A stretch of 64,000 nucleotides of DNA from positions 3,348,001-3,412,000 of the forward strand of contig NZ_CP160453.1 in NCBI RefSeq assembly GCF_040744945.1, in the 5' to 3' direction. The notes beneath the pieces are model-generated. The model was not told the origin of the DNA. It worked only from the letters and a program-made list of their open reading frames with translations, and made no database searches. Source of the stretch: Saccharothrix sp. HUAS TT1 (GTDB taxonomy: Bacteria; Actinomycetota; Actinomycetes; Mycobacteriales; Pseudonocardiaceae). This document shows, one piece after another, positions 1-64,000 of the stretch; positions within the stretch are counted from its first letter, which is position 1; the number at the start of each line of letters is the position of its first letter. The position numbers were made by a program, and so were the translations under genes.

Positions 1-1265
1 AGCACGACGTCGACCCGAACGAGGTCGTCAAGGTCGGTGACGAGGTCGAGGCTCTTGTCCTCCAGAAGGAGGACAAGGAAGGTCGGCTGATCCTCTCCAA
101 GAAGCGCGCGCAGTACGAGCGCGCCTGGGGCACCATCGAGGCGCTCAAGGAGAAGGACGAGCCCGTCAAGGGCACGGTCATCGAGGTCGTCAAGGGCGGC
201 CTGATCCTGGACATCGGCCTGCGCGGCTTCCTCCCCGCCTCCCTGGTCGAGATGCGCCGCGTGCGCGACCTCCAGCCGTACGTCGGCCGCGAGCTCGAAG
301 CCAAGATCATCGAGCTGGACAAGAACCGCAACAACGTGGTCCTGTCCCGCCGCGCGTGGCTGGAGCAGACCCAGTCCGAGGTCCGCAGCGAGTTCCTCAA
401 CCAGCTGCAGAAGGGCCAGGTCCGCAAGGGCGTCGTGTCCTCCATCGTCAACTTCGGCGCCTTCGTGGACCTGGGTGGCGTGGACGGCCTGGTGCACGTC
501 TCGGAGCTGTCCTGGAAGCACATCGACCACCCGTCCGAGGTCGTCGAGGTCGGCCAGGAGGTCACGGTCGAGGTCCTGGACGTCGACATGGAGCGCGAGC
601 GCGTGTCGCTGTCGCTCAAGGCGACGCAGGAAGACCCGTGGCGCCAGTTCGCCCGCACCCACGCGATCGGCCAGATCGTGCCGGGCAAGGTCACCAAGCT
701 CGTCCCGTTCGGCGCGTTCGTCCGGGTGGACGAGGGCATCGAGGGCCTGGTCCACATCTCCGAGCTGGCCGAGCGCCACGTGGAGATCCCGGAGCAGGTC
801 GTCCAGGTCGGCGACGACGTCATGGTCAAGGTCATCGACATCGACCTGGACCGCCGGCGGATCTCGCTGTCGCTCAAGCAGGCCAACGAGGGCTTCACGG
901 TCGACTCCGAGTTCGACCCGACCCAGTACGGCATGGCCGCCGAGTACGACGACCAGGGCAACTACATCTACCCCGAGGGCTTCGACCCGGAGACCCAGGA
1001 GTGGCAGGAAGGCTTCGACAAGCAGCGCGAGGAGTGGGAGCGGCAGTACGCCGAGGCCCACACGCGCTACGAGGCCCACATGAAGCAGGTCGCCAAGGCC
1101 GCCGCGGCCGAGGAAGAGGCTGCCGGCGAGACCAACTACTCGTCCGGTGGCGACGCCCCGGCCGCCGCGTCGTCCAGCACGGGCGCCCCGGCTCAGGCCG
1201 GTGGCACGCTGGCCAGCGACGAGCAGCTGGCCGCGCTGCGCGAGAAGCTGTCGGGCGGCGCCTGA
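1..1265 (+). CDS. rpsA: 30S ribosomal protein S1 (5' end outside window)
   Basis: Ribosomal protein S1 binds mRNA on the 30S subunit. The frame is open from base 3 to the TGA at 1263-1265, so the N-terminus lies upstream of the window. The visible part holds the end of one S1 repeat and three further OB-fold S1 repeats (starting near nt 165, 410 and 660). The last two carry the typical signatures NFGAFVDLGG...LVHVSELSW and PFGAFVRVDEG...LVHISELA. The C-terminal tail of about 110 residues is acidic and then Ala/Glu-rich, as in actinobacterial S1. Codon use is strongly biased to G/C-ending codons, as expected for a highly expressed gene. A strong hairpin follows the stop. coaE lies downstream, as in mycobacteria. 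Confidence 0.97.
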   Translation, partial: HDVDPNEVVKVGDEVEALVLQKEDKEGRLILSKKRAQYERAWGTIEALKEKDEPVKGTVIEVVKGGLILDIGLRGFLPASLVEMRRVRDLQPYVGRELEAKIIELDKNRNNVVLSRRAWLEQTQSEVRSEFLNQLQKGQVRKGVVSSIVNFGAFVDLGGVDGLVHVSELSWKHIDHPSEVVEVGQEVTVEVLDVDMERERVSLSLKATQEDPWRQFARTHAIGQIVPGKVTKLVPFGAFVRVDEGIEGLVHISELAERHVEIPEQVVQVGDDVMVKVIDIDLDRRRISLSLKQANEGFTVDSEFDPTQYGMAAEYDDQGNYIYPEGFDPETQEWQEGFDKQREEWERQYAEAHTRYEAHMKQVAKAAAAEEEAAGETNYSSGGDAPAAASSSTGAPAQAGGTLASDEQLAALREKLSGGA

Positions 1266-1309
1266 GCAGCACCGGTCGGCGTCCCGCCGGCTGACTGAAC
1301 GACGACGGT

Positions 1310-1338
1310 CGCCCCTCGCCCACTTCGGGCGGGGGGCG
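1310..1338 (+). terminator. Rho-independent terminator after rpsA
   Basis: A 12-bp GC-rich stem (arms 1310-1321 and 1327-1338, one wobble or mismatch) closes a 5-nt loop and is followed by ATTGTTGTT. It lies 45 nt after the rpsA stop. This is one of the few hairpins in the window with a T-rich tail. Confidence 0.85.
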
Positions 1339-1370
1339 ATTGTTGTTCACCCGATGGAGGTACGACGTCA

Positions 1371-2012
1371 TTGCCGTGCGCTAAGTTGGGAAACCACATG
1401 AGCGTGCGGATGATGGTGTTGGCGACGGCAGCGGTGCTCGCGTGCGCGGGGTGCGCCGCGGTGCAGCCGCAACCCGTGCGGCAGCCGCCGATCCCGACGA
1501 TCGTGGCGCCCACGACGATCAGCCGCACGCCGCAGATGGTGGACCGGCCGCTGCCGGACGACTGCGAGATCGTCGTCCCGGTGGAGGTGCTGAACCAGCG
1601 CCTCGGCCGGGAGCTGCCGGGTGAGCTGAAGACCATCATCGGCATCCCCGAGCCCTCCCTCGGGCGCACCGGCAAGATCGACTGCTACTACGGCGTGCCG
1701 GAGAAGCAGCAGCTCGGCGCCGCGCCGGTGGTCGTCGGCCTGGCCACCTACGCCGACGAGGCCACCGCCGCCGGCCGGGTCGCCGAGAGCGTGGCCCTGG
1801 AGCGCCAGGACGGCGCGAACGTCATGGAGGTCGACGTCGGCAAGCGCAAGGGCTCCCTGATCATGAGCAAGGACGAGCGGCTGGTCATCGGCTCGCTCGG
1901 CAAGACGACGTACGTGGCTCGCGCCAAGCTGGACGTGCTGCCGGACGACGCCGTCGGCGCCTTCCTCGCCGCCGTCGCGCAGCAGTCGATGACGCCCGTC
2001 GAGGGGGCCTGA
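1371..2012 (+). CDS. putative secreted lipoprotein, function unknown
   Basis: I do not recognise the family. The N-terminus has a basic n-region, a hydrophobic stretch and a lipobox-like VLAC (then a second Cys in CAGC), so it is probably a lipoprotein. A Pro-rich linker of about 35 residues follows, then a compact domain of about 150 residues with two Cys (near DDCEIV and KIDCYYG) that could form a disulfide. Two starts are possible: TTG at 1371, which has GGAGG ten bases upstream, or ATG at 1398, which gives a cleaner signal peptide but a weak Shine-Dalgarno sequence. The gene stands between the rpsA terminator and coaE. It is 28 nt upstream of coaE on the same strand and may be cotranscribed with it. 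Confidence 0.75.
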   Translation: MPCAKLGNHMSVRMMVLATAAVLACAGCAAVQPQPVRQPPIPTIVAPTTISRTPQMVDRPLPDDCEIVVPVEVLNQRLGRELPGELKTIIGIPEPSLGRTGKIDCYYGVPEKQQLGAAPVVVGLATYADEATAAGRVAESVALERQDGANVMEVDVGKRKGSLIMSKDERLVIGSLGKTTYVARAKLDVLPDDAVGAFLAAVAQQSMTPVEGA

Positions 2013-2040
2013 AGATCCTCCGCGTGGCAGGCTGGTCGCC

Positions 2041-3216
2041 ATGTTGCGCGTGGGGCTCTCCGGGGGAATCGGTTCGGGCAAGTCGACGGTGGCGGGCAGG
2101 CTCGCCGAGCACGGCGCGGTGGTGATCGACGCCGACCGGCTGGCCCGCGAGGTGGTCGAACCCGGCACCGACGGCCTGCGGGAGCTGGTCGAGGCGTTCG
2201 GCGCGGACGTCGTGACCGCCGACGGGGCGCTGGACCGGCCGGCCCTGGCGGCGCGGGTGTTCGGCGACGAGCGGGCGCTGGCCACGTTGAACGGCATCAC
2301 GCACCCGAAGATCGCCGCCCGCACGGGCGAGCTGATCGCCGCCGCGCCCGCGGACGCGATCATCGTGCACGACGTCCCGTTGCTGGTGGAGAACGGCATG
2401 GCGCCGCTGTACCACCTGGTGGTGATCGTGCACGCGGACCTCGACCAGCGCCTGACCAGGCTGCGCGGCCGGGGCATGGCCGAAGAGGACGCGCGCCGCC
2501 GCATCGCCGCGCAGGCCGACGACGAGCGCCGCCGGGCCGTGGCGGACGTGTGGCTGGACAACTCCGGCACCCCCGACCTGGTGTCGGCGCAGGTCGACGC
2601 GCTGTGGGCGGACCGGCTGGTGCGCTACGAGTCGAACGTCCGGCTGGGCCGCCACGCCTCCGGCTCCCCGGTCGTGGTGCCGTACGACGGGACGTGGCCC
2701 GCGCAGGCCGAGCGGGTCGCGGCCCGCGTCCGCCTGGCCGCCGGTGGCCGCCGGGTCGAGCACATCGGCTCCACGTCCGTCCCCGGCCTGGCCGCGAAGG
2801 ACGTGCTGGACCTGCAGCTGGCGGTGAAGTCGCTGGACGAGGCCGCCGAGCTGGAGGGCGCGCTGGCGCAGGCGGGCTTCCCGAGCCTGGGGATCGGCGA
2901 GGACACCGTGAGGCACGAGGGTGGCGCGCCGGAGGACTGGCTCAAGCGGCTGCACGCGGGCGCGGACCCGGGGCGGCGGGTCCACCTGCACGTGCGGGTC
3001 GAGGGCGGTCCGGGCTGGACCTGGGCGATGCGGTTCCGCGACTGGCTGCGCGCCGACGCGGTGGCGCGGGACGAGTACGCGGCGGTGAAGCTGGAGCTGT
3101 CGGAGCGGCACCGGTCCGACGCGGACGGGTTCGCGTACGGCGAGGCGAAGGAGCCGTGGATGATCGCGGCGACCGCGCGGATGGACGACTTCTACAGGGA
3201 CGGCCACACGTCGTAG
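2041..3216 (+). CDS. coaE: dephospho-CoA kinase fused to a GrpB/UPF0157 domain
   Basis: This enzyme phosphorylates the 3'-hydroxyl of dephospho-CoA, the last step of coenzyme A synthesis, in the cytoplasm. Residues 1 to about 200 are the kinase: the P-loop GGIGSGKST lies near residue 9, followed by DADRLAREVV and the lid region with HDVPLLVENG. Residues from about 205 to 391 form a GrpB/UPF0157 domain with the motif VEHIGSTSVPGLAAKDVLDLQL, part of the nucleotidyltransferase-like superfamily. The fusion is the normal actinobacterial arrangement (as in M. tuberculosis CoaE) and is about twice the length of E. coli CoaE. The last 25 nt overlap the convergent gene at 3192-3710. Confidence 0.95.
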   Translation: MLRVGLSGGIGSGKSTVAGRLAEHGAVVIDADRLAREVVEPGTDGLRELVEAFGADVVTADGALDRPALAARVFGDERALATLNGITHPKIAARTGELIAAAPADAIIVHDVPLLVENGMAPLYHLVVIVHADLDQRLTRLRGRGMAEEDARRRIAAQADDERRRAVADVWLDNSGTPDLVSAQVDALWADRLVRYESNVRLGRHASGSPVVVPYDGTWPAQAERVAARVRLAAGGRRVEHIGSTSVPGLAAKDVLDLQLAVKSLDEAAELEGALAQAGFPSLGIGEDTVRHEGGAPEDWLKRLHAGADPGRRVHLHVRVEGGPGWTWAMRFRDWLRADAVARDEYAAVKLELSERHRSDADGFAYGEAKEPWMIAATARMDDFYRDGHTS

Positions 3217-3710
3217 ATGCCCCGGTGGGTCAGCCACGAGCCGAGGTCGTGCCGGTGCAGGCTGACCTCTTCCAGGGTGCGGTGCACGGTCCGCAGAGCC
3301 TGGTCCGCGTCGCCGGGTCCGAGGACGCGCCCGGCGACGGCGGCGGCGAACTCCTCGCACCGCACGATCCGCGCGGTCGTGCCGCCGGGCACGGCCAGGC
3401 CGAGGAGCAGGTCGGTGGTGCGCCACGCGCGGCCGTCGCGCTGCACGCGGACCGCGCTGAGGACGCTGGGCCCGCTGCGCGCGTGCCGGGAGCGGGGCCG
3501 GTGGTGGGTGAGCCGGAGACCGAGGTCCGGCATCAACCAGGTGACCTCCGAATCGGAGAACGGGTCCTCCGGCGTCGGGCACTCCAGCCGCAGCCCCCAG
3601 CGCTCGACCCGACACGTCGACAGGCGCCTCGACATGCCGCTGGAGTAGCTGCGAACTGCGCTGATGGTGTCGACCACGTCGACCAGCTGAGGTGTGATGA
3701 CCGCTCCCAC
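3192..3710 (-). CDS. hypothetical protein related to the DUF402-type neighbour
   Basis: 172 residues, function unknown. The C-terminal half (TDLLLGLAVPGGTTARIV, then VHRTLEEVSLHRHDLGSWL) lines up with the C-terminal half of the DUF402 protein encoded at 3871-4431 (VDLYLDLLVRTGRSVTVL, then TYRAVAGIAAHGHDAVRWL). It therefore appears to be a diverged paralogue. The acidic metal-binding core of DUF402 proteins is not obvious here. It is convergent with coaE, overlapping it by 25 nt. The 160-nt gap to the DUF402 gene upstream (3711-3870) is AT-richer than its surroundings and probably carries its promoter. Confidence 0.65.
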   Translation of the reverse strand: MGAVITPQLVDVVDTISAVRSYSSGMSRRLSTCRVERWGLRLECPTPEDPFSDSEVTWLMPDLGLRLTHHRPRSRHARSGPSVLSAVRVQRDGRAWRTTDLLLGLAVPGGTTARIVRCEEFAAAVAGRVLGPGDADQALRTVHRTLEEVSLHRHDLGSWLTHRGIYDVWPSL

Positions 3711-3870
3711 GCGACCCGAGGTTAGCCGCAGATGTGGTGTTGGTAACTATGAGGTTTGATTCGTTATATCACGGTCTGTGTGGTACCCGGTCACTATCGG
3801 GTGACGTGACTCGGATGGTGGTTGACCAGGCGGTGTCACTTTCTGTATGACCGCTGATGTCGGTTGGTGA

Positions 3871-4431
3871 TCATCGACGCCAGGTGGTGACCGTCCCCTG
3901 GGCCGCCAGCCACCGCACGGCGTCGTGCCCGTGCGCCGCGATGCCCGCCACCGCCCGGTAGGTCGTCTCCAGCGCCCACTGCGCCCGCTCCGCCTGGATC
4001 AGGCCCCGGTCGAGGGCGGTCAGCAGCTCGTCGGTGTCCAGCACGGTCACGCTGCGGCCCGTGCGCACGAGCAGGTCCAGGTAGAGGTCGACGGTCTTCC
4101 ACACCGACCCGCTGGAGCTGATCTCCACCACGTCGACGTACAGGTCGTAGTCGCGCTCGTGGCCCGGGTGCCACGACTGCCGGGTCACCCGCAGCCCGTG
4201 CGCGGGCAGCAGCCAGGACTCGAAGTGCGAGAGGTGGGGGTGCCCCGGCACCGGCCGGAACATGTAGAGGCCGTGCCGGGTCAGCCGGTACTCCTCGACC
4301 CCGCGCAGGTGGCCCTTGGGATCGGTGTTGCTCTTCGCGTCGACGTCGAAGTACTCGATCTTCGGCGGGTGGATGTGCGTGCGGGTCCCGGTTGTGCTCG
4401 GCGTCACGGGGCCGACCTTAGGCATCGACAT
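3871..4431 (-). CDS. DUF402 domain-containing protein
   Basis: 186 residues. The beta-rich segment around FRPVPGHPHLSHFESWLLPAHGL and the acidic motif LYVDVVEISSSG followed by VDLYLDLLVRTG fit the DUF402 family. That family includes nucleoside di/triphosphate phosphatases and FomD-type hydrolases that use two metals held by Asp residues. Activity here is inferred only. The reading frame stays open far upstream, but the start is set by ATG at 4431 (ATG at 4425 is an alternative) with AAGGGGA about nine bases ahead. It is divergent from the DUF5685 gene across a 57-nt spacer containing short inverted repeats (CCCCTT at 4442 and AAGGGG at 4460). Confidence 0.8.
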   Translation of the reverse strand: MSMPKVGPVTPSTTGTRTHIHPPKIEYFDVDAKSNTDPKGHLRGVEEYRLTRHGLYMFRPVPGHPHLSHFESWLLPAHGLRVTRQSWHPGHERDYDLYVDVVEISSSGSVWKTVDLYLDLLVRTGRSVTVLDTDELLTALDRGLIQAERAQWALETTYRAVAGIAAHGHDAVRWLAAQGTVTTWRR

Positions 4432-4488
4432 CGGGGGAAGTCCCCTTTCTGTCACCCATAAGGGGGATGATCGCTTACTCTTCCCGCC

Positions 4489-5727
4489 ATGTTCGGCATC
4501 ATCCGCCCCTGTCGCAACCGCCTGGGCCCCGAGCTGCGCGAGTCGTGGCTGGCCCACCTGTGCGGGCTGTGCCTGGCCCTGCGCGACGACCACGGCCAGC
4601 TCGCCCGGGTCGTCACCAACTACGACGGGCTGGTCATCTCGGCCCTGGTCGAAGCCCAGGCGGGCCGCTCGCGGCGGTCCGCGGGACCGTGCGCCCTGCG
4701 GGGCATGCAGTCGGCGGACGTCGCGGTGGGCACGGGCGCGCGGCTGGCCGCCTCGGTGTCGCTGGTGCTGGCCTCGGCGAAGGTCGGCGACCACGTGTCC
4801 GACGGTGACGGAGTGTTCGCCCGCGCGCCGATGCGCGGCGTCGGCAGGCAGGTGGCGCGGCGGTGGGCGGCGCAGGCGGCCGAGACCGGCCTCGACCTCG
4901 GGTTCGACACGGCGGTGCTGGTGGACGCCGTGCGGCGGCAGTCGGCGGTCGAGGGAGCGGCGGGCGCCGGCTCGTCCGTGCTGACCGTGACCGAGCCGAC
5001 CGAGACGGCGGCGGGCGAGGCCGTGGCGCAGACCGCGGTGCTGGCCGGGCGGCCGGGCAACGCGGCGCCGCTGCGCGAGGTCGGGCGGCTGTTCGGGCGG
5101 CTGGCGCACCTGCTGGACGCGGTGGAGGACCTGGCCGCCGACCGGGCGTCCGGCGCGTGGAACCCGCTGGTCGCGACCGGCACGGACCTGGTCGAGGCGC
5201 GGCGGCTGTGCGACGACGCGGCGCTGGGCATCGAGCTGGCGCTGCGGGAGGCGGAGTTCGCCGACGACCGGCTGGTGCACGTGCTGCTCGTGCACGAGGT
5301 GCGCGAGTCGATCGGGCGGGCGTTCGGCGAGCCCCACCTGCACCACCCGCCGCACGGCCACGGCGGCCGGGACTTCGCGCCGCCGTTCGGCGCGCCGCCG
5401 CGGTCCTACTCGCCGCCGCCGGGCCACGTGCCGCCCGGCGCGACCGGTCCGGTCGGCCCGCCGCCACCGCCGACCGGCGGCAAGGGGCGCAAGCGCGGTG
5501 GTGAGCCCGGCCCCGGCAGCGGCCTGTGGTTCTGGCCGAAGCTCGTGCAGCCGCCGCGCGGCCGGGGCGTCCTGCTGGGGTGCCTGGCCGCGTTCTACGA
5601 GTGCGGCACGTGCCAGTTCTGCTGCCGCGACCCCCACCCGGGCCCGTGGAGCGGCAAGTGGCGCGAGGCGTGGTGCAACTGCGACTGCCCGAGCTGCGAC
5701 TGCAACTGCGACTGCTGCGGCTGCTGA
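4489..5727 (+). CDS. DUF5685 family protein with cysteine-rich C-terminal tail
   Basis: 412 residues. The N-terminus (MFGIIRPCRNRLG, then LAHLCGLCLALRDDHGQ) is characteristic of DUF5685, a family without known function. The body (about residues 30-290) is mostly helical. Residues 290-350 are a low-complexity His/Pro/Gly linker. The last 45 residues hold 13 cysteines, ending in CNCDCPSCDCNCDCCGC, a spacing reminiscent of metal-binding or Fe-S sites. Early cysteines (C8, and CGLC near 25-28) may take part too. There is no Shine-Dalgarno sequence near the ATG, and a TTACTC box 10 nt upstream suggests a leaderless transcript. The gene is followed by uvrB but not obviously coupled to it. Function is unknown; a metal-dependent role is inference. 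Confidence 0.85.
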   Translation: MFGIIRPCRNRLGPELRESWLAHLCGLCLALRDDHGQLARVVTNYDGLVISALVEAQAGRSRRSAGPCALRGMQSADVAVGTGARLAASVSLVLASAKVGDHVSDGDGVFARAPMRGVGRQVARRWAAQAAETGLDLGFDTAVLVDAVRRQSAVEGAAGAGSSVLTVTEPTETAAGEAVAQTAVLAGRPGNAAPLREVGRLFGRLAHLLDAVEDLAADRASGAWNPLVATGTDLVEARRLCDDAALGIELALREAEFADDRLVHVLLVHEVRESIGRAFGEPHLHHPPHGHGGRDFAPPFGAPPRSYSPPPGHVPPGATGPVGPPPPPTGGKGRKRGGEPGPGSGLWFWPKLVQPPRGRGVLLGCLAAFYECGTCQFCCRDPHPGPWSGKWREAWCNCDCPSCDCNCDCCGC

Positions 5728-5827
5728 CCCCGCGCCCCGGCCCACGTCCTCGGCCCCGCACCCCTGGTCCGCGTCCTGACCTGGTCCGGATCGGAAATTG
5801 TCACACCCCCGGCGTACCGTCGTACCC

Positions 5828-7987
5828 GTGGCTTTCCCTACCGAGATCCCGGTCAAGGCGCACTCGTCGCACCGCCCCGTCGGTGACATCCCCCGCACCG
5901 ACGGGCAGTTCCGCGTGGTCAGCGACTACCAGCCGGCGGGCGACCAGCCGGCGGCGATCGCGGACCTCGAACGGCGCGTCCGCGCCGGGGAGAAGGACGT
6001 GGTGCTGCTCGGCGCCACCGGCACGGGCAAGTCGGCCACCACCGCGTGGCTGGTGGAGAAGGTCCAGCGGCCCACGCTGGTGATGGCGCCGAACAAGACG
6101 CTGGCCGCGCAGCTCGCGAACGAGCTGAAAGGGTTCTTCCCGGACAACGCGGTGGAGTACTTCGTCAGCTACTACGACTACTACCAGCCCGAGGCGTACA
6201 TCCCGCAGACCGACACCTACATCGAGAAGGACTCCTCGATCAACGAGGACGTGGAGCGGCTGCGCCACTCGGCCACGATGAGCCTGCTCACCCGGCGCGA
6301 CGTGATCGTGGTGGCGTCCGTGTCGTGCATCTACGGCCTCGGCACGCCGCAGTCCTACCTCGACCGGTCGATCAAGCTGGAGGTCGGCGTCGAGGTCGAG
6401 CGCGACCTGCTGCTGCGCGCCCTGGTCGACATCCAGTACACCCGCAACGACATCGCGTTCAACCGCGGCACGTTCCGGGTCCGCGGCGACACGGTGGAGA
6501 TCATCCCGGCGTACGAGGAGCTGGCGCTGCGGGTCGAGTTCTTCGGCGACGAGATCGACAAGCTGTACTACCTGCACCCCCTGACCGGCGACGTGGTCAA
6601 GGAGGTGCAGGAGCTGCGCATCTTCCCGGCCACCCACTACGTGGCGGGTCCGGAGCGGATGGAGAAGGCGATCCGCAACATCGAGGTCGAGCTGGCCGAG
6701 CGGCTGGCCGTGCTGGAGCGGCAGGGCAAGCTGCTGGAGGCGCAGCGGCTGCGGATGCGCACCTCGTACGACATCGAGATGATGCGCCAGGTCGGCTTCT
6801 GCAACGGCATCGAGAACTACTCGCGCCACATCGACGACCGCGGTCCCGGCACCGCGCCCGCGACCCTCATCGACTACTTCCCGGACGACTTCCTGCTGGT
6901 CGTGGACGAGTCGCACGTGACGGTGCCGCAGATCGGCGGCATGTACGAGGGCGACGCCTCGCGCAAGCGCAACCTGGTCGAGCACGGCTTCCGGCTGCCG
7001 AGCGCGCTGGACAACCGCCCGCTGACCTGGGAGGAGTTCGCCGACCGGATCGGCCAGACCGTCTACCTGTCCGCCACGCCCGGCCCGTACGAGATGGGCC
7101 AGACCGGCGGCGAGTTCGTGGAGCAGGTCATCCGGCCGACCGGCCTGGTCGACCCGGAGGTCGTGGTCAAGCCGACCGAGGGCCAGATCGACGACCTGGT
7201 GCACGAGATCAGGGTGCGGGCCGAGCGGGACGAGCGGGTCCTGGTCACCACGCTGACCAAGAAGATGGCCGAGGACCTGACCGACTACCTGCTCGAACTC
7301 GGCATCCGGGTCCGCTACCTGCACTCCGAGGTCGACACGCTGCGCCGGGTCGAGCTGCTGCGCCAGCTGCGGTTGGGCGAGTACGACGTGCTGATCGGCA
7401 TCAACCTGCTGCGCGAGGGCCTCGACCTGCCCGAGGTGTCGCTGGTGGCGATCCTCGACGCGGACAAGGAGGGCTTCCTGCGCTCGGGCACGAGCCTGAT
7501 CCAGACCATCGGCCGCGCGGCCCGCAACGTGTCCGGCCAGGTGCACATGTACGCCGACCGGATCACCGACTCGATGCGGCACGCGATCGAGGAGACCAAC
7601 CGCAGGCGGGCCAAGCAGGTCGCCTACAACGAGGAGCGGGGGCTGGACCCGCAGCCGCTGCGCAAGAAGATCACCGACATCCTGGAGCAGGTCTACGCCG
7701 AGGCCGAGGACGCCATCGCGCCCGGCGGCTCCGGCCGCAACACCTCGCGCGGCAAGAAGCCGACCGGCGACCCGGGCGCGAACGGCCGCGCCGCCTCCGG
7801 CGTCCTGACCGACCGCGACACCGGCACGATGGCGCGGTCCGAGCTGGCCGACCTGGTGCAGCAGCTGACCGACCAGATGATGAACGCGGCCCGCGAGCTG
7901 CAGTTCGAGCTGGCCGCCCGGCTGCGCGACGAGATCCAGGACCTGAAGAAGGAGCTGCGCGGCATGGACGCCGCCGGCGTCAAGTAG
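5828..7987 (+). CDS. uvrB: excinuclease ABC subunit B
   Basis: UvrB is the damage-verifying helicase-like subunit of nucleotide excision repair. It is loaded by UvrA and then recruits UvrC. Seen here: Walker [11 protein letters not shown], the beta-hairpin region [17 protein letters not shown], helicase motifs DESHVT, YLSATPG and [22 protein letters not shown], and a C-terminal UVR domain ([31 protein letters not shown]). The frame opens at a TTG at 5798, but GTG at 5828 gives [13 protein letters not shown], which matches the N-terminus of mycobacterial UvrB. With no Shine-Dalgarno sequence, the message is probably leaderless. This gives 719 residues, the usual length. Its partner uvrA lies at 49047. 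Confidence 0.97.
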
Positions 7988-7996
7988 CGACCGCCC

Positions 7997-8042
7997 GCAC
8001 CGCGCCGTCCCGGACCTCGTAGTGACCGGGGCGGCGCGGTGC
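7997..8042. terminator. hairpin between uvrB and the convergent TerB-like gene
   Basis: Perfect 11-bp arms (7997-8007 and 8032-8042), extended inward by a further near-match of six pairs, lie between the uvrB stop and the stop of the convergent gene. There is no T-tract, which is common for actinomycete terminators. It probably works in both directions. Confidence 0.6.
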
Positions 8043-8044
8043 GC

Positions 8045-8434
8045 TCAGCCCTCCAGCGCCGCGCGCACCTTCCCGACCACCGCGCCCTCGCCCGGACCGA
8101 CCCGCCCGTCCGCCGAGGCCACCTCCGCGCACACCGCCAGCACCGCGGCCGGGAACACCTCGGCCTCCACCGGCGACTTCGCGGTCACGATCGCCACCGA
8201 CCGCCGCAACGCCGCCAGCACCCCGGCCTCCACGTCGGCCGCCGACCCGGCGGGCAACTCGGGCCGCCCCGCGCCCAGCGCCTCCCGCACCTGCGGCGAG
8301 AACGCCGTCATCGCCCGGATGCCCGCGTGGCTCTCCTCGTCCAGGGCGCCCGGCTCCGCCGTGGACACCAGCACCATCGCCCCGAAGACGGCCGTGCGCA
8401 GCGTCCGGCCTTCCTCGTCCGTGTAGACAGTCAC
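8045..8434 (-). CDS. TerB-like domain protein
   Basis: 129 residues, soluble, acidic and helical. The C-terminal stretch AVCAEVASADGRVGPGEGAVVGKVRAAL has the acidic EVA-ADG pattern of TerB/TerB-like metal-associated domains. The rest is a second helical lobe (AVLAALRRSVAIVTAKSP). TerB proteins are linked to tellurite-resistance and stress complexes, and a terC gene lies 4.2 kb away, but the two are not in one operon. The specific role is unknown. It is convergent with uvrB. Confidence 0.65.
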   Translation of the reverse strand: MTVYTDEEGRTLRTAVFGAMVLVSTAEPGALDEESHAGIRAMTAFSPQVREALGAGRPELPAGSAADVEAGVLAALRRSVAIVTAKSPVEAEVFPAAVLAVCAEVASADGRVGPGEGAVVGKVRAALEG

Positions 8435-8597
8435 CCGATCACCCTAAGCGGTCCACTCGGCCGGCTCGCCTTACGTCGCGTCAACGAACGCCTCGTCCCA
8501 TGCCCCGCAGGGCGTTCTCGGTCGACCGGAGCCGGCGCCGAACGACGGAGCGGCGCACCGGGAGCACTCCCGATGCGCCGCTCCGAGGGGGTAACGC

Positions 8598-9527
8598 TCA
8601 GCTGGTGATGTCCTTGCGCGCGAACTTCCGCGCCGCCAGCAGGGTGAAGAACGCGCCGAACGCCAGCGCGGAGAACGTGCCCTTCGCCATCTGCGACCAG
8701 TCGACGTCGGACGACAGCAGGTCGGCCCACGCCAGCGCGTAGTGCGTCGGCAGGTAGTTCCGCAGGTCCTCCAGCGCGGTGATCTGGTCGAGGATCTGCG
8801 ACACGATCGACGCCAGCACCGCGCCGCCGACCGCACCGAGCGGCGCGTCCGTCGACACCGACAGGTACAGCGCCAACCCGGCCACCCAGAACAGGTGGAT
8901 CGAGATGTAGACGATCGCCAGCGCGACGCCGTAGACGCCCGACCCGAAGGACGCGGCCTCACCGGTCGGCGAGACCGCCTCACCGGCCCCGTACCAGATC
9001 ACGCCGACGCCGAGCGCCACCGCGGGCAGCAGCGCCAGCGCGAACACCGACATCAGCCCGGACGCCACCGCCTTGCGGCGCAGCAGCCGGTGCCGGGGGA
9101 TGGGCGCGGCCAGCAGGTACTTCAACGACGACCAGGACGCCTCGCTCGCGATCGTGTCGCCGAAGAACAGCGCCACGATCATCGGCAGCAGGAAGCTGCC
9201 GCTGACGAACAGCGTCAGGATCACGAAGTTCACGCCGCTGGCCGTGGCCAGGTCGACGAACCCGCCGGACCGCCGGTTCGGCGACGCCTGGCCCAGCTCG
9301 AACGCCACCACCAGGATGAACGGCAGCAGCACCAGGAAACCCAGCACCAACTGCGTCCGCCGCCGGCGCAACTGCCGCACCAGCTCGACCCGCACCGGCA
9401 GCGTCCGCGACGCCCGGTACCCGACCTTCGACCCGTCCGGCGCGACCGACGACTGCTCGGCCCGCGCCGCGTCGGTCAGGTCGGAGATCGCGGCCGGGTC
9501 GGTGTGCACACCGTTCTCGCTGCTCAT
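8598..9527 (-). CDS. ABC-2 type transporter permease
   Basis: 309 residues. After a cytoplasmic N-terminus of about 60 residues come six hydrophobic segments, beginning with LVLGFLVLLPFILVVAFELG. The motif GDTIASEASWSSLKYLLAAPIPR, in the cytoplasmic loop, is typical of ABC-2 permeases that partner stand-alone ATPases in drug or lipid export. The start ATG at 9527 overlaps the stop of the upstream ATPase gene by 4 nt (ATGA), so the two are translationally coupled and form one transporter. The substrate is unknown. Confidence 0.9.
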   Translation of the reverse strand: MSSENGVHTDPAAISDLTDAARAEQSSVAPDGSKVGYRASRTLPVRVELVRQLRRRRTQLVLGFLVLLPFILVVAFELGQASPNRRSGGFVDLATASGVNFVILTLFVSGSFLLPMIVALFFGDTIASEASWSSLKYLLAAPIPRHRLLRRKAVASGLMSVFALALLPAVALGVGVIWYGAGEAVSPTGEAASFGSGVYGVALAIVYISIHLFWVAGLALYLSVSTDAPLGAVGGAVLASIVSQILDQITALEDLRNYLPTHYALAWADLLSSDVDWSQMAKGTFSALAFGAFFTLLAARKFARKDITS

Positions 9528-12379
9528 TCGCCCACCAACTCCAGGAACGCGTCTTCCAGCCGACGGCGGGGACCGGCCTGGTCCACCGCCACACCCGCGG
9601 CCACGAGGGCCTGCAACGCCGACGCGCGCGGCGTGCCGTTGAGGCTCGCGTGCACCTGCTCGCCGTCCACGTGCACGTCGTGCACGCCGGCCAGGCCGCG
9701 CAGCACGGCGGCCGCCTCCTCCGGCCGGTCGACCCGGAAGCTCGCCTCGCCGCCGCCGGTCGCGATCTCGTCCACCGGACCGGCCGCGACCAGCGAGCCC
9801 TTGTGCATCACGACGACGTGCGTGCACGTCTGCTCGACCTCGGCGAGCAGGTGGGACGACACCAGCACGGTGCGCCCGGCCGCCGCGTACCGGCGCAGCA
9901 CCTCGCGCATCTGGTGGATCTGGGGCGGGTCGAGCCCGTTGGCGGGCTCGTCGAGCACCAGCAGGTCCGGCAGGCCGAGCATGGCCTGGGCGATCGCCAG
10001 CCGCTGCCGCATGCCCTGGCTGTAGGTGCGCACCCGCCGGTGCACGGCGTTGCCCAGCCCGGCGATCTCCAGCGCCTCCTCGACGTGCGCCTGCTCCGGC
10101 GGGCGGCCGGTGGCCGCCCAGTACAGCCGCAGGTTCTCCGCGCCGGACAGGTGCGGCAGGAAGCCGGAGCCCTCCACGAACGACCCGATCCGCGACAGCA
10201 CCGGCGCGCCGGGGGTCACCCGGTGGCCGAACACCCTGATCCCGCCCTCGCTCGGCTGGATCAGGCCCATCAGCATCCGCAGCGTGGTGGTCTTGCCCGC
10301 GCCGTTGGGCCCGAGCAGGCCGAGCACCTGGCCGTGCTCCACCCGGAACGACAGGTCCTTCACCGCGACGAACCCGCCGGGGTAGGACTTGCTCAGGCCC
10401 TCGATCACCAGCGGCACCGACTCCAGCTCCGGGTCGACGTCCGCGACCAGCCTGCGCCGGAACCACGCCACCACGGCCGCGATCACGCAGACGATCAGCA
10501 CGATGCCGATGCCCCACAGCGCGCCGGTCGGCACGTCGCTGGTCGCGTTCACGCCCGGCACCACCGGCACCGACAGCGCGGGCGAGGCCAGCGAGATCCG
10601 GTACGCGGCGGGCTCGGCGGCGTTCGAGTAGGCCATGTCGGTGGTCGACACGACCAGCTGCAGCCGGTGCTCGGCCTCCACCGGGCGCACCGCGCCGGGC
10701 AGCGTCACGGTGACGTCGACCGGCGTGCCGTCGGCGGGCAGGTCCGCCACCCGCACCGGCGCGACGGCCGAGCCGGGCAGCGTGCGCACGCCGTTCGCGT
10801 CCGCGTCGTACAGCTTCACGAACAGCACCGCGCCCTCGGCGGGCACCGGCTGGCCGGGCACCGCGGCCACCCGCAGCCGCACGGTGGACGCGCCGGTCAG
10901 CAGGGTCTGCGCGGTCTGCGGCTCGCTCTGGAACACCGCCGCCTGGCCGGGCATGTCGATCGACAGCCGCGAGGACAGCGAGCTGGACCGCGACACGACC
11001 GAGCCGAGGCCGGGCAGGCTGGACACCGCCGCCGGGTTGCCGCCGGCCGGGTTCACCACCACCTGCTCGCGGCCCGACAGCGGCACGTCGCGGCGCTCGG
11101 TGGCCGCCCCGCCGTTCAGGCCGGGGTAGGCCGGGGCGACGACGGTCCGCAGCGACGGCGTGCCGCTGCTGCGGAACGCGCCGACGACGGTGTACTCGAA
11201 GCCGGTGCCGGGGTCGGCGCCCTCGCCCTCCAGGTGGAACGCCAGCCAGTCGGCGATCTGCCCGCGCAGCTCGGGGCCGGGCGAGCCGCCGTCGTGGCCG
11301 CCCGCGTACCAGACGACCTTGACCTTCGCGCCGTTCGCGGCGATCTGGCGGGCGTTGGCGTCGGCCTGGTCGAGGCCGAACAGGGTGTCCTGCTCGCCCT
11401 GGACCAGCATCGTCGGCTGGGTGATCTTGTTCGTCACGGCGGACGGCGAGGCGCGGCGCAGCACCTCCAGCGTCTGCGGCCCGGCCTTGCCGGTGGTCGC
11501 GACCTCGGTGTACGCGGCGCACACGTCGGCCTGGAAGCGGCCGCACGCGCCGGTCACCGGTCCGGCAGGCCGGGGGTCGCCCTGCTGCGGCGGCGCGGTG
11601 GCCGCGGCGGCGGCGTTGTCCAGGCCCTGGTCGTCGTCGTCCTGACCGGGTTCGCTCGCCTCCTGGCCGGGGTTCGTGGCGTCCGCGCCGGACAGGCCGG
11701 CGGAGAAGAAGATGCCCGCCCACGACCGCTTGAACACGCCGTCGTCGGCGAACGCGCCCGCCGCCGGGGTGGCGCCCGGCACGTCGCCGGCGCGCGCCGA
11801 GTTCGGCAGCAGCGCCTGGGCCAGGTCGTTGTAGGTGATGACCGGGGCGATGGTGTCCACCCGCGGGTCGACGCCCGCCAGCGACAGCGCCAGCGCGCCG
11901 CCGTACGAGCCGCCGGTCACCCCGACCCTCGGGTCGCCGCCGCCGTCGGTGACGACCTCCTCGCGGGTGGCCAGCCAGTCGAGCAGCTTCTGCGCGTCGC
12001 GAACCTCGTGGTCGAGCGAGTTGAGCGCGATCTGCCCGGTGCTGCGGCCGAAGCCGCGCGCCGAGTAGGCCAGCACGACGAACCCGCGCTGGGCCAGCTC
12101 GGTGGCCTGGGCCGCGACGCTCGCCTTGCTGCCGCCGAAGCCGTGCGGCAGCAGGACGGCGGGCGCGGGGGTGCGCTCGGGCAGGTACAGGGTGGTGTCG
12201 ATCTGCACGGTGCGCTCGCTGCCCGGGCTTTCCGGGACGTCGATCACCGCTTCGCGGGTGCCCACCGGGACGGGGTCGTCTCCCTGGCGCGTGAAGACCA
12301 CGATGGCGCCCAACAGGGCGACCAGCACGACGAGCGCGGGGAGCGACCACCTGCCGCGGAGGCGGTTGAGGGAGGCCAC
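9524..12379 (-). CDS. membrane-anchored S15-type hydrolase fused to an ABC transporter ATPase
   Basis: 951 residues with an unusual domain order. A transmembrane segment (about 13-30) is followed by an alpha/beta-hydrolase of the CocE/X-Pro dipeptidyl-peptidase (S15) type with nucleophile Ser158 in GGSYGG. The likely Asp is in QGEQDTLFG and the likely His in GGHDGGS. A PepX_C-like jelly roll (about 400-600) comes next, then a second transmembrane segment (GIGIVLIVCVIAAVVAWF). The ABC ATPase occupies about 650-951, with Walker A GPNGAGKTTT, signature YSQGMRQ and Walker B LLVLDEPANGLDP. With two membrane spans the hydrolase would face outside and the ATPase inside. GTG start at 12379 with AAGG upstream. 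Substrate unknown; processing an exported peptide or ester is inference. Confidence 0.9.
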   Translation of the reverse strand: MASLNRLRGRWSLPALVVLVALLGAIVVFTRQGDDPVPVGTREAVIDVPESPGSERTVQIDTTLYLPERTPAPAVLLPHGFGGSKASVAAQATELAQRGFVVLAYSARGFGRSTGQIALNSLDHEVRDAQKLLDWLATREEVVTDGGGDPRVGVTGGSYGGALALSLAGVDPRVDTIAPVITYNDLAQALLPNSARAGDVPGATPAAGAFADDGVFKRSWAGIFFSAGLSGADATNPGQEASEPGQDDDDQGLDNAAAAATAPPQQGDPRPAGPVTGACGRFQADVCAAYTEVATTGKAGPQTLEVLRRASPSAVTNKITQPTMLVQGEQDTLFGLDQADANARQIAANGAKVKVVWYAGGHDGGSPGPELRGQIADWLAFHLEGEGADPGTGFEYTVVGAFRSSGTPSLRTVVAPAYPGLNGGAATERRDVPLSGREQVVVNPAGGNPAAVSSLPGLGSVVSRSSSLSSRLSIDMPGQAAVFQSEPQTAQTLLTGASTVRLRVAAVPGQPVPAEGAVLFVKLYDADANGVRTLPGSAVAPVRVADLPADGTPVDVTVTLPGAVRPVEAEHRLQLVVSTTDMAYSNAAEPAAYRISLASPALSVPVVPGVNATSDVPTGALWGIGIVLIVCVIAAVVAWFRRRLVADVDPELESVPLVIEGLSKSYPGGFVAVKDLSFRVEHGQVLGLLGPNGAGKTTTLRMLMGLIQPSEGGIRVFGHRVTPGAPVLSRIGSFVEGSGFLPHLSGAENLRLYWAATGRPPEQAHVEEALEIAGLGNAVHRRVRTYSQGMRQRLAIAQAMLGLPDLLVLDEPANGLDPPQIHQMREVLRRYAAAGRTVLVSSHLLAEVEQTCTHVVVMHKGSLVAAGPVDEIATGGGEASFRVDRPEEAAAVLRGLAGVHDVHVDGEQVHASLNGTPRASALQALVAAGVAVDQAGPRRRLEDAFLELVGE

Positions 12380-12528
12380 GGAGTTGACCTTAGGCGTGAT
12401 TGGCTGAGAGCGGGCTGCCGGCGTCGCGGCGGGCTCTCAGCGAAACGCGTCCGTTTTGCGCCGTTCCGGGTGCCTCTGATCACCTCCGCTGGCGCGAACC
12501 CGCACCGGTGCGTGAGACTGTAGTGGCG

Positions 12529-12660
12529 TGGAGGGGAGTACTCCCTCGCGGCGGTGTCGTCAGCACGGAGCCTGGCGTGAGGTTCCCGGTGCCGCCGGTC
12601 GGTCGTCCAAACCGGCGGAGGAGACCTCCGGTCATTGGCGTGCGCGCGATGCACCGGAGG
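12529..12660 (+). ncRNA. yybP-ykoY (Mn2+) riboswitch with ribosome-site-masking platform, upstream of terC
   Basis: The family signatures occur in order. Paired element P1 is GGAGG (12530-12534) with CCTCC (12625-12629). The conserved GGGGAGTA (12533-12540) comes next, then an internal CGTCA (12558-12562) and CCTGGC (12571-12576), and GAGA before the 3' P1 strand. The platform can be read directly: CCTCCGGT (12625-12632) is the exact complement of ACCGGAGG (12653-12660), which contains the terC Shine-Dalgarno sequence. Forming P1 would free that site, giving a translational ON switch with ligand. The family is known to sense Mn2+ and to control TerC/MntP-type genes, which fits the downstream gene. 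Confidence 0.85.
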
Positions 12661-12669
12661 TTTGAGCAG

Positions 12670-13680
12670 ATGTCCGTACCCACGTGGCTGTGGTTCGCCA
12701 CGATCGCCGGCCTGGTGGTCCTCCTGGCCATCGACCTCTTCATCGTCGACCGCAAACCGCACGAGGTCACCATCGGTGAAGCCGCCCGGTGGGTGACCTT
12801 CTACGTGGGTGTCGCGGTCCTGTTCGGCATCGGCATCTGGTACTGGTCGGGTGGTGTCTACGCGGGCGAGTTCTTCGCCGGGTACATCACCGAGTACTCG
12901 CTGAGCGTCGACAACCTGTTCATCTTCCTGATCATCATGACCACCTTCAAGGTGCCGGCGATCCACCAGCACAAGGTGCTGCTGATCGGCATCCTGATGG
13001 CGCTGGTCATGCGCGGCATCTTCATCGCGGTCGGCGCGGCGGTGATCGCGGAGTTCAGCTGGGTCTTCTACCTCTTCGGCGCGTTCCTCATCTACACCGG
13101 CTACAAGCTGGCGCGGACCGACCACAACGAGGAGGAAGAGGAGTACAAGGAGAACGTCGCGCTGCGGCTGGTCCGCAAGGTCTACCCGGTGGCCGACCGC
13201 TACCACGGCGCCAGGTCGTTCGTGAAGATCGACGGCAAGCGGTTCGTCACGCCGATGTTCATCGTCATCGTCGCGATCGGCACCACCGACCTGCTGTTCG
13301 CCCTGGACTCCATCCCGGCGATCTTCGGCCTGACCAAGGAGCCGTTCCTGGTCTTCACCGCGAACGCGTTCGCGCTGATGGGCCTGCGGCAGCTGTACTT
13401 CCTGCTCGGCGGTCTGCTGAACAAGCTGGTGTACCTGTCGATCGGCCTCTCGGTGATCCTGGGCTTCATCGGCGTGAAGCTGATCCTGGAGGCGCTGCAC
13501 ACCAACTCGCTGCCGTTCCTCAACGGCGGTGAGCCGCTGCACGTGCCGACGATCGGCATCGAGTTGTCGCTCTCCGTGATCGTGGGCGTGCTGGTCATCA
13601 CCACCATCGCCAGCCTGGTGAAGGTGAAGCGGCACCCGGAAGCGGTGAAGCAGGTCCCCGCTCCCAGTGACCAAGTGTGA
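12670..13680 (+). CDS. TerC family integral membrane protein
   Basis: 336 residues with about eight to nine transmembrane segments. Family hallmarks are the intramembrane acidic motifs EYSLSVDNLFIF (near residue 75) and TTDLLFALDSIPAIFG, where the conserved Asp residues are thought to bind metal. TerC proteins export Mn2+ or load it into exoproteins and are linked to tellurite resistance. Start ATG 12670 is chosen because GGAGG ends nine bases upstream; an in-frame ATG at 12649 lacks such a site. A yybP-ykoY riboswitch precedes it, supporting Mn2+-dependent expression. The highly charged loop DHNEEEEEYKE is cytoplasmic by prediction. Confidence 0.93.
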   Translation: MSVPTWLWFATIAGLVVLLAIDLFIVDRKPHEVTIGEAARWVTFYVGVAVLFGIGIWYWSGGVYAGEFFAGYITEYSLSVDNLFIFLIIMTTFKVPAIHQHKVLLIGILMALVMRGIFIAVGAAVIAEFSWVFYLFGAFLIYTGYKLARTDHNEEEEEYKENVALRLVRKVYPVADRYHGARSFVKIDGKRFVTPMFIVIVAIGTTDLLFALDSIPAIFGLTKEPFLVFTANAFALMGLRQLYFLLGGLLNKLVYLSIGLSVILGFIGVKLILEALHTNSLPFLNGGEPLHVPTIGIELSLSVIVGVLVITTIASLVKVKRHPEAVKQVPAPSDQV

Positions 13681-13733
13681 GCGTCAAAATCTCGTGAGCC
13701 TTGCTAATGATCGGTGGGGTAACGTGCTGAAGC

Positions 13734-15641
13734 GTGCGCCCCGATGACTTGCAGTCGTTGACCCAGCCCGGCTCCGTGTCGGTGCGTGGGGACCTCGTCC
13801 TGGTGAACGTCACCACCCCCGACGTCGCCGCGAACGCCTACCGGGGCGGACTGCACCGCGTCGCCCCGGACGGCGGCGGGACGAGGCGTTGGACGTGGGC
13901 GGAACGCGACCTGACACCCCGGATCTCCCCGGACGGCCGCTGGGTCGCGTTCCTGCGCGTCACGCAGCGTGGTCAGGCGCCACAGCTGCACGTGATGCCC
14001 GCCGACGGCGGCGAGGCCCGCGGGCTCACCGACTTCAAGCTCGGCGCGAGCGCGCCCGTGTGGGCGCCGGACTCGCGCCGGATCGCGTTCACCGCGCGGG
14101 TGCCCGAGCCCGGTCGCTACGGCGCGCCGCTGGCCGACGGCGAGGCGCCGACCCCGGACGCCGAGGCGCCCCGCCACATCACCCGGCTCGACTACCGGCT
14201 GGACGACGTCGGCTTCACCGCCGACCGGCACGCGCGGCTGTTCACCGTGGACGCGCTGGACCCCGACGCCGAGCCGGTGGAGCTGACCGGCGGCACGTTC
14301 TCCGCGGCCGACCCCGCCTGGACGGCGGCCGGCGACGCGGTGCTGTTCCTGGCCGAGCGCGACCTCGGCGCGGCCGAGTCGTTCAACAACGACGTGTACC
14401 GGGTGCCCGCGACCGGCGGCGAGCCCGAACTGGTCGTGCAGACCCCGGGCTGGGCCGCCCACCCGGTCGGCCTGGCCGACGGCGGGGTGCTGTTCTACTC
14501 GCCCGAGCAGCCGCCGCACACGCCCGCCGTCGCGCGCAACACCGGCGTGTGGCGGTTCGACGGCGAACAGCTCACCCGGCTCACCGACGTGGAGCAGGTG
14601 GACTGCGAGAAGTCCGCCGGTCCGCCGGTGGTGACCGACGCGGGCGTGCTCGTCGCGGTGCGGAACCGGGGCGCGGTCGAGCTGCGCCGGGTGCCCCTCG
14701 ACGCGGACAACGCGCCGCTGGCCGACCTGGAGGTGCTGGCGGGCGAGCGGGCCGAGGTGAAGTCGTTCGCGGCCGACGGCGACCGGGTGGTGGCCGTGGT
14801 GACCGAGGCCGACAACACCGGCGAGGTCGTGCTCGTGGGCGGCGGCAGGCTGACCGACTTCGGCTCGACGGCGCCGCTGCGGCCCGCGGTCGAGCTGACC
14901 GGCTCGGCCCCCGACGGCTACCCGGTGCACGGCTGGGTCGTGCTGCCCGAGGGCGAGGGGCCGCACCCGGTGGTGCTGGCCGTGCACGGCGGTCCGTTCA
15001 TGTACCACGGCTGGGGCTTCTTCGACGAGGCCCAGGTCTACGCGGCGGCCGGCTACGCGGTCGTGCTGCCCAACCCGCGCGGGTCCGCCGGGTACGGCCA
15101 GGCGCACGGCCAGGCCGTGATCGGCGCGTTCGGCACGGTCGACGTGGACGACGTGCTGGCCGTGCTGGACGTCGCGCTGGAGCGCCCGGACCTCGACGCC
15201 GGCCGCGTCGGCGTGATGGGCGGCTCGTACGGCGGCTTCATGACGTCCTGGCTGGCCGCGCACCACGGCGAGCGGTTCCGCGCCGCGTGGAGCGAGCGGG
15301 CCGTCAACGCGTGGGACTCGTTCGCCGGGTCGTCGGACATCGGCTGGTTCTTCACCGACGCCTACTGCGGGCCCGGCCTGGAGGCGCAGCGCGCGATGAG
15401 TCCGCTGACCTACGCCGAGAAGATCGGCATGCCGTTCATGGTGGTGCACTCCGAGCACGACTGGCGCTGCCCGCTCGAACAGGCGCAGCGGCTCTACGTG
15501 GCGCTGCGCCGCAACGGCGTCGAGGCCGAGATGCTGGTGTTCCCCGGCGAGGGCCACGAGCTGACCCGGTCGGGCAAGCCGCGCCACCGCGCGCAGCGGT
15601 TCGACGCGGTGCTGGAGTGGTGGGGCCGCCACCTGGCCTGA
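13734..15641 (+). CDS. S9 family peptidase (acylaminoacyl-peptidase/prolyl oligopeptidase type)
   Basis: 635 residues. The N-terminal 370 residues form a beta-propeller with TolB/WD40-like PD repeats (for example ISPDGRWVAFLR, WAPDSRRIAFTAR). The C-terminal alpha/beta-hydrolase holds the catalytic Ser in GGSYGGF (near residue 498), Asp in HSEHDWRCP (near 574) and His in GEGHEL (near 605). There is no signal peptide, so it is probably cytoplasmic and acts on short or N-acylated peptides. GTG start at 13734 with little Shine-Dalgarno sequence; TAACGT 9 nt upstream may be a -10 box of a leaderless message. It is followed by the Crp/Fnr gene across a spacer with a strong inverted repeat. Confidence 0.92.
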   Translation: MRPDDLQSLTQPGSVSVRGDLVLVNVTTPDVAANAYRGGLHRVAPDGGGTRRWTWAERDLTPRISPDGRWVAFLRVTQRGQAPQLHVMPADGGEARGLTDFKLGASAPVWAPDSRRIAFTARVPEPGRYGAPLADGEAPTPDAEAPRHITRLDYRLDDVGFTADRHARLFTVDALDPDAEPVELTGGTFSAADPAWTAAGDAVLFLAERDLGAAESFNNDVYRVPATGGEPELVVQTPGWAAHPVGLADGGVLFYSPEQPPHTPAVARNTGVWRFDGEQLTRLTDVEQVDCEKSAGPPVVTDAGVLVAVRNRGAVELRRVPLDADNAPLADLEVLAGERAEVKSFAADGDRVVAVVTEADNTGEVVLVGGGRLTDFGSTAPLRPAVELTGSAPDGYPVHGWVVLPEGEGPHPVVLAVHGGPFMYHGWGFFDEAQVYAAAGYAVVLPNPRGSAGYGQAHGQAVIGAFGTVDVDDVLAVLDVALERPDLDAGRVGVMGGSYGGFMTSWLAAHHGERFRAAWSERAVNAWDSFAGSSDIGWFFTDAYCGPGLEAQRAMSPLTYAEKIGMPFMVVHSEHDWRCPLEQAQRLYVALRRNGVEAEMLVFPGEGHELTRSGKPRHRAQRFDAVLEWWGRHLA

Positions 15642-15657
15642 ACCGGCCGGAATCCAG

Positions 15658-15705
15658 GATCTCCTCCGCGCGCGGGCGGCACACTGGTGCCTCGCGGAGG
15701 AGGTC
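15658..15705 (+). promoter_or_regulatory. leader inverted repeat that would mask the Crp/Fnr ribosome site
   Basis: Arms 15658-15670 and 15693-15705 are complementary over 13 positions, with one G-U pair. The right arm contains GGAGGAGG, the Shine-Dalgarno sequence of the downstream gene. In RNA the hairpin would hide the ribosome site. It could also serve as a terminator for the S9 peptidase gene (stop at 15641) or as a DNA operator. Which applies cannot be told from sequence. Confidence 0.5.
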
Positions 15706-15710
15706 TTGAG

Positions 15711-16394
15711 ATGGCGATCCCATCAGGCTGGCCCACCGGCACCTACCTGGGTACGGTGTCCGCCGCCGGTCGCGCGGCGCTGCTGGAGCTGGGCGTGCCG
15801 AAGCTGTTCCGGCGCGGCGCCGCGCTGATGCGCGAGGGCGAGCGGTCCGACCACGTGGTCCTGCTGGTCCACGGCCTGGTCAAGGCGACCGTGACGCTGG
15901 AGAACGGGCGGGTCGCGCTGCTCAACGTCAAGGTCGGCGGCGACCTGGTCGGCGAGATGGCGTTCCTGACCGGCAAGGCGCGCTCGGCCACCGTGACCGC
16001 GTGCGTCGACACCCGCGCGCGGGTGGTCACGGCGGCGGGGTTCACCGCCTTCCTGACCCGGTTCCCGGCCGCCCACTTCGACCTGGACAAGATGATCCTG
16101 CGCACGCTGGCGTGGGGCGAGCAGCGGCGCACGGACTTCAACGGCTACCCGGCGACCGTGCGGCTGGCCCGCGTCCTGGTGTACCTGGCCGACTCCTACG
16201 GCCACCACGGCGCCGCGGGCACCGAGTTGAAGCTGAACCTGACCCAGGGCGAGATCGGGTCGCTGGTCGGCGTGGAGGAGGACACCGCGCGCCGGGAGTT
16301 CCGCGGCCTGCGCGACCGCGGCGTCATCACCACGGGGTACCGGGCCACCACCGTCGTCGACCGCGGGGTGCTGCGCGAGATCGCCGAACTGTGA
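15711..16394 (+). CDS. Crp/Fnr family transcriptional regulator
   Basis: 227 residues. The N-terminal cyclic-nucleotide-binding-type beta-roll covers about 25-140 (LFRRGAALMREGERSDHVVLLVHGLVKATV, then GDLVGEMAFLTGKARSATVTA). The C-terminal winged helix has NLTQGEIGSLVGVEEDTARREFRGLRDRGVI. The GE-(x)n-RSATVTA phosphate-binding cassette resembles cNMP-binding members, but the ligand is not proven. Start ATG 15711 is eight bases after GGAGGAGG; the frame extends eight codons further upstream without such a site. The stop is 13 nt before the cyclase-like gene, so the two are probably one operon. Confidence 0.92.
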   Translation: MAIPSGWPTGTYLGTVSAAGRAALLELGVPKLFRRGAALMREGERSDHVVLLVHGLVKATVTLENGRVALLNVKVGGDLVGEMAFLTGKARSATVTACVDTRARVVTAAGFTAFLTRFPAAHFDLDKMILRTLAWGEQRRTDFNGYPATVRLARVLVYLADSYGHHGAAGTELKLNLTQGEIGSLVGVEEDTARREFRGLRDRGVITTGYRATTVVDRGVLREIAEL

Positions 16395-16407
16395 AACGGG
16401 AAACCCG

Positions 16408-17046
16408 GTGATCGCCCTACTTCCGCGGGTCGCGCCCCAGCAAGCTGGAGCGGTGACAGCCGACACCATGACACCGCTCGACGGACTGGTCTACCGCCTC
16501 GTGGTGGCCGTGGACGTCGAGGGTTACAGCAAGCTCGACGCGCTGGACCAGTCCCTGGCGCAGACGCGGCTGGGCGAGGTCCTGGACCTGGCCGCCCACC
16601 ACGCCGGGCTGGACCGCTCCCACTGGTACCGCCAGGTGCGCGGCGACGGCGAGCTGGCCGTGCTGCCCGCCGACGCGGACACCGCGTGGGTCGTCGCCCA
16701 CTTCACCGACCGGCTCTCCGCCGCGCTGGAGGAGCTGCGCCGCGCGGGCACCCCGCTGCGGATGCGGGTGGCCATGCACTGCGGCCCGCTCACCGCGGGC
16801 CGGTTCGGCCTGGTCGGGGACGCCCCGATCGTGACCAGCAGGCTGCTGGACGCCAGGGTGGTGCGCCGGGAGCTGGCGGTCGCCGACTCGGACCTGGTGC
16901 TGATCATCTCGGGCCGGCTGTTCGACGACGTGGTCCGCACCCGGTTCCACGACCTCGACCCGAACCGGTTCCGCGCCACCCGGTTCCGGGTCAAGGGCAA
17001 GTCCTACGCGGGCTACCTGTGCGCCGGTCAGCCGAGACGGGGTTGA
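16408..17046 (+). CDS. class III nucleotide cyclase-like protein (probably catalytically altered)
   Basis: 212 residues with one domain that follows the class III adenylate/guanylate cyclase pattern. The first metal-Asp motif appears as VDVEGYSKLD, the second as VRGDGELAVLP. The RMRVAMHCGPLTAG strand follows, then GDAPIVTSRLLDA, the counterpart of the cyclase WGDxVNxAxRL motif. The transition-state Asn of that last motif is replaced by Ile and the usual Lys before GDG is missing, so normal cyclase activity is doubtful. GTG 16408 is chosen (GGGA upstream); GTG 16453 and ATG 16468 are alternatives. It follows the Crp/Fnr gene closely, suggesting a sensor-regulator pair. No known pathway is assigned. 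Confidence 0.75.
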   Translation: MIALLPRVAPQQAGAVTADTMTPLDGLVYRLVVAVDVEGYSKLDALDQSLAQTRLGEVLDLAAHHAGLDRSHWYRQVRGDGELAVLPADADTAWVVAHFTDRLSAALEELRRAGTPLRMRVAMHCGPLTAGRFGLVGDAPIVTSRLLDARVVRRELAVADSDLVLIISGRLFDDVVRTRFHDLDPNRFRATRFRVKGKSYAGYLCAGQPRRG

Positions 17047-17091
17047 GCCGACGGCTAGCGGACGGCGCGGTCGGTGCGGCACGCTCACCGG

Positions 17092-17658
17092 ATGCAGTGG
17101 ACCGTGCGGGCCGGACGGCCCGACGACGCGCCCGAGATCGCCCGGATCAACGTCGACGCCTGGCAGCACTCGTACCGCGGGATAGTGGACGACCCGGTGC
17201 TGGACCGGATGCTGCCGGAGAGCAGGCTGCCGGCGTGGGCGCGGGTGCTGCGGCTGCCCGAACCCAGCCGGGTGTTCGTCGCGGTGGAGGAGGACACCGG
17301 CCGGATCGGGGCCTACTGCGCGGTCGACGCGGTCCGCGAGTCGAAGGACGCCCACCCCGACCTGCACACCGGCGAGCTGGTGGCGATCTACGCCGACCCC
17401 CGCTTCCACGGCCGGGGCGCCGGGCACGAGGTGCACGAGGCCGCGATGCGGCACCTGGTGGAGCAGGGGTTCCGGTACGCGGTCCTGTGGGTCTTCCAGG
17501 ACAACGCCAAGAGCCGGGACTTCTACGAGTCGCACGGCTGGCGGCACGACGGCCTGGTGCACCGCTACGAGCTGGGCGGCCAGGAGCTGCCCGAGGTCAG
17601 GTACGGCCGGTTCCTGCCCGCGCCGCGCCGCCGGGGCAGGCAGCCGAGCCGCGTCTGA
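17092..17658 (+). CDS. GNAT family N-acetyltransferase
   Basis: 188 residues. The N-terminus VRAGRPDDAPEIARINVDAWQHSYRGIV is the beginning of an acetyltransferase_1 fold. The acetyl-CoA loop is HGRGAGHEVHEAAMRHLVEQGFRYAVLWVFQDNAKSRDFYESHGW (only the first Gly motif is fully typical), followed by the usual NxxxRxFYExxGW element. The substrate is unknown; similarity in layout is to RimI/aminoglycoside-type members. ATG 17092 is preferred to an upstream in-frame GTG at 17074. It is convergent with the RES gene, 17 nt away. Confidence 0.85.
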   Translation: MQWTVRAGRPDDAPEIARINVDAWQHSYRGIVDDPVLDRMLPESRLPAWARVLRLPEPSRVFVAVEEDTGRIGAYCAVDAVRESKDAHPDLHTGELVAIYADPRFHGRGAGHEVHEAAMRHLVEQGFRYAVLWVFQDNAKSRDFYESHGWRHDGLVHRYELGGQELPEVRYGRFLPAPRRRGRQPSRV

Positions 17659-17675
17659 GCCGTGCGACCCCCTCG

Positions 17676-18332
17676 TCAGCCGAGCAGGGTGTAGTTCAGC
17701 TCCTCGCACACCCGCGCCAGCGGCAGGTCGAGGCCGGGGTGCTCCAGCGGCAGCAGCACGTCCGGCGAGGCGGGCAACCCGGTGCCGCCCGGCGGGTCCC
17801 ACAGGCACACCGCCGGCGCGCCGGAGTCCATCGACGACCGGTACCACAGCCCGTCCAGCTCCGGGTAGGCCGCGCGGATGGCCCGCGCCCACTGCTGCGT
17901 CAGCCCCTTGGGGCCGGAGCTGATCTCCTGCGAGGCGCCCGCCCTGGTCGGCCACAGCCCGGTCAGGTCGAGCAGCCGCAGCGTCCGCCGCGGCCGCAGC
18001 ACCACCAGGAACGGGCTGCGGGTCCGGCGGTCCACCACCGACGTCGCCTGGAACACCTCGGCGATCGACGTCCGCGCGGTCATCCCGAAGTACAGCACCC
18101 CCTGGTCGTGGGCGTGCGTCGGCGAGCCGTCCGGCGCGGGCGGCTGGGTGTCGAACCTGGCGTGCGGCAGCGGCCCGGTGTAGCGGAAGCTGTTCCACCG
18201 CTGCGGGTGCAGCCCCTTCGCGGCGAAGACGCGCACCAACCGGGTGGCCCGGTGCACGGCCACGACATCCTCGGTGCGACGCAGGGTCGCCTGGAGCACA
18301 GCGGGAGCGGGCGGCTGGGGGAGCCGTGACAT
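17676..18332 (-). CDS. RES family toxin (NAD+ phosphorylase type)
   Basis: 218 residues. Features of the RES domain are the early Arg in VHRATRLVRVF, the RWNSFRYTG and ARFDTQPP strands, the Tyr of VLYFGMTARTSIAEVF with the downstream Glu, and a late Ser in YRSSMDSGAP. The family includes MbcT/ParT-type toxins that break down NAD+ or ADP-ribosylate targets. An Xre/MbcA/ParS-type partner is encoded immediately upstream on the same strand (18445-19029), which is the standard antitoxin-toxin order. There is a 112-nt spacer with direct repeats, and the ribosome site is weak (GGACC). Confidence 0.82.
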   Translation of the reverse strand: MSRLPQPPAPAVLQATLRRTEDVVAVHRATRLVRVFAAKGLHPQRWNSFRYTGPLPHARFDTQPPAPDGSPTHAHDQGVLYFGMTARTSIAEVFQATSVVDRRTRSPFLVVLRPRRTLRLLDLTGLWPTRAGASQEISSGPKGLTQQWARAIRAAYPELDGLWYRSSMDSGAPAVCLWDPPGGTGLPASPDVLLPLEHPGLDLPLARVCEELNYTLLG

Positions 18333-18382
18333 TCGGGTCCAAGGGTCTCGGCGACAGGGGATCGTCGACGCCGGTGTTCATC

Positions 18383-18432
18383 GGCGTCGGGAGTTCGGCG
18401 CGTCGGGGTTCGGCGGCGTCGGGAGTTCGGCG
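18383..18432. repeat. two direct copies of an 18-nt repeat in the antitoxin-toxin spacer
   Basis: GGCGTCGGGAGTTCGGCG occurs exactly at 18383-18400 and 18415-18432, with partial copies between and after them (GGCGTCGGG near 18435). It lies between the antitoxin stop and the toxin start, so repeat number could alter spacing in the shared message. Confidence 0.7.
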
Positions 18433-18444
18433 GTGGCGTCGGGT

Positions 18445-19029
18445 TCAGGCGGGCGTGCCCAGTTGTGCGGCCAGCGCGGCCACCCGGCGCGGTTCGCCGC
18501 CTGCCAGCAGCCACTCGCGCGGCGTCGTGGGGCCGCCGTCCACCACCAGGTCCTCCTGCTCGGTCGTCATGAACCCGGCCACCACCAGCGCGGGCTGGTC
18601 CGGCGGCACGGCGGCCAGCACGGCCTCCAGCCCCGGCAGCACGCCGCCGCTCGCGAACTGCCAGGCGGGCAGCCGCCAGCTGCCCCGGTCCTTCCACCCG
18701 ACCAGCCGGCCGACGCCGAGCCGGTGCCGGACCCGGCTGGTGTCCACGCCCAGCTGCCGCGCGGCCTCGGCCACGCTCAGCGCCGAGTCGCGCAGCACGG
18801 CGTGCGCCACCACGGTCCGCGCGCGCCCCTGGTCGTCGGTGACGCGGTGCGGGCTCAAGTCGAGGCCCACGTCGACCAGCGCGTCGCGCTGGTCCGGTGG
18901 GAAGTAGCTCGCCGGGTCCGGGTGTGGTGGGGCGAGCTTGCGCGCGGCGTCGGCCACGAGCGACAGGAACTCGTCGGGGGTGACCTGCAGACCTGCCTTG
19001 GCCAACACCGCCTCCAGCGCGGGACTCAT
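18445..19029 (-). CDS. Xre/MbcA/ParS-type antitoxin of the RES toxin
   Basis: 194 residues. A helix-turn-helix is visible in the middle (DSALSVAEAARQLGVDTSRVRHRLGVGRLVGW). The C-terminus TTPREWLLAGGEPRRVAALAAQL fits the toxin-binding helix pair of the Xre/MbcA/ParS domain (P..WL..G....V..L). By family knowledge it neutralises the RES toxin and represses its own promoter. Start ATG 19029 lies inside one arm of a 9-bp inverted repeat that is a likely operator. There is no Shine-Dalgarno sequence, so the message is probably leaderless. It is divergent from the GT87 gene. Confidence 0.8.
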   Translation of the reverse strand: MSPALEAVLAKAGLQVTPDEFLSLVADAARKLAPPHPDPASYFPPDQRDALVDVGLDLSPHRVTDDQGRARTVVAHAVLRDSALSVAEAARQLGVDTSRVRHRLGVGRLVGWKDRGSWRLPAWQFASGGVLPGLEAVLAAVPPDQPALVVAGFMTTEQEDLVVDGGPTTPREWLLAGGEPRRVAALAAQLGTPA

Positions 19030-19067
19030 GCGCACAGGGTATCCCGAGCGTGCGCTTTTGTGCGCAT
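19028..19067 (-). promoter_or_regulatory. candidate operator of the RES/Xre toxin-antitoxin operon
   Basis: ATGCGCACA (19028-19036) and TGTGCGCAT (19059-19067) are perfect 9-bp inverted repeats whose centres are 31 bp apart, about three helical turns. Further half-sites are GTGCGC at 19050 and TGCGCACA at 19101. The first arm covers the antitoxin start codon. Autoregulation is inferred from the family. Confidence 0.6.
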
Positions 19068-19150
19068 AGGTAACCCGATCGTCGGAACGTGGGGACGGAG
19101 TGCGCACAACTAGCCACCCTACGTAAACGAGCGAGGTGGGGCACGGTGAC

Positions 19151-19179
19151 TTGGGCCTCATTCGGGTGCCGGCTACGAT
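19151..19179 (+). promoter_or_regulatory. promoter of the GT87 gene
   Basis: A -35 box TTGGGC (19151-19156) and a -10 box TACGAT (19174-19179) are separated by exactly 17 bp and stand 22 nt ahead of the first possible start codon at 19201. The fit to housekeeping sigma consensus is good. Prediction only. Confidence 0.5.
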
Positions 19180-19200
19180 CCGTCCACCGACTCGTCGAAA

Positions 19201-20424
19201 GTGGTGCTGAAGGCCGTGAACACCGCAGGGGTGACATCGCCGACCCGGTTGCGCCTGACGGTCGCGGCCTGGTTCCTGGTCATGCTCGGCAACGTGCTGC
19301 ACGTCGCGCGCCGTCCGCAGGACTGGTCGCTCGACCTGAGGGTGTACCGCGCGGGTGGTGAGGCGTGGCTGCGCGACCTGCCCGTCTACGCCGACCACTT
19401 CGCGACCTCGTTCGGCGGGCCGGACCTGCCGTTCACCTACCCGCCGATCGCGGTGGCGCTGTTCAGCGCGGTGGCGCTGGTGCCGCTGCAGGTGGCGATC
19501 GTCGGCATCGCGGTGGTGAACGTCCTGGCGCTCAGCGCGATCTGCCTGATCGCCGCGGTGCGGGTGCACGGCCGCAACGAGCGCGCCGTGCGGTGGGGTC
19601 TCGGCGTCGCCGCCGCGGTCTCGGTGTTCGACCCGCTGCGCGAGACGCTGTGGTTCGGCCAGATCAACCTGATCCTCGCGGTGCTGGTCGCGGTCGACTG
19701 CCTGCTGCCGCGCACCTGGCTGCCGCGCGGCGCGCTGATCGGCCTCGCGGCGGCGATCAAGCTGACGCCCGCGGTGTTCGTGCTGGTCTGGGTGGCCCGC
19801 CGGGAGTGGCGGCCGGTCCTCACCGCGATCGGGTCGTTCGCCGCGCTCGGGCTGGTCGGCTTCGCGATCATGCCGTCGAACGCGCGGGAGTTCTGGCTGC
19901 ACGCCCTGCTCGACCCGGGCCGGGTCGGCCGGTTGACCTACACCGGCAACCAGTCGGTGCGCGGGGTGCTCGCCCGGTTGGGGTTGGAGGGCAACGCGCA
20001 GGTGGTCGTCTGGGTGCTGCTCGCCCTGGTCCTGGTCGCGATCACCGTCCACGTGTGCGCGCGTTCGAAGGACGACGTGGTCAACTTCCTGGCCGTCGCC
20101 GTCGTGGGGCTGCTGATCTCGCCCGTGTCGTGGGGGCACCACTGGGTCTGGATCGGGCCCGCGCTCGTGGTGCTCACGGCGGTGCGCGGCGGACCGGCGT
20201 TCCGGGCGGCGGCACTGCTGGTGGCGGCGGTCTTCGCGGTCGGGCCGCACTGGCTGTTCCCGAACGACAACGACGTCGAGCGGCACTGGGAGTGGTGGCA
20301 GCAGGTGGTGGGCAACGCCTACGTCTGGTGCGGGCTGGCGTTCCTGGTCGTGCTGCTCGTCCGCGCCCTGCGGAACCGGGACCGGGAACGGGAACCGGAC
20401 TTGGAGCTGCCGCGCCCGGCGTGA
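19201..20424 (+). CDS. GT87 family (DUF2029) polyprenol-phosphate-mannose-dependent mannosyltransferase
   Basis: 407 residues with about ten transmembrane helices. The acidic loop after the first helix (LDLRVYRAGGEAWLRDLPVYAD) holds the catalytic Asp motif of GT-C enzymes. The segment PLRETLWFGQINLILAVLVAVDCLLPR is diagnostic of GT87. Family members in mycobacteria add mannose to lipomannan or phosphatidylinositol mannosides on the outer face of the membrane using polyprenyl-phosphomannose. Several GTG starts (19201, 19204, 19216) are possible. The stop is only 3 nt from the convergent YezG-like gene. Confidence 0.88.
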   Translation: MVLKAVNTAGVTSPTRLRLTVAAWFLVMLGNVLHVARRPQDWSLDLRVYRAGGEAWLRDLPVYADHFATSFGGPDLPFTYPPIAVALFSAVALVPLQVAIVGIAVVNVLALSAICLIAAVRVHGRNERAVRWGLGVAAAVSVFDPLRETLWFGQINLILAVLVAVDCLLPRTWLPRGALIGLAAAIKLTPAVFVLVWVARREWRPVLTAIGSFAALGLVGFAIMPSNAREFWLHALLDPGRVGRLTYTGNQSVRGVLARLGLEGNAQVVVWVLLALVLVAITVHVCARSKDDVVNFLAVAVVGLLISPVSWGHHWVWIGPALVVLTAVRGGPAFRAAALLVAAVFAVGPHWLFPNDNDVERHWEWWQQVVGNAYVWCGLAFLVVLLVRALRNRDREREPDLELPRPA

Positions 20425-20427
20425 GGG

Positions 20428-21264
20428 TCAGGCGCCGCCGGTGATCGCGGTGACCGCGCGCTCGCGGGTCGCCTCGTCCACCTCGTCCAGCCGGAAGCCG
20501 CGGGCCACGATGTGCGCCACCAGGTCCGGCTCCGGCGGGAGGCCGTGCTTGCGCAGGTAGTGCGGCACCGCCCCGGCCCAGATCCACGAGCCGTCGGTGC
20601 GGAAGTTCAGCGGCACGTCCTGGTCGCCCGGCACGAACTCGTCCACGTCCAGGCTGCGCGCGGCCAGCACGACCGGCGCGCCCTCCAGGTAGGTCAGCAG
20701 CGCCTCGCCCAGCGCCTCGTCCAGCACCTGCCGGTTCACCACCGGGCGACCGGCCTCGTCCCGGCCGTCGTAGACGTTCGCGGTGCGCAGCGGCTCCTCG
20801 TCCGACCGGTCGGGCGGCGGCAGCGGCGGCAGGCCGACCCGCTGGCGCAACCACGCCGGGATGCGGTCGTCCTGGCGGGGGAACGTGCGCAGCTCGTCCT
20901 GGAAGCCGATCACCGGCGGCGGGTTGCGCCAGCGCGGCTCGTCGTCGGCGTTGAAGTCGACCGAGAACGCGGCGGGCGCCTCGATCTCGTACACCGCGCT
21001 CAGCCACGTGCCGCGGACCGGCTCGTGCATGCCCGCGCGGAGCCGGCCGAACAGCTGCACCACGTCCATCGGCGGGCGCACCGGCCGCCACTGCCCGTCG
21101 GGGCCCGCGAACGCCAGGTCCACCTCGATGTGCCGACCGGCCGCCCGGTACTCGGCCCGGACCCGGTGCCACCCGGGCGGGAGCGCGGGGAGCATGGCGC
21201 GGCCGATCTGCCTGACGAGCTGGTTCTGCTCCTGCTCGGTCAGCGGCGCGGCTGGTTGGCTCAT
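20428..21264 (-). CDS. YezG-like (DUF600) immunity/antitoxin domain protein
   Basis: 278 residues in two parts. The N-terminal domain (about 1-110) matches the YezG/DUF600 pattern, with GTWLSAVYEIEAPAAFSVDFNADDEPRW as its clearest motif. The C-terminal part (about 170-265, NFRTDGSWIWAGAVPHYLRKHGLPPEP) is a second domain often found with type VII toxins and their partners. YezG is the antidote to an LXG toxin in Bacillus. Here no toxin gene lies between it and the EspC-like gene, so it may be an orphan immunity protein. Ribosome site AGGGGTG upstream of ATG 21264. It is third in a YbaB - EspC-like - YezG-like set. Confidence 0.72.
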   Translation of the reverse strand: MSQPAAPLTEQEQNQLVRQIGRAMLPALPPGWHRVRAEYRAAGRHIEVDLAFAGPDGQWRPVRPPMDVVQLFGRLRAGMHEPVRGTWLSAVYEIEAPAAFSVDFNADDEPRWRNPPPVIGFQDELRTFPRQDDRIPAWLRQRVGLPPLPPPDRSDEEPLRTANVYDGRDEAGRPVVNRQVLDEALGEALLTYLEGAPVVLAARSLDVDEFVPGDQDVPLNFRTDGSWIWAGAVPHYLRKHGLPPEPDLVAHIVARGFRLDEVDEATRERAVTAITGGA

Positions 21265-21372
21265 GCGTCGAACACCCCTATCAGCTCCCCCCGACCCGGT
21301 GCGCTGATCTTAACCGCCGGGACAGCCGCACGTGGCCGGTCGGGCGAGACCCGGGGGGCGGCGCGACCTGCG

Positions 21373-21675
21373 TCAGTCGCCGGACTTGAAGCTGTCCCGG
21401 ATCGCGTCTTCCCTCTGCTGGTACTGGTCGACGGTGTCCTTGACGGCCCGGCCCGCGGCCTCCATCGCCTCCACCGCGCCCTGCAGCGCGTCCAGCCCCC
21501 ACTGCTCGACCGGGTCGAGCATCATCCGGAACGGCTGGCAGATGATGCCGTAGGCGTCGGTCGGCATGCTCACCGTCTTCGCCGCGTCCACCGCGCCCTG
21601 CAACCGCGCGCCGAGGTCGTCCAACTGCTTGTGGTGCGCGGCGAGCGTGTCGGCGACGATTTCGAAACCGGCCAT
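21373..21675 (-). CDS. ESX/type VII secretion-associated EspC-like protein
   Basis: 100 residues, all helical. MAGFEIVADTLAAHHKQLDDLGARL followed by a second helix pair (VEQWGLDALQGAVEAMEAAGRAVKDTV) has the size and layout of EspC/WXG100-related secretion targets. QYQQREDAIRDSF near the C-terminus could act as the YxxxD/E export signal, although the spacing is not exact. Good ribosome site GGGGGAT. It is 21 nt downstream of the YbaB gene. No type VII apparatus is present in the window. Confidence 0.72.
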   Translation of the reverse strand: MAGFEIVADTLAAHHKQLDDLGARLQGAVDAAKTVSMPTDAYGIICQPFRMMLDPVEQWGLDALQGAVEAMEAAGRAVKDTVDQYQQREDAIRDSFKSGD

Positions 21676-21696
21676 GAGATCCCCCTGGAGAGCTGG

Positions 21697-22245
21697 TCAG
21701 GAAAGGAAGGACCGACCACCGAAGTCGTCGTCCTCGTCCGGTCCGCGGGCGGGCCTGCGCGGCGGGGTCGGCGGTGGTCCGGGGCGCGCGGCGGGCGGCG
21801 GCGGGGGAGCATCGTCGTCCTCGATGCCGAACCGCAGCTCGCGGCCGACCGGCGGCGCCTGCGGCCCGTCCTCGTGCGGCGGCGCGGGGAAGTTGCGCTT
21901 CGCCTCGTCGAACAGCGCGTTGGCCGTCTCGTCCCCGGTGCCGATGGTCTCGGCCATGGCCCGCTGGAGCAGTTCCGGGATGCGCGACTGCGCGCGCTGC
22001 AACGTCCGCATCACCTCGGCCGACACCTCGGCCATCCGCCTGTCCCGCGCGGACTCGGCGATCTCCAGGTGGGTCAGGATGCCGTTCGAGCCGATGGTGA
22101 GCCGCACCGAGCCGTCCCGCGACGCTTCGGAGATGGTCATCCCCTGCACGCGGGAGGCCATCTCCTGGTAGCGCTCGGCCTTCTGCTGAATGCTCTGCTG
22201 CCACTGGCCGAGCATGCGTTCGGACGCGCCGATGTCCTCGGGCAC
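21697..22245 (-). CDS. YbaB/EbfC family DNA-binding protein
   Basis: 182 residues. The core (about 1-115) is a YbaB/EbfC fold: helical dimerisation region ASERMLGQWQQSIQQKAERYQEM and strands GSVRLTIGSNGILTHLEI. A long Pro/Asp-rich tail of about 50 residues follows. Such tailed YbaB proteins head type VII-associated gene sets in Pseudonocardiaceae; their exact role is unknown. Start GTG 22245 was chosen for the GGGGGAG just upstream; the frame continues open farther back without a start of similar quality. Confidence 0.8.
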   Translation of the reverse strand: MPEDIGASERMLGQWQQSIQQKAERYQEMASRVQGMTISEASRDGSVRLTIGSNGILTHLEIAESARDRRMAEVSAEVMRTLQRAQSRIPELLQRAMAETIGTGDETANALFDEAKRNFPAPPHEDGPQAPPVGRELRFGIEDDDAPPPPPAARPGPPPTPPRRPARGPDEDDDFGGRSFLS

Positions 22246-22301
22246 GGTGGCTCCCCCCTGGCTGGTGCGGTCGGTCCACACAGGATGACGCAGTGGTGAA
22301 C

Positions 22302-22358
22302 GGCCCGGTTCCGGCCGGCGGTCGAACGCTCCGAGCGGAGCGGGGCCGGAACCGGGCC
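22302..22358 (-). terminator. terminator downstream of the FKBP gene
   Basis: Perfect 15-bp arms (22302-22316 and 22344-22358) enclose a small secondary hairpin (GCTCCG/CGGAGC). The structure begins 9 nt after the FKBP stop on the minus strand. No T-tract. Confidence 0.75.
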
Positions 22359-22367
22359 GCGACGCGC

Positions 22368-22742
22368 TCAGTTCACGCCGAGCAGGTCCACCACGAAGAT
22401 CAGCGTCTCGCCGGGCTTGATCACGCCGCCCGCGCCGCGGTCGCCGTAGCCCAGGTGGGCCGGGATGACCAGCTTGCGCCGGCCGCCGACCTTCATGCCC
22501 GCGACGCCGCGGTCCCAGCCGGCGATGACGCGGCCGCCGCCCAGCGGGAAGCTGAACGCCTCGCCGCGGTCCCAGGAGGCGTCGAACTGCTCGCCGGTCG
22601 AGTGCGACACACCGACGTAGTGCACGTGCACGAGCTGACCGGGCGACGCCTCGGGACCGTCGCCGACGGTGATGTCCTCGATCACCAGGTCGGCGGGCGG
22701 TGCGCCGTCGTACGGCTCGACCTCGGGCTTGCTCGGGGCCAT
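22368..22742 (-). CDS. FKBP-type peptidyl-prolyl cis-trans isomerase
   Basis: 124 residues, one FKBP domain. Seen: VHVHYVGVSHSTGEQFDASWDRGEAFSFPLGGGRVIAGWDRGVAGM and LVIPAHLGYGDRGAGGVIKPGETLIFVVDLLGV, including the FDASW, GxVIxGW and YG active-site elements. There is no signal peptide, so it acts in the cytoplasm in protein folding. Ribosome site AGGAGA five bases before ATG 22742. Single-gene unit with its own terminator. Confidence 0.95.
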   Translation of the reverse strand: MAPSKPEVEPYDGAPPADLVIEDITVGDGPEASPGQLVHVHYVGVSHSTGEQFDASWDRGEAFSFPLGGGRVIAGWDRGVAGMKVGGRRKLVIPAHLGYGDRGAGGVIKPGETLIFVVDLLGVN

Positions 22743-22877
22743 GTGATCTCCTGTGGTCGCTCCACCCCCTGGCCGGGGGTGTTGGGCAATTCGGTCCTGG
22801 CCTACTCAATCACGTCGCCGTCGAGGTGACCGATCGGACCGCGCAACCGTTTGCCCCTCCCGTCCCGTCCTGGGTGC

Positions 22878-24812
22878 ATGAGACGACGGTCTTGGGGTGT
22901 GCGGGCCGCGGTGTTCGGCGGCGCCGCGCTGGTGGTGGGGGTGAGCGCGGCCTCCGCCGTGCCCACGCCGGAGCAGGACTGGCGGGTCCTGCCGCCGATC
23001 GAGGCGGTGCCGGTCGACCTGGTGGGGTTCGACACCTGCGACACCGCGCTGGCCGAGCTGCGGACGGCGATCTCGCCGCACGTCGGCCCGTACGGGCTGG
23101 ACGGTCACAACTTCGTGGCGAACGCCGAACGGGGCGGGGTCCAGCTGGACTCCAAGGCGGGCAGCGCGCAGCAGCCGCCCGGCGCGGCCCCCGTGCCCGA
23201 GCACTCGAAGACGAACGCGCACGAGGCGGGCGTGGACGAGCCGGACCTGGCCAAGACCGACGGCGAGCGGGTCGTCACGGTCGCCGACGGGAAGCTGCGC
23301 GTGCTGGACGTGGCCACCGGCGAGCTGACCGGCACGCTCGACGTGCCCGCCGGCCACGCCTCCCAGCTGCTGCTGCACGATGACCGCGCGCTCGTCGTCG
23401 GGCAGGGTGAAGCGGGGTGGGGCATCGCGGTCGACGGCCCGTACCAGGGGCGGTCCGGCGACTCGTCGGTGACGCTGGTCGACCTGTCCGCCGCGCCGCG
23501 CGTCCTGGGCACGCTCACCGTCACCGGCCGGTACGTCGACGCGCGGCAGGTCGGGGACGTGGTGCGGGTGGTCGTGCACTCGGCGCCGCGGCTGCCGTGG
23601 GTGTACCCGACCGACGGTCGCGGCGAGGCGGAGTCGCTGGTCGAGAACCGGGAACTGGTCGCCGCCGCGCCGGTCGGGGCCTGGCTGCCGCGCTACGAGC
23701 TGACCGGCGCCGACGGCGCCCGCTCGGAGGGCGAGCTGGTGTCGTGCGACCGGGTCAGCCGGCCCGCGGACCACTCGGCCACGTCGATGCTGTCCGTGCT
23801 GACGTTCGACTTCCCCGGCGAGCTCGGCTCCGGCGACGCCGTGACGATCATGGCCGACGGCGACACCGTCTACGGCACCGGGACCTCGCTGTACGTGGCC
23901 GACGACCACCACCTGCGGCCGATGACCCGCTTCGCGCCGACCACCCCGCCGATGACGGCGATCCACCAGTTCGACGTGTCGCGGCCGGGCCCGCCGGAGC
24001 ACGTGGCGTCCGGCCGGGTCGCGGGCGTGCTGCTCAACCAGTACTCGCTGTCCGAGCACGAGGGGCACCTGCGGGTGGCGACGACGTCCTCGGACGCGCC
24101 GGGCATCCCCGAGCGGGCGCCCGCGACGCAGAGCGCCGTCACCGTGCTGAAGCGGGACGGCGCGCGGCTCGCCGAGGTCGGCAAGGTCGACGGCCTCGGC
24201 CTCGGCGAGCGGATCTACAGCGTGCGGTTCGTCGGCCCGGTCGGTTACGTGGTGACGTTCCGGCAGGTCGACCCGCTCTACACGCTGGACCTGTCCGACC
24301 CGGCGCGACCGCGCGCGGTGGGGGAGCTGAAGATCACCGGTTACTCGGCGTACCTGCACCCGGCCGGGGACGGCAGGCTGATCGGCGTCGGCCAGGAGGC
24401 CACCGGGCAGGGCCGGGTGACCGGCACGCAGGTGTCGCTGTTCGACGTGTCCGACCCGGCAGCGCCGACCAAGGTCGCGGGCCACCACCTGCCCGGCGCG
24501 AACTCGGAGGTCGAGTTCGACCCGCACGCATTCTTGTACTGGCCCGCGCGTGACCTGGTGGCGCTGCCGGTGCAGTCCGGGCCGACGGAGGACGACCCGT
24601 CGGCCGGGTACTCCAGCGGTCTGCTGGTGCTGCGGCTCGGTGGCGGCGCGTTCTCCGCGCTGGGCACCGTCCGGCACGAGGGGTCGACCTACGACCCGGG
24701 CATCCGCCGGGCGCTGGTGATCGGCGACGACCTGTGGACGGTGTCCGCGGCGGGCGTGCGGATCAGCGGGCTCGACGGGCTCGCCCAGCGGGCGTGGGTG
24801 CCGTTCACCTGA
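22878..24812 (+). CDS. secreted protein with C-terminal beta-propeller domain
   Basis: 644 residues. A signal peptide (MRRRSWGVRAAVFGGAALVV..., cleavage after ASA near residue 28) is followed by the Beta_propel family signature SKTNAHEAGVDEPDLAKTDGERVV. Repeated blades then hold motifs such as LRVLDVATGELTGTL, VTLVDLSAAPRVLGTL and LFDVSDPAAPTKVAG. The family (secreted, WD40-like propellers) has no established biochemical role. ATG 22878 is chosen over an upstream codon because it starts the basic n-region directly. Overlaps the convergent EI24 gene by 8 nt. Confidence 0.85.
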   Translation: MRRRSWGVRAAVFGGAALVVGVSAASAVPTPEQDWRVLPPIEAVPVDLVGFDTCDTALAELRTAISPHVGPYGLDGHNFVANAERGGVQLDSKAGSAQQPPGAAPVPEHSKTNAHEAGVDEPDLAKTDGERVVTVADGKLRVLDVATGELTGTLDVPAGHASQLLLHDDRALVVGQGEAGWGIAVDGPYQGRSGDSSVTLVDLSAAPRVLGTLTVTGRYVDARQVGDVVRVVVHSAPRLPWVYPTDGRGEAESLVENRELVAAAPVGAWLPRYELTGADGARSEGELVSCDRVSRPADHSATSMLSVLTFDFPGELGSGDAVTIMADGDTVYGTGTSLYVADDHHLRPMTRFAPTTPPMTAIHQFDVSRPGPPEHVASGRVAGVLLNQYSLSEHEGHLRVATTSSDAPGIPERAPATQSAVTVLKRDGARLAEVGKVDGLGLGERIYSVRFVGPVGYVVTFRQVDPLYTLDLSDPARPRAVGELKITGYSAYLHPAGDGRLIGVGQEATGQGRVTGTQVSLFDVSDPAAPTKVAGHHLPGANSEVEFDPHAFLYWPARDLVALPVQSGPTEDDPSAGYSSGLLVLRLGGGAFSALGTVRHEGSTYDPGIRRALVIGDDLWTVSAAGVRISGLDGLAQRAWVPFT

Positions 24813-25566
24813 TCTGGTCGTGCAGCAGGCGGTGCGCGAGGACCGTGCCGCCTGCCATCGCGGCCGGCAGCACGACCAGCGCCGCCAGCGGGACGAGGCA
24901 CAGCAGGTAGGTCGGCACGGCGAAGCCGAGCGTGACGGCCCGCCGCTTGCGCAGCGTCCGCCTGCGCACGTCCAGCTTCAGGCCGCGCCGGGTGAACGGG
25001 ATCGCGGTCAGCTCGATGCCGAGCAGCGTCGCGTTGACGCACACCGCGATCACCGGCACCACGGTCTGCCCGACGACCGGGATGAACCCGGCGGCGAACA
25101 GCGGGACGGCGCACAGCACCGCGATGCCGATCAGCAGCACGGCGTCCCGCGCGCCGACCGCCGCCGACTTCAGCCAGGTCACCTGCTCGGCCTCGGGCAC
25201 GCCGCCGAGGTGGGTGTCCTCGACGGTCTCCGCGATGTGCTCGTAGAACGGGCCGCCGATGATCAGCGTGATGGCGGTGAACAGCAGCAGCCCGATCGCG
25301 ATGAACGCGCCGATGATCGAGAAGCCCGCGGCGAACCGGGTGGCCGCGCGCAGGCCCTCGCTCCAGTCGTCGGCGAACGGCGTGACCCAGGCGGCGATGT
25401 CGTCGATCCACACCGCGAGGCCCACCACGCCGCCGATCAGCAGCACGGTCGTGAGCAGCGCCGGCACCGCGCCGATCAGCAGCAGCTTGGGCGACCGGAA
25501 CACCAGCCCGAAACCCTGCCCGAGGAGCCCGACACCGGTGGAGAAGTCACGCAGCACTCTGATCAC
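24805..25566 (-). CDS. EI24/CysZ-like membrane protein
   Basis: 253 residues with about five to six hydrophobic segments. The N-terminus (FSTGVGLLGQGFGLVFRSPKLLLIGAVPALLT) and the central GGPFYEHIAETVE motif are typical of the EI24 domain family. This includes bacterial CysZ sulfate transporters; in actinobacteria the substrate is usually unproven. GTG start at 25566. It is convergent with the beta-propeller gene. Confidence 0.82.
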   Translation of the reverse strand: MIRVLRDFSTGVGLLGQGFGLVFRSPKLLLIGAVPALLTTVLLIGGVVGLAVWIDDIAAWVTPFADDWSEGLRAATRFAAGFSIIGAFIAIGLLLFTAITLIIGGPFYEHIAETVEDTHLGGVPEAEQVTWLKSAAVGARDAVLLIGIAVLCAVPLFAAGFIPVVGQTVVPVIAVCVNATLLGIELTAIPFTRRGLKLDVRRRTLRKRRAVTLGFAVPTYLLCLVPLAALVVLPAAMAGGTVLAHRLLHDQIR

Positions 25567-25627
25567 CGGCGGAGCATAGCCGCGGCCGGCCGGGCGGCGG
25601 GACCGTTCCGGTCGGGTGCGGCGGGCG

Positions 25628-25810
25628 TCACCGACGACGGCGGAAGCTGAACGACCGCGCGCCGGCGCCGACGCCGGCCAGGTGCAGGGCCACGCACAGC
25701 AAACCGGCCATGAGCAGCGTGCCGCCGTCCAGCACGGAGCCGAGCGAGGCGTTCGCCAGGTCGAGCAGCAGGGCGAGGCCGAAGATGACCGCTGCGATGA
25801 TCGCGAGCAC
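25628..25810 (-). CDS. small membrane protein, 60 residues
   Basis: Unrecognised. Two hydrophobic stretches (LAIIAAVIFGLALLLDLA and GTLLMAGLLCVALHLAGV) and a basic C-terminus (RSFSFRRRR) predict two transmembrane helices with the end inside. GTG 25810 is chosen because GGAGG stands a few bases upstream; the frame runs 24 codons further without a comparable site. It is upstream of the EI24 gene on the same strand with a 61-nt gap. Confidence 0.65.
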   Translation of the reverse strand: MLAIIAAVIFGLALLLDLANASLGSVLDGGTLLMAGLLCVALHLAGVGAGARSFSFRRRR

Positions 25811-25965
25811 GGGAACCTCCAGGGTGGTAGTTGACCACCAGTTACCCGGGCTCCAGAGCCCCCAAGCCGGCGTTCGGCCCAACTTCGAAGTCCAGGTAGG
25901 TCAGCGGACCCGCGTCCGCGACGTCGCCGATCGCGTCCCGGTAGGGCCTGATCAACACGTTATGA

Positions 25966-26406
25966 TCACCCGGTCAGCCGCGGCACGCCGTCGCCCGTCT
26001 CGGCCCAGGCCAGCAGGCCCGCCACGTCCACCCCGTGCGGCGGGTCGTCCCGGTAGGGCGAGATGTTGCGCGCGCCCCGGCTCAGCAGCGAGGTCGCGCC
26101 GGACCGGTTGCCGCGCGCGGCGTGGGTCAGGCCGACGGCGAGCTGCGCCAGGCCCCGCCACAGCTCCCGCTCGGGCTCGGGCGCCGCTTTCCACGCGTCC
26201 TCCAGCACTTCGTGCGCGTGGAACGGTCGGCCGAGGTCGAGCAGCCGCTGCGCCTCGGTGAGCGCTTCCCCCGGCGTGCGCGGCACGCCCTCCGGCTGGC
26301 GCTCGACGCCCGGCAGCCCGTAGGGCAGGGGTCGGCCGAGCCCGTCGCGCGGTCGCGCGTTGCGGGCCCGGCCCTGCTCGTCGCGGTCACGCGGGCTGGT
26401 CGACAC
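25966..26406 (-). CDS. DUF309 domain-containing protein
   Basis: 146 residues. The DUF309 core is clear: EAQRLLDLGRPFHAHEVLEDAWK, then RELWRGLAQLAVGLTHAARGN and GATSLLSRGA. It is a small helical bundle of unknown function found in many bacteria and plastids. The first 35 residues are polar and disordered. GTG start at 26406 without a Shine-Dalgarno sequence. The 285-nt gap upstream (26407-26691) to the divergent surface-protein gene shows no further gene that I can support. Confidence 0.82.
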   Translation of the reverse strand: MSTSPRDRDEQGRARNARPRDGLGRPLPYGLPGVERQPEGVPRTPGEALTEAQRLLDLGRPFHAHEVLEDAWKAAPEPERELWRGLAQLAVGLTHAARGNRSGATSLLSRGARNISPYRDDPPHGVDVAGLLAWAETGDGVPRLTG

Positions 26407-26691
26407 GTCTTGATCGTGTCACGAACCACCGCCCGCGTCATGCCCGGAAACCCGGGGGAGTCGGCTCAGGCGCGTGCTTCTCGAAAGCCGAGCGAGGCGC
26501 GGCCGACCTCCACGGACACCTCGGTCGCGTTGGATCACCCGGCGCAGCAAGGCTTTCGCCCGTTCGACGCGCCGGTTCACCGCGACGATCGGCCGCCGTG
26601 GCGCACGGCCCGGTGAGCGGGCGTCACCCCGACGAGGGGTTCTGCCGGTCCCGGCGGGCGGGTGGGGATCACCGCGCACAGCATCGGGTGC

Positions 26692-28077
26692 ATGCCGCGC
26701 ACCCACCTGGCCGGACCCCTCGCCGCGTTCGCGCTGGTCGCCGCCGTCGCCTTGCAGGGCGTCGGGGTGGCCGCACCGCTGCCGGGCGGGCTCGGGCCGT
26801 GCCTCGGACCGCTGTGCCCCGACGTCTTCCCGCCGGTGGGCAACGGCGACTTCGCCGGCCGGGACGACGCGGTGAACATCTTCGTCGGCGGCGACTTCCT
26901 GGTCCGCCACGCCGCCGCCGAGGCCGAGGGGCGGGTGGTCGTCGGCGGGACCTTCGACCAGGCCAAGGACCCCGGCGGCTCGAAGGTCTACAACGTCGGC
27001 ATCGTCGGCGCGGGGTCGCGCGTGCCGCCGCCCGACGGGTCGGACTTCCTGGTCACCGGCGGCGCGGTGGCGGTCGCCGACGGGCAGGAACTGCTCGCCG
27101 AGGGCGGCGTGGTGCGGCACGCGGGGCCGTTGACCGGCGCGATCACCGGGACCGACGCGCCGGACCCGGACGCCTTCGCGCCGTACGCCGGGCTCTCGGC
27201 TCAGCTGACCGCGGCCTCCCGGTGCTACGCCACCGCGGTCGCCACCGGCACCGCGGTGAACGAGGGCTACCGGACCCTGTTCACCGGCGACGGCACGTCG
27301 GCGTTGCAGGTGTTCACCGTGGACTTCGACCTCGCGGCGGCCGGCGGCGGGCAGCAGGGCATCGAGTTCGCCGGCATCCCGGCGGGCGCGACGGTGCTGG
27401 TGAACCTGGTCGGCGCGGCGCGGCGGATCGTGACGTACAGCGGCGACCTCGCCGACAGCAGCCCGTTCAACGCGTTGCGGGAGCGGTTGCTGTGGAACTT
27501 CCCCGAGGCCACTTCGGTGACCATCGGCGGCCTCGGGCAGTTCCAGGGCAGCGTGCTGGTCGGCGAGCCGGGGAGCACGGCGGTGGTGACCGTGCCGGGC
27601 ACGGCGGGCCGGTTCTTCACCACCGGCTCGCTCACCCACGGCGGTCCGGCGAACACCGGGCAGGAGTTCCACGCCTACCCGTTCAACGGGGACCTGCCCT
27701 CGTGCGTCGACACCACCACGACCACCGCGCCTACCACCACCACGACGACGACCACCACCACCACGACCACCACCACCACGACCACCACCACCACGACCAC
27801 CACTGCCACGACCACCACAACCGCTGTGCCCACGACCTCGCCGACGCCCACCACCGCCGCGCCCACCACCGCCGCGCCCACGACCACCGCGCCCACTACG
27901 AGCGCTCCGACCACCGCAGTGACGACGTGGCCGGACGAGGGGACGGGCGGTTCCCGGCACCACGACGACCTGGCCGCCACCGGCGTGGACGTGCGCCCGC
28001 TGGCCGCGCTCGGCGGGCTGGCGGTGGTGGGCGGCTTGGCGCTGCTGACCCTGGTCAGGCGGCGGAGTTCGCGGTGA
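26692..28077 (+). CDS. sortase-anchored choice-of-anchor A family surface protein
   Basis: 461 residues. A signal peptide ([22 protein letters not shown]) leads into a choice-of-anchor A domain, about residues 50-340, starting [30 protein letters not shown] stalk of about 75 residues made almost only of Thr with Pro/Ala follows (27708-27930). The end has the wall-anchor layout: LAATG, a hydrophobic helix ([19 protein letters not shown]) and RRRSSR. LAxTG is the class E sortase motif. The protein is therefore displayed on the wall on a probably glycosylated stalk. ATG 26692 chosen as it starts the signal peptide. Overlaps the convergent SDR gene by 23 nt. Confidence 0.85.
27714..27827 (+). repeat. 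ACC/ACG microsatellite-like tract coding the Thr stalk
   Basis: About 110 bases consist almost only of ACC and ACG codons. Such a tract can change length by slippage in whole codons without breaking the frame, altering stalk length. Confidence 0.7.
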
Positions 28078-28855
28078 TGCAGTCCAGCAGGGCGTAGAGC
28101 CGGGCCGCCGCGGTCCGGTCGAGGTCCGGCCGGTCCAGGTCGACCGGCCGGCCCGCCCGGGAAGCGGTGAGCGGCGCGGTGGGCGGGGGCGCCAGGAACC
28201 GGTGGACCTGGTCCGCCGCGTCCGCCACCGGCCTGGCGAACCGCTTCGCCACCAGGTCGAGCGCCCGGCCGCGCAGCCCGCCGACCTGCGCGCCGAGGCC
28301 GCTGTCCACGAACATCGGGTTGTGCAGCACGTACCGGACCGGGCTGCCCGGGTGCCGGTCGGCGAAGCCCGCGCCGAGCAGGTCGGCCGCCCGCGAGCCC
28401 TGGCTGACCGCCCAGGACGCGCGGTAGCGCCGGTCCAGCGCCAGGTCGTCCCACCGGATGCCGGGCCCGCGCGGCCCGGCCACCCCGCACACGCTCACCA
28501 CGACCGGCGACGTGGACCGCTCCAGCACCGGCAGCAGGCGTTCCACCAGCACGAACCGGCTCACCGCGTACAGCGCGAACATGTGCTCCAACCCGTCCTC
28601 GGTGAGCACCCGGCGGCGCTGGAACCGGCCCGCTCCCAGCACCAGCCGGTCCACCACGTCGAACCGCCCCGCCACCTCGGCGACCACTGCGGCCATGCCC
28701 GCCAGCGTGCTCAGGTCGCCGCGGATCAGCTCGACCCCGGCCGGCGCGTCCGCCGACCGGCCGACCACCGCCACCCGGTGGCCCTCCCGCGCCAACCGCT
28801 CGGCCAAGCTCCGCCCGATGCCGTTCGTGCCACCCGTGATCACCGCGTTCGCCAT
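28055..28855 (-). CDS. SDR family oxidoreductase-like protein
   Basis: 266 residues. The Rossmann NAD(P)-binding motif is [16 protein letters not shown], followed by [18 protein letters not shown] and LVLGAGRF (equivalent to NNAG). The catalytic YxxxK pair is not evident: the expected region reads [17 protein letters not shown]. It may therefore be a non-classical or inactive member. ATG 28855 is preferred. It is divergent from the HxlR regulator gene, with 48 nt between starts, which suggests it is the regulator's target. Confidence 0.78.
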
Positions 28856-28903
28856 AACCTGGAGCCTGGCCCGCGGCACGACGACCCGGAAGAAGGCACA
28901 TCC

Positions 28904-29290
28904 ATGTCACTGGTCCCGGTGCCGGTCACGGCGGCCGACCGCGCCGCCTGCCCGGTGTCCGACCTGCTGGCCCGCGTCGGCGACAAGTGGAGCGTGCTGG
29001 TGCTCAGCCTGGTCTCCGAAAGCCCTCGCGGGTTCAACGAACTCGACCGCGCGGTGCACGAGCTGAGCCGCCGCATCCTCACCCGCACGCTGCGCAACCT
29101 GGAGCGCGACGGCCTGGTCGGCCGGCACGTGCGACCGGGCAGGGCCGCCGGCGTCACGTACTCGGCGACCGCGCTCGGCCGCTCGCTGCTGGAGTTCGTC
29201 GTCCCCTTGGGACAGTGGGTGCTCCGGCACGAGGGCGAGATCGAGGCGGCGCGCTCCCGCTACGACTCGAAGAGGTCCACAGTGGACTGA
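28904..29290 (+). CDS. HxlR family transcriptional regulator
   Basis: 128 residues. The N-terminal CPVSDLLARVGDKWSVLVLSLV and the recognition region GFNELDRAVHELSRRILTRTLRNLERDGLVGR are diagnostic of the HxlR winged-helix family. The conserved N-terminal Cys (CPVSD) is a redox-sensing position in some members. AAGAAGG ribosome site. It probably controls the divergent SDR gene through the 48-nt spacer. Confidence 0.92.
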   Translation: MSLVPVPVTAADRAACPVSDLLARVGDKWSVLVLSLVSESPRGFNELDRAVHELSRRILTRTLRNLERDGLVGRHVRPGRAAGVTYSATALGRSLLEFVVPLGQWVLRHEGEIEAARSRYDSKRSTVD

Positions 29291-29305
29291 TCTGGGCACG
29301 CCGGT

Positions 29306-29356
29306 GGCCCGCTCGCGCGACGGCGGTGTGCCGTGACGTCATCGCGCGAGCGGGCC
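29306..29356. terminator. bidirectional terminator hairpin
   Basis: Perfect 15-bp GC-rich arms (29306-29320 and 29342-29356) lie between the stop of the HxlR gene (29290) and the stop of the convergent protease gene (29370). Confidence 0.8.
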
Positions 29357-29369
29357 GGTACAGCGGTGA

Positions 29370-30083
29370 TCAGACCCCGGCGACGGACTGGATCCAGGAC
29401 CGGTAGCGGGTCACGTTCGTGTAAGCGGTGGTGGTCTGCCGGTCGCTGGTGGACGCGACGCCGACCTGCACGCCGCCCGCCATCATCGGACCGCCCGAGT
29501 CACCGCCCGCCGTGATGCCGTTGCCGCGCCGGGCGCAGATCGCGCTGCCGCCGTAGGCGTCGGTGCAGCCGCCGGTGACGGTCACGTTCGCCACCTTCAG
29601 GTACTGCGACTGGCAGTTGATCTCCGAGCCGCACTGGGACGTCGCGCCCCAGCCGTAGACCTGCACGGACTGGCCGACGGTGACCGAACCCGGCTGGCCG
29701 AGCCGGGCGTAGGTCGCGGACACGGAGCGGTCGAGCCGGACCAGGGCGAGGTCCGACGAGTGGTTCGTCGTCTGCACGCCGTTGGCGACGGTGCCGCCCG
29801 ACGTCTGGTCGAGGCTGCCGATGCGGAACGACAGCCCGCCGCCGGTGACGCAGTGCTTCGCGGTCAGGATCCACGTCGGCGCGATGATGGTCGCGCTGCA
29901 CGTCTGCCTGCCGTTGGAGAACAGCCGGGCCGCCCACGGGGCGTTGCTCGCGTAGCCCCCGCCGATGATGTACGGCGTCACGCCGCCCTCCGCCGTCGCC
30001 GGCGCGGCCGACGCCGACGGGACGAGAGCGACCAGGGACAGCAGGGCGGCTGCGAGCGCAGGGATCAACCTGGTGATTCGCAA
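29370..30083 (-). CDS. secreted trypsin-like serine protease (S1 family)
   Basis: 237 residues. The signal peptide is LRITRLIPALAAALLSLVALVPSASA. The catalytic triad is visible: His in ILTAKHCV, Asp in SSDLALVRLD and Ser in GDSGGPM. The mature start is probably IIGGGYASN, preceded by a short propeptide. Cys pairs around the active-site His (CSATI...KHC) and near the C-terminus fit disulfides. TTG 30083 is chosen: GAGGA stands five bases upstream and the signal peptide begins there, whereas the longer frame adds a charged, unlikely N-terminus. Acts outside the cell. Confidence 0.88.
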   Translation of the reverse strand: MRITRLIPALAAALLSLVALVPSASAAPATAEGGVTPYIIGGGYASNAPWAARLFSNGRQTCSATIIAPTWILTAKHCVTGGGLSFRIGSLDQTSGGTVANGVQTTNHSSDLALVRLDRSVSATYARLGQPGSVTVGQSVQVYGWGATSQCGSEINCQSQYLKVANVTVTGGCTDAYGGSAICARRGNGITAGGDSGGPMMAGGVQVGVASTSDRQTTTAYTNVTRYRSWIQSVAGV

Positions 30084-30187
30084 GGGTTCCTCGATTCCGA
30101 AGACACGCGATCGCTCGCGCACAGGGGTGTCTTGGGTCAGGAGATTCCTACCACCCGTCCGGGTGAAACAGGACATATCGAATCAGT

Positions 30188-30205
30188 TATAACGCGGGCG
30201 ATAAC
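30188..30205 (+). promoter_or_regulatory. AT-rich promoter element before the ADP-ribosylglycohydrolase gene
   Basis: TATAAC (30188-30193) and GATAAC (30200-30205) stand directly before GTG 30206, with no Shine-Dalgarno sequence. Either could be the -10 box of a leaderless message. A -35 box is not clear. Confidence 0.4.
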
Positions 30206-31048
30206 GTGATCCGCATGCTCGTCGAACTGGCCATCGGGGACGCGTACGGCGCGGGCTTCGAGTACGCCGACCCGTCCTTCGTGACCAGGCACAACACCCT
30301 CGCCGGGTACGTGCGGCACCCGCGGCGCCACGGCATCGCGCCGGGCAGCTACACCGACGACACGCAAATGACGCTGGCTCTGGCGGAACTGCGGGCGTCC
30401 GGCGTGCCGTGGACGCCCGAGTCGGTGGCGTCGGCGTTCGTGACCGCCTTCCACCGCGACCCGCGGGAGGGGTACGCGAGTGGTTTTCAGGCATTCCTGG
30501 AGACCGTGCGCACCGGCGACGAGTTCCTGGCCCGCATCCGGCCCGACAGCGACAAGAGCGGCGCGGCGATGCGCGCCGCCCCCGCCGGCCTGCTGCCGAC
30601 CGTGGCGGACGTGCTGCACCACACCGACGTGCAGGCCAGGGTCACCCACGACACGCCGGACGGGGTGGCGGCGGCGCGGGCGGCGGCGTTGGCCGTGCAC
30701 TACTGCCACCATGCGCTGGGTCCGGTGGCGGAGGTGGGCTCGTGGATCGCCGACCGGCTCGGTTCGGGGGAGTGGGCGCGGCCGTGGCGCGGGAAGGTCG
30801 GGTCGAAGGGCGTGATGAGCGTGCGGGCGGCGCTGACCGCGCTGTCCGGTGGCGGTTCGCTGAGCGCGGTGCTGCGCGAGTGCGTCGCCTTCACCGGGGA
30901 CGTGGACACGGTCGCCACCATCGCCCTGGCAGCCGCCGCGGAGTCGGCCGAGATCACCGCGGACCTGCCGCAGGTCCTGGTGGACGGCCTGGAGAACGGC
31001 CCCTTCGGCCGCGACCACCTGGCCCGGCTGGACTCCCGGTTGCGGTAG
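30206..31048 (+). CDS. ADP-ribosylglycohydrolase family protein
   Basis: 280 residues. The di-metal site motifs are present: GDAYGAGFEY near the N-terminus, SYTDDTQMTLAL (TDDT) near residue 50, and TGDVDTVATIAL near 235. The family removes ADP-ribose from proteins or nucleic acids (DraG/ARH type). Start GTG 30206 or ATG 30215; both lack a ribosome site. No ADP-ribosyltransferase is adjacent, but a RES-domain gene of the window (17676) is from an NAD+-consuming toxin family. Divergent from the protease gene. Confidence 0.9.
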   Translation: MIRMLVELAIGDAYGAGFEYADPSFVTRHNTLAGYVRHPRRHGIAPGSYTDDTQMTLALAELRASGVPWTPESVASAFVTAFHRDPREGYASGFQAFLETVRTGDEFLARIRPDSDKSGAAMRAAPAGLLPTVADVLHHTDVQARVTHDTPDGVAAARAAALAVHYCHHALGPVAEVGSWIADRLGSGEWARPWRGKVGSKGVMSVRAALTALSGGGSLSAVLRECVAFTGDVDTVATIALAAAAESAEITADLPQVLVDGLENGPFGRDHLARLDSRLR

Positions 31049-31179
31049 CGCTCGCGCTCGGGCGGCATCGCCAGGGTTCAGGTGGCAGCGGTCGGTCCAG
31101 GCGGCGGCGATCGGTCTCGGCTGTGGGTGGTTGGGCGTGCGGGCTCAGCGGGCCGTGCTCGGGCGGTTGGCCCCTGCAG

Positions 31180-32037
31180 TCAGTGGTGTTCGCGGTAGTG
31201 CTTGATCAGTTCCTCGACCCGGTCCTCCGGCCACGGGCAGCGGAGATCGCCGAACAGGGCCGCGAAGAACAGCTCCAGGTGCGCGTGCCAGGCCGCCAAC
31301 GCCTGCGGTGCGAACGCCGGGTCCGCGAGCACGTGCGTCAGCTCGACCTCCGTGCCCTGGTCCGGGCCGTGCCGGAACTCCCAGCGCACCCGCCCGGTCG
31401 GCGAGTCGAACGCCAGCACGCGCGGCTCGGTGCGCTCGACCAGCGGGCCGGGCGGCACGTGCGGGTTGGCGGCGCGGGGCGGCACGCCCTGCTCGCCCTC
31501 GGTCAGCAGCGACCACACCTCGTCCAGCGGGCGCCAGACCAGGTCGCGGACGAACCGCACCACGCCACCGTCGAACCGGCCCTCGTCCAGCCCGAACTCG
31601 CGGAGGTAGCGCTCCACCGGCTCGCGCACGTCCGCCGGCGGCTCGAACGGCCGGTCGGCGAGCCTCGCCACCAGCCCGGCCAGGCAGGTGTCCCAGCCGG
31701 CGGCGTTGCGCGCCGCGCCCTGCTCGCCGCCCAGCACGTGCGTGAACACCAGCAGGCAACCCCGCTCGTGCGGCAGCAGCTCGAACCGCAGCACGTCGGT
31801 GTTCCACCGGAACGCGAACACCCTCGGCGGGTCGGACTCCAGCACCTCGCCGGTGGTGACCTGGTCGGGGAAGGAGAACGTCATCTCCCGCCCGTCGACC
31901 GCCACCGCCGCCGGGAACCAGTGCGCCAGCTCGCCCGGCTCCGTGATCGCCCGCCACACCTTGGCCGGCGGGTGCGCGAGCACCCGTTCGAACCGCAGCA
32001 CGGGCTTGCCGTTGATCCGCCGCAACTCGGTGCTCAC
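31180..32037 (-). CDS. SRPBCC (AHSA1-type) protein
   Basis: 285 residues, apparently two START/SRPBCC lobes. The first holds RFERVLAHPPAKVWRAITEPGELAHWFP; the second ends with WEFRHGPDQGTEVELTHVLAD and a C-terminal helix AWHAHLELFFAALFGD. The family binds hydrophobic ligands; the ligand here is unknown. GTG 32037 overlaps the stop of the ArsR gene by 4 nt, and the ArsR-SRPBCC pairing is a common actinobacterial operon. The 131-nt gap downstream (31049-31179) carries no gene. Confidence 0.88.
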   Translation of the reverse strand: MSTELRRINGKPVLRFERVLAHPPAKVWRAITEPGELAHWFPAAVAVDGREMTFSFPDQVTTGEVLESDPPRVFAFRWNTDVLRFELLPHERGCLLVFTHVLGGEQGAARNAAGWDTCLAGLVARLADRPFEPPADVREPVERYLREFGLDEGRFDGGVVRFVRDLVWRPLDEVWSLLTEGEQGVPPRAANPHVPPGPLVERTEPRVLAFDSPTGRVRWEFRHGPDQGTEVELTHVLADPAFAPQALAAWHAHLELFFAALFGDLRCPWPEDRVEELIKHYREHH

Positions 32038-32342
32038 GAGTCCACCTCGTCCAGTCGGCGCTCCAACGCGTCCAGGCTGTCCTCCCACATCCGCCGGTAC
32101 GGCGCGAGCCAGGCGTCGACCTCGGCCAGCGGCCCGGGCCGCAGCCGGTAGAGCCGCCGCTGGGCGTCCCGCCGGACCTCCACCAGCCCGGCCTCGCGCA
32201 GCACCCGGAGGTGCTTGGACACCGCGGGTTGGCTCAGCGACAGCCCGTCGACCAGGTCGTTGACCGGCCGCTCACCCTCCCGCAGCACGTCGAGGATCCA
32301 CCGACGCTGCGGGTCGGCGAGCACGGAGAACGTAGATGCCAT
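32034..32342 (-). CDS. ArsR/SmtB family transcriptional regulator
   Basis: 102 residues. Winged helix: FSVLADPQRRWILDVLREGERPVNDLVDGLSLSQPAVSKHLRVLREAGLVEVRRDAQRRLYRL. There is no cysteine and no ELCVCDL-type metal site, so it is of the metal-independent class usually paired with SRPBCC proteins. A perfect inverted repeat directly upstream (32344-32359) is the likely operator, so it probably represses its own operon. Confidence 0.93.
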   Translation of the reverse strand: MASTFSVLADPQRRWILDVLREGERPVNDLVDGLSLSQPAVSKHLRVLREAGLVEVRRDAQRRLYRLRPGPLAEVDAWLAPYRRMWEDSLDALERRLDEVDS

Positions 32343-32343
32343 G

Positions 32344-32359
32344 ACGGCAATATAGCCGT
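32344..32359 (-). promoter_or_regulatory. palindromic operator overlapping the -10 box of the ArsR operon
   Basis: ACGGCAATATAGCCGT has 5-bp perfect arms around an AT-rich centre. On the minus strand the centre reads TATATT, a good -10 box just ahead of the ATG. Repressor binding would block the promoter. Confidence 0.6.
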
Positions 32360-32379
32360 ACTGGCATGTAGGGTGTCAA

Positions 32380-33129
32380 TCAGGCGCTCACCCCCGCCCG
32401 GCGGATCGGCATCAGCGGCGCGGGCGCGCCGGTCAGGAAGTCCGCCACCACCGACGCGCACAGCTCGGGCCGCTCGAACAGCATCAGGTGCGACGTGCCC
32501 GGCAGGACGCAGAGCTGCGCGTTCGCGATGCCCCGGTACATCGCGACGGTGTGCTCCAGGTGCACGATGTCGTCATCGCTGCCCAGCACCAGCGTGGGAC
32601 TGGTGATCGCGCCCAGGTCGACCGCCTCCGGCTCGTGCGCGGCGCGGGCGAACTTCTCCACCACCACCGGCAGGTGCTCGCGGCCGTCCGGCGACACCTC
32701 GGCGTACCGGTCGGCCACCTCGCCCGGCAGCTCGCCGCCCGGCTCGGGCAGGAACAGCCAGCCGTCCTTGGAGTAGCCCGAGTTCAGCACCACCAGCCCG
32801 CGCACCAGGTCCGGTCTGCGCTGCGCCACGCCGAGCGCCACCACGCCGCCCGCGCTGTAGCCCGCCAGGTGCGCCGGGCCGCCGACCACCCGCTCCAGGA
32901 ACGCGATCACGTCGCCCGCCAGCACGTCCAGCGGCACCGGCCCCGGTACGTCCGGCGTCCGCCCGTGGCCCCGCCGGTCCACCAGGAACACCCGGAAGCG
33001 GTCCGCCAACCGCGCCAGGTTCGCCTCGAAGTCCCGCGAATCGCTGAAACCGCCGTGCAGCAGCACCAGCGGCTCACCCTCGCCGCGCACCTCGTACCAG
33101 GTGCGCACACCGTCCACCGTCTCGTACAT
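32380..33129 (-). CDS. alpha/beta fold hydrolase
   Basis: 249 residues. LVLLHGGFSDSRDF holds the oxyanion HG motif, VDRRGHGRTPD follows, the nucleophile elbow is GYSAGG, the acid is in GSDDDIVH, and the catalytic His is in GTSHLML. Cytoplasmic, substrate unknown. ATG 33129 is selected for AAGGGA about seven bases upstream. It lies 20 nt from the ArsR operator region and has its own promoter. Confidence 0.9.
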   Translation of the reverse strand: MYETVDGVRTWYEVRGEGEPLVLLHGGFSDSRDFEANLARLADRFRVFLVDRRGHGRTPDVPGPVPLDVLAGDVIAFLERVVGGPAHLAGYSAGGVVALGVAQRRPDLVRGLVVLNSGYSKDGWLFLPEPGGELPGEVADRYAEVSPDGREHLPVVVEKFARAAHEPEAVDLGAITSPTLVLGSDDDIVHLEHTVAMYRGIANAQLCVLPGTSHLMLFERPELCASVVADFLTGAPAPLMPIRRAGVSA

Positions 33130-33438
33130 CCCGATCCCTTCCCGTGTTGTCACCAAGTCGTACGGGAGGGGTCCGACAAAATCGTCGGCAGATCGAAGAG
33201 TTCGAACAGATGTTCACCCGGAAAGGTGGTCGAACCGACTACCGAGCCACCGGAGAACTCCACCGGCGCCAACGCGAACGGCCGCAACGGCGGTAGCAGC
33301 AGCCGGTGAGCTCCACGCGGTGCGCTTCCAGGTCCACCTCACCCGTTAGGATGAACTCGGCGCCTCTACCCCGGTGCAGCCCTCATGCGTGGCACGACCG
33401 CGTGAACCTTCACCGCTCGACCACTCCGAGGAGCCCCC
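33130..33438. other. 309-nt intergenic region between divergent hydrolase and aminotransferase genes
   Basis: No gene supported. It holds promoters for both neighbours: TAGGAT at 33347-33352 is a fair -10 box for the aminotransferase gene. TCGAAC-N4-GTTCAC at 33202-33217 resembles a LexA box with two mismatches. GAGGAG stands just before the ATG at 33439. Confidence 0.5.
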
Positions 33439-34575
33439 ATGCCGCGCACGTTCGCCGGTTCCCCCGTCCGGGACCTGCTCGCCCTCACCTCGCGCCCCGA
33501 GGTCGTCTCCTTCGCGGGCGGCCTGCCCGCGCCCGAGCTGTTCGACGTCGACGGCCTGCGGGCGGCGTTCGACCGGGCGTTGAGCAGGCGTTCCCTGCAG
33601 TACGCGCCCACCGAGGGCGACGCCGACCTGCGCGCCGCCGTCGCCGACCGGCTCACCCGGCGCGGCCTGCCCACCGGCGTGGGCGACCTGCTCGTCACGT
33701 CCGGCTCGCAGCAGGCGTTGGCGCTGGTGGCGACCGCCCTGCTGGAGCCGGGCGCGGTGGTCGCGGTCGAGGAGCCGACCTACCTCGCGGCGCTGCAGTG
33801 CTTCCGGCTCGCCGACGCGCGGGTCGTGCCCGTCGCGGGCGACGAGCACGGCGTGGACCCCGCCGCGCTGGCCGACGTCGTCGAGCGGGAGCGGCCGCGG
33901 CTGCTGTACCTGGTGCCGACGTTCGCCAACCCGACCGGGCGGACGCTGGCCGCGGCCAGGCGGGCCGAGATCGCCGCGCTGGCCGACCGGCACGACCTGT
34001 GGGTGGTCGAGGACGACCCGTACAGCGAGCTGCGCTACCGGGGCGAGCCGGCGCCGTCGCTGGCCTCGATGAGCGACCGGGTGCTGCACGCGGGCAGCTT
34101 CTCCAAGGTCGGCGCGCCGGGCATGCGGCTCGGCTGGCTGCGCGCGCCCGAGTCGATCATGCGCACGCTGGTGGTCGTGAAGCAGGCGGCGGACCTGCAC
34201 ACGTCCGCCGTCGACCAGGCCGCGGCGGCGGTCTACCTGCGGGACAACGACCTGGACGCGCACATCCGCAGGCTGTGCGCGGCCTACGGGGAGCGGCGGG
34301 ACGCGATGATCGCCGCGCTGCCGTCGACCGTGCCGGCCGGGACGCGGTGGAGCGATCCAGACGGCGGGATGTTCGTGTGGCTGAGCTTGCCCGGTGACGT
34401 GGACACGGCGTCGTTGGTGACGTCGGCGTTGGAGCGTGATGTGGCGTTCGTGCCCGGCGCGCCGTTCTACGCGACGACACCGGACCGGTCGACCCTGCGG
34501 TTGTCGTTCACCACCAACACGGTCGCCGAGATCGCCGAGGGCATGCGCCGGCTGGCGACCGTGCTGCTGCCCTAG
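33439..34575 (+). CDS. PLP-dependent aminotransferase, class I/II
   Basis: 378 residues, fold type I. Motifs: VVSFAGGLPAPELFD at the N-terminus, VTSGSQQALALV, PTFANPTGRTL, VVEDDPYSELRY (Asp that binds the pyridine N) and AGSFSKVGAPGMRLGW with the Schiff-base Lys. C-terminal Arg in STLRLSFT binds the substrate carboxylate. It is related to the 2-aminoadipate/MocR-type aminotransferases but has no DNA-binding domain. Good ribosome site GAGGAG. Substrate unknown. Confidence 0.92.
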   Translation: MPRTFAGSPVRDLLALTSRPEVVSFAGGLPAPELFDVDGLRAAFDRALSRRSLQYAPTEGDADLRAAVADRLTRRGLPTGVGDLLVTSGSQQALALVATALLEPGAVVAVEEPTYLAALQCFRLADARVVPVAGDEHGVDPAALADVVERERPRLLYLVPTFANPTGRTLAAARRAEIAALADRHDLWVVEDDPYSELRYRGEPAPSLASMSDRVLHAGSFSKVGAPGMRLGWLRAPESIMRTLVVVKQAADLHTSAVDQAAAAVYLRDNDLDAHIRRLCAAYGERRDAMIAALPSTVPAGTRWSDPDGGMFVWLSLPGDVDTASLVTSALERDVAFVPGAPFYATTPDRSTLRLSFTTNTVAEIAEGMRRLATVLLP

Positions 34576-34677
34576 CGACCGCCCGTCCCCGGACCGGTTC
34601 GGCGCGGTCCCGGGCAGGTGGTGGGAGTTTCCGGGGGCACGAGCCTTGGCCGGGGGTGACCGGCGTCCCTACCTTCG

Positions 34678-35001
34678 GTGGTGCTGCCGGCCGCGCTCGT
34701 CGTGGTGCTCGCGGCCGCGTCGGCGCCGCTGATCGCGCTGTACGCCGGCGCGCGGGGTGAGCACGTGCCGGAGGTGCAGCGCCTGGAGCAGAGCAGCCGG
34801 TCGCTCACCGACGCCGAGAACAGGCTCGCCGCGACCGACGCGCAGAACGACGACGTGGCGAACCGGATCACCGGCCTGGAGGCGCGCAACGCCGACCTGC
34901 GCCGGTGCGCCGAGCCCGCCAAGGACACGATCATCGCGGCCCGGGACGGCGACGACGCGGCCCTCGGGCCCGCCATCGGTCGCGCCACGGCCAACTGCTG
35001 A
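34678..35001 (+). CDS. small membrane protein with coiled coil
   Basis: 107 residues: a hydrophobic helix (LPAALVVVLAAASAPLIALYA), then a heptad-rich coiled coil (EVQRLEQSSRSLTDAENRLAATDAQNDDVANRITGLEARNADL) and a short end with two Cys (RRCAEP and TANC). Unrecognised. The GTG start at 34678 or 34681 lacks a clear ribosome site; TACCTT upstream suggests a leaderless message. The next gene has the same helix, coiled-coil, C...C plan and may be a paralogue. Confidence 0.55.
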   Translation: MVLPAALVVVLAAASAPLIALYAGARGEHVPEVQRLEQSSRSLTDAENRLAATDAQNDDVANRITGLEARNADLRRCAEPAKDTIIAARDGDDAALGPAIGRATANC

Positions 35002-35068
35002 GCGGGGAGCCACGCATGACCACGCCGGAAGCCGACCGCCAGCCGATCACCCCACCCAACCGTTCCCG

Positions 35069-35572
35069 GTGCTCGCACCGCTACCCGACCGCGCACCGCC
35101 ACCCGACCACGCACCGCCACCCGACCAAGCACCCTCGGCCGACCAACCACCCACGCCTGACCAAGCACTGGCGGCCGACCGGTTACCGGTCGCCGACCGG
35201 TCCGCGCCGCCACCGCCCGCTGCCGCCCCGAGCCGCACCCCGCTGGTCGTGCTGACCGCGTTGGCCGTCGTGCTCGCCCTCACCGCCGGCGTCTTCACCG
35301 TCCTCTACCTGGGCGAACGCGCCGAGCGCGACGGCGTGGCCGCCACCCGCGCCGATCGGGAGCGCGTCCTCGCCGACGTCCGCGAGCAGCAGGAAGGACT
35401 CGACGCCGCCCTGGCGACCAACAAGTCCCGTGAAGCCACCCTGATCAGCGAGAACGACCTGCTCGCCACCTGCGTGGAGGCGGCGCGGACCTACTTCGAC
35501 CTGCCACCCGGCCGGTCAGACGCGTCGTCCCAGGTCTTCGCCGTCATGTACGACGTCTGCCCGCAGCTCTGA
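35069..35572 (+). CDS. membrane protein with Pro-rich repeats and coiled coil; 5' end apparently frameshifted
   Basis: The part in this frame gives 167 residues: Pro-rich 6-residue repeats (APPPDH-type, 35084-35207), one transmembrane helix ([23 protein letters not shown]), a coiled coil and a short end with two Cys (LLATCVE and YDVC). GTG 35069 is the only start in this frame and has no ribosome site. An ATG at 35016 with GGGGAG eight bases upstream is ideal but is in another frame, which ends at 35255. One extra base between 35016 and about 35060 would join them as [19 protein letters not shown]. The gene therefore probably starts at 35016 and carries a one-base loss. Its last 57 nt overlap rnhA. 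Confidence 0.55.
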
Positions 35573-36013
35573 CTCCACCGCCGCCCGGACGCCGCGGACC
35601 GCCAGCCGGTCCGCGCGTTCGTTCTCCGGGTGCCCCGCATGCCCCTTCACCCAGTGCCACTCGACCTGGTGCGACGCCGCGGCGACGTCGAGGCGCTGCC
35701 ACAGGTCGACGTTCTTCACCGGCTGGCGGGCCGTCGTCAGCCACCCGTTGGACTTCCACTTGGCCATCCACGACAGCACGCCGTTGCGCACGTAGGTGCT
35801 GTCGGTGTAGATCCGCACCACCGAGGGGCGCTTGAGCGTTTCCAACGCCCGGATCGGGGCCATCAGCTCCATCCGGTTGTTGGTGGTGTCCGCCGACTCC
35901 CCGCCGAACAGGTCGCGCTCGTGCGACCCGTACCGCAGCACCGCGCCCCACCCGCCCGGTCCGGGGTTGCCGCTGCACGCGCCGTCGGTGTAGATCTCCA
36001 CCACCTGCTCCAT
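35516..36013 (-). CDS. rnhA: ribonuclease HI
   Basis: Cuts the RNA strand of RNA-DNA hybrids in replication and repair. 165 residues. The metal-binding acidic residues are in [17 protein letters not shown] (Asp), [10 protein letters not shown] (Glu), [11 protein letters not shown] (Asp) and [11 protein letters not shown] (Asp); the basic handle KWKSNGW and [10 protein letters not shown] are also present. The start is ATG 36013 or ATG 36025 (adds MFRR); neither has a strong ribosome site. The 3' end overlaps the convergent membrane-protein gene. Confidence 0.94.
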
Positions 36014-36107
36014 GCGGCGAAACATACCCAGCGGTCCCGCGGGCCGGTTCGTTGCGCCCAGAGCGCAACCGCTGCGCCCCACCGCCTGCCGCGGGCACCC
36101 TGGGCGG

Positions 36108-36887
36108 ATGGCACTGGGTTTCGCGGGTGAGGTGGCCGACTTCTACCACCGGTTCCGGCGGGGTTATCCGCCGGAGGTGTTCGACGCGGTGGTGGCGACG
36201 TTCGGGTTGACGCCCGACGACGTCGCGATCGACCTGGGGTGCGGCACCGGCCAGGTGGCGGTGCCGCTCGCGGAGCGGGTCCGCGCCGTGGTGGGCGTGG
36301 ACCCGGAGCCGGACATGCTGGCGCACGCCCGCCGCGCGGCGGCGGGTCGGACCAACCTGAGCTGGGTGGTCGGGACGGACGCGGACGTGCCCGCGTTGCG
36401 GGCCGCGCTCGGTGACGGGTCGGTCGGCGTGGTGACGATCGGGCAGGCGCTGCACTGGATGCGGCACGAGGAGCTGTTCGGCGAGCTGGCCGCACTGGTC
36501 CGGCCCGGTGGCGGGGTGGCCGTGCTGACCAACGGGACGCCGCTGTGGTTGCAGGACAGCGACTGGTCGCGGGCGTTGCGCACGTGCCTGGAGCAGTGGT
36601 TGGGCCAACGGGCGGGCAACACGTGCGGCACCGACGACGATTCGCAGCGCCGGTACGGGGAAAGCCTCGCCGCCGCCGGGTTCCGGGTCGGCGTCCACCA
36701 GGTCGACTACAGCGGAGCGCTGGACCTGGAGTCCGTTGTGGGCGGTGTGTTCTCGGCGCTGTCGGTCGACACGTTGCCGCCGCCCGCCGGTCGGGCGGAG
36801 TTCGCCGAGCGGGTCCGGCACGCGCTGGAGCCGCACGCGCCGTTCACCGAGCACGTCCGCGTTACCGTGCTGACCGGTCGTGCGTGA
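36108..36887 (+). CDS. class I SAM-dependent methyltransferase
   Basis: 259 residues. SAM-binding motif I is [17 protein letters not shown], followed by [23 protein letters not shown] and the motif [25 protein letters not shown] is the usual post-III strand. It resembles trans-aconitate/UbiE-type small-molecule methyltransferases (HWM motif). Substrate unknown. ATG 36108 chosen; an upstream in-frame ATG overlaps the rnhA start. Confidence 0.9.
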
Positions 36888-36897
36888 GGATGGGCGG

Positions 36898-37485
36898 GTG
36901 AAGTGGTCACGGGCGGTGCGGCAGGTCGAGGAGCTGGCGGCGAAGTGCGGCGAGGTGGCGGCCCTGCCGGGGTTGCGGGTGGTCGGGCTGTGGGTGGCCG
37001 GGGACATCCTCGGTGCACCACGTGATCTCGATCGAGTGACCATCGCCGTAGTGGTCGACCTGCCGGTCGACGACGTTCCGTGGTTGAGCGAGCCGACGGG
37101 CGCCGAGCACTGGGCCAACGCGACCAGGGTGTCGCGCAACCCGTTCAGGGCACTGTGGCGCTCGGCCCACGCACCGGTCTGGAACCACGTGGTCCACCGG
37201 CCGGCGCTCGTGTGGGACCTGGAGGGCGGGACGGCGCAGGACACCCTGGCCGCTCTCGCCGACGGGCGCGGCGAGGAGGTCCGCCCACCCGCGCCGGGAG
37301 CGGACGAGCTGCGGGCGCGGGTGCGCGACGAGCTGGCGGTGAGCCTGCGGGCGCTGCGCCGGCAGACCCGTGCGTACGAGGAGAAGCGCTGGAGCCCCGG
37401 CAAGCTCACGGCGGTGTCGGACGCCCTGTGGCGGGTGAGTGACGGCTACCTCGAGGTGCTGGACGCGGTCCACTCGGACGAGTGA
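36898..37485 (+). CDS. hypothetical protein (possible nucleotidyltransferase-like, DUF7711-type)
   Basis: 195 residues. The region LRVVGLWVAGDILGAPRDLDRVTIAVVVDLP recalls the GDxxG...DLD pattern of minimal nucleotidyltransferases, and a helical C-terminal half follows (RVRDELAVSLRALRRQTRAYEEKRW). I recall similar conserved actinobacterial proteins of unknown function (DUF7711); this assignment is from memory. GTG 36898 is ten bases after the methyltransferase stop, so the two probably form an operon; GTG 36880 is an alternative overlapping by 8 nt. The stop lies in an inverted repeat at the edge of the restriction island. Confidence 0.65.
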   Translation: MKWSRAVRQVEELAAKCGEVAALPGLRVVGLWVAGDILGAPRDLDRVTIAVVVDLPVDDVPWLSEPTGAEHWANATRVSRNPFRALWRSAHAPVWNHVVHRPALVWDLEGGTAQDTLAALADGRGEEVRPPAPGADELRARVRDELAVSLRALRRQTRAYEEKRWSPGKLTAVSDALWRVSDGYLEVLDAVHSDE

Positions 37486-37570
37486 CAGTTCATCGCGTCC
37501 ACGCCTCCTGTAGCGGTCGGTGGTCGATCACGGTGAGAACAGGACTACGTCCCTAGTGATGGAACTGTCA
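37483..37570. repeat. spaced inverted repeat at the left edge of the restriction island
   Basis: TGACAGTTCATC (37483-37494) and GATGGAACTGTCA (37558-37570) are complementary over 12 pairs with one bulged G. The left arm overlaps the stop codon of the preceding gene. Could be a terminator, operator or element end. Confidence 0.5.
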
Positions 37571-37807
37571 CCTCCTCTAGACGTCGAGCAGGGCCGCGTC
37601 ATAGTACGAACACCGTGGATCGGAGCGGAATTCGCTGATCAGCGTCTCGCGTCGTCCGCGGAGCCGAGCCGATGATGACCAGTGGCGGCTTGTCTCATTA
37701 TTCCACAGCGAAGCAGCGCGTTCGAGTTGTAACATCGTCGTCGCGTTGCGCGATGATCTCTAGCTGAGCCAAGTGCGACAGGGGTGCGGAGTCGGGCAGG
37801 GAGCGTA
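37486..37807. other. 322-nt intergenic region before the restriction-modification operon
   Basis: No gene supported. The base composition shifts here from very GC-rich to more balanced. It contains the right arm of the inverted repeat above, and AT-rich stretches near 37690-37700 and 37726-37732 (TTATTCCACA, TTGTAACAT) that may hold the hsdR promoter. Confidence 0.5.
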
Positions 37808-40800
37808 ATGGGTGTAGACCAGCAGGTTCATGAGCTGGCTCAACGTACGACGAACTTCGGTCACTTGTTGACCCATGAGCCTGTGCTGGTCGTGCACGGC
37901 GCGGCTGCCGAGGCCGCAGTGTTTACCGACCCGAATACGGCGATGTTCAAATGTCGCCTATTCGGTGAAGCGCTGACGGCGAGAGCATTCCTTCAGTTCG
38001 GCATACCCAATATGCCGGACAAGCAGTTCAAACGCCTTAAAATGCTCAGTGACCAAGGGTTCATCAACCAGCGCGTTCATGGTTGGTTTGAACAAGTTCG
38101 CACTATCGGTAACCAGGCGGTTCACGAAGGGTACGCCGCCCAGCGTGACGCCCTGGTACTGGTCAGGGCGTGCTACGAACTCGGTGCCTGGTTCAGCCGC
38201 ACGGTCAGCGGAAGCCGCGACGCGGCGCCGCCGTTCGTGCCGCCCCAGCCCCTGGCCGCCCCGGAGCCGGTGGTTGCCGAGGAGTCGGAAGCGCTGGCGG
38301 AGTTGCGTCAGCTTCTGAGCCAGTACCACGCCGAACTCGTCGAGATGAAGACGACCATCGACGACAGGACGGCTCGGGCCACCGCCGAAGTGGCTGCTCA
38401 GGCAGCGGCGAGCCAAGAGATCCTGCGCGCGGTGCAGGCCCAGGCCGGATTGCAGGACCTGGTCCGGCAGCTTTCCACCAAGGTGGACGAGTTGCAGCGC
38501 CAGCTCAACGCTAGGGCTTCCGACGCGGCGCCCATCGACTCTGCCCTGCGGGATGAGTACGTTGAGCGTGCGGCGATCGCGAGTCGTCCGCTGCTCAGTG
38601 AGGCCCAGGTCCGGCGGATCATCGACCGGATGCTCACCGCCGCCGGGTGGGTCGTGCAGGACCGCGCAGCCATGAACGTGCACGCAAAGCTCGGTGTGGC
38701 TGTCCGTGAGGTCGCAACGGCCACGGGCCGGGCGGACTACCTGCTGTACGTCGGCGCGAAGCTGGTGGGCGTCATCGAGGCCAAACGGGAAGGCGTGAGC
38801 CTGGGTGCGGTGAACCGTCAGACCGAGCGCTATGCGTCCGGACTGGATGCTGGCCAGCAGCTCGCGGCATGGCGCATGCCGCTGCCGTTCCGCTACGAGT
38901 CGACCGCGGTGGAGACCCGATTCACCAACAACCTCGACCTGGTCGCCCGGCCGCGGCGGGTGTTCTCCTTCCACCAACCGGCCACCATCGCCCGGTGGAT
39001 CAGGGAGGCCGAGGCCAACACGGAGGCTCCGACCTATCGGCACAGGCTCCGTCGTATGCCGGAACTGATCACCGATGACCTACGAAAAGCGCAGGTAGAG
39101 GCGATCAGCGGCCTGGAGGTGTCCCTCGCCGACGACAAGCCGCGGGCTCTGATCCAGATGGCCACGGGGGCGGGCAAGACGTTCACGATGGTTACCGAGA
39201 CCTACCGGCTGCTCCGCCACGCGGGAGCGAAGCGCGTGCTGTTCCTGGTGGACCGCAACAACCTCGGCCGCCAGGCGCAAGGTGAGTTCGAGAACTTCAG
39301 GACGCCCGAGGACGGGACGCCGTTCGGCGAGCTGTACAACGTGCAGCGACTGCGCAGCGGTGTCGTGCTCGACTCAACCCACGTCGTGATCAGCACTGTC
39401 CAGAGGCTGTACTCGATGCTCCGTGGCGAGGAAGTGCCGGAGGACGAGCGCGACGACGACTACCAGGTGGACGCCGTCGAGGTCGAGTACAACGCCGCGC
39501 TGCCGCCGGAGACGTTCGACCTGGTGATCGTGGACGAGTGCCACCGATCGATCTACGGCAAGTGGCGTGCTGTGCTGGAGTACTTCGATGCGCACATGGT
39601 CGGCCTCACCGCCACGCCGGTGGCTCAGACGTTCGGCTTTTTCCACGAGAACCTGGTCAGCCAGTACACCTACCGGCAGGCCGTCGCCGACCAGGTAAAC
39701 GTCGACTTCGACATCATGCGGATCACAACCGTGATCGGCGAGCAAGGCGGCAGCATCCCGGCGAATGTCCCGGTGCGCATCGTCGACCTGCACACCCGAC
39801 GCGAGCGGTACGAGCAGCTCGACACGAACCTGGACTACAGCGCGGACGCCATCGGCCGGACCGTGATGAACCTGAGCCAGATCCGCACGGTGATCCAGCG
39901 GTTCCACGACGACTGGCCCCAGTACTTCCCGAAGCGCAAGCTCGTGCCTAAGACGCTCATCTTCGCCAAGACCGACCAGCACGCAGACGAGATCGTCGAC
40001 ATCGTCCGTGAGATCTTCAGCGGGGACACGAAGTTCTGCTCGAAGATCACCTACCGGGCAGAGAACCCCGAGCAGTTGATCGCCGACTTCCGCAACGATG
40101 CAGCGTTCCGTATTGCGGTCACCGTTGACATGATCGCGACCGGCACCGACGTGAAGCCGCTCGAGTGTGTCCTGTTCCTCCGCGGGGTGTCCAGCGCGAC
40201 TTATTTTGAGCAGATGAAGGGACGGGGTGCCCGCACGATCGACATCGATGAGTTCCAGAGGGTCACCCCAGACGCGCGTGCCAAGGAGAAGTTCCTGTTG
40301 GTCGACCCAATCGGCGTGACCGACTCGCCCTTGGTCGATGCCAAGCCATTGCAGCCCGCTACCCAACGGCAGGTCAGTCTAGAGAAGCTGCTCAACCGCG
40401 CCGCCAGCCAGGGCATCTCTATCGACGAGGCAGCCGCGCTCGCCTCGCGGCTGAGCGCGCTCGACCGGCAGATCACACCAGACGAACGAGACGAACTAAC
40501 CGAGCTTGCCAGCGGCGAGACAATCAAGAAGATCGCCCAGGGCTTGGAGCGTGCCACCGACGAGGAGGCTCAGGAGATCGCATTGCAGGCAGGCGGCCCG
40601 GAAGCCCAGCAGCAACTCGTGCTCGACGCTGTGCGTATCCTCGCGGAACGACCCGAGCTGCGGGCGCGCATCCTGACCATTCGCCGCAAGTACGACTTGC
40701 CCTATGACGAATACAACCCTGACCAAGTGAAGTCCGTCGAAGCCAGGCTTATGGGCGAAAACCGCCCGCAGCAGGTGGTCGAGGACTGGCGGCAGTACCT

Positions 40801-41314
40801 GCAAGACAACGCCGACGAGATCGCAGCACTGCGGGTAGCCTTTAGCGAGCCTCGACGCGACCCTGCCGAGGTGTACAGATCGCTGAAGCGTTTGGCATCG
40901 AAGATCGAGTCGCCGCCCTACCGATGGACGCCGGAAGTCCTCTGGAGGGCCTATCAGAACCTCGGCATTGCCAAGGGCAACGGTGGCCGTAAGGGCGTCC
41001 CTGAGTTGATGACCATCCTGCGCTACGAACTTGGTCTTGACTCCGAGTTGCGTACCTACCGCAGCCGGGTCGAAGACACGCTCGCGAACTGGCTCGCTCG
41101 CCAGGAGCAGAGCGGCGTGCGCTTCACCGTTGACCAGCGGTGGTGGATCGAGAAGATCGCAGTCACCCTGGCCAGCCGCCTCCTCGTGACCCCCGACGAT
41201 CTCGATGGCGTACCGTTCATCGAACGCGGCGGCGTCGACGGCTTCATCCGTGACTTCGGCGACGACCGCGCGGAACAACTGCTGGACGAGTTGAACAGGA
41301 CCCTCCCCGCATGA
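37808..41314 (+). CDS. hsdR: type I restriction endonuclease, R (motor and nuclease) subunit
   Basis: 1168 residues. Residues about 1-130 are a DUF4145-type N-terminal domain (TTNFGHLLTHEPVLVVHGAAAE). The PD-(D/E)xK nuclease is near 310-327 (GRADYLLYVG...VIEAKRE). The SF2 translocase has Walker A QMATGAGKTFTM (near 455), DECH box VDECHRS (near 577), TATP (near 601) and motif VI region EQMKGRGART. The C-terminal domain mediates binding to HsdM/S. ATG 37808 has GGGAG just upstream, so I start there and not at 37784. It cleaves unmodified DNA after ATP-driven translocation. It overlaps hsdS by 4 nt (ATGA). Confidence 0.95.
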   Translation: MGVDQQVHELAQRTTNFGHLLTHEPVLVVHGAAAEAAVFTDPNTAMFKCRLFGEALTARAFLQFGIPNMPDKQFKRLKMLSDQGFINQRVHGWFEQVRTIGNQAVHEGYAAQRDALVLVRACYELGAWFSRTVSGSRDAAPPFVPPQPLAAPEPVVAEESEALAELRQLLSQYHAELVEMKTTIDDRTARATAEVAAQAAASQEILRAVQAQAGLQDLVRQLSTKVDELQRQLNARASDAAPIDSALRDEYVERAAIASRPLLSEAQVRRIIDRMLTAAGWVVQDRAAMNVHAKLGVAVREVATATGRADYLLYVGAKLVGVIEAKREGVSLGAVNRQTERYASGLDAGQQLAAWRMPLPFRYESTAVETRFTNNLDLVARPRRVFSFHQPATIARWIREAEANTEAPTYRHRLRRMPELITDDLRKAQVEAISGLEVSLADDKPRALIQMATGAGKTFTMVTETYRLLRHAGAKRVLFLVDRNNLGRQAQGEFENFRTPEDGTPFGELYNVQRLRSGVVLDSTHVVISTVQRLYSMLRGEEVPEDERDDDYQVDAVEVEYNAALPPETFDLVIVDECHRSIYGKWRAVLEYFDAHMVGLTATPVAQTFGFFHENLVSQYTYRQAVADQVNVDFDIMRITTVIGEQGGSIPANVPVRIVDLHTRRERYEQLDTNLDYSADAIGRTVMNLSQIRTVIQRFHDDWPQYFPKRKLVPKTLIFAKTDQHADEIVDIVREIFSGDTKFCSKITYRAENPEQLIADFRNDAAFRIAVTVDMIATGTDVKPLECVLFLRGVSSATYFEQMKGRGARTIDIDEFQRVTPDARAKEKFLLVDPIGVTDSPLVDAKPLQPATQRQVSLEKLLNRAASQGISIDEAAALASRLSALDRQITPDERDELTELASGETIKKIAQGLERATDEEAQEIALQAGGPEAQQQLVLDAVRILAERPELRARILTIRRKYDLPYDEYNPDQVKSVEARLMGENRPQQVVEDWRQYLQDNADEIAALRVAFSEPRRDPAEVYRSLKRLASKIESPPYRWTPEVLWRAYQNLGIAKGNGGRKGVPELMTILRYELGLDSELRTYRSRVEDTLANWLARQEQSGVRFTVDQRWWIEKIAVTLASRLLVTPDDLDGVPFIERGGVDGFIRDFGDDRAEQLLDELNRTLPA

Positions 41315-42747
41315 GCGACCTGCCCCTGGGCTGGGAATGGGTAAGGCTAGGCGAAGTTGGAACCTGGTTTGGTGGAGGCACGCCATCGAAAGGTAAACCC
41401 GAGTATTGGCTCGACGGCACGATTCCATGGCTTTCGCCCAAAGACATGGGATCTGAGGTGCTCGTTAGTACACGGGACAAGATTTCCGAGCTTGCTCTTG
41501 GAAACTCTCCAGCTCGCCTTGTTCCGCAGAACTCTGTCGCTATCGTAGTCAGGTCCGGCATCTTGGAGAGAAGGTTGCCGGTAGCGGTCGTACCTTTCGG
41601 TACAACGCTTAATCAGGATATGCGCGCAGTCGTACCGTTTTCCGGTATAGCGCCTGCTTGGATAGCCTACTATCTGCGCAGTGTCGAGTCGCAACTCCTC
41701 AAAGAATGTACGAAGCGTGGCACGACCGTGGCATCGATCGATGTGCCGAGCCTGATGAATGTTTCCATTCCCGTGGCTCCTGAAGCGGAACAAAACCGCA
41801 TCATGGCACAACTTGAAGACCATCTATCTCGGCTCGACGCGGCGATGAAAGGTGTTGAGCGGGGTAGAAGTCGCCTTCGGAATGTCCGACTCTCGGCTAT
41901 GCGGAAGATGCTCCAAGGGGTCGGAATTCCTTCAGGTGTCGATATGGGAACTGCTAACGATGTGCTAGCGACGGCCCAGGGAGGAGGAGCAGGTGAGGAG
42001 GTAGTGGGGCCGTGGCCCATACCCGATTCGTGGCGATGGTCCACTATGGGTCGACTATTTCGAGTTTATGTCGGCGCGACCCCGTCGCGCTCTGTTGCTA
42101 GTAACTGGAACGGTTCGATTCCGTGGGTTTCGAGCGGCGAAGTTTCCTTTTGTAGAATCGGTAGCACTCGCGAAACCATCTCTGAAGAGGCTCTTGGCAA
42201 TAGGGATACTCGGTATCATCCGCCGGGTACCGTGCTACTTGCGATGATCGGAGAGGGTAAGACTCGCGGTCAAGCTGCAGTACTGGATATTGGGGCAGCT
42301 CACAATCAGAACTGCGCATCTATACGCGTAAGTGAAACCGCAATGCTTCCTGAGTATGTCTATACGGTATTGGAAGAGCGTTATCACGAGACGCGTCTAC
42401 TGTCGTCTGGTGGAAATCAGTTGGCGCTTAACAGTTCTCGGGTGCGCGAGATTCCGATCCCAGTGCCCCCCTTGGGATTGCAACGTTATATCGTTGAGAA
42501 GGTGTCCGAGCTTTCGCGAATGGAGGAGCGGCTTGCGGCGGACCTCCGTATAGCAGTAGCTCGAGGAAGTCAACTTCGTAGATCTCTTCTAATTGACGCA
42601 TTCGCTGGTCGACTGACTTCCCAAAATACTTCCGACGAGCCTGCATCCGTGTTGCTAGAGCGTCTCCAGAAAGAGCGGGTGGCGTCGCAATCGACGTCTA
42701 AGCGTGGACGGCGAGAAAACGGCACTACTAGGGAGACGCTGCTATGA
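41311..42747 (+). CDS. hsdS: type I restriction-modification specificity subunit S
   Basis: 478 residues with two target-recognition domains, each starting with the family pattern: LPLGWEWVRLGEVGTWFGGGTP at residue 4 and IPDSWRWSTMGRLFRVYVGATP near 240. Helical spacers follow each (QNRIMAQLEDHLSRLDAAMKG; LQRYIVEKVSELSRMEERL). Together they define a split DNA target that cannot be read from sequence. Base composition is clearly less GC-rich than any neighbour, with many A/T-ending codons, as expected for rapidly exchanged hsdS genes. Overlaps both hsdR and hsdM by 4 nt, so all three are coupled. Confidence 0.95.
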   Translation: MSDLPLGWEWVRLGEVGTWFGGGTPSKGKPEYWLDGTIPWLSPKDMGSEVLVSTRDKISELALGNSPARLVPQNSVAIVVRSGILERRLPVAVVPFGTTLNQDMRAVVPFSGIAPAWIAYYLRSVESQLLKECTKRGTTVASIDVPSLMNVSIPVAPEAEQNRIMAQLEDHLSRLDAAMKGVERGRSRLRNVRLSAMRKMLQGVGIPSGVDMGTANDVLATAQGGGAGEEVVGPWPIPDSWRWSTMGRLFRVYVGATPSRSVASNWNGSIPWVSSGEVSFCRIGSTRETISEEALGNRDTRYHPPGTVLLAMIGEGKTRGQAAVLDIGAAHNQNCASIRVSETAMLPEYVYTVLEERYHETRLLSSGGNQLALNSSRVREIPIPVPPLGLQRYIVEKVSELSRMEERLAADLRIAVARGSQLRRSLLIDAFAGRLTSQNTSDEPASVLLERLQKERVASQSTSKRGRRENGTTRETLL

Positions 42748-44279
42748 CGGTACCAAAAACGATCGCTGAGGCGAAACAGCTTGTCGACAAGCTGTGGAGC
42801 TACTGCCATGTGCTCAGGCATGACGGTGTGTCTACGATCGACTATGTCGATCAGTTGACTCTGTTGCTATTTCTCAAGATGGCACAGGAGCGTTCAGGGC
42901 GAAGGTCTTTTGCTGCAGAAGAGATTGTGCCCAGTCGGCTTGGTTGGCAAACTCTTGTAGACGCGGACGCTGACGATCTTAAGGTCATTTACAAGAAGGT
43001 GCTCGCTCAGCTCGGCAGGAAGCCGGACACTGCTCTTGGGTTGATCTACTACGGGGCGGAGAATAAGATTCGCAACGCCGCCACGTTGAAGAAGCTGATT
43101 GTCGACCTGATCGATAAAGTTAACTGGTCGGGTACCGGCGTGGACATCAAGGGTGACGCCTACGAGGCACTGCTAGAGAAGGGTGCTGAGGACATCAAGT
43201 CTGGTGCTGGCCAGTACTTTACGCCGCGCCCTCTCATCGACGCGATGGTCCGTTGTGTACGTCCTCGGCCGGACGACACTATCGTTGACCCCGCCTGTGG
43301 TACCGGAGGTTTCCTGCTTGCCGCACATGAGCACATTCAGGCCAACTATGGTGAGGAGTTGACGAAGGAAGACGCGCAGCACCTTCGCAGTGGCGGCATA
43401 TCCGGGATCGAGCTCGTACACGGAACGGCCCGACTGGCTCAGATGAATCTCTTGCTGCATGGCATCGGAGACCCGGGCGGAAAGGCGCTTATCGACGTCC
43501 GCGATGCTTTGCTGAGGCATCCTGCACCGAACGAGCGTGCCACAGTTGTGCTCGCCAACCCGCCGTTCGGCCGCAAATCCGGTTTCACCTCGATCGATGA
43601 ATTCGGCAAGGTCGCCCGGGAAGACGTTAGCTACGATCGCGCCGATTTCTGGGTGGCTACCAGCAATAAGCAGCTCAACTTTGTCCAGCACATCGCGAAC
43701 ATGCTCAAGATTGATGGCAGGGCGGCCGTTGTTGTTCCGGACAACGTGCTGTTTGAGGGTGGCGCGGGCGAAATCATCCGTCGACGTCTGCTCAATGAGT
43801 GCGACGTCCACACGCTGCTCCGCCTGCCCACTGGCATTTTCTATGCGGGTGGGGTCAAGGCGAACGTGCTGTTCTTTGACCGCAAGCGTGCCCGCCCGGA
43901 AGCACCGTGGACCTCGAAGCTGTGGGTTTACGACTTCCGTACCAGCCAGCACTTCACGCTGCGGCAGAACAAACTCCAGGCGCATCACCTTGACGCGTTC
44001 GTCAAGGCGTACAACCCCGATGATCGACACAACCGCAGTGAATCCGAGCGGTTCAAGTGCTTTACCTACGATGAACTGCTCGCCCGTGACAAGGTCAACC
44101 TCGACATCACTTGGATGCGTGATTCGGACCTGGAGGACAGCGACAACCTGCAGCCCCCGGAGGTCATCGCCCAGGAGATCGTCGAGGACCTGCAAGCGGC
44201 ACTGGATGAGTTCGCCGCTGTCGCGGAAGCGCTGCAACTGGCTAAAGCCGAGCGAGAGGGGCGTCTGTCCGACATTTAG
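42744..44279 (+). CDS. hsdM: type I restriction-modification methyltransferase subunit M
   Basis: 511 residues. Helical N-terminal HsdM domain (AKQLVDKLWSYCHVLRHDGVSTIDYVDQLTLLLFLKM), then an N6-adenine methyltransferase domain with SAM motif I DPACGTGGFLLAAHEHI (near 181) and catalytic motif IV NPPFG (near 272). A C-terminal helix contacts HsdS. It modifies the host target and forms M2S, and with HsdR the R2M2S nuclease. The start overlaps the hsdS stop by 4 nt. Gene order R-S-M is one of several known for type I systems. Confidence 0.96.
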   Translation: MTVPKTIAEAKQLVDKLWSYCHVLRHDGVSTIDYVDQLTLLLFLKMAQERSGRRSFAAEEIVPSRLGWQTLVDADADDLKVIYKKVLAQLGRKPDTALGLIYYGAENKIRNAATLKKLIVDLIDKVNWSGTGVDIKGDAYEALLEKGAEDIKSGAGQYFTPRPLIDAMVRCVRPRPDDTIVDPACGTGGFLLAAHEHIQANYGEELTKEDAQHLRSGGISGIELVHGTARLAQMNLLLHGIGDPGGKALIDVRDALLRHPAPNERATVVLANPPFGRKSGFTSIDEFGKVAREDVSYDRADFWVATSNKQLNFVQHIANMLKIDGRAAVVVPDNVLFEGGAGEIIRRRLLNECDVHTLLRLPTGIFYAGGVKANVLFFDRKRARPEAPWTSKLWVYDFRTSQHFTLRQNKLQAHHLDAFVKAYNPDDRHNRSESERFKCFTYDELLARDKVNLDITWMRDSDLEDSDNLQPPEVIAQEIVEDLQAALDEFAAVAEALQLAKAEREGRLSDI

Positions 44280-44380
44280 CCGGAAGCTGTAACGAGAGCG
44301 CTGGACAGACACGTGGACAGCGGCTGGCATGTGCGGTTGCCGTGATCAGCATCGGTATAAATCGTGCTGGTATTTGTGTC

Positions 44381-44425
44381 CTAAGCGGGTGGGTCGGCAC
44401 ACTATGTGCCGACCCACCCGCTTAG
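44381..44425. terminator. perfect 21-bp hairpin after hsdM
   Basis: Arms 44381-44401 and 44405-44425 are perfectly complementary over 21 bp with a 3-nt loop (CTA), about 100 nt after hsdM. There is no T-tract. It would be a very strong terminator, and could instead be a cruciform site of the adjacent mobile element. Confidence 0.7.
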
Positions 44426-44442
44426 TGATCCGTTATCGCTGT

Positions 44443-44724
44443 TCAGGTCGCGTCGAGGTGGGTCGCCGATGCCGGACTGGTCGAGCCTCCTGTCTGCGCG
44501 GTGTTGGTACCCCCCTGGCACGGCGTAGCGCTTGACCGAACAATCCGTTTGCCAGCTGATCCGAGCAGCCAGCTCGGCGTCGTGACGAGTCCGTGCTCGT
44601 GGTCGGTCAGTTCGTCGCGAGTAGCGCCAGTCACTGTGACGGGAGCCGGGATATCACATTTCTGGTCAGGCGGCGGGCACGCCAGTCTCCGATCAACTCC
44701 GCTGCCGACGTGGCGGTCCTTCAC
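44443..44724 (-). CDS. possible small protein of the integrative element remnant
   Basis: 93 residues, unrecognised, no domain seen; two Cys near the N-terminus (ACPPPDQKCD). The only support is the GTG at 44724, which overlaps the stop of the upstream DUF2637 frame by 4 nt, the usual coupling in such elements. May be spurious. Confidence 0.3.
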   Translation of the reverse strand: MKDRHVGSGVDRRLACPPPDQKCDIPAPVTVTGATRDELTDHEHGLVTTPSWLLGSAGKRIVRSSATPCQGGTNTAQTGGSTSPASATHLDAT

Positions 44725-45427
44725 CTGTGGCCCGGTCGTGTGGTTCCCTCCGTGCGCAGAGTGTCGCGGACTTCACGTGCCGTGCCTGTACCACACCCCA
44801 AGGCCTCGCGCAGCCGGGTGGCCGACGGGGCACTCGGCAGTTTTCCACCGACGATCAGTTGGCGGGCGCGCTCCACCAGTAGGGCGGTGCGAACTGCGGT
44901 AGCTCCCTCGGACTTGGCGTCCCCGTCAGGGGCGTTGCGCCTGTACTCTAGGTGGTAGCGCCTACCGGTAGGCCGTGGTCGAGGTCGGCGAAGGCGGTCC
45001 AAATGACGGGCATGACGGTGACCGCGCCGATAGCGACCAGAGGTCCGATCGCTTGAGCGAGCAGCTGCATGGGGTCGAACCGGTCGGCCTGCCACGGGGT
45101 GTACGGCCAGATGTTGAGCGTAAGCGTGACGGCGAGTGCGCCGAACTCCACGACGCTCAGATGCCTGTGCTTCAGTGTCCGGCCGTGCGTCGCGAGGTAA
45201 GCCTTGGCCGCAACCACGACCAGCAGCACTGCCGAGATGACCGGCTCCACTGCCCATGCGCCCCACCACGCCGCATCCCTGTCGGTCATGCTTCGGGTCA
45301 GCGTGTGGTGCACTCCCGTCGTGGACCAGGCCAGCGCGCCAATGAGCGCCGCCAGCGCTACGGCGGTCAGCTTTGGGTGGATCGTGGTGGCTGGCTCCCG
45401 ATAAACGAGATGAACACGCCCGCTCAT
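44721..45427 (-). pseudogene. DUF2637/SpdB-like membrane protein, frameshifted
   Basis: The 5' part (45427 down to 44948) encodes four hydrophobic helices (LTAVALAALIGALAWSTTGVHH, EPVISAVLLVVVAAKAYLATHG and two more) of the DUF2637 family, found with plasmid-spread and AICE genes. It ends early with PVGATT and a TAG at 44948-44950. In the adjacent frame the sequence continues with no break to 44721 and encodes a typical C-terminal helix-turn-helix (VERARQLIVGGKLPSAPSATRLREALGCGTGTAREVRDTL). Restoring one C at about 44950 joins the two. It is therefore probably an inactivated or mis-sequenced gene. ATG 45427 overlaps the upstream gene's stop by 4 nt. Confidence 0.6.
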
Positions 45428-46037
45428 CGCACACCTCCCAGCCGCTGCGGCGCGCAGCGGGGGCACGGTGTGGAGTGGGTGCGGTCCTCGTCGGTCCACA
45501 TAACCCGAGCGGAGATGGGGTCACCAGGACGAGCGTCACACCGCCCACACTCTGGCGGCACCGTCGAGCGCCCACCGGGCGCGCTCAGCGCGGGACGGTT
45601 CCTTGGACGATTGAAGGACGGTTCGGGCGTCGTGCTGACGCCCCGCCTGGTCCCCCCTGACGCCCCGTTCGTGCTCAGACGACGCCCCGTGCTGGTCAGC
45701 GGGGTGCCATCCTGACGCCTCGCTGCTGTACCCGCAGATAGCACCAGGTCGTAAACCTCTGGGCGCCAGTCAGCTCGCTCGATCCGGGCGTCCCTCACGC
45801 GGGTGTTGCCCTTGCGGATCAGGCCAAGCTCCTCCAGTGACCGCAGCGAGCCTTGAACGGTCCGGCGGGAGAGGCGGGTGTAGGTAGTCATCAGGTCCAT
45901 CGACGGGAAGGCGTCGGTGCCGTCCGGACCGGCGTGGTTGGCGAGCGCGATCAAGGTGATCGCCAGCGTCGACGCTTCCTTGCGGTCGGTGGGGATGGGG
46001 GCGTGGTTGAGCGCCAGTTGATCGCCTCGATGCTCAC
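45424..46037 (-). pseudogene. AICE-type helix-turn-helix protein, frameshifted near its start
   Basis: The main frame encodes a winged-helix/HTH (LANHAGPDGTDAFPSMDLMTTYTRLSRRTVQGSLRSLEELGLI) followed by a Pro/Arg-rich tail with two CxxC pairs (CGRCDA and CPRCAP). Such proteins start with MSIEAINWAL. Here GTG 46035-46037 reads VSIEAINW and then leaves the frame, because AACTGGCGCTC appears in place of AACTGGGCGCTC. The frame used downstream reads ALNHAPIPTDRKEA, exactly the expected continuation. So one G appears to be missing at about 46012. Without repair, the only start is a TTG at 45954. Confidence 0.62.
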
Positions 46038-46132
46038 GACAGCACCGCCTGCGAGCCGTGGACCTGGCACGATGTGCGCACGGTCGGACCTCCAGCGTCC
46101 GATCAAGGCCCCGTCGCGCTGCTTCAACAGCA

Positions 46133-46166
46133 GACGGGGCCGCCTGATAAGTCAGGCGGCCCCGTC
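46133..46166 (-). terminator. terminator of the MBL hydrolase gene
   Basis: Perfect 15-bp arms (46133-46147 and 46152-46166) with loop TAAG begin 16 nt after the stop of the MBL gene on the minus strand. Also marks the right side of the accessory island. Confidence 0.75.
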
Positions 46167-46182
46167 CGGGAGGTCCTTCAGC

Positions 46183-46860
46183 TCACCAGCCGCGCGAACG
46201 CCACTCGCCGAGCTTGGGGCGCTCGGCTCCGAGCGTGGAATCATCCCCGTGACCGGGGTAGAACCAGGTGTCATCGGGTAGTTCACCGAAGACCCGAGCC
46301 TCCAAGTCGTCCATCAGGCTCTTGAAGTCCTCCGGGCTTGTTGTCCGTCCAGGACCGCCCGGGAACAGCGAGTCGCCCGTGAACAGGTGCGGGTGGCCGG
46401 TGGGGTCGCGGTAGAGCAGGGCGATCGAGCCCGGGGTGTGGCCGCGCAGGTGGACGACGGTCAGGGGCACTTCGCCGACGTGCACCGCGTCGCCGTGCTC
46501 CACGAACACGTCCGGCGGGATGGGGAGGACGTGGGCGTCCGCCGCGTGCGCGATCGTGTTCGAGCCGTTGGCGCCCGCCACGGCGCCCAGCGCGCCCCAG
46601 TGGTCGGCGTGCTGATGGGTGGTCACCACCGTCTTCAGCCTCGGGCGGTGCACCGAGTGGCCGACCACGTCCGACAGGCGTTCCGGGTCGGCGGCCGCGT
46701 CGATCAGCAGGCCCTCGTTCGTCGCGCGGCACACCAGCAGGTACGCGTTGTTGTCCATCGGCCCGACCGAGACCTTCGTGATGGTCAGCGCGTCCAGGGT
46801 GCGCCGTGCTGCCGGTCCGCCCGGCGATACATGCCCCGTGTAGTCCTCTAGTACGTCCAC
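46183..46860 (-). CDS. MBL fold metallo-hydrolase
   Basis: 225 residues. The metallo-beta-lactamase motif is THQHADHWG (HxHxDH). Further ligands are the His in LRGHTPGSIALL, the Asp in FTGDSLFPGG and the C-terminal His in FYPGHGDDS. It is of the glyoxalase II/sulfur-transfer type of the superfamily; substrate unknown. The N-terminus VDVLEDYTGHVSPGGPAARRT suggests GTG 46860, with TACCGT about 14 bases upstream as the -10 box of a leaderless message; GTG/ATG 46887 is less likely. An MBL gene also stands beside uvrA in mycobacteria. Confidence 0.9.
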   Translation of the reverse strand: MDVLEDYTGHVSPGGPAARRTLDALTITKVSVGPMDNNAYLLVCRATNEGLLIDAAADPERLSDVVGHSVHRPRLKTVVTTHQHADHWGALGAVAGANGSNTIAHAADAHVLPIPPDVFVEHGDAVHVGEVPLTVVHLRGHTPGSIALLYRDPTGHPHLFTGDSLFPGGPGRTTSPEDFKSLMDDLEARVFGELPDDTWFYPGHGDDSTLGAERPKLGEWRSRGW

Positions 46861-46976
46861 AATGGCCGACGGTAGCCGACCGGGCACCCTTCAGGACGCG
46901 CACAGGCCGACCCCCTAGGGTCTGGAACGCTCGTCGCTTCCTCTCCGATCTCGTCCGATTAGGGTCCTTCCGCCTC

Positions 46977-48170
46977 GTGCCTGCCAACCGCCGGATCAAC
47001 TGGGACGTCCTGCGCACCCTGGCCGTGCTGTGCGTGCTCCTCCAGCACGCCACCCACGCCGGGCCGTCCGTCCACTCCGAACTCGCCCGACCGGCCTTCG
47101 CCTTCAGCCTGGAGTTCGGCGCCAGCGCGCTCGTGGTGATCTCCGCGTTCTTCGCCTGCGCCTCGCTGTCCAAGGGCGCGCCCGGCCGGTTCCTGCGCAA
47201 CCGCCTCGCCCGCCTGCTCCCTCCTTACGTGGTCGCCGCCACCTGCACCTACCTCGTGCTGGTCCACCTCGCGCCGGACGGCTGGAGCGGGCTCGAACCG
47301 CGCGACCTCGTCTTCAACGTCCTCATGCTGCAGAACTGGCTCCCCGGCGTCCGCCTGGTCGACTTCTCCTACTGGACCCTCCCGGTGCAGGTCACGGGCT
47401 TCGTCGCGGGCGCGCTGCTGGCGTCCAGGGTCTGCGGCCGGTGGCTGGACGCGCTGCTCTGGGCGCTCGTCGTCGGCCCCCTCGTGATCAGGGTCTGGAC
47501 GGTCGAGCCCGGCTTCGTCCGCACCTGCTACGACGGCCTGGGCGTGCACCGCGCGCAGCTGTTCGCCATCGGCATCGCCATCTGGCTGTGGTCGAAGCGC
47601 CGACTGGGCGACGGGCGGCTGTTCGCCCTGCTCACCGCCTCCCTGCTGGCGCAGGCGGTGCACAGCGCGGACCTGCCGTCGACCGTCGGCCTCGGCTTCC
47701 TGCTGATCGGCGTGTGCGCCGCTGCCGGCGGCCGGGACTGGGACGTCGCGCCGCTCCGCCTGCTGGCTCGCCCGATCAGGTGGTTCGCTGGCATCTCGTA
47801 CGGCGTCTACCTGGTGCACCAGGAGATCGGTTACGTGGTGATGGCGAAGGTCTCACCCCATGGGGGAGCGTGGGCGCAGCTCGCGGCCTTCACGGCGACG
47901 GCCGTCGTCCTCGGGTGGCTGCTCACCGCGCTCGTGGAACGGCCCGCGCACCGCGTCCTGACCGCGAGCCGCCCGACCCGCCCGACCGTGGCCGGGCTGC
48001 TGCTCACCGCCCACCTGCACGTCGCTCAGAGCCACTTGGGCAGCGCCGGCGCCTCCCCGGTCAGCCGGGCGCCGCTGTGGCGGCCGGTCAACCACCCCAG
48101 CACGTCCGCCGCCGAGCCGCTGACCTCGGACGACGTCCCGCTGTCCGCGGTCAGCGCCCAGCCGCGCTGA
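46977..48170 (+). CDS. acyltransferase 3 family membrane protein
   Basis: 397 residues with about ten transmembrane helices. The N-terminus RRINWDVLRTLAVLCVLLQHATHAG contains the family Arg and His (LRxxAxxxVxxxH) of acyltransferase 3/OafA-like enzymes that O-acylate sugars. WFAGISYGVYLVHQEI near the end is also typical, and the domain ends near VERPAHRVL. GTG 46977 is chosen; the frame upstream is not hydrophobic. The last 50 residues have low similarity to any domain and are read through the complement of the convergent gene, which they overlap by 145 nt. Confidence 0.88.
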   Translation: MPANRRINWDVLRTLAVLCVLLQHATHAGPSVHSELARPAFAFSLEFGASALVVISAFFACASLSKGAPGRFLRNRLARLLPPYVVAATCTYLVLVHLAPDGWSGLEPRDLVFNVLMLQNWLPGVRLVDFSYWTLPVQVTGFVAGALLASRVCGRWLDALLWALVVGPLVIRVWTVEPGFVRTCYDGLGVHRAQLFAIGIAIWLWSKRRLGDGRLFALLTASLLAQAVHSADLPSTVGLGFLLIGVCAAAGGRDWDVAPLRLLARPIRWFAGISYGVYLVHQEIGYVVMAKVSPHGGAWAQLAAFTATAVVLGWLLTALVERPAHRVLTASRPTRPTVAGLLLTAHLHVAQSHLGSAGASPVSRAPLWRPVNHPSTSAAEPLTSDDVPLSAVSAQPR

Positions 48171-48817
48171 CGACCGTCCGGGAACACCGCCACCACCCGC
48201 ACGGCGGGCGCGTCGGCCCGGTCGGCGTACTGGCCGACGACGTCCTCGACGAAGTGCTCCAGCAGCTCCGGCGGCAGGTCCTCGAACCCGACGCCCCGGT
48301 CGAGGTCGACCAGGTGGAACCACACCTCGCGCAGCCGCAGCCACGGCACCCGGTGCGCCAGGAACGGCCCGGCCTTCGGGTGCACGACCTCCGCCTCCCA
48401 CGCGGTGGGCGGCAGGTCGCGGGCGAACGCCGTGAACCGCTGGCACGCCGCGTCGAGGTCGGCCCGCAGCAGCTGCGGCGGCCGGCCCGCGCCCTCGGCG
48501 ATGTCGGCGTCGCGGTCGGCGGCGCTCGGGTACATCTGGTGCTCGACGCCGGTCTTCGCCCACGTCATCAGGTTCACCAGGGCGTCGGCGTTGCGTGCGA
48601 GATGCGTCACCACGTGGCCGCGGCTCCAGCCGGGCAGCAGGCTCGGCCCGCGCAAAGCCGGCAGGTCAAGGGCCGCGACGACCTCGTACAGCGCCTCTGT
48701 CGCCCGTTCGACCTCGGCGAGCCCGGCGATCGCGTGCTGCACCGCTGCCGACTGCTCGCGTGGCGCGGGTACGCTCGTCTGGGCGGATCGGACCTGGGCG
48801 GCATCGGCGAAGCTCAT
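48026..48817 (-). CDS. maleylpyruvate isomerase family mycothiol-dependent protein
   Basis: 263 residues. N-terminal DinB/MDMPI fold: LPALRGPSLLPGWSRGHVVTHLARNADALVNLMTWAKTG, with metal-binding His in HVVTH and a further His in LRLREVWFHLVDLD; a C-terminal MDMPI_C-like domain follows. In this family a mycothiol-dependent isomerase activity is known for few members; the substrate here is unknown. ATG 48817 has GAGG five bases upstream. It is convergent with, and overlaps, the acyltransferase gene. Confidence 0.87.
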   Translation of the reverse strand: MSFADAAQVRSAQTSVPAPREQSAAVQHAIAGLAEVERATEALYEVVAALDLPALRGPSLLPGWSRGHVVTHLARNADALVNLMTWAKTGVEHQMYPSAADRDADIAEGAGRPPQLLRADLDAACQRFTAFARDLPPTAWEAEVVHPKAGPFLAHRVPWLRLREVWFHLVDLDRGVGFEDLPPELLEHFVEDVVGQYADRADAPAVRVVAVFPDGRQRGWALTADSGTSSEVSGSAADVLGWLTGRHSGARLTGEAPALPKWL

Positions 48818-49001
48818 GGGCACCTCATCCCGGCGTATGCGGCCGAACGGCCTATCACCCCAGCGTAGGGGCGTTCACTACCGTCCGGTAGAGCCGTTGG
48901 CGCACGATCGTGCCAGTGCCCCTCACGGATTTGTCGGTGCCCGCCCCTAGCATGGTTGACGCCCTCCCCGACAGGGCTGACGCAGTGGTCCGATACGCTT
49001 T

Positions 49002-49017
49002 TCGAACGCCTGTTCGG
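49002..49017 (+). promoter_or_regulatory. LexA (SOS) box upstream of uvrA
   Basis: TCGAACGCCTGTTCGG matches the actinobacterial LexA consensus TCGAAC-N4-GTTCGA with one mismatch at the last base. It lies 30 bp before the uvrA start, next to a GATACG -10-like box (48992-48997), so LexA binding would block transcription. The 229-nt spacer otherwise holds no gene. Confidence 0.8.
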
Positions 49018-49046
49018 GGGATGGTCAAGAACCGAAGGGAACCGTT

Positions 49047-51920
<2,874 letters not shown>

Positions 51921-51932
51921 CCGGACCGGGTT

Positions 51933-51960
51933 CCGCGCACCCGGCCGGCCGGGTGCGCGG
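51933..51960. terminator. perfect 28-bp palindrome after uvrA
   Basis: The 14-bp arms 51933-51946 and 51947-51960 are exactly self-complementary with no spacer, beginning 12 nt after the uvrA stop. It can fold as a terminator stem with a few loop bases lost from the centre. GC-rich near-copies (CGGTCGGCCGGG) follow to about 52060. Confidence 0.6.
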
Positions 51961-52069
51961 TCGGCCGGGCACGGCCGGCGCGGGCAAGCGGTCGGCCGGG
52001 TGCGCCAACCCCTGGGCACGCCAACCTGGGCGCGCCCGGGGTTGGACCGGTCGGCCGGTGTGCGTGACC

Positions 52070-52543
52070 ATGGTCGACATGCCGCTGAACTCGTACCGCT
52101 TCCGCAGCGTCTGGTCGGTGGACAGCTCTCCCGGTCGGGTGTTCGACGTGCTCGCCGACCTGGGCAGCTACCCGGCGTGGTGGCCGGAGGTGCGGCGGGC
52201 GCGCCAGGTCGCCGCCGACGCGGCCGAGCTGACGTGCCGCTCCTTCCTGCCCTACGACCTGGTGTTCCAGGCGTGGCACAACGCCAAGGAGCCGGCGGCG
52301 GGGTTGTTGCGCGCCGACCTGGTCGGCGACCTGGACGGCACGGCGAGCTGGCGGATCTTCCCGGAGGGCTCGGGCGCGCGGCTGGTGTACGACCAGGAGG
52401 TGGTGGTGCGCAAGCCGCTGCTGCGCCGCCTGGCGCTCGTGGGCCGACCGCTGCTGGAGGTCAACCACGAGCTGATGATGCGCAGCGGCAGGCGGGGCCT
52501 GCGCACCTACCTGGCCGGGTTCCGGGCCGCGCTGGACGGCTAG
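52070..52543 (+). CDS. SRPBCC family (polyketide cyclase/CoxG-like) protein
   Basis: 157 residues. YRFRSVWSVDSSPGRVFDVLADLGSYPAWWPEVRRAR is the start of an SRPBCC helix-grip fold, and the C-terminal helix MMRSGRRGLRTYLAGFRAAL closes it. Small hydrophobic ligand binding is the family trait; the role is unknown. Start ATG 52070 or 52079; no strong ribosome site. The 149 nt before it consist of the uvrA palindrome and GC-rich repeats. It is convergent with the GntP gene. Confidence 0.85.
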   Translation: MVDMPLNSYRFRSVWSVDSSPGRVFDVLADLGSYPAWWPEVRRARQVAADAAELTCRSFLPYDLVFQAWHNAKEPAAGLLRADLVGDLDGTASWRIFPEGSGARLVYDQEVVVRKPLLRRLALVGRPLLEVNHELMMRSGRRGLRTYLAGFRAALDG

Positions 52544-52562
52544 CCGCACGTCCGGCGAGCCG

Positions 52563-53957
52563 TCAGACGACGAGGCTGAGCAGCGCGGCCACCGCGAAGC
52601 CGACCACGGACAGGATGGTCTCCAGCGCGGTCCACGTCTGGAGGGTTTCCTTCACCGACAGGCCGAAGTAGCGGGACACGATCCAGAACCCGCCGTCGTT
52701 GACGTGCGAGGCGATGATCGAGCCCGCCGCGATGGACATGACGAGCAGGGCCAGCTGCGGCTGCGAGTAGCTCAGGTCCGCGACGACGGGCGCGACGATG
52801 CCGGTCGTGGTCACGATCGCGACCGTGGCCGAGCCCTGGGCGATGCGCAGGCCGCAGCTGATCACGTACGACAGCGCAATCACCGGCAGGCCGAGGTCGG
52901 CCAGCGACGTGGCGAGCACCTTGCCGACGCCGGTCGCGGCCAGCACCGCGCCGAAGAACCCGCCCGCGCCGACCACCAGCAGGATCATCGCCACGGGTCG
53001 CAGCGACGCGCCGGACAGGTCGGTCACCTGCTCGCGGGTCATGCCGCGGCGGAAGCCGAGGAGCCAGAACGCCAGCAGCACGGCGATCGTCAACGCGACC
53101 GCGGGCGTGCCGAAGAACGTGAACACGCCCAGCGCGGTGGAACCCTTGGGCAGCAGGACGCTGCCGAACGTGCCCGCCAGGATCAGCACCAGCGGCACCG
53201 CGATGATGCCCAGCACCAGCGACAGCGGCGGTTCGCCCTTGGTCTGCTCGCCGCGCGCCGCCTCCGCCGCGGCCAGCATCTCCTCCGGCACCGGCACGTG
53301 CAGCCGCTTGCCGATCCACGCCGAGAACAGCACGCCGCCGATGAACCACGCCGGGATCGCCACGGCGAGCGCCATGATGATGATCCAGCCCAGTTCGACG
53401 CCGAGCAGCCCGGCCGCCGCGACGGGCCCGGGGTGCGGCGGCATGAACGCGTGCATCACCGACAGCCCGGCCAGCAGCGGCATCGCGTACAGCACCACGG
53501 ACCGGCCGCTGCGCTTGGCGGCCACGTACACCAGGGGTGCGAGCACGAAGATGCCGATGTCGAAGAACACCGGCACGCCGAAGGTCAACCCGGCCAGGCC
53601 CATGGCCAGCGGGGCGCGCTTCTCGCCGAACGCCCGCAGCAGCGACCGGGTCAGCACCTCGGCGCCGCCGGAGGCTTCGAGGATGGAGCCGAGCAGGGTG
53701 CCCAGGCCGATGATCGCGGCGACGTGGCCGAGGATGCCGCCGAAGCCCTTCTCCACCAACGACTCCGACGCCTTCTGCGCCGAGCCGACCAGCGTCTCCA
53801 CCGGCAGCCCGGCGGCCAGGGCGACCAGCAGGCCGACGACGAGCAGCGCGATGAACGGCTCGACCTTCCACCTGATGATCAGCGCCAGCAGCAGGGCGAT
53901 GCTGAGCGCGGACAGCGTCAGCAGGCCGCCGGTGGTGTGCTGCAGCCAGTCGATCAC
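52563..53957 (-). CDS. GntP family permease (gluconate:H+ symporter type)
   Basis: 464 residues with about twelve transmembrane helices. Family motifs: GFGGILGHVAAIIGLGTLLGSILEASGGAEVL, GVPVFFDIGIFVLAPL, HAFMPPHPGPVAAAGLLG and IASHVNDGGFWIV. GTG 53957 overlaps the stop of the D-aminoacylase gene by 4 nt, so it is the third gene of that operon. The company it keeps suggests that it imports an acylated D-amino acid or related acid rather than gluconate. This is inference from context. Confidence 0.92.
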   Translation of the reverse strand: MIDWLQHTTGGLLTLSALSIALLLALIIRWKVEPFIALLVVGLLVALAAGLPVETLVGSAQKASESLVEKGFGGILGHVAAIIGLGTLLGSILEASGGAEVLTRSLLRAFGEKRAPLAMGLAGLTFGVPVFFDIGIFVLAPLVYVAAKRSGRSVVLYAMPLLAGLSVMHAFMPPHPGPVAAAGLLGVELGWIIIMALAVAIPAWFIGGVLFSAWIGKRLHVPVPEEMLAAAEAARGEQTKGEPPLSLVLGIIAVPLVLILAGTFGSVLLPKGSTALGVFTFFGTPAVALTIAVLLAFWLLGFRRGMTREQVTDLSGASLRPVAMILLVVGAGGFFGAVLAATGVGKVLATSLADLGLPVIALSYVISCGLRIAQGSATVAIVTTTGIVAPVVADLSYSQPQLALLVMSIAAGSIIASHVNDGGFWIVSRYFGLSVKETLQTWTALETILSVVGFAVAALLSLVV

Positions 53958-55543
53958 GTGCGGCTCCGGGGGTTGCGCAGGGAACGTCCGGGCAGGGCGT
54001 CGGTCCGCGCGCCGTCGTCGAGCACGGGGACGCCGTTGACCAGGACGTGGCTGATGCCCGCGGCGGCCTGCCGGGGCTGGTCGAAGGTGGCGGTGTCGGC
54101 GACGGTGTCGGGGTCGAACAGCACGAGGTCGGCGGCCCACCCCTCCCGCACCAGCCCGCGGTCGGTCAGCCGCAGCCGCCGCGCGGCGCGTCCGGTGAGG
54201 TGGGCGACGCACTCCTCCAGGCCGAGCACGCCGAGGTCGCGCACGTAGCGGGCGAGGTAGCGGGGGAAGGTGCCCCAGGCGCGGGGGTGGGGGCGGTCGC
54301 CGACCAGCAGCCCGTCGCTGCCGCCGGTGTGCGCGGGGTGCCGCATGATCGCCTGGACGTTGTCCTCGTGGCCGACGTGCATCAGGCACGAGGCGCCCAG
54401 CCGCTCGGAGAGCAGCACGTCGAAGTACAGCTCGGCGGGCGGCCGCCCGGCCCGGCGGGCGGACGCGGCGATCGAGGAGCCGACCAGGTGCGCGTTCCCG
54501 GCCTCGCGCACGCCGTTGACCTCGATGGCGTCCCAGTCGACCGGCACGCCGTGGCAGCCGTCGGAGCCGGTGTCCTCGACCTCGGCCCGGATGCGCTCGC
54601 GGGCGCCGGGGTCGGCGAGCCGGGCCAGGGTGGCCTCCGGTCCGCCCTCGCCCGCCCAGCTGGGCAGCAGCGCGGACAGGTACGTCGCGCCGGGCAGGTA
54701 CGGGTAGGTGTCGAGGGTGATGTCCGCGCCGTCGGCGATGGCCCGGTCGAGCAGGTCCAGCAGCTCGCCCGCCCGTCCCCGGTTGACGTCGAAGTTCATC
54801 GTGGCGTGCGCCAGGTGCAGGGGGCAGCCCGCGTCCCGCGACACCCGCACCACCTCGGCGTACGCCTCCAGCGCGCCCGCGCCGTAGCTGCGGTGGTGCG
54901 GGCTGTAGAACCCGCCCAGCTCGCCGACGACGCGGCACAGCTCGGTCAGCTCGGCGGTGTCGGCGTACATGCCGGGGGTGTAGGTGAGGCCGGACGACAT
55001 GCCCATCGCGCCCTCGCGCAGCGACCGCGCCAGCACCTCGCGCATCCGGTCCAGCTCGGCGGCGGTGGCGGGCCGGTCGTCGTAGCCGACGCACAGCACC
55101 CGCAGCGTGCCCTGGGGCACGAGGTAGGCGGCGTTGACCGCGATGCCCCGGTCGAGGCGGTCCAGGTACTCGCCGACCGTGCGCCAGCTCCAGTCGAACC
55201 CGGGCGGGTCGTCGTTCCAGCCGGCGAGCTGGGCGCGCATCGCGGTGAGCGCGTCGTCGTCCACGGGCGCGTAGGACAGCCCGTCCTGGCCCAGGACCTC
55301 GGTGGTGACGCCCTGGGACACCTTGGCCAGGTGGTCGGGGTTGACCAGCAGCTGGAGGTCGGAGTGGGAGTGCATGTCGATGAACCCGGGCGCGAGCACC
55401 CGGCCGTCGGCATCGACGACCCGCCTGCCGTCGAGCCGGTCGCCGATCGCGGCGATCCGGCCGTCCCGCACCCCGACGTCGGCCGCGCGGGCGGGCGCGC
55501 CGGTGCCGTCCACGACCCGCGCGCCCCTGAAGACGATGTCCAC
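53954..55543 (-). CDS. N-acyl-D-amino-acid deacylase (D-aminoacylase)
   Basis: 529 residues, amidohydrolase superfamily. LAPGFIDMHSHSDLQLL carries the HxH metal motif. QGVTTEVLGQDGLSYAPVD, GMSSGLTYTPGMYADT and HHRSYGAGALEAYAEVV are family patterns, and HVGHEDNVQAIMRHP and VGDRPHPRAWGTFPRYL form the distal active site. It hydrolyses N-acyl-D-amino acids to the free D-amino acid, which the adjacent PLP deaminase can then break down. GTG 55543 has GAGGGGAA eight bases ahead. It sits 13 nt after the deaminase gene. Confidence 0.93.
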   Translation of the reverse strand: MDIVFRGARVVDGTGAPARAADVGVRDGRIAAIGDRLDGRRVVDADGRVLAPGFIDMHSHSDLQLLVNPDHLAKVSQGVTTEVLGQDGLSYAPVDDDALTAMRAQLAGWNDDPPGFDWSWRTVGEYLDRLDRGIAVNAAYLVPQGTLRVLCVGYDDRPATAAELDRMREVLARSLREGAMGMSSGLTYTPGMYADTAELTELCRVVGELGGFYSPHHRSYGAGALEAYAEVVRVSRDAGCPLHLAHATMNFDVNRGRAGELLDLLDRAIADGADITLDTYPYLPGATYLSALLPSWAGEGGPEATLARLADPGARERIRAEVEDTGSDGCHGVPVDWDAIEVNGVREAGNAHLVGSSIAASARRAGRPPAELYFDVLLSERLGASCLMHVGHEDNVQAIMRHPAHTGGSDGLLVGDRPHPRAWGTFPRYLARYVRDLGVLGLEECVAHLTGRAARRLRLTDRGLVREGWAADLVLFDPDTVADTATFDQPRQAAAGISHVLVNGVPVLDDGARTDALPGRSLRNPRSRT

Positions 55544-55556
55544 GTCGCCGTTCCCC

Positions 55557-56810
55557 TCAGAAGTAGGTGCGCACGAGGTCGACCACGGTGGCGCCCTCGA
55601 CCACCGGGATCAGCGGCCACTTGTCGAACACCGTGCAGGGGTGGGACAGGCCGAGGCCGACCCACTCGCCGACCTCGACGTCGTCGCCGGACAGCCGCAC
55701 GAACGCGTGCTGGTCGTTGAGCGCGGTGACCTCGGCGCGCAGCGGCCGCTCGACGCCGTCCCGGCCGCGGACGACCTGCGGCTCGGGCAGGCCCTCGTCG
55801 AACGACGCGTCCCGCTTGCCCAGCGTCAGCAGCGCCAGGTCGGGCTGCGGCTTGGAGGTGACCTGCGCCCACGCGCGCAGGGCGCTGCGGAACGGCTCGG
55901 CGCCGGGCGTGCGGCCCAGCGGCGAGATGCCGCGGTAGAACCCGTCGTCGTGGGTGACGTACGCGCCGCTGCGCAGCACCGGCCGCACCGGGAACGGCCA
56001 CGCCGCGGTCAGCTTCGCGGCCACCTGGTCGAAGTACGCGCTGCCGCCCGCGGTGACGATCGGCTCGTCCACCTCGAACAGCTCCCGCAGCCCGATCGCC
56101 AGCTCCCGCAGCGAGTCCAGGTAGCCGTCCACGACGGACCGCGCCTCGGCCGACGCGTCGTGCGCCAGCGCCCCCTCGTACCCGCCGACGCCGGTCAGCC
56201 GCAGCGCGGGGCTCGCGGCGGCGGCACGGGCCACCTCCAGCGCCGTGGCCTGGTCGCGCGCGCCGGTCCGGCCACCCCGCGCGCCCAGCTCCACCAGCAC
56301 GTCCACCGGCCGGTCGACCTCGCCCAACGCCTCGGTCATCCGCGCCACGCCCGCGACGGAATCCACCCAACAGGTGAACTCGAACGTGTCGTCGGCGGCC
56401 AGCTCCCGGGCCAGCCACCGCAGCCCGGCCGGGTCGACCAGCTGGTTGGCCAGCAGCACCCGCCGCACCCCGAACGCCCGGTAGACGCGCAGCTGGCTGG
56501 TGTTGGCCGCGGTGATGCCCCACGCGCCGTGCGCCAACTGGCGGGCGAACAGCTGCGGGGCCATGGTCGTCTTGCCGTGCGGCGCGAGCAGCACGCCGCG
56601 GTCGGCGCACCAGCGGGCCATGGTGGCCAGGTTGTGCTCCAGCGCGGCGGCGTCCAGCACGACCAGCGGTCCGACGAAGCCGTCGGCGAACAGGTCGAGC
56701 CGCCGCCCGGCCACGTCGCCGACCGTCGCGCCGAACACGTCGGCGGGCAGGCCCTTGAACCTCCAGTCGACCCGTTCGGCGCGGATGGCGGCCAGTGCGT
56801 CGAGATCCAC
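55557..56810 (-). CDS. PLP-dependent amino acid deaminase (D-serine dehydratase-like/D-threonine aldolase family)
   Basis: 417 residues, fold type III (alanine-racemase-like barrel). The PLP Lys is K80 in APHGKTTMAPQL, and NTSQLRVYRAFGVRRVLLANQLVDP follows. The C-terminal GLSHPCTVFDKW holds the His-x-Cys metal pair of D-serine dehydratase-like enzymes. It is expected to convert a D-amino acid to a 2-oxo acid and ammonia through an enamine/imine. First gene of a three-gene operon with D-aminoacylase and GntP permease. GTG 56810, ribosome site GAGGAG. Divergent from the kinase-IclR-RidA operon. Confidence 0.9.
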   Translation of the reverse strand: MDLDALAAIRAERVDWRFKGLPADVFGATVGDVAGRRLDLFADGFVGPLVVLDAAALEHNLATMARWCADRGVLLAPHGKTTMAPQLFARQLAHGAWGITAANTSQLRVYRAFGVRRVLLANQLVDPAGLRWLARELAADDTFEFTCWVDSVAGVARMTEALGEVDRPVDVLVELGARGGRTGARDQATALEVARAAAASPALRLTGVGGYEGALAHDASAEARSVVDGYLDSLRELAIGLRELFEVDEPIVTAGGSAYFDQVAAKLTAAWPFPVRPVLRSGAYVTHDDGFYRGISPLGRTPGAEPFRSALRAWAQVTSKPQPDLALLTLGKRDASFDEGLPEPQVVRGRDGVERPLRAEVTALNDQHAFVRLSGDDVEVGEWVGLGLSHPCTVFDKWPLIPVVEGATVVDLVRTYF

Positions 56811-56825
56811 GGCTGTCGCTCCTCA

Positions 56826-56844
56826 CGTTGCATGGTACGCAACG
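56826..56844. promoter_or_regulatory. candidate IclR operator between divergent operons
   Basis: CGTTGCATGGTACGCAACG: 6-bp perfect arms around a 7-nt centre, 16 bp from the deaminase start codon and upstream of a possible -35/-10 pair for the kinase operon (TTGCGC at 56849, TAACAT at 56874, spacing 19). IclR-family operators are palindromes of about this size. Confidence 0.55.
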
Positions 56845-56923
56845 GCTATTGCGCGATGTGATGCTTGAGTGTGTAACATTCGCTCGCCTGCCCGTCAATC
56901 GCCGATGCGTTCAAGGAGTCCGG

Positions 56924-57892
56924 ATGCGGTTCGACCTGCCGGGCGACGTGGTGTGCCTGGGCGAGACCATGGCCGTCCTGGTGCCCGCCGAACCCGGCCC
57001 GGTGCGCGCCGCGCGCACGTGGACGCGGGCGATCGGCGGCGCCGAGTCCAACGTGGCCGTCCACCTGGCCCGGCTGGGGGCGCGCAGCCGCTGGGTGAGC
57101 GCCGTCGGCGACGACGCGTTCGGCGGCGCGGTGCTCGACGCGGTGGGCGGCGCGGGCGTCGACGTCACCGACGTCCTGGTCGACCCGGACCGGCCCACCG
57201 GCCTCTACGTCAAGGAGGCCGACGCGGGCGGCAGCCCGGTGCGGTACTACCGGCGCGGCTCGGCGGCGTCCGCGATGGGCCCCGACGCGTTCCACCGGCT
57301 GCGGTTGGACGACGTGGCGCTGGTGCACGTCAGCGGCATCACCGCGGCCCTGTCGGACAGCTGCCTGGCGCTGCTGCGCGCCGTGCTGCGCCGACCCCGG
57401 GCCGTCCGCGTCTCGTTCGACCTCAACTGGCGGCCCGCCCTGTGGCACGACCGCGACCCGTCGGTGCTGCGCGACCTGGCCGACGCGGCGGACGTCGTGC
57501 TGGCCGGCTCCGACGAGGCGCGGGCGGTGTGGGGCACGGGCGACCCGGCCGAGCTGCGGGCGCTGCTGCCCGGTCCGACGACGCTGGTGGTCAAGCACGG
57601 CGAACGCGGCGCGACCACCGTCGAGGACGGCGGCACGACGTTCCAGCCCGGCCTGCGGGTGGACGTCGTCGAGCCCGTCGGCGCGGGCGACGCGTTCGCC
57701 GCCGGCTACCTCGCCGCGCACCTCGCGGGCGAGCCACCGGCCCGCCGACTGCGCGCCGGGCACCTCCAAGCCGCCTCGGCCCTGCTCACCAGGGAGGATG
57801 TCGGCGAGTCGCTGCCGCCCGCGGTGACCGCGCCACTGCTGGACGCCGATTCCCGCACGTGGGCCGCCGCACACCTGAGGAGACGTCGATGA
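56924..57892 (+). CDS. PfkB family sugar kinase (2-keto-3-deoxygluconate kinase-like)
   Basis: 322 residues, ribokinase fold. WTRAIGGAESNVAVHLARLGARSRWVSAVGDDAFGG is PfkB signature 1, SFDLNWRPALW is in the sugar/ATP region, and VEPVGAGDAFAAGYLA contains the catalytic Asp and anion hole. By layout it is closest to KDG kinases. ATG 56924 has AAGGAG five bases upstream; the frame is open farther back with no site. Its stop overlaps the IclR start by 4 nt. Its link to the D-amino-acid genes is contextual. Confidence 0.92.
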   Translation: MRFDLPGDVVCLGETMAVLVPAEPGPVRAARTWTRAIGGAESNVAVHLARLGARSRWVSAVGDDAFGGAVLDAVGGAGVDVTDVLVDPDRPTGLYVKEADAGGSPVRYYRRGSAASAMGPDAFHRLRLDDVALVHVSGITAALSDSCLALLRAVLRRPRAVRVSFDLNWRPALWHDRDPSVLRDLADAADVVLAGSDEARAVWGTGDPAELRALLPGPTTLVVKHGERGATTVEDGGTTFQPGLRVDVVEPVGAGDAFAAGYLAAHLAGEPPARRLRAGHLQAASALLTREDVGESLPPAVTAPLLDADSRTWAAAHLRRRR

Positions 57893-58638
57893 GCCAAAGC
57901 CTGGACCGGGCGCTGACCCTGGTCGGCGAGCTGGCCACCGGACCGAAGACGCTGGACGAGCTGTCCGGCGTCATCGAGGTGCACAAGTCGACCGCCATGA
58001 GGCTCCTGCGCACCCTGGAGTCGCACCGGTTCGTGCAGCGCGAGGGCGTGCACCACTACCGGCTCGGCACCGCGCTGTTCGACCTCGCCAACCGGGCGCT
58101 GGAGGAGCGGGACGTGCGGCGCAGCGCCGAGAACGCCCTGCGCGAGCTCAACGCCCGCACCGGCTACACCGTGCACCTCGCGTCCTACGAGGACGGCGAG
58201 GTCATCTACATCGACAAGTACGACAGCACCCACCCCATGCGGATGTACTCCCGCATCGGCCGGCGCGCCCCGCTGCACTGCACCGCCGTCGCCAAGGTGC
58301 TGCTGTCGGACCTGCCCGAGCCGCGCCGCCGCGAGGTCGCCCGCGCCATCGACTACGCGCCGCTCACCGCGAACACCATCACCACGCCCGAGGCGTACCT
58401 GGCCGAGCTGGACCGCGTCCGCACCGCCGGCTACGCCGTGGACAACGCCGAGCACGAAGACTTCATCCACTGCGTCGCCGCGCCCGTCCGGGGCGCGCGC
58501 GGCGAGGTCGTCGCCGCCGTGTCGATGTCGGTGCCCAAGGTGCTGCTCGACTTCGACGGCCTCCTCGGCCACCTGCCCGACCTGCTCGCGACCGCGCGAG
58601 CGGCCTCCGTCGAGTGCGGCTGGTCGCCGCGCGACTGA
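57889..58638 (+). CDS. IclR family transcriptional regulator
   Basis: 249 residues. N-terminal winged helix (LDRALTLVGELATGPKTLDELSGVIEVHKSTAMRLLRTLESHRFVQR) and C-terminal ligand-binding domain (ASYEDGEVIYIDKYDSTHPMRMYSRIGRRAPLHCTAVAKVLLSDLP; HEDFIHCVAAPVRG). Probably controls both divergent operons through the palindrome at 56826-56844. Translationally coupled to the kinase. Confidence 0.94.
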   Translation: MSQSLDRALTLVGELATGPKTLDELSGVIEVHKSTAMRLLRTLESHRFVQREGVHHYRLGTALFDLANRALEERDVRRSAENALRELNARTGYTVHLASYEDGEVIYIDKYDSTHPMRMYSRIGRRAPLHCTAVAKVLLSDLPEPRRREVARAIDYAPLTANTITTPEAYLAELDRVRTAGYAVDNAEHEDFIHCVAAPVRGARGEVVAAVSMSVPKVLLDFDGLLGHLPDLLATARAASVECGWSPRD

Positions 58639-58667
58639 CGGACCACCAGAGAGGAAACGCACAGCAC

Positions 58668-59051
58668 ATGTCGAAGACCGAGATCAGGACCGCCGACGCG
58701 CCCACCCCGGTGGCCGCGTTCTCCCAGGGCGTCCGCAAGGGCCCGGTGCTCCAGGTGGCGGGCCAGGTCGCGTTCGACCCGGCCACCGGCGCCGTCGTGG
58801 GCGACACCGTGGCCGAGCAGACCCGCCAAGCCCTGCGCAACGTCGTCGCCGTGCTCGCGGCGGGCGGCGCGTCCCTGGCCGACGTGGTGATGCTCCGCGT
58901 CTACCTCACCGACACCGCGCACTTCGCCGAGATGAACGCCGCCTACGGCGAGTTCGTCACCGAGGAGCCGTTCCCGGCCCGCACCACCGTCTACGTCGGG
59001 CTGCCGGCCGGGCTGCTGGTCGAGATCGACGCCCTCGCCGTCGTCGACTGA
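58668..59051 (+). CDS. RidA family (YjgF/YER057c/UK114) protein
   Basis: 127 residues. The family signature is present: FSQGVRKGPVLQVAGQVAFDPATG, RQALRNVVAVLAAGGASLADVV, and FPARTTVYVGLPAGLLVEIDALAVV, with the Arg of the carboxylate-binding motif in ARTTV. RidA proteins hydrolyse reactive enamine/imine intermediates made by PLP deaminases, which fits the deaminase of this cluster. Third gene of the operon, 29 nt after IclR; GAGAGGA lies upstream at a rather long spacing. Confidence 0.92.
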   Translation: MSKTEIRTADAPTPVAAFSQGVRKGPVLQVAGQVAFDPATGAVVGDTVAEQTRQALRNVVAVLAAGGASLADVVMLRVYLTDTAHFAEMNAAYGEFVTEEPFPARTTVYVGLPAGLLVEIDALAVVD

Positions 59052-59236
59052 CACCGGCGGCGCCCACCCCACCGGGTGACCGCACGTACTTCTGCCGGTT
59101 GTTCTGCGTGGCGCCGGACGCGCGCGGGGGATTGACTGGGAGCACCCCGAGAGCACGTCATGGAAGGACCCGGCGATGGCGAAGAACGCATCACCGATCG
59201 GCTGAGCGCCACGGCCGCCGCCCGCGGGCGGCGACC

Positions 59237-61531
59237 TCACTCGACGGCCACCGGCTCCACCGCCGCGGCCCGGTCGCGGACCACCCCAGCCGCGACCGGG
59301 TCGCCCAGGGCCTCGTGCACCTCCGCCAGCGCGCCCAGCACCACCGCCGACCGGTGGTGGCGGTGCGCCACCACCAGCTCGGCCGCCGCCTCCAGCTCGG
59401 CCCGCGCCCCGACCGGGTCACCGAGCCGGTGCAGCGCGAGCCCCCGCAGGTAGAGCGCGTCGCACCGGCTCGACGGCGCGGTCGTCGCCCGCAGCAGCTC
59501 CAACGCCTCGTCCGCCGCCGCCAGCACCTCCGGCCAGCGCGCCAACCGCACCAGGCTGTCACCCGTGCGCACCAGCAGCATCGCCGCCATCTCCCGCGCC
59601 ATCACCGGCGCCAGGTCGAGCTTCCCGGACCGCACGTTCACCAGCAGCTCGCGGTGCACCCGCACCGCCTCCTCGTGCCGCGCCAACCCGTCCAGCACCA
59701 GCGCCAGGCACGACGACGAGATGTGCTCGCCCAACGGGTAACCGGCCCGCCGGAACAACTCCCGCGCCCGCCGCGCGCTGACCCGCGCCTCCTCCAACCG
59801 CCCGGTCCGCAGCTCCGCCACCGACCGGTAGTGCACCGCCCAGCCCTGCTCCTTCACGTCACCCGACGCCACCGCCGCCCGCCACGCCTCGGCGTGCAAC
59901 GCCGCCGCCGCCTCGTACCGGCGCATCAGCACCGCCAACGTCCACGTCAGGAAGTTCAGCTGCACGGCCTCGTCCCGCACGCTGCCCAACGCCCGCGCCG
60001 CCGCCACCCCCGCCGTGAACACCTCGACCCACGTCTCCGCCCGCCCGCGCTGGTCCGAGTACCAGTGCATCGCGGTCGCCAACCGCAGCACCTCGGCGTG
60101 CGACCCGTCCGCCGCCGCCAACCGCAACGCACCCAGCCAGTTCCCGGCCTCCGCGGTCAACCACGCGTCCGCGTCCTCCTGACCGCCCACCGGCCCGGAC
60201 GGCGCGCTGCTCGCGTCCGGCCCGAAGAACCCCGCCGCCGTCACCGCCGTGCCCAGCAGCCAGTCCACCAACCGCCGCCGCGCCCGCCCCACCACCGGCG
60301 CCGGCTCCTCCTCCACCAGCCGCTCACCGGCGAACACCCGGATCAGGTCGTGGAACGCGTACCGGCCGGGCACCTCCGCGGTGTCCAGCAGGCTCATGTC
60401 CACCAACTCCTCCAGCGTGTCCTCCGCCGCGAACCGGTCCACGCCCGCCAGCACCGCCGCCACGTCCGGCCCGAAGTCCGCGCCCGGCGCCAGCGACAAC
60501 CGGCGGAACAGCACCGCCGCCCTCGCGCCCAGCTGCCGGTACGACATCTCGAACGCCGTCCGCACCTGCAGGTCGCCCGCGGTCAGCGCGGACAACCGCC
60601 GCCGCTCGTCCACCAGCTGCCCCGCCAGGTGCCCGATCGTCCACTTCGGACGGCTCGCCAGCCGGTTGCCCGCGATCCGCAGCGCCAGCGGCAGGTGACC
60701 GCACAACGTCGCCACCCGCGCCGTCGCCACCGGCTCCGCGCGCACCCTCGACCGACCCGCGATCGCACCCAGCAGGTCGAACGACTCACCGGGGTCCAGC
60801 ACCTCCAACCCCAGCCGCGCGCCCGCCTCCAACCCGCCCAGCACCAACCGCGACGTCACCACCACCAACGACCCCGCCCCGGTCGCCAACAACGGCCGCA
60901 CCTGCGCCTCGTCCGACGCGTTGTCCAGCACCAGCAACGTCGACCGCTCCCGCAACCGCGCCCGGTACAGGTCCGAGCGCTCCGCCTCGCTCGCCGGGAT
61001 CCGCTTCTCCTCGACCCCCAGCGCCAGCAGCATCCGGTGCACCACCTCCGACGGGTGCACCGGCCGCGCGTCCATCCCGCGCAGGTTGAAGAAGAAGCAC
61101 CCGTCCGCGAAACGAGACGCCAATCGATACGCGGCCCGAACCGCCAACGCCGTCTTCCCCGCACCCGGCGGACCGTGCACCACGACCACCGACGTCGTCC
61201 GCACCCGCTCCGCCACCGCCGCCAACGCCGCCAGCTCCGCCTCGCGCCCGGTCAGGTCCGCCACGTCCGGCGGCAGCGCCGACGGCGCCACCGACGACGC
61301 CACCCGCCGCGCCCGACCCTCCTTGGCCGCGGCCAACAACTCGTGGAACTCCTGCTCCGCCAACGAGAGCACCCCGGCCAACGCCTCCACCGTGCGCCGC
61401 TGAGGACCCTTCGCGCGACCGCGTTCCATGTCGCTGATCGCCCGCACGCTGACCCCGGAACCCTCCGCCAGCTCCTCCTGGGTCAACCGGACCCGCAACC
61501 GGTGCGCGCGCAACAGCTCACCGAACGTCAT
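59237..61531 (-). CDS. STAND-type regulator: XRE helix-turn-helix, NB-ARC NTPase and TPR repeats
   Basis: 764 residues. XRE HTH at 1-62 (LRAHRLRVRLTQEELAEGSGVSVRAISDMERG). NB-ARC/AfsR-like NTPase at about 90-430 with P-loop GPPGAGKT at 120-127, Walker B LLVLDNAS, VVTSR sensor and GHLPLALRIAGNRL. C-terminal helical TPR repeats at about 480-760 (ALHAEAWRAAVASGD, LYLRGLALHRLGDPVGARAELEAAAELV). Likely a transcriptional switch that oligomerises on ATP when a ligand binds the TPRs. ATG 61531 is chosen (GAGG seven bases upstream). There is no obvious target gene beside it; the 185-nt gap downstream holds nothing. Confidence 0.9.
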   Translation of the reverse strand: MTFGELLRAHRLRVRLTQEELAEGSGVSVRAISDMERGRAKGPQRRTVEALAGVLSLAEQEFHELLAAAKEGRARRVASSVAPSALPPDVADLTGREAELAALAAVAERVRTTSVVVVHGPPGAGKTALAVRAAYRLASRFADGCFFFNLRGMDARPVHPSEVVHRMLLALGVEEKRIPASEAERSDLYRARLRERSTLLVLDNASDEAQVRPLLATGAGSLVVVTSRLVLGGLEAGARLGLEVLDPGESFDLLGAIAGRSRVRAEPVATARVATLCGHLPLALRIAGNRLASRPKWTIGHLAGQLVDERRRLSALTAGDLQVRTAFEMSYRQLGARAAVLFRRLSLAPGADFGPDVAAVLAGVDRFAAEDTLEELVDMSLLDTAEVPGRYAFHDLIRVFAGERLVEEEPAPVVGRARRRLVDWLLGTAVTAAGFFGPDASSAPSGPVGGQEDADAWLTAEAGNWLGALRLAAADGSHAEVLRLATAMHWYSDQRGRAETWVEVFTAGVAAARALGSVRDEAVQLNFLTWTLAVLMRRYEAAAALHAEAWRAAVASGDVKEQGWAVHYRSVAELRTGRLEEARVSARRARELFRRAGYPLGEHISSSCLALVLDGLARHEEAVRVHRELLVNVRSGKLDLAPVMAREMAAMLLVRTGDSLVRLARWPEVLAAADEALELLRATTAPSSRCDALYLRGLALHRLGDPVGARAELEAAAELVVAHRHHRSAVVLGALAEVHEALGDPVAAGVVRDRAAAVEPVAVE

Positions 61532-61664
61532 GACCACACCTCGACATTAGTGGCCACCGGAGCCCGTCGAACCGCGCGGGCGCGGCGACGACCGTCACGT
61601 CGCTCCCCGGTAACACCGCTCACCGGTGACGCGCCCGACCGCCGCGACTGGTAGACCACACCCC

Positions 61665-62261
61665 ATGAAGTGGTACGCGGATCGCCCGCCCCGACTGGTG
61701 TGGCAAGTCCTCGCCGACCTGCTCGCGGTCGCCTGGACGTGGTTCTGGGTCAAGGTCGCCGACGGGGCCGGTGACGCGGTCCGCGCGCTGCGCGCACCGG
61801 GGGACGGCCTGGCCGATGCCGGGCACAACCTCTCCGACACCTTCGGCGACGCCGCCGCCAAGGCCCGCGACCTGCCGCTGGTCGGCGGGAAGCTGGCCGA
61901 CGCGCTCGACCGGGGCCGCGCCGCGGGCGGCACCCTGACCGACGCGGGCGACGCCCAGGTGCGGGCCGTCGAGTCCACCGCGCTGTGGCTCACCGTCGCC
62001 CTGATCGCCGTGCCGCTGGCGTTCGTGCTGATCACCTGGCTGCCGCTGCGACTGCGGTTCGCCCGCCGCGCCGGCACCGCCCGCCGGCTGCGCGACCAGG
62101 ACCGACTCGACCTGCTCGCGCTGCACGCGCTGACCACGCTGTCGCTGCGCGACCTGGCCGCGTTCCCCGGCGACCCGGTCGAGGGCTGGCGCCGCCAGGA
62201 CCCGGAGGTGATCCGCGAACTGGCCGCCCGCAGGCTGCGGGCCAGCGGCGTCAGGCCGTGA
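61665..62261 (+). CDS. hypothetical membrane protein
   Basis: 198 residues, family not recognised (resembles conserved actinobacterial proteins of unknown function). One hydrophobic segment near 13-35 (LVWQVLADLLAVAWTWFWVKVA), a polar Ala/Gly/Asp region, then a clear transmembrane helix (TALWLTVALIAVPLAFVLITWLPL) and a basic cytoplasmic tail. ATG 61665 without a Shine-Dalgarno sequence; TAGACC 7 nt upstream may be a -10 box. Divergent from the STAND gene. Confidence 0.72.
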   Translation: MKWYADRPPRLVWQVLADLLAVAWTWFWVKVADGAGDAVRALRAPGDGLADAGHNLSDTFGDAAAKARDLPLVGGKLADALDRGRAAGGTLTDAGDAQVRAVESTALWLTVALIAVPLAFVLITWLPLRLRFARRAGTARRLRDQDRLDLLALHALTTLSLRDLAAFPGDPVEGWRRQDPEVIRELAARRLRASGVRP

Positions 62262-62264
62262 CGG

Positions 62265-62296
62265 GCGGTGGCGCCGGGGGATGCCGGCGCCACCGC
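62265..62296. terminator. bidirectional terminator hairpin
   Basis: Perfect 13-bp arms (62265-62277 and 62284-62296) with a 6-nt loop lie exactly between the stops of the two convergent genes (62261 and 62304). Confidence 0.8.
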
Positions 62297-62303
62297 TCCG
62301 ACG

Positions 62304-63824
62304 TCACTGCATGCGGTGCCAGAAGACCTGGCCCGTCGGGCCGTAGAGCACCACGTTCGAGTCGTTCTGCACGATCAACCGGTCGGCCGCCGTGCCGTAG
62401 GTGTTGGAGTGCCACTTCGCCACACCGGCGGCCGTGTACACCACCAGGTTGCCGTCCTGCTGGAGCACCACGTGCGTCGCACCCGTCCCGTGGGTGCTCG
62501 TGTGCCACAACGCCTGACCGGCCGCCGTGTACAGCACCAGGTTGCCGTCACCCTGCATGACCAGCGTGAACCGGCCGTCCTGCGACGTCTTGCCCTGCCC
62601 CGCGGCCAGCACCTCGCCCCGGACCAGCGTGTCGCCACCCGGCTGCGGCGCGTTCGCCGAACCCGTGAACAGCAGCGCGTTCGGCGAACCCGCGCCCGGG
62701 TTCACCACCTTGTTCGGCGTCGCGGCCGCCACCAGCGCGTCCCGCACCTGCTGCGGCGACGCACCGGGGTTGCCCGCCAGGAGCAACGCCGCCGCGCCCG
62801 CCACGTGCGGCGACGCCATCGACGTGCCGCTGATCGTGTTCGTCGCCGTGTCGCCCGTGCTCCACGCCGACGTGATGCCCACACCCGGCGCGAACACGTC
62901 CGAGCACGTGCCCCAGTTCGAGAACGACGCCCTGGTGTCACCCCGGTCCGAGGCGTTCACCGTGATCGCCTCCGCCACCCGGGCGGGGGAGAAGCCGCAG
63001 GCGTCGGCGTTCGAGTTGCCCGACGCCACCGCGTACGTGACGCCCGACGCGATCGACCGCCGCACGGCCGCGTCCAGCGCGTCGTTCGCGCCACCACCCA
63101 GGCTCATGTTCGCCACGGCCGGCTTCTGCGCGTTCGCCGTCACCCAGTCCACACCCGCGACGACGCCCGCGATCGTGCCCGAACCACCGCACGTCAGCAC
63201 CTTCACACCGTGCAGCCGCACCCCCTTCGCCACACCGTGCGCCGAACCACCGACCGTGCCGGCCACGTGCGTGCCATGGCCGTTGCAGTCCGTGTTGTTG
63301 CCGTCACCCGTCGTGTTGACGTCGAAGCTCGCCCGACCACCGAAGTCCACGTGCGTCGCGCGGATGCCGGTGTCGATGATGTAGGCGTGCACGTTGCCCG
63401 CCGTCGTCGCGTAGCTGTAGTTCGCGTTCAGCGGCAGGTCGCGCTGGTCCACCCGGTCCAGGCCCCACGACGGCGGGTTCGGCTGGTCCGCCGTCACCTG
63501 GACGCGCTGGTCCTGCGCCACGTACGCCACCGCCGGGTCGGCCGCCAACCGCTTCGCCGCCCGCTCGCTCATCACCGCCGCGAAACCGTTCAAGGCCGAG
63601 CGGTACCGGTGCGTCACGCGGACGTCGGCCCGCTCGGCCACCGCCTCCGCGCCGACGCCGTCCTCCAGCACCACGATGTAGCTGCCGGGCACCGCCGTCG
63701 GGCTGCCGGCGTCGCGGATCGACGCCTCCGCGGCCTGCGCGGGCGCCACCGCCAACGCCGCCGCCACCACACCGACGCCCACAGCTCCCGCCAACCGGGT
63801 CCAAGGCGCGCGGAACTCTCCCAT
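62304..63824 (-). CDS. secreted S8 family serine peptidase with C-terminal B-lectin domain
   Basis: 506 residues. Signal peptide (VGVGVVAAALAVAPAQA), I9-type propeptide (VPGSYIVVLEDGV ... QDQRVQVTA, to about 110), then a subtilisin domain with Asp in AYIIDTGI (near 151), His in NGHGTHVAG (near 184) and Ser in GTSMASPHVAG (near 334). Residues about 405-506 form a bulb-type mannose-binding lectin fold with repeats of QGDGNLVLY, QQDGNLVVY and QNDSNVVLY. The enzyme is secreted and may attach to mannose-rich surfaces. ATG 63824 with GAGGGAG upstream. Confidence 0.93.
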   Translation of the reverse strand: MGEFRAPWTRLAGAVGVGVVAAALAVAPAQAAEASIRDAGSPTAVPGSYIVVLEDGVGAEAVAERADVRVTHRYRSALNGFAAVMSERAAKRLAADPAVAYVAQDQRVQVTADQPNPPSWGLDRVDQRDLPLNANYSYATTAGNVHAYIIDTGIRATHVDFGGRASFDVNTTGDGNNTDCNGHGTHVAGTVGGSAHGVAKGVRLHGVKVLTCGGSGTIAGVVAGVDWVTANAQKPAVANMSLGGGANDALDAAVRRSIASGVTYAVASGNSNADACGFSPARVAEAITVNASDRGDTRASFSNWGTCSDVFAPGVGITSAWSTGDTATNTISGTSMASPHVAGAAALLLAGNPGASPQQVRDALVAAATPNKVVNPGAGSPNALLFTGSANAPQPGGDTLVRGEVLAAGQGKTSQDGRFTLVMQGDGNLVLYTAAGQALWHTSTHGTGATHVVLQQDGNLVVYTAAGVAKWHSNTYGTAADRLIVQNDSNVVLYGPTGQVFWHRMQ

Positions 63825-64000
63825 GTCGGGTTCTCCCTCGTGCAGGGGTCGAGGATCAGGAGTTCGCGCGAACCACCTCGATCCTGGCACGCCCCGCGCC
63901 CCCGACCCCCACCCCGCGCCCGAACCCTTCGGACCCTCGCGCCCCCCGCGTTCGGCCCCCACCCGCGAGAGTCCAACGCCCAGAACCCGCGTGTCCTACG
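63825..64000. other. window end, no gene seen
   Basis: Upstream region of the subtilisin gene. GC-rich with C-runs; the reading frame of the peptidase stays open for another 46 codons but the composition is Gly/Arg-rich and no start of quality is present. No other feature supported. Confidence 0.4.

Follow-up and report, generated by a model that had tools for sequence, protein, structure and literature searches.

A putative compact yybP-ykoY riboswitch lacking P2 ahead of terC in Saccharothrix sp. HUAS TT1

The window, a stretch of 64,000 nucleotides from Saccharothrix sp. HUAS TT1 (host genome 8.7 Mb, two contigs), contains a terC gene whose leader raises a question: does it hold a manganese riboswitch of the yybP-ykoY family, and could that element control translation by passing one strand between two helices? 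The strings GGAGG, GGAGTA, CGTCA, GAGA and CCTCC, from which the original prediction had recognised the family, were every one located in this order. The leader element occupies positions 12530-12661 of the window, ahead of terC (12670-13680, + strand), with letters checked at these coordinates. It is read here, with a probability of about 0.85, as a compact, P2-less member of the yybP-ykoY (Mn2+) riboswitch family that turns translation ON. Papers given by PMC number are cited from excerpts. SD stands for Shine-Dalgarno. The parts of the element and its gene are as follows.

12530..12534, + strand: P1.1 5' strand GGAGG, pairing with 12625-12629 (96.9% of cells paired in 39 sequences; both-side changes in 3 of 5 pairs)
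12535..12540, + strand: L1 5' strand GGAGTA, present in 247 of 248 elements (loci without a GGRGTA-like start were removed at the orientation step)
12541..12544, + strand: P1.2 5' strand CTCC, covarying with 12617-12620
12545..12548, + strand: 4-nt linker CTCG at the place of P2 in the known family (from the alignment, the Rfam consensus with P2 and the E. coli mntP leader)
12549..12556, + strand: P3.1 5' strand (both-side changes in 7 of 8 pairs)
12557..12566, + strand: L3 TCGTCAGCAC, with CGTCA at 12558-12562 (CGTCA in 237 of 248 elements)
12567..12586, + strand: P3.2 hairpin GGAGCC / GGTTCC, variable (79.7% of cells paired)
12587..12597, + strand: L3 3' side CGG and P3.1 3' strand TGCCGCCG (covariation on 39 sequences)
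12598..12616, + strand: P4 hairpin GTCGGT / ACCGGC (both-side changes in 5 of 6 pairs)
12617..12620, + strand: P1.2 3' strand GGAG (covariation with the 5' strand)
12621..12624, + strand: L1 3' strand GAGA, present in 243 of 248 elements
12625..12629, + strand: P1.1 3' strand CCTCC, the common switch strand, in P1.1 or anti-SD (SD complement, covariation, native-versus-swapped test)
12624..12632, + strand: anti-SD arm ACCTCCGGT, 9-bp complement of 12653-12661 (stem present in the minimum-energy fold)
12653..12661, + strand: SD arm ACCGGAGGT, with SD core GGAGG at 12656-12660 (window letters, complement)
12670..13680, + strand: terC, TerC/Alx family membrane protein of 336 aa (PF03741, 172.5 bits; TIGR03718 R_switched_Alx, 390.2 bits)

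The terC start codon is the ATG at 12670-12672, about 290 bases, start to start, from an open frame on the opposite strand (9524-12379). An in-frame ATG upstream at 12649, which would add 7 residues to TerC, was passed over, no SD having been noticed ahead of it. Among the matches listed, the closest named TerC relatives are from Saccharothrix species (93% and 91% identity). A12537 in L1 is presumably the predicted A-minor adenosine, its numbering being our assumption. A12562 is the predicted Mn2+-contacting adenosine, with the role taken from the family (PMC6754395) and the register from the alignment of L3.

Conservation was examined in 81 TerC upstream regions, namely the window and 80 loci kept from at least 571 TerC relatives. 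GGAGTA (L1) and CGTCA (L3) stand at near-constant spacing in 65 of these regions and not in the other 16. The alignment resolves into P1.1, L1, P1.2, P3.1, L3, P3.2 and P4 when read against the solved structures (PMC6754395). P1.2 flanks L1 directly on both strands and is fully paired in 62 of 65 sequences, the candidate with the best P1.2 pairing having been chosen where several GAGA strings were present. Its combinations were TCCC/GGGA (27), TTCC/GGAA (20), CTCC/GGAG (9), TTCC/GGGA (5), CTCC/GGAA (2), ACCC/GGGA (1) and CCCC/GGGG (1). In the larger set of 248 elements P1.2 is fully paired in 212, of which 199 use Watson-Crick pairs only, in 10 combinations. Over the whole aptamer (39 sequences), paired cells make up 92.8% and both-side changes occur in 22 of 29 pairs; none of 500 shuffles reaches any of the five measures used. 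RNAalifold proposed a hairpin of GGGG on YYCC, which was rejected as the aptamer fold since P1.2 formed with the GGRR strand shows covariation, which at one pair holds in all 29 of 29 rows. That hairpin may belong to the OFF state, a similar one being present in the minimum-energy fold of the window. CCTGGC, also named as a signature by the original prediction, has to be dropped from the list: it sits in the variable P3.2 hairpin. CCTGG at 13 nt past CGTCA is confined to the window, L001 and L002 among the 81 regions, and L027 has CCTGG 17 nt past it.

The yybP-ykoY family and its Mn2+ ligand are known, and members from L. lactis and X. oryzae have been solved (PMC6754395). Like known members (RF00080), the window has an L1 of GGAGUA, a 3' GAGA strand directly before P1.1 (the L1 3' strand before P1.1 in X. 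oryzae is GAGACCAGGGAU; PMC6754395), CGUCA in L3, P1.1 as switch helix, P3 and P4, and a cation-exporter gene downstream. It differs from them at P2. Known members have P2 and a four-way junction, whereas elements of the window type, negative with RF00080, have 4-6 bases at the place of that hairpin as located from the Rfam consensus and, by eye, from the mntP leader; in the window these are the 4-nt linker CTCG at 12545-12548. GGAGTA is followed by CGTCA or CGACA at a spacing of 22-25 in 226 of 248 elements. Because P2 is replaced by a short linker, P1.2, P3.1 and P4 are predicted to form a three-way junction. To judge from its sequence, the element would be a compact, P2-less variant of the known yybP-ykoY riboswitch, and a naturally trimmed aptamer in which to ask which parts of a Mn2+ sensor docking needs. 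In L081, an actinobacterial element weakly reached by the Rfam model, an insert could by eye form P2, so the class is not limited to the short form. In the literature covered, including excerpts of PMC8164766 and with subscription papers and preprints outside the scope, no description was found of a P2-less or three-way-junction form or of the actinomycete group. An actinobacterial terC leader resembling that of the window by its annotation is the C. glutamicum leader of terC (cg2157), which was annotated as RF00080 in 2013 with 49.13 bits in an older Rfam and has an observed transcription start (PMC3890552). Two yybP-ykoY motifs are mentioned in a further study of C. glutamicum (PMC4046766).

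The original prediction had proposed an Infernal search with the Rfam yybP-ykoY model as a check, and this search gave no support: RF00080 returned nothing at its gathering threshold anywhere in the window, nothing in the element's own genome, and nothing in 12400-12760 even with E relaxed to 10. Matches to sX9 and flavi_FSE in 12400-12760 lay far below their own cut-offs and were discarded. As a refutation the Rfam verdict was set aside, since the known E. coli mntP leader (L325:798-902) also falls below the gathering cut-off of RF00080 in Rfam 15, which makes the negative weak evidence. A covariance model (R1) was trained on 39 of the 65 TerC leaders, and its E-values are rough (short calibration). 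R1 matches were obtained in 175 of 296 genomes of the actinomycete class, 79 of 80 genomes of the family and 56 of 296 of the phylum, where the searched genomes may include the model's sequences or near relatives. RF00080 passes its cut-off in 0 of the 296 class genomes and reaches E 0.001 in 7; cmscan with it gave 0 matches in 20 R1-positive loci at E up to 1. R1 recovers all 7 loci weakly reached by RF00080, giving 6 of them more than 50 bits. On the 16 TerC regions without the motif pair, R1 found nothing convincing (best E 0.09). With filters off on a 1,695-base E. coli locus, the best of 14 R1 matches was the mntP leader, with the L1 strands in register as in the window (a modest 15.3 bits, E 0.005). 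R1 thus meets the known family at a leader where RF00080 misses its cut-off, which indicates that the Rfam threshold is strict. Unlike the window, the mntP leader has by eye a hairpin at the place of P2, and it precedes mntP, not terC. Close relatives of the element are common in actinomycetes though the standard RNA-family model misses them, so that, with R1 matches in 175 of 296 genomes against 0 over the RF00080 cut-off, a common form of the riboswitch has been left unseen. A search for the pattern GGAGTA-N14..22-CGTCA-N40..70-GAGAC gave one site in the window and none in 100 shuffles of it; genome-wide (8.7 Mb) there are 4 sites, against 0 for a reversed control pattern. Two of the 4 sites are R1 matches, one scores 13.0 bits (E 0.18) and one has no match.

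The second half of the question concerns the SD. An exact 8-nt complement between an extended P1 3' strand and the SD region had been described, and CCTCCGGT (12625-12632) and ACCGGAGG (12653-12660) do match exactly; the length needs correction, the true complement running over 9 bases, from 12624-12632 to the SD-bearing 12653-12661. Among the 65 loci, 57 (58 when L036 is counted by eye) have 7 or more Watson-Crick pairs between this strand and the SD; 59 of 65 rows show at least 7 such pairs overall, the arm in L017 and L019 not being the SD. The remaining 7 of 65 loci are from Pseudonocardia and have no continuous 7-pair SD helix; by eye the helix looks split. In these seven leaders (L014, L016, L017, L019, L020, L023 and L031) the aptamer is kept and P1.1 and the anti-SD arm differ, and by eye an outer CCT(C)-SD pairing encloses an inner hairpin.

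CCTCC and GGAGG are under constraints of their own, so the SD stem was tested on the letters that vary. Over 29 sequences it reaches 96.5% pairing, with both-side changes in one pair only. For the larger tests L139, L161 and L165, which were short or could not be clearly oriented, were dropped, so that 153 loci remained, 140 of them unique; the element set comprised 204 elements, 203 distinct, and 201 after removal of L156 and L219, which have no usable start. For the permutation test the SD was placed by start codon and GGAGG likeness only, and 20 of the 201 elements were left out. Pairing beat permutation at positions 4, 6 and 8 (native value reached in 1, 0 and 0 of 2,000) and less so at 9 (16), with no excess at positions 5 and 7 (692 and 105 of 2,000). 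The native duplex energy lay below all 1,000 permutations (3 of 201 elements left out); permutations of this kind correct for relatedness only in part. Of 66 non-modal arms, only 24 fit their own SD better than a modal arm would, with the CCTCG group as a clear exception.

A free register was then allowed, which gives swapped controls an equal search (L268 left out). Mean scores over 248 elements were 7.27 for native arms, 6.16 for swapped arms and 4.04 for shuffled regions, a baseline that preserves base composition only. Over 152 non-redundant representatives, one per 6-mer cluster of the 248, which lessens relatedness and does not remove it, native arms scored 7.01 versus 5.78 for swapped, and 0 of 500 swaps exceeded 5.96; the position table used the 124 of 152 representatives with a score of at least 5. 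Five loci with their arms and SD strands are given below.

L111: arm/SD CCTTCGGTC/GACCGAAGG, P1.1 5' strand GAAGG
L230: arm/SD CCTTGTG/CACAAGG, P1.1 5' strand CAAGG
L212: arm/SD CCTCCAGGC/GCCTGGAGG
L324: arm/SD CCTCCAACC/GGTTGGAGG
L309: arm/SD CCTCGAACG/CGTTCGAGG, P1.1 5' strand CGAGG

In L111, L230 and L309 all three strands depart jointly from the common form. Compensatory changes in relatives support the P1.1 3' strand as common to the aptamer and the SD-masking stem, though not at every position. The switch mechanism can in this way be read from strands that change together.

Gene context was taken from 184 distinct elements found with the RNA model; the further 64 of the 248 were found through TerC and are uninformative on this point. 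By tblastn, the downstream genes are 156 TerC, 7 P-type ATPase, 4 GDT1 and 1 CaCA exchanger; the rest comprise 2 lipoproteins, 6 members of two families without a Pfam match and 8 loci with nothing recognised. Queries for the non-TerC classes came from the same loci, and confirmation by Pfam is limited to examples of GDT1, P-type ATPase and CaCA. Cation-exporter families thus stand behind 168 of 184 RNA-selected elements, and four unrelated cation-transporter families downstream fit a metal sensor. With this context, L1 and L3 conserved and P1.1, P1.2, P3.1, P3.2 and P4 covarying, the assignment of the aptamer to the yybP-ykoY type is upheld. Computation establishes the conservation and covariation of the aptamer, the common strand, the covarying SD stem and the exporter context.

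Two exclusive folds had been postulated, P1 formed with the ribosome site free or P1 open with the site masked. The exclusivity is supported by the common, compensated strand; a plain equilibrium between the folds is insufficient, the OFF fold being predicted more stable by about 10-16 kcal/mol. The difference is 15.9 kcal/mol for 12526-12672 and 9.6 for 12530-12675, with a median of 12.5 over 39 relatives. When the aptamer is forced, the SD core is 0.88-0.97 unpaired in 12526-12672 but 0.21 in the longer stretch 12530-12675; forcing raises SD exposure in 36 of 39 relatives, though the gain exceeds 0.5 in only 22. Given this stability of the OFF fold, the switch has to act during transcription or draw on tertiary contacts. 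An equilibrium ligand would hardly pay such an energy, so the aptamer would have to be caught while transcription is under way. For the L. lactis member, folding of P1.1 has been shown to be linked to transcription (PMC11087558).

The proposed mechanism would run as follows. The aptamer, with its predicted three-way junction of P1.2, P3.1 and P4, would fold before the SD is transcribed. Mn2+ would dock L1 on L3 and hold P1.1 (12530-12534 with 12625-12629) closed, the SD at 12656-12660 would stay free, and TerC, a predicted metal exporter, would be made. Without Mn2+, P1.1 would open, the CCTCC strand would extend into the 9-bp stem 12624-12632/12653-12661, and the SD would be masked. Mn2+ as ligand, the docking of L1 on L3 and the direction of control are inferred from the solved family members. 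The ON mechanism appears to be of a known kind that can be read from the sequence with unusual ease; for the E. coli mntP leader, Mn2+ switches translation initiation on (PMC9603457).

The aptamer and switch could be right and Mn2+ still not be the main input, with alkaline pH, another divalent metal or transcription speed deciding and Mn2+ contributing. Full activation of E. coli mntP needs Mn2+ together with alkaline pH, and pH likewise affects the alx leader (PMC9603457); the TerC of the window belongs to the Alx subfamily, and the large OFF bias makes timing important. A metal signal is favoured by the retention of the L1 and L3 letters that build the metal site and by downstream genes from several cation-exporter families, and a main input other than Mn2+ is considered unlikely. 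Control of transcription by an intrinsic terminator or Rho, with the SD stem as a side effect, has a precedent in other family members that act by a terminator (PMC6754395, PMC11087558). It is judged very improbable here: no terminator-like site was found in 12370-12800, and the alternative to P1.1 is a stem that includes the SD and covaries with it. Chance, by which GC-rich sequence would yield an accidental SD complement and motif matches, draws on the complementarity that CCTCC and GGAGG have anyway (hence the high score of swapped arms) and on the silence of RF00080, but is contradicted by leader conservation in 65 of 81 regions, by covariation and by native arms scoring above swapped ones, and can be dismissed.

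The translational ON riboswitch thus remains the preferred reading for the leader of terC. Whether it stands for a wider group is put at about even odds: actinomycetes would carry a distinct compact Mn2+ riboswitch subclass in which P2 was lost and L1-L3 docking proceeds from a three-way junction. Its default would be a strongly favoured SD-masking stem, making it a one-shot co-transcriptional sensor in high-GC RNA, and it would control exporters as well as a small lipoprotein gene and unnamed genes so far without a link to manganese. The same genome contains a second R1 element (contig C1 7894492-7894587, minus strand; L089:1501-1596) with 71.6 bits and an SD stem of CCTCTGGTTC/GAACCGGAGG. 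The gene behind it encodes a 131-aa lipoprotein-like protein without a Pfam match, whose relatives are named bacteriophage spanin2 family by NCBI; a similar element precedes the gene in 6 of 11 homolog loci scanned, its own included. Two more TerC genes of the genome (C1 6285244-6285855 and 3961755-3962363; L331, L332) gave no R1 match at E up to 10 in the flanks searched. R1 elements also stand ahead of two unnamed protein families, SRLxxLASKALDK-like (L128, L129, L227, L237) and MDVFxxGRFGL-like (L167, L204), and in L316 ahead of another lipoprotein-like gene; of these proteins, those scanned with Pfam (L128, L129, L204, L316) gave no match. If control by Mn2+ is true, the lipoprotein and the two Pfam-less families become candidates for manganese biology. 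In L083, L084 and L085, elements with GTCGACA in L3 precede GDT1-like genes; an RNase P RNA gene lies adjacent on the opposite strand, and a long hairpin stands just before the start codon.
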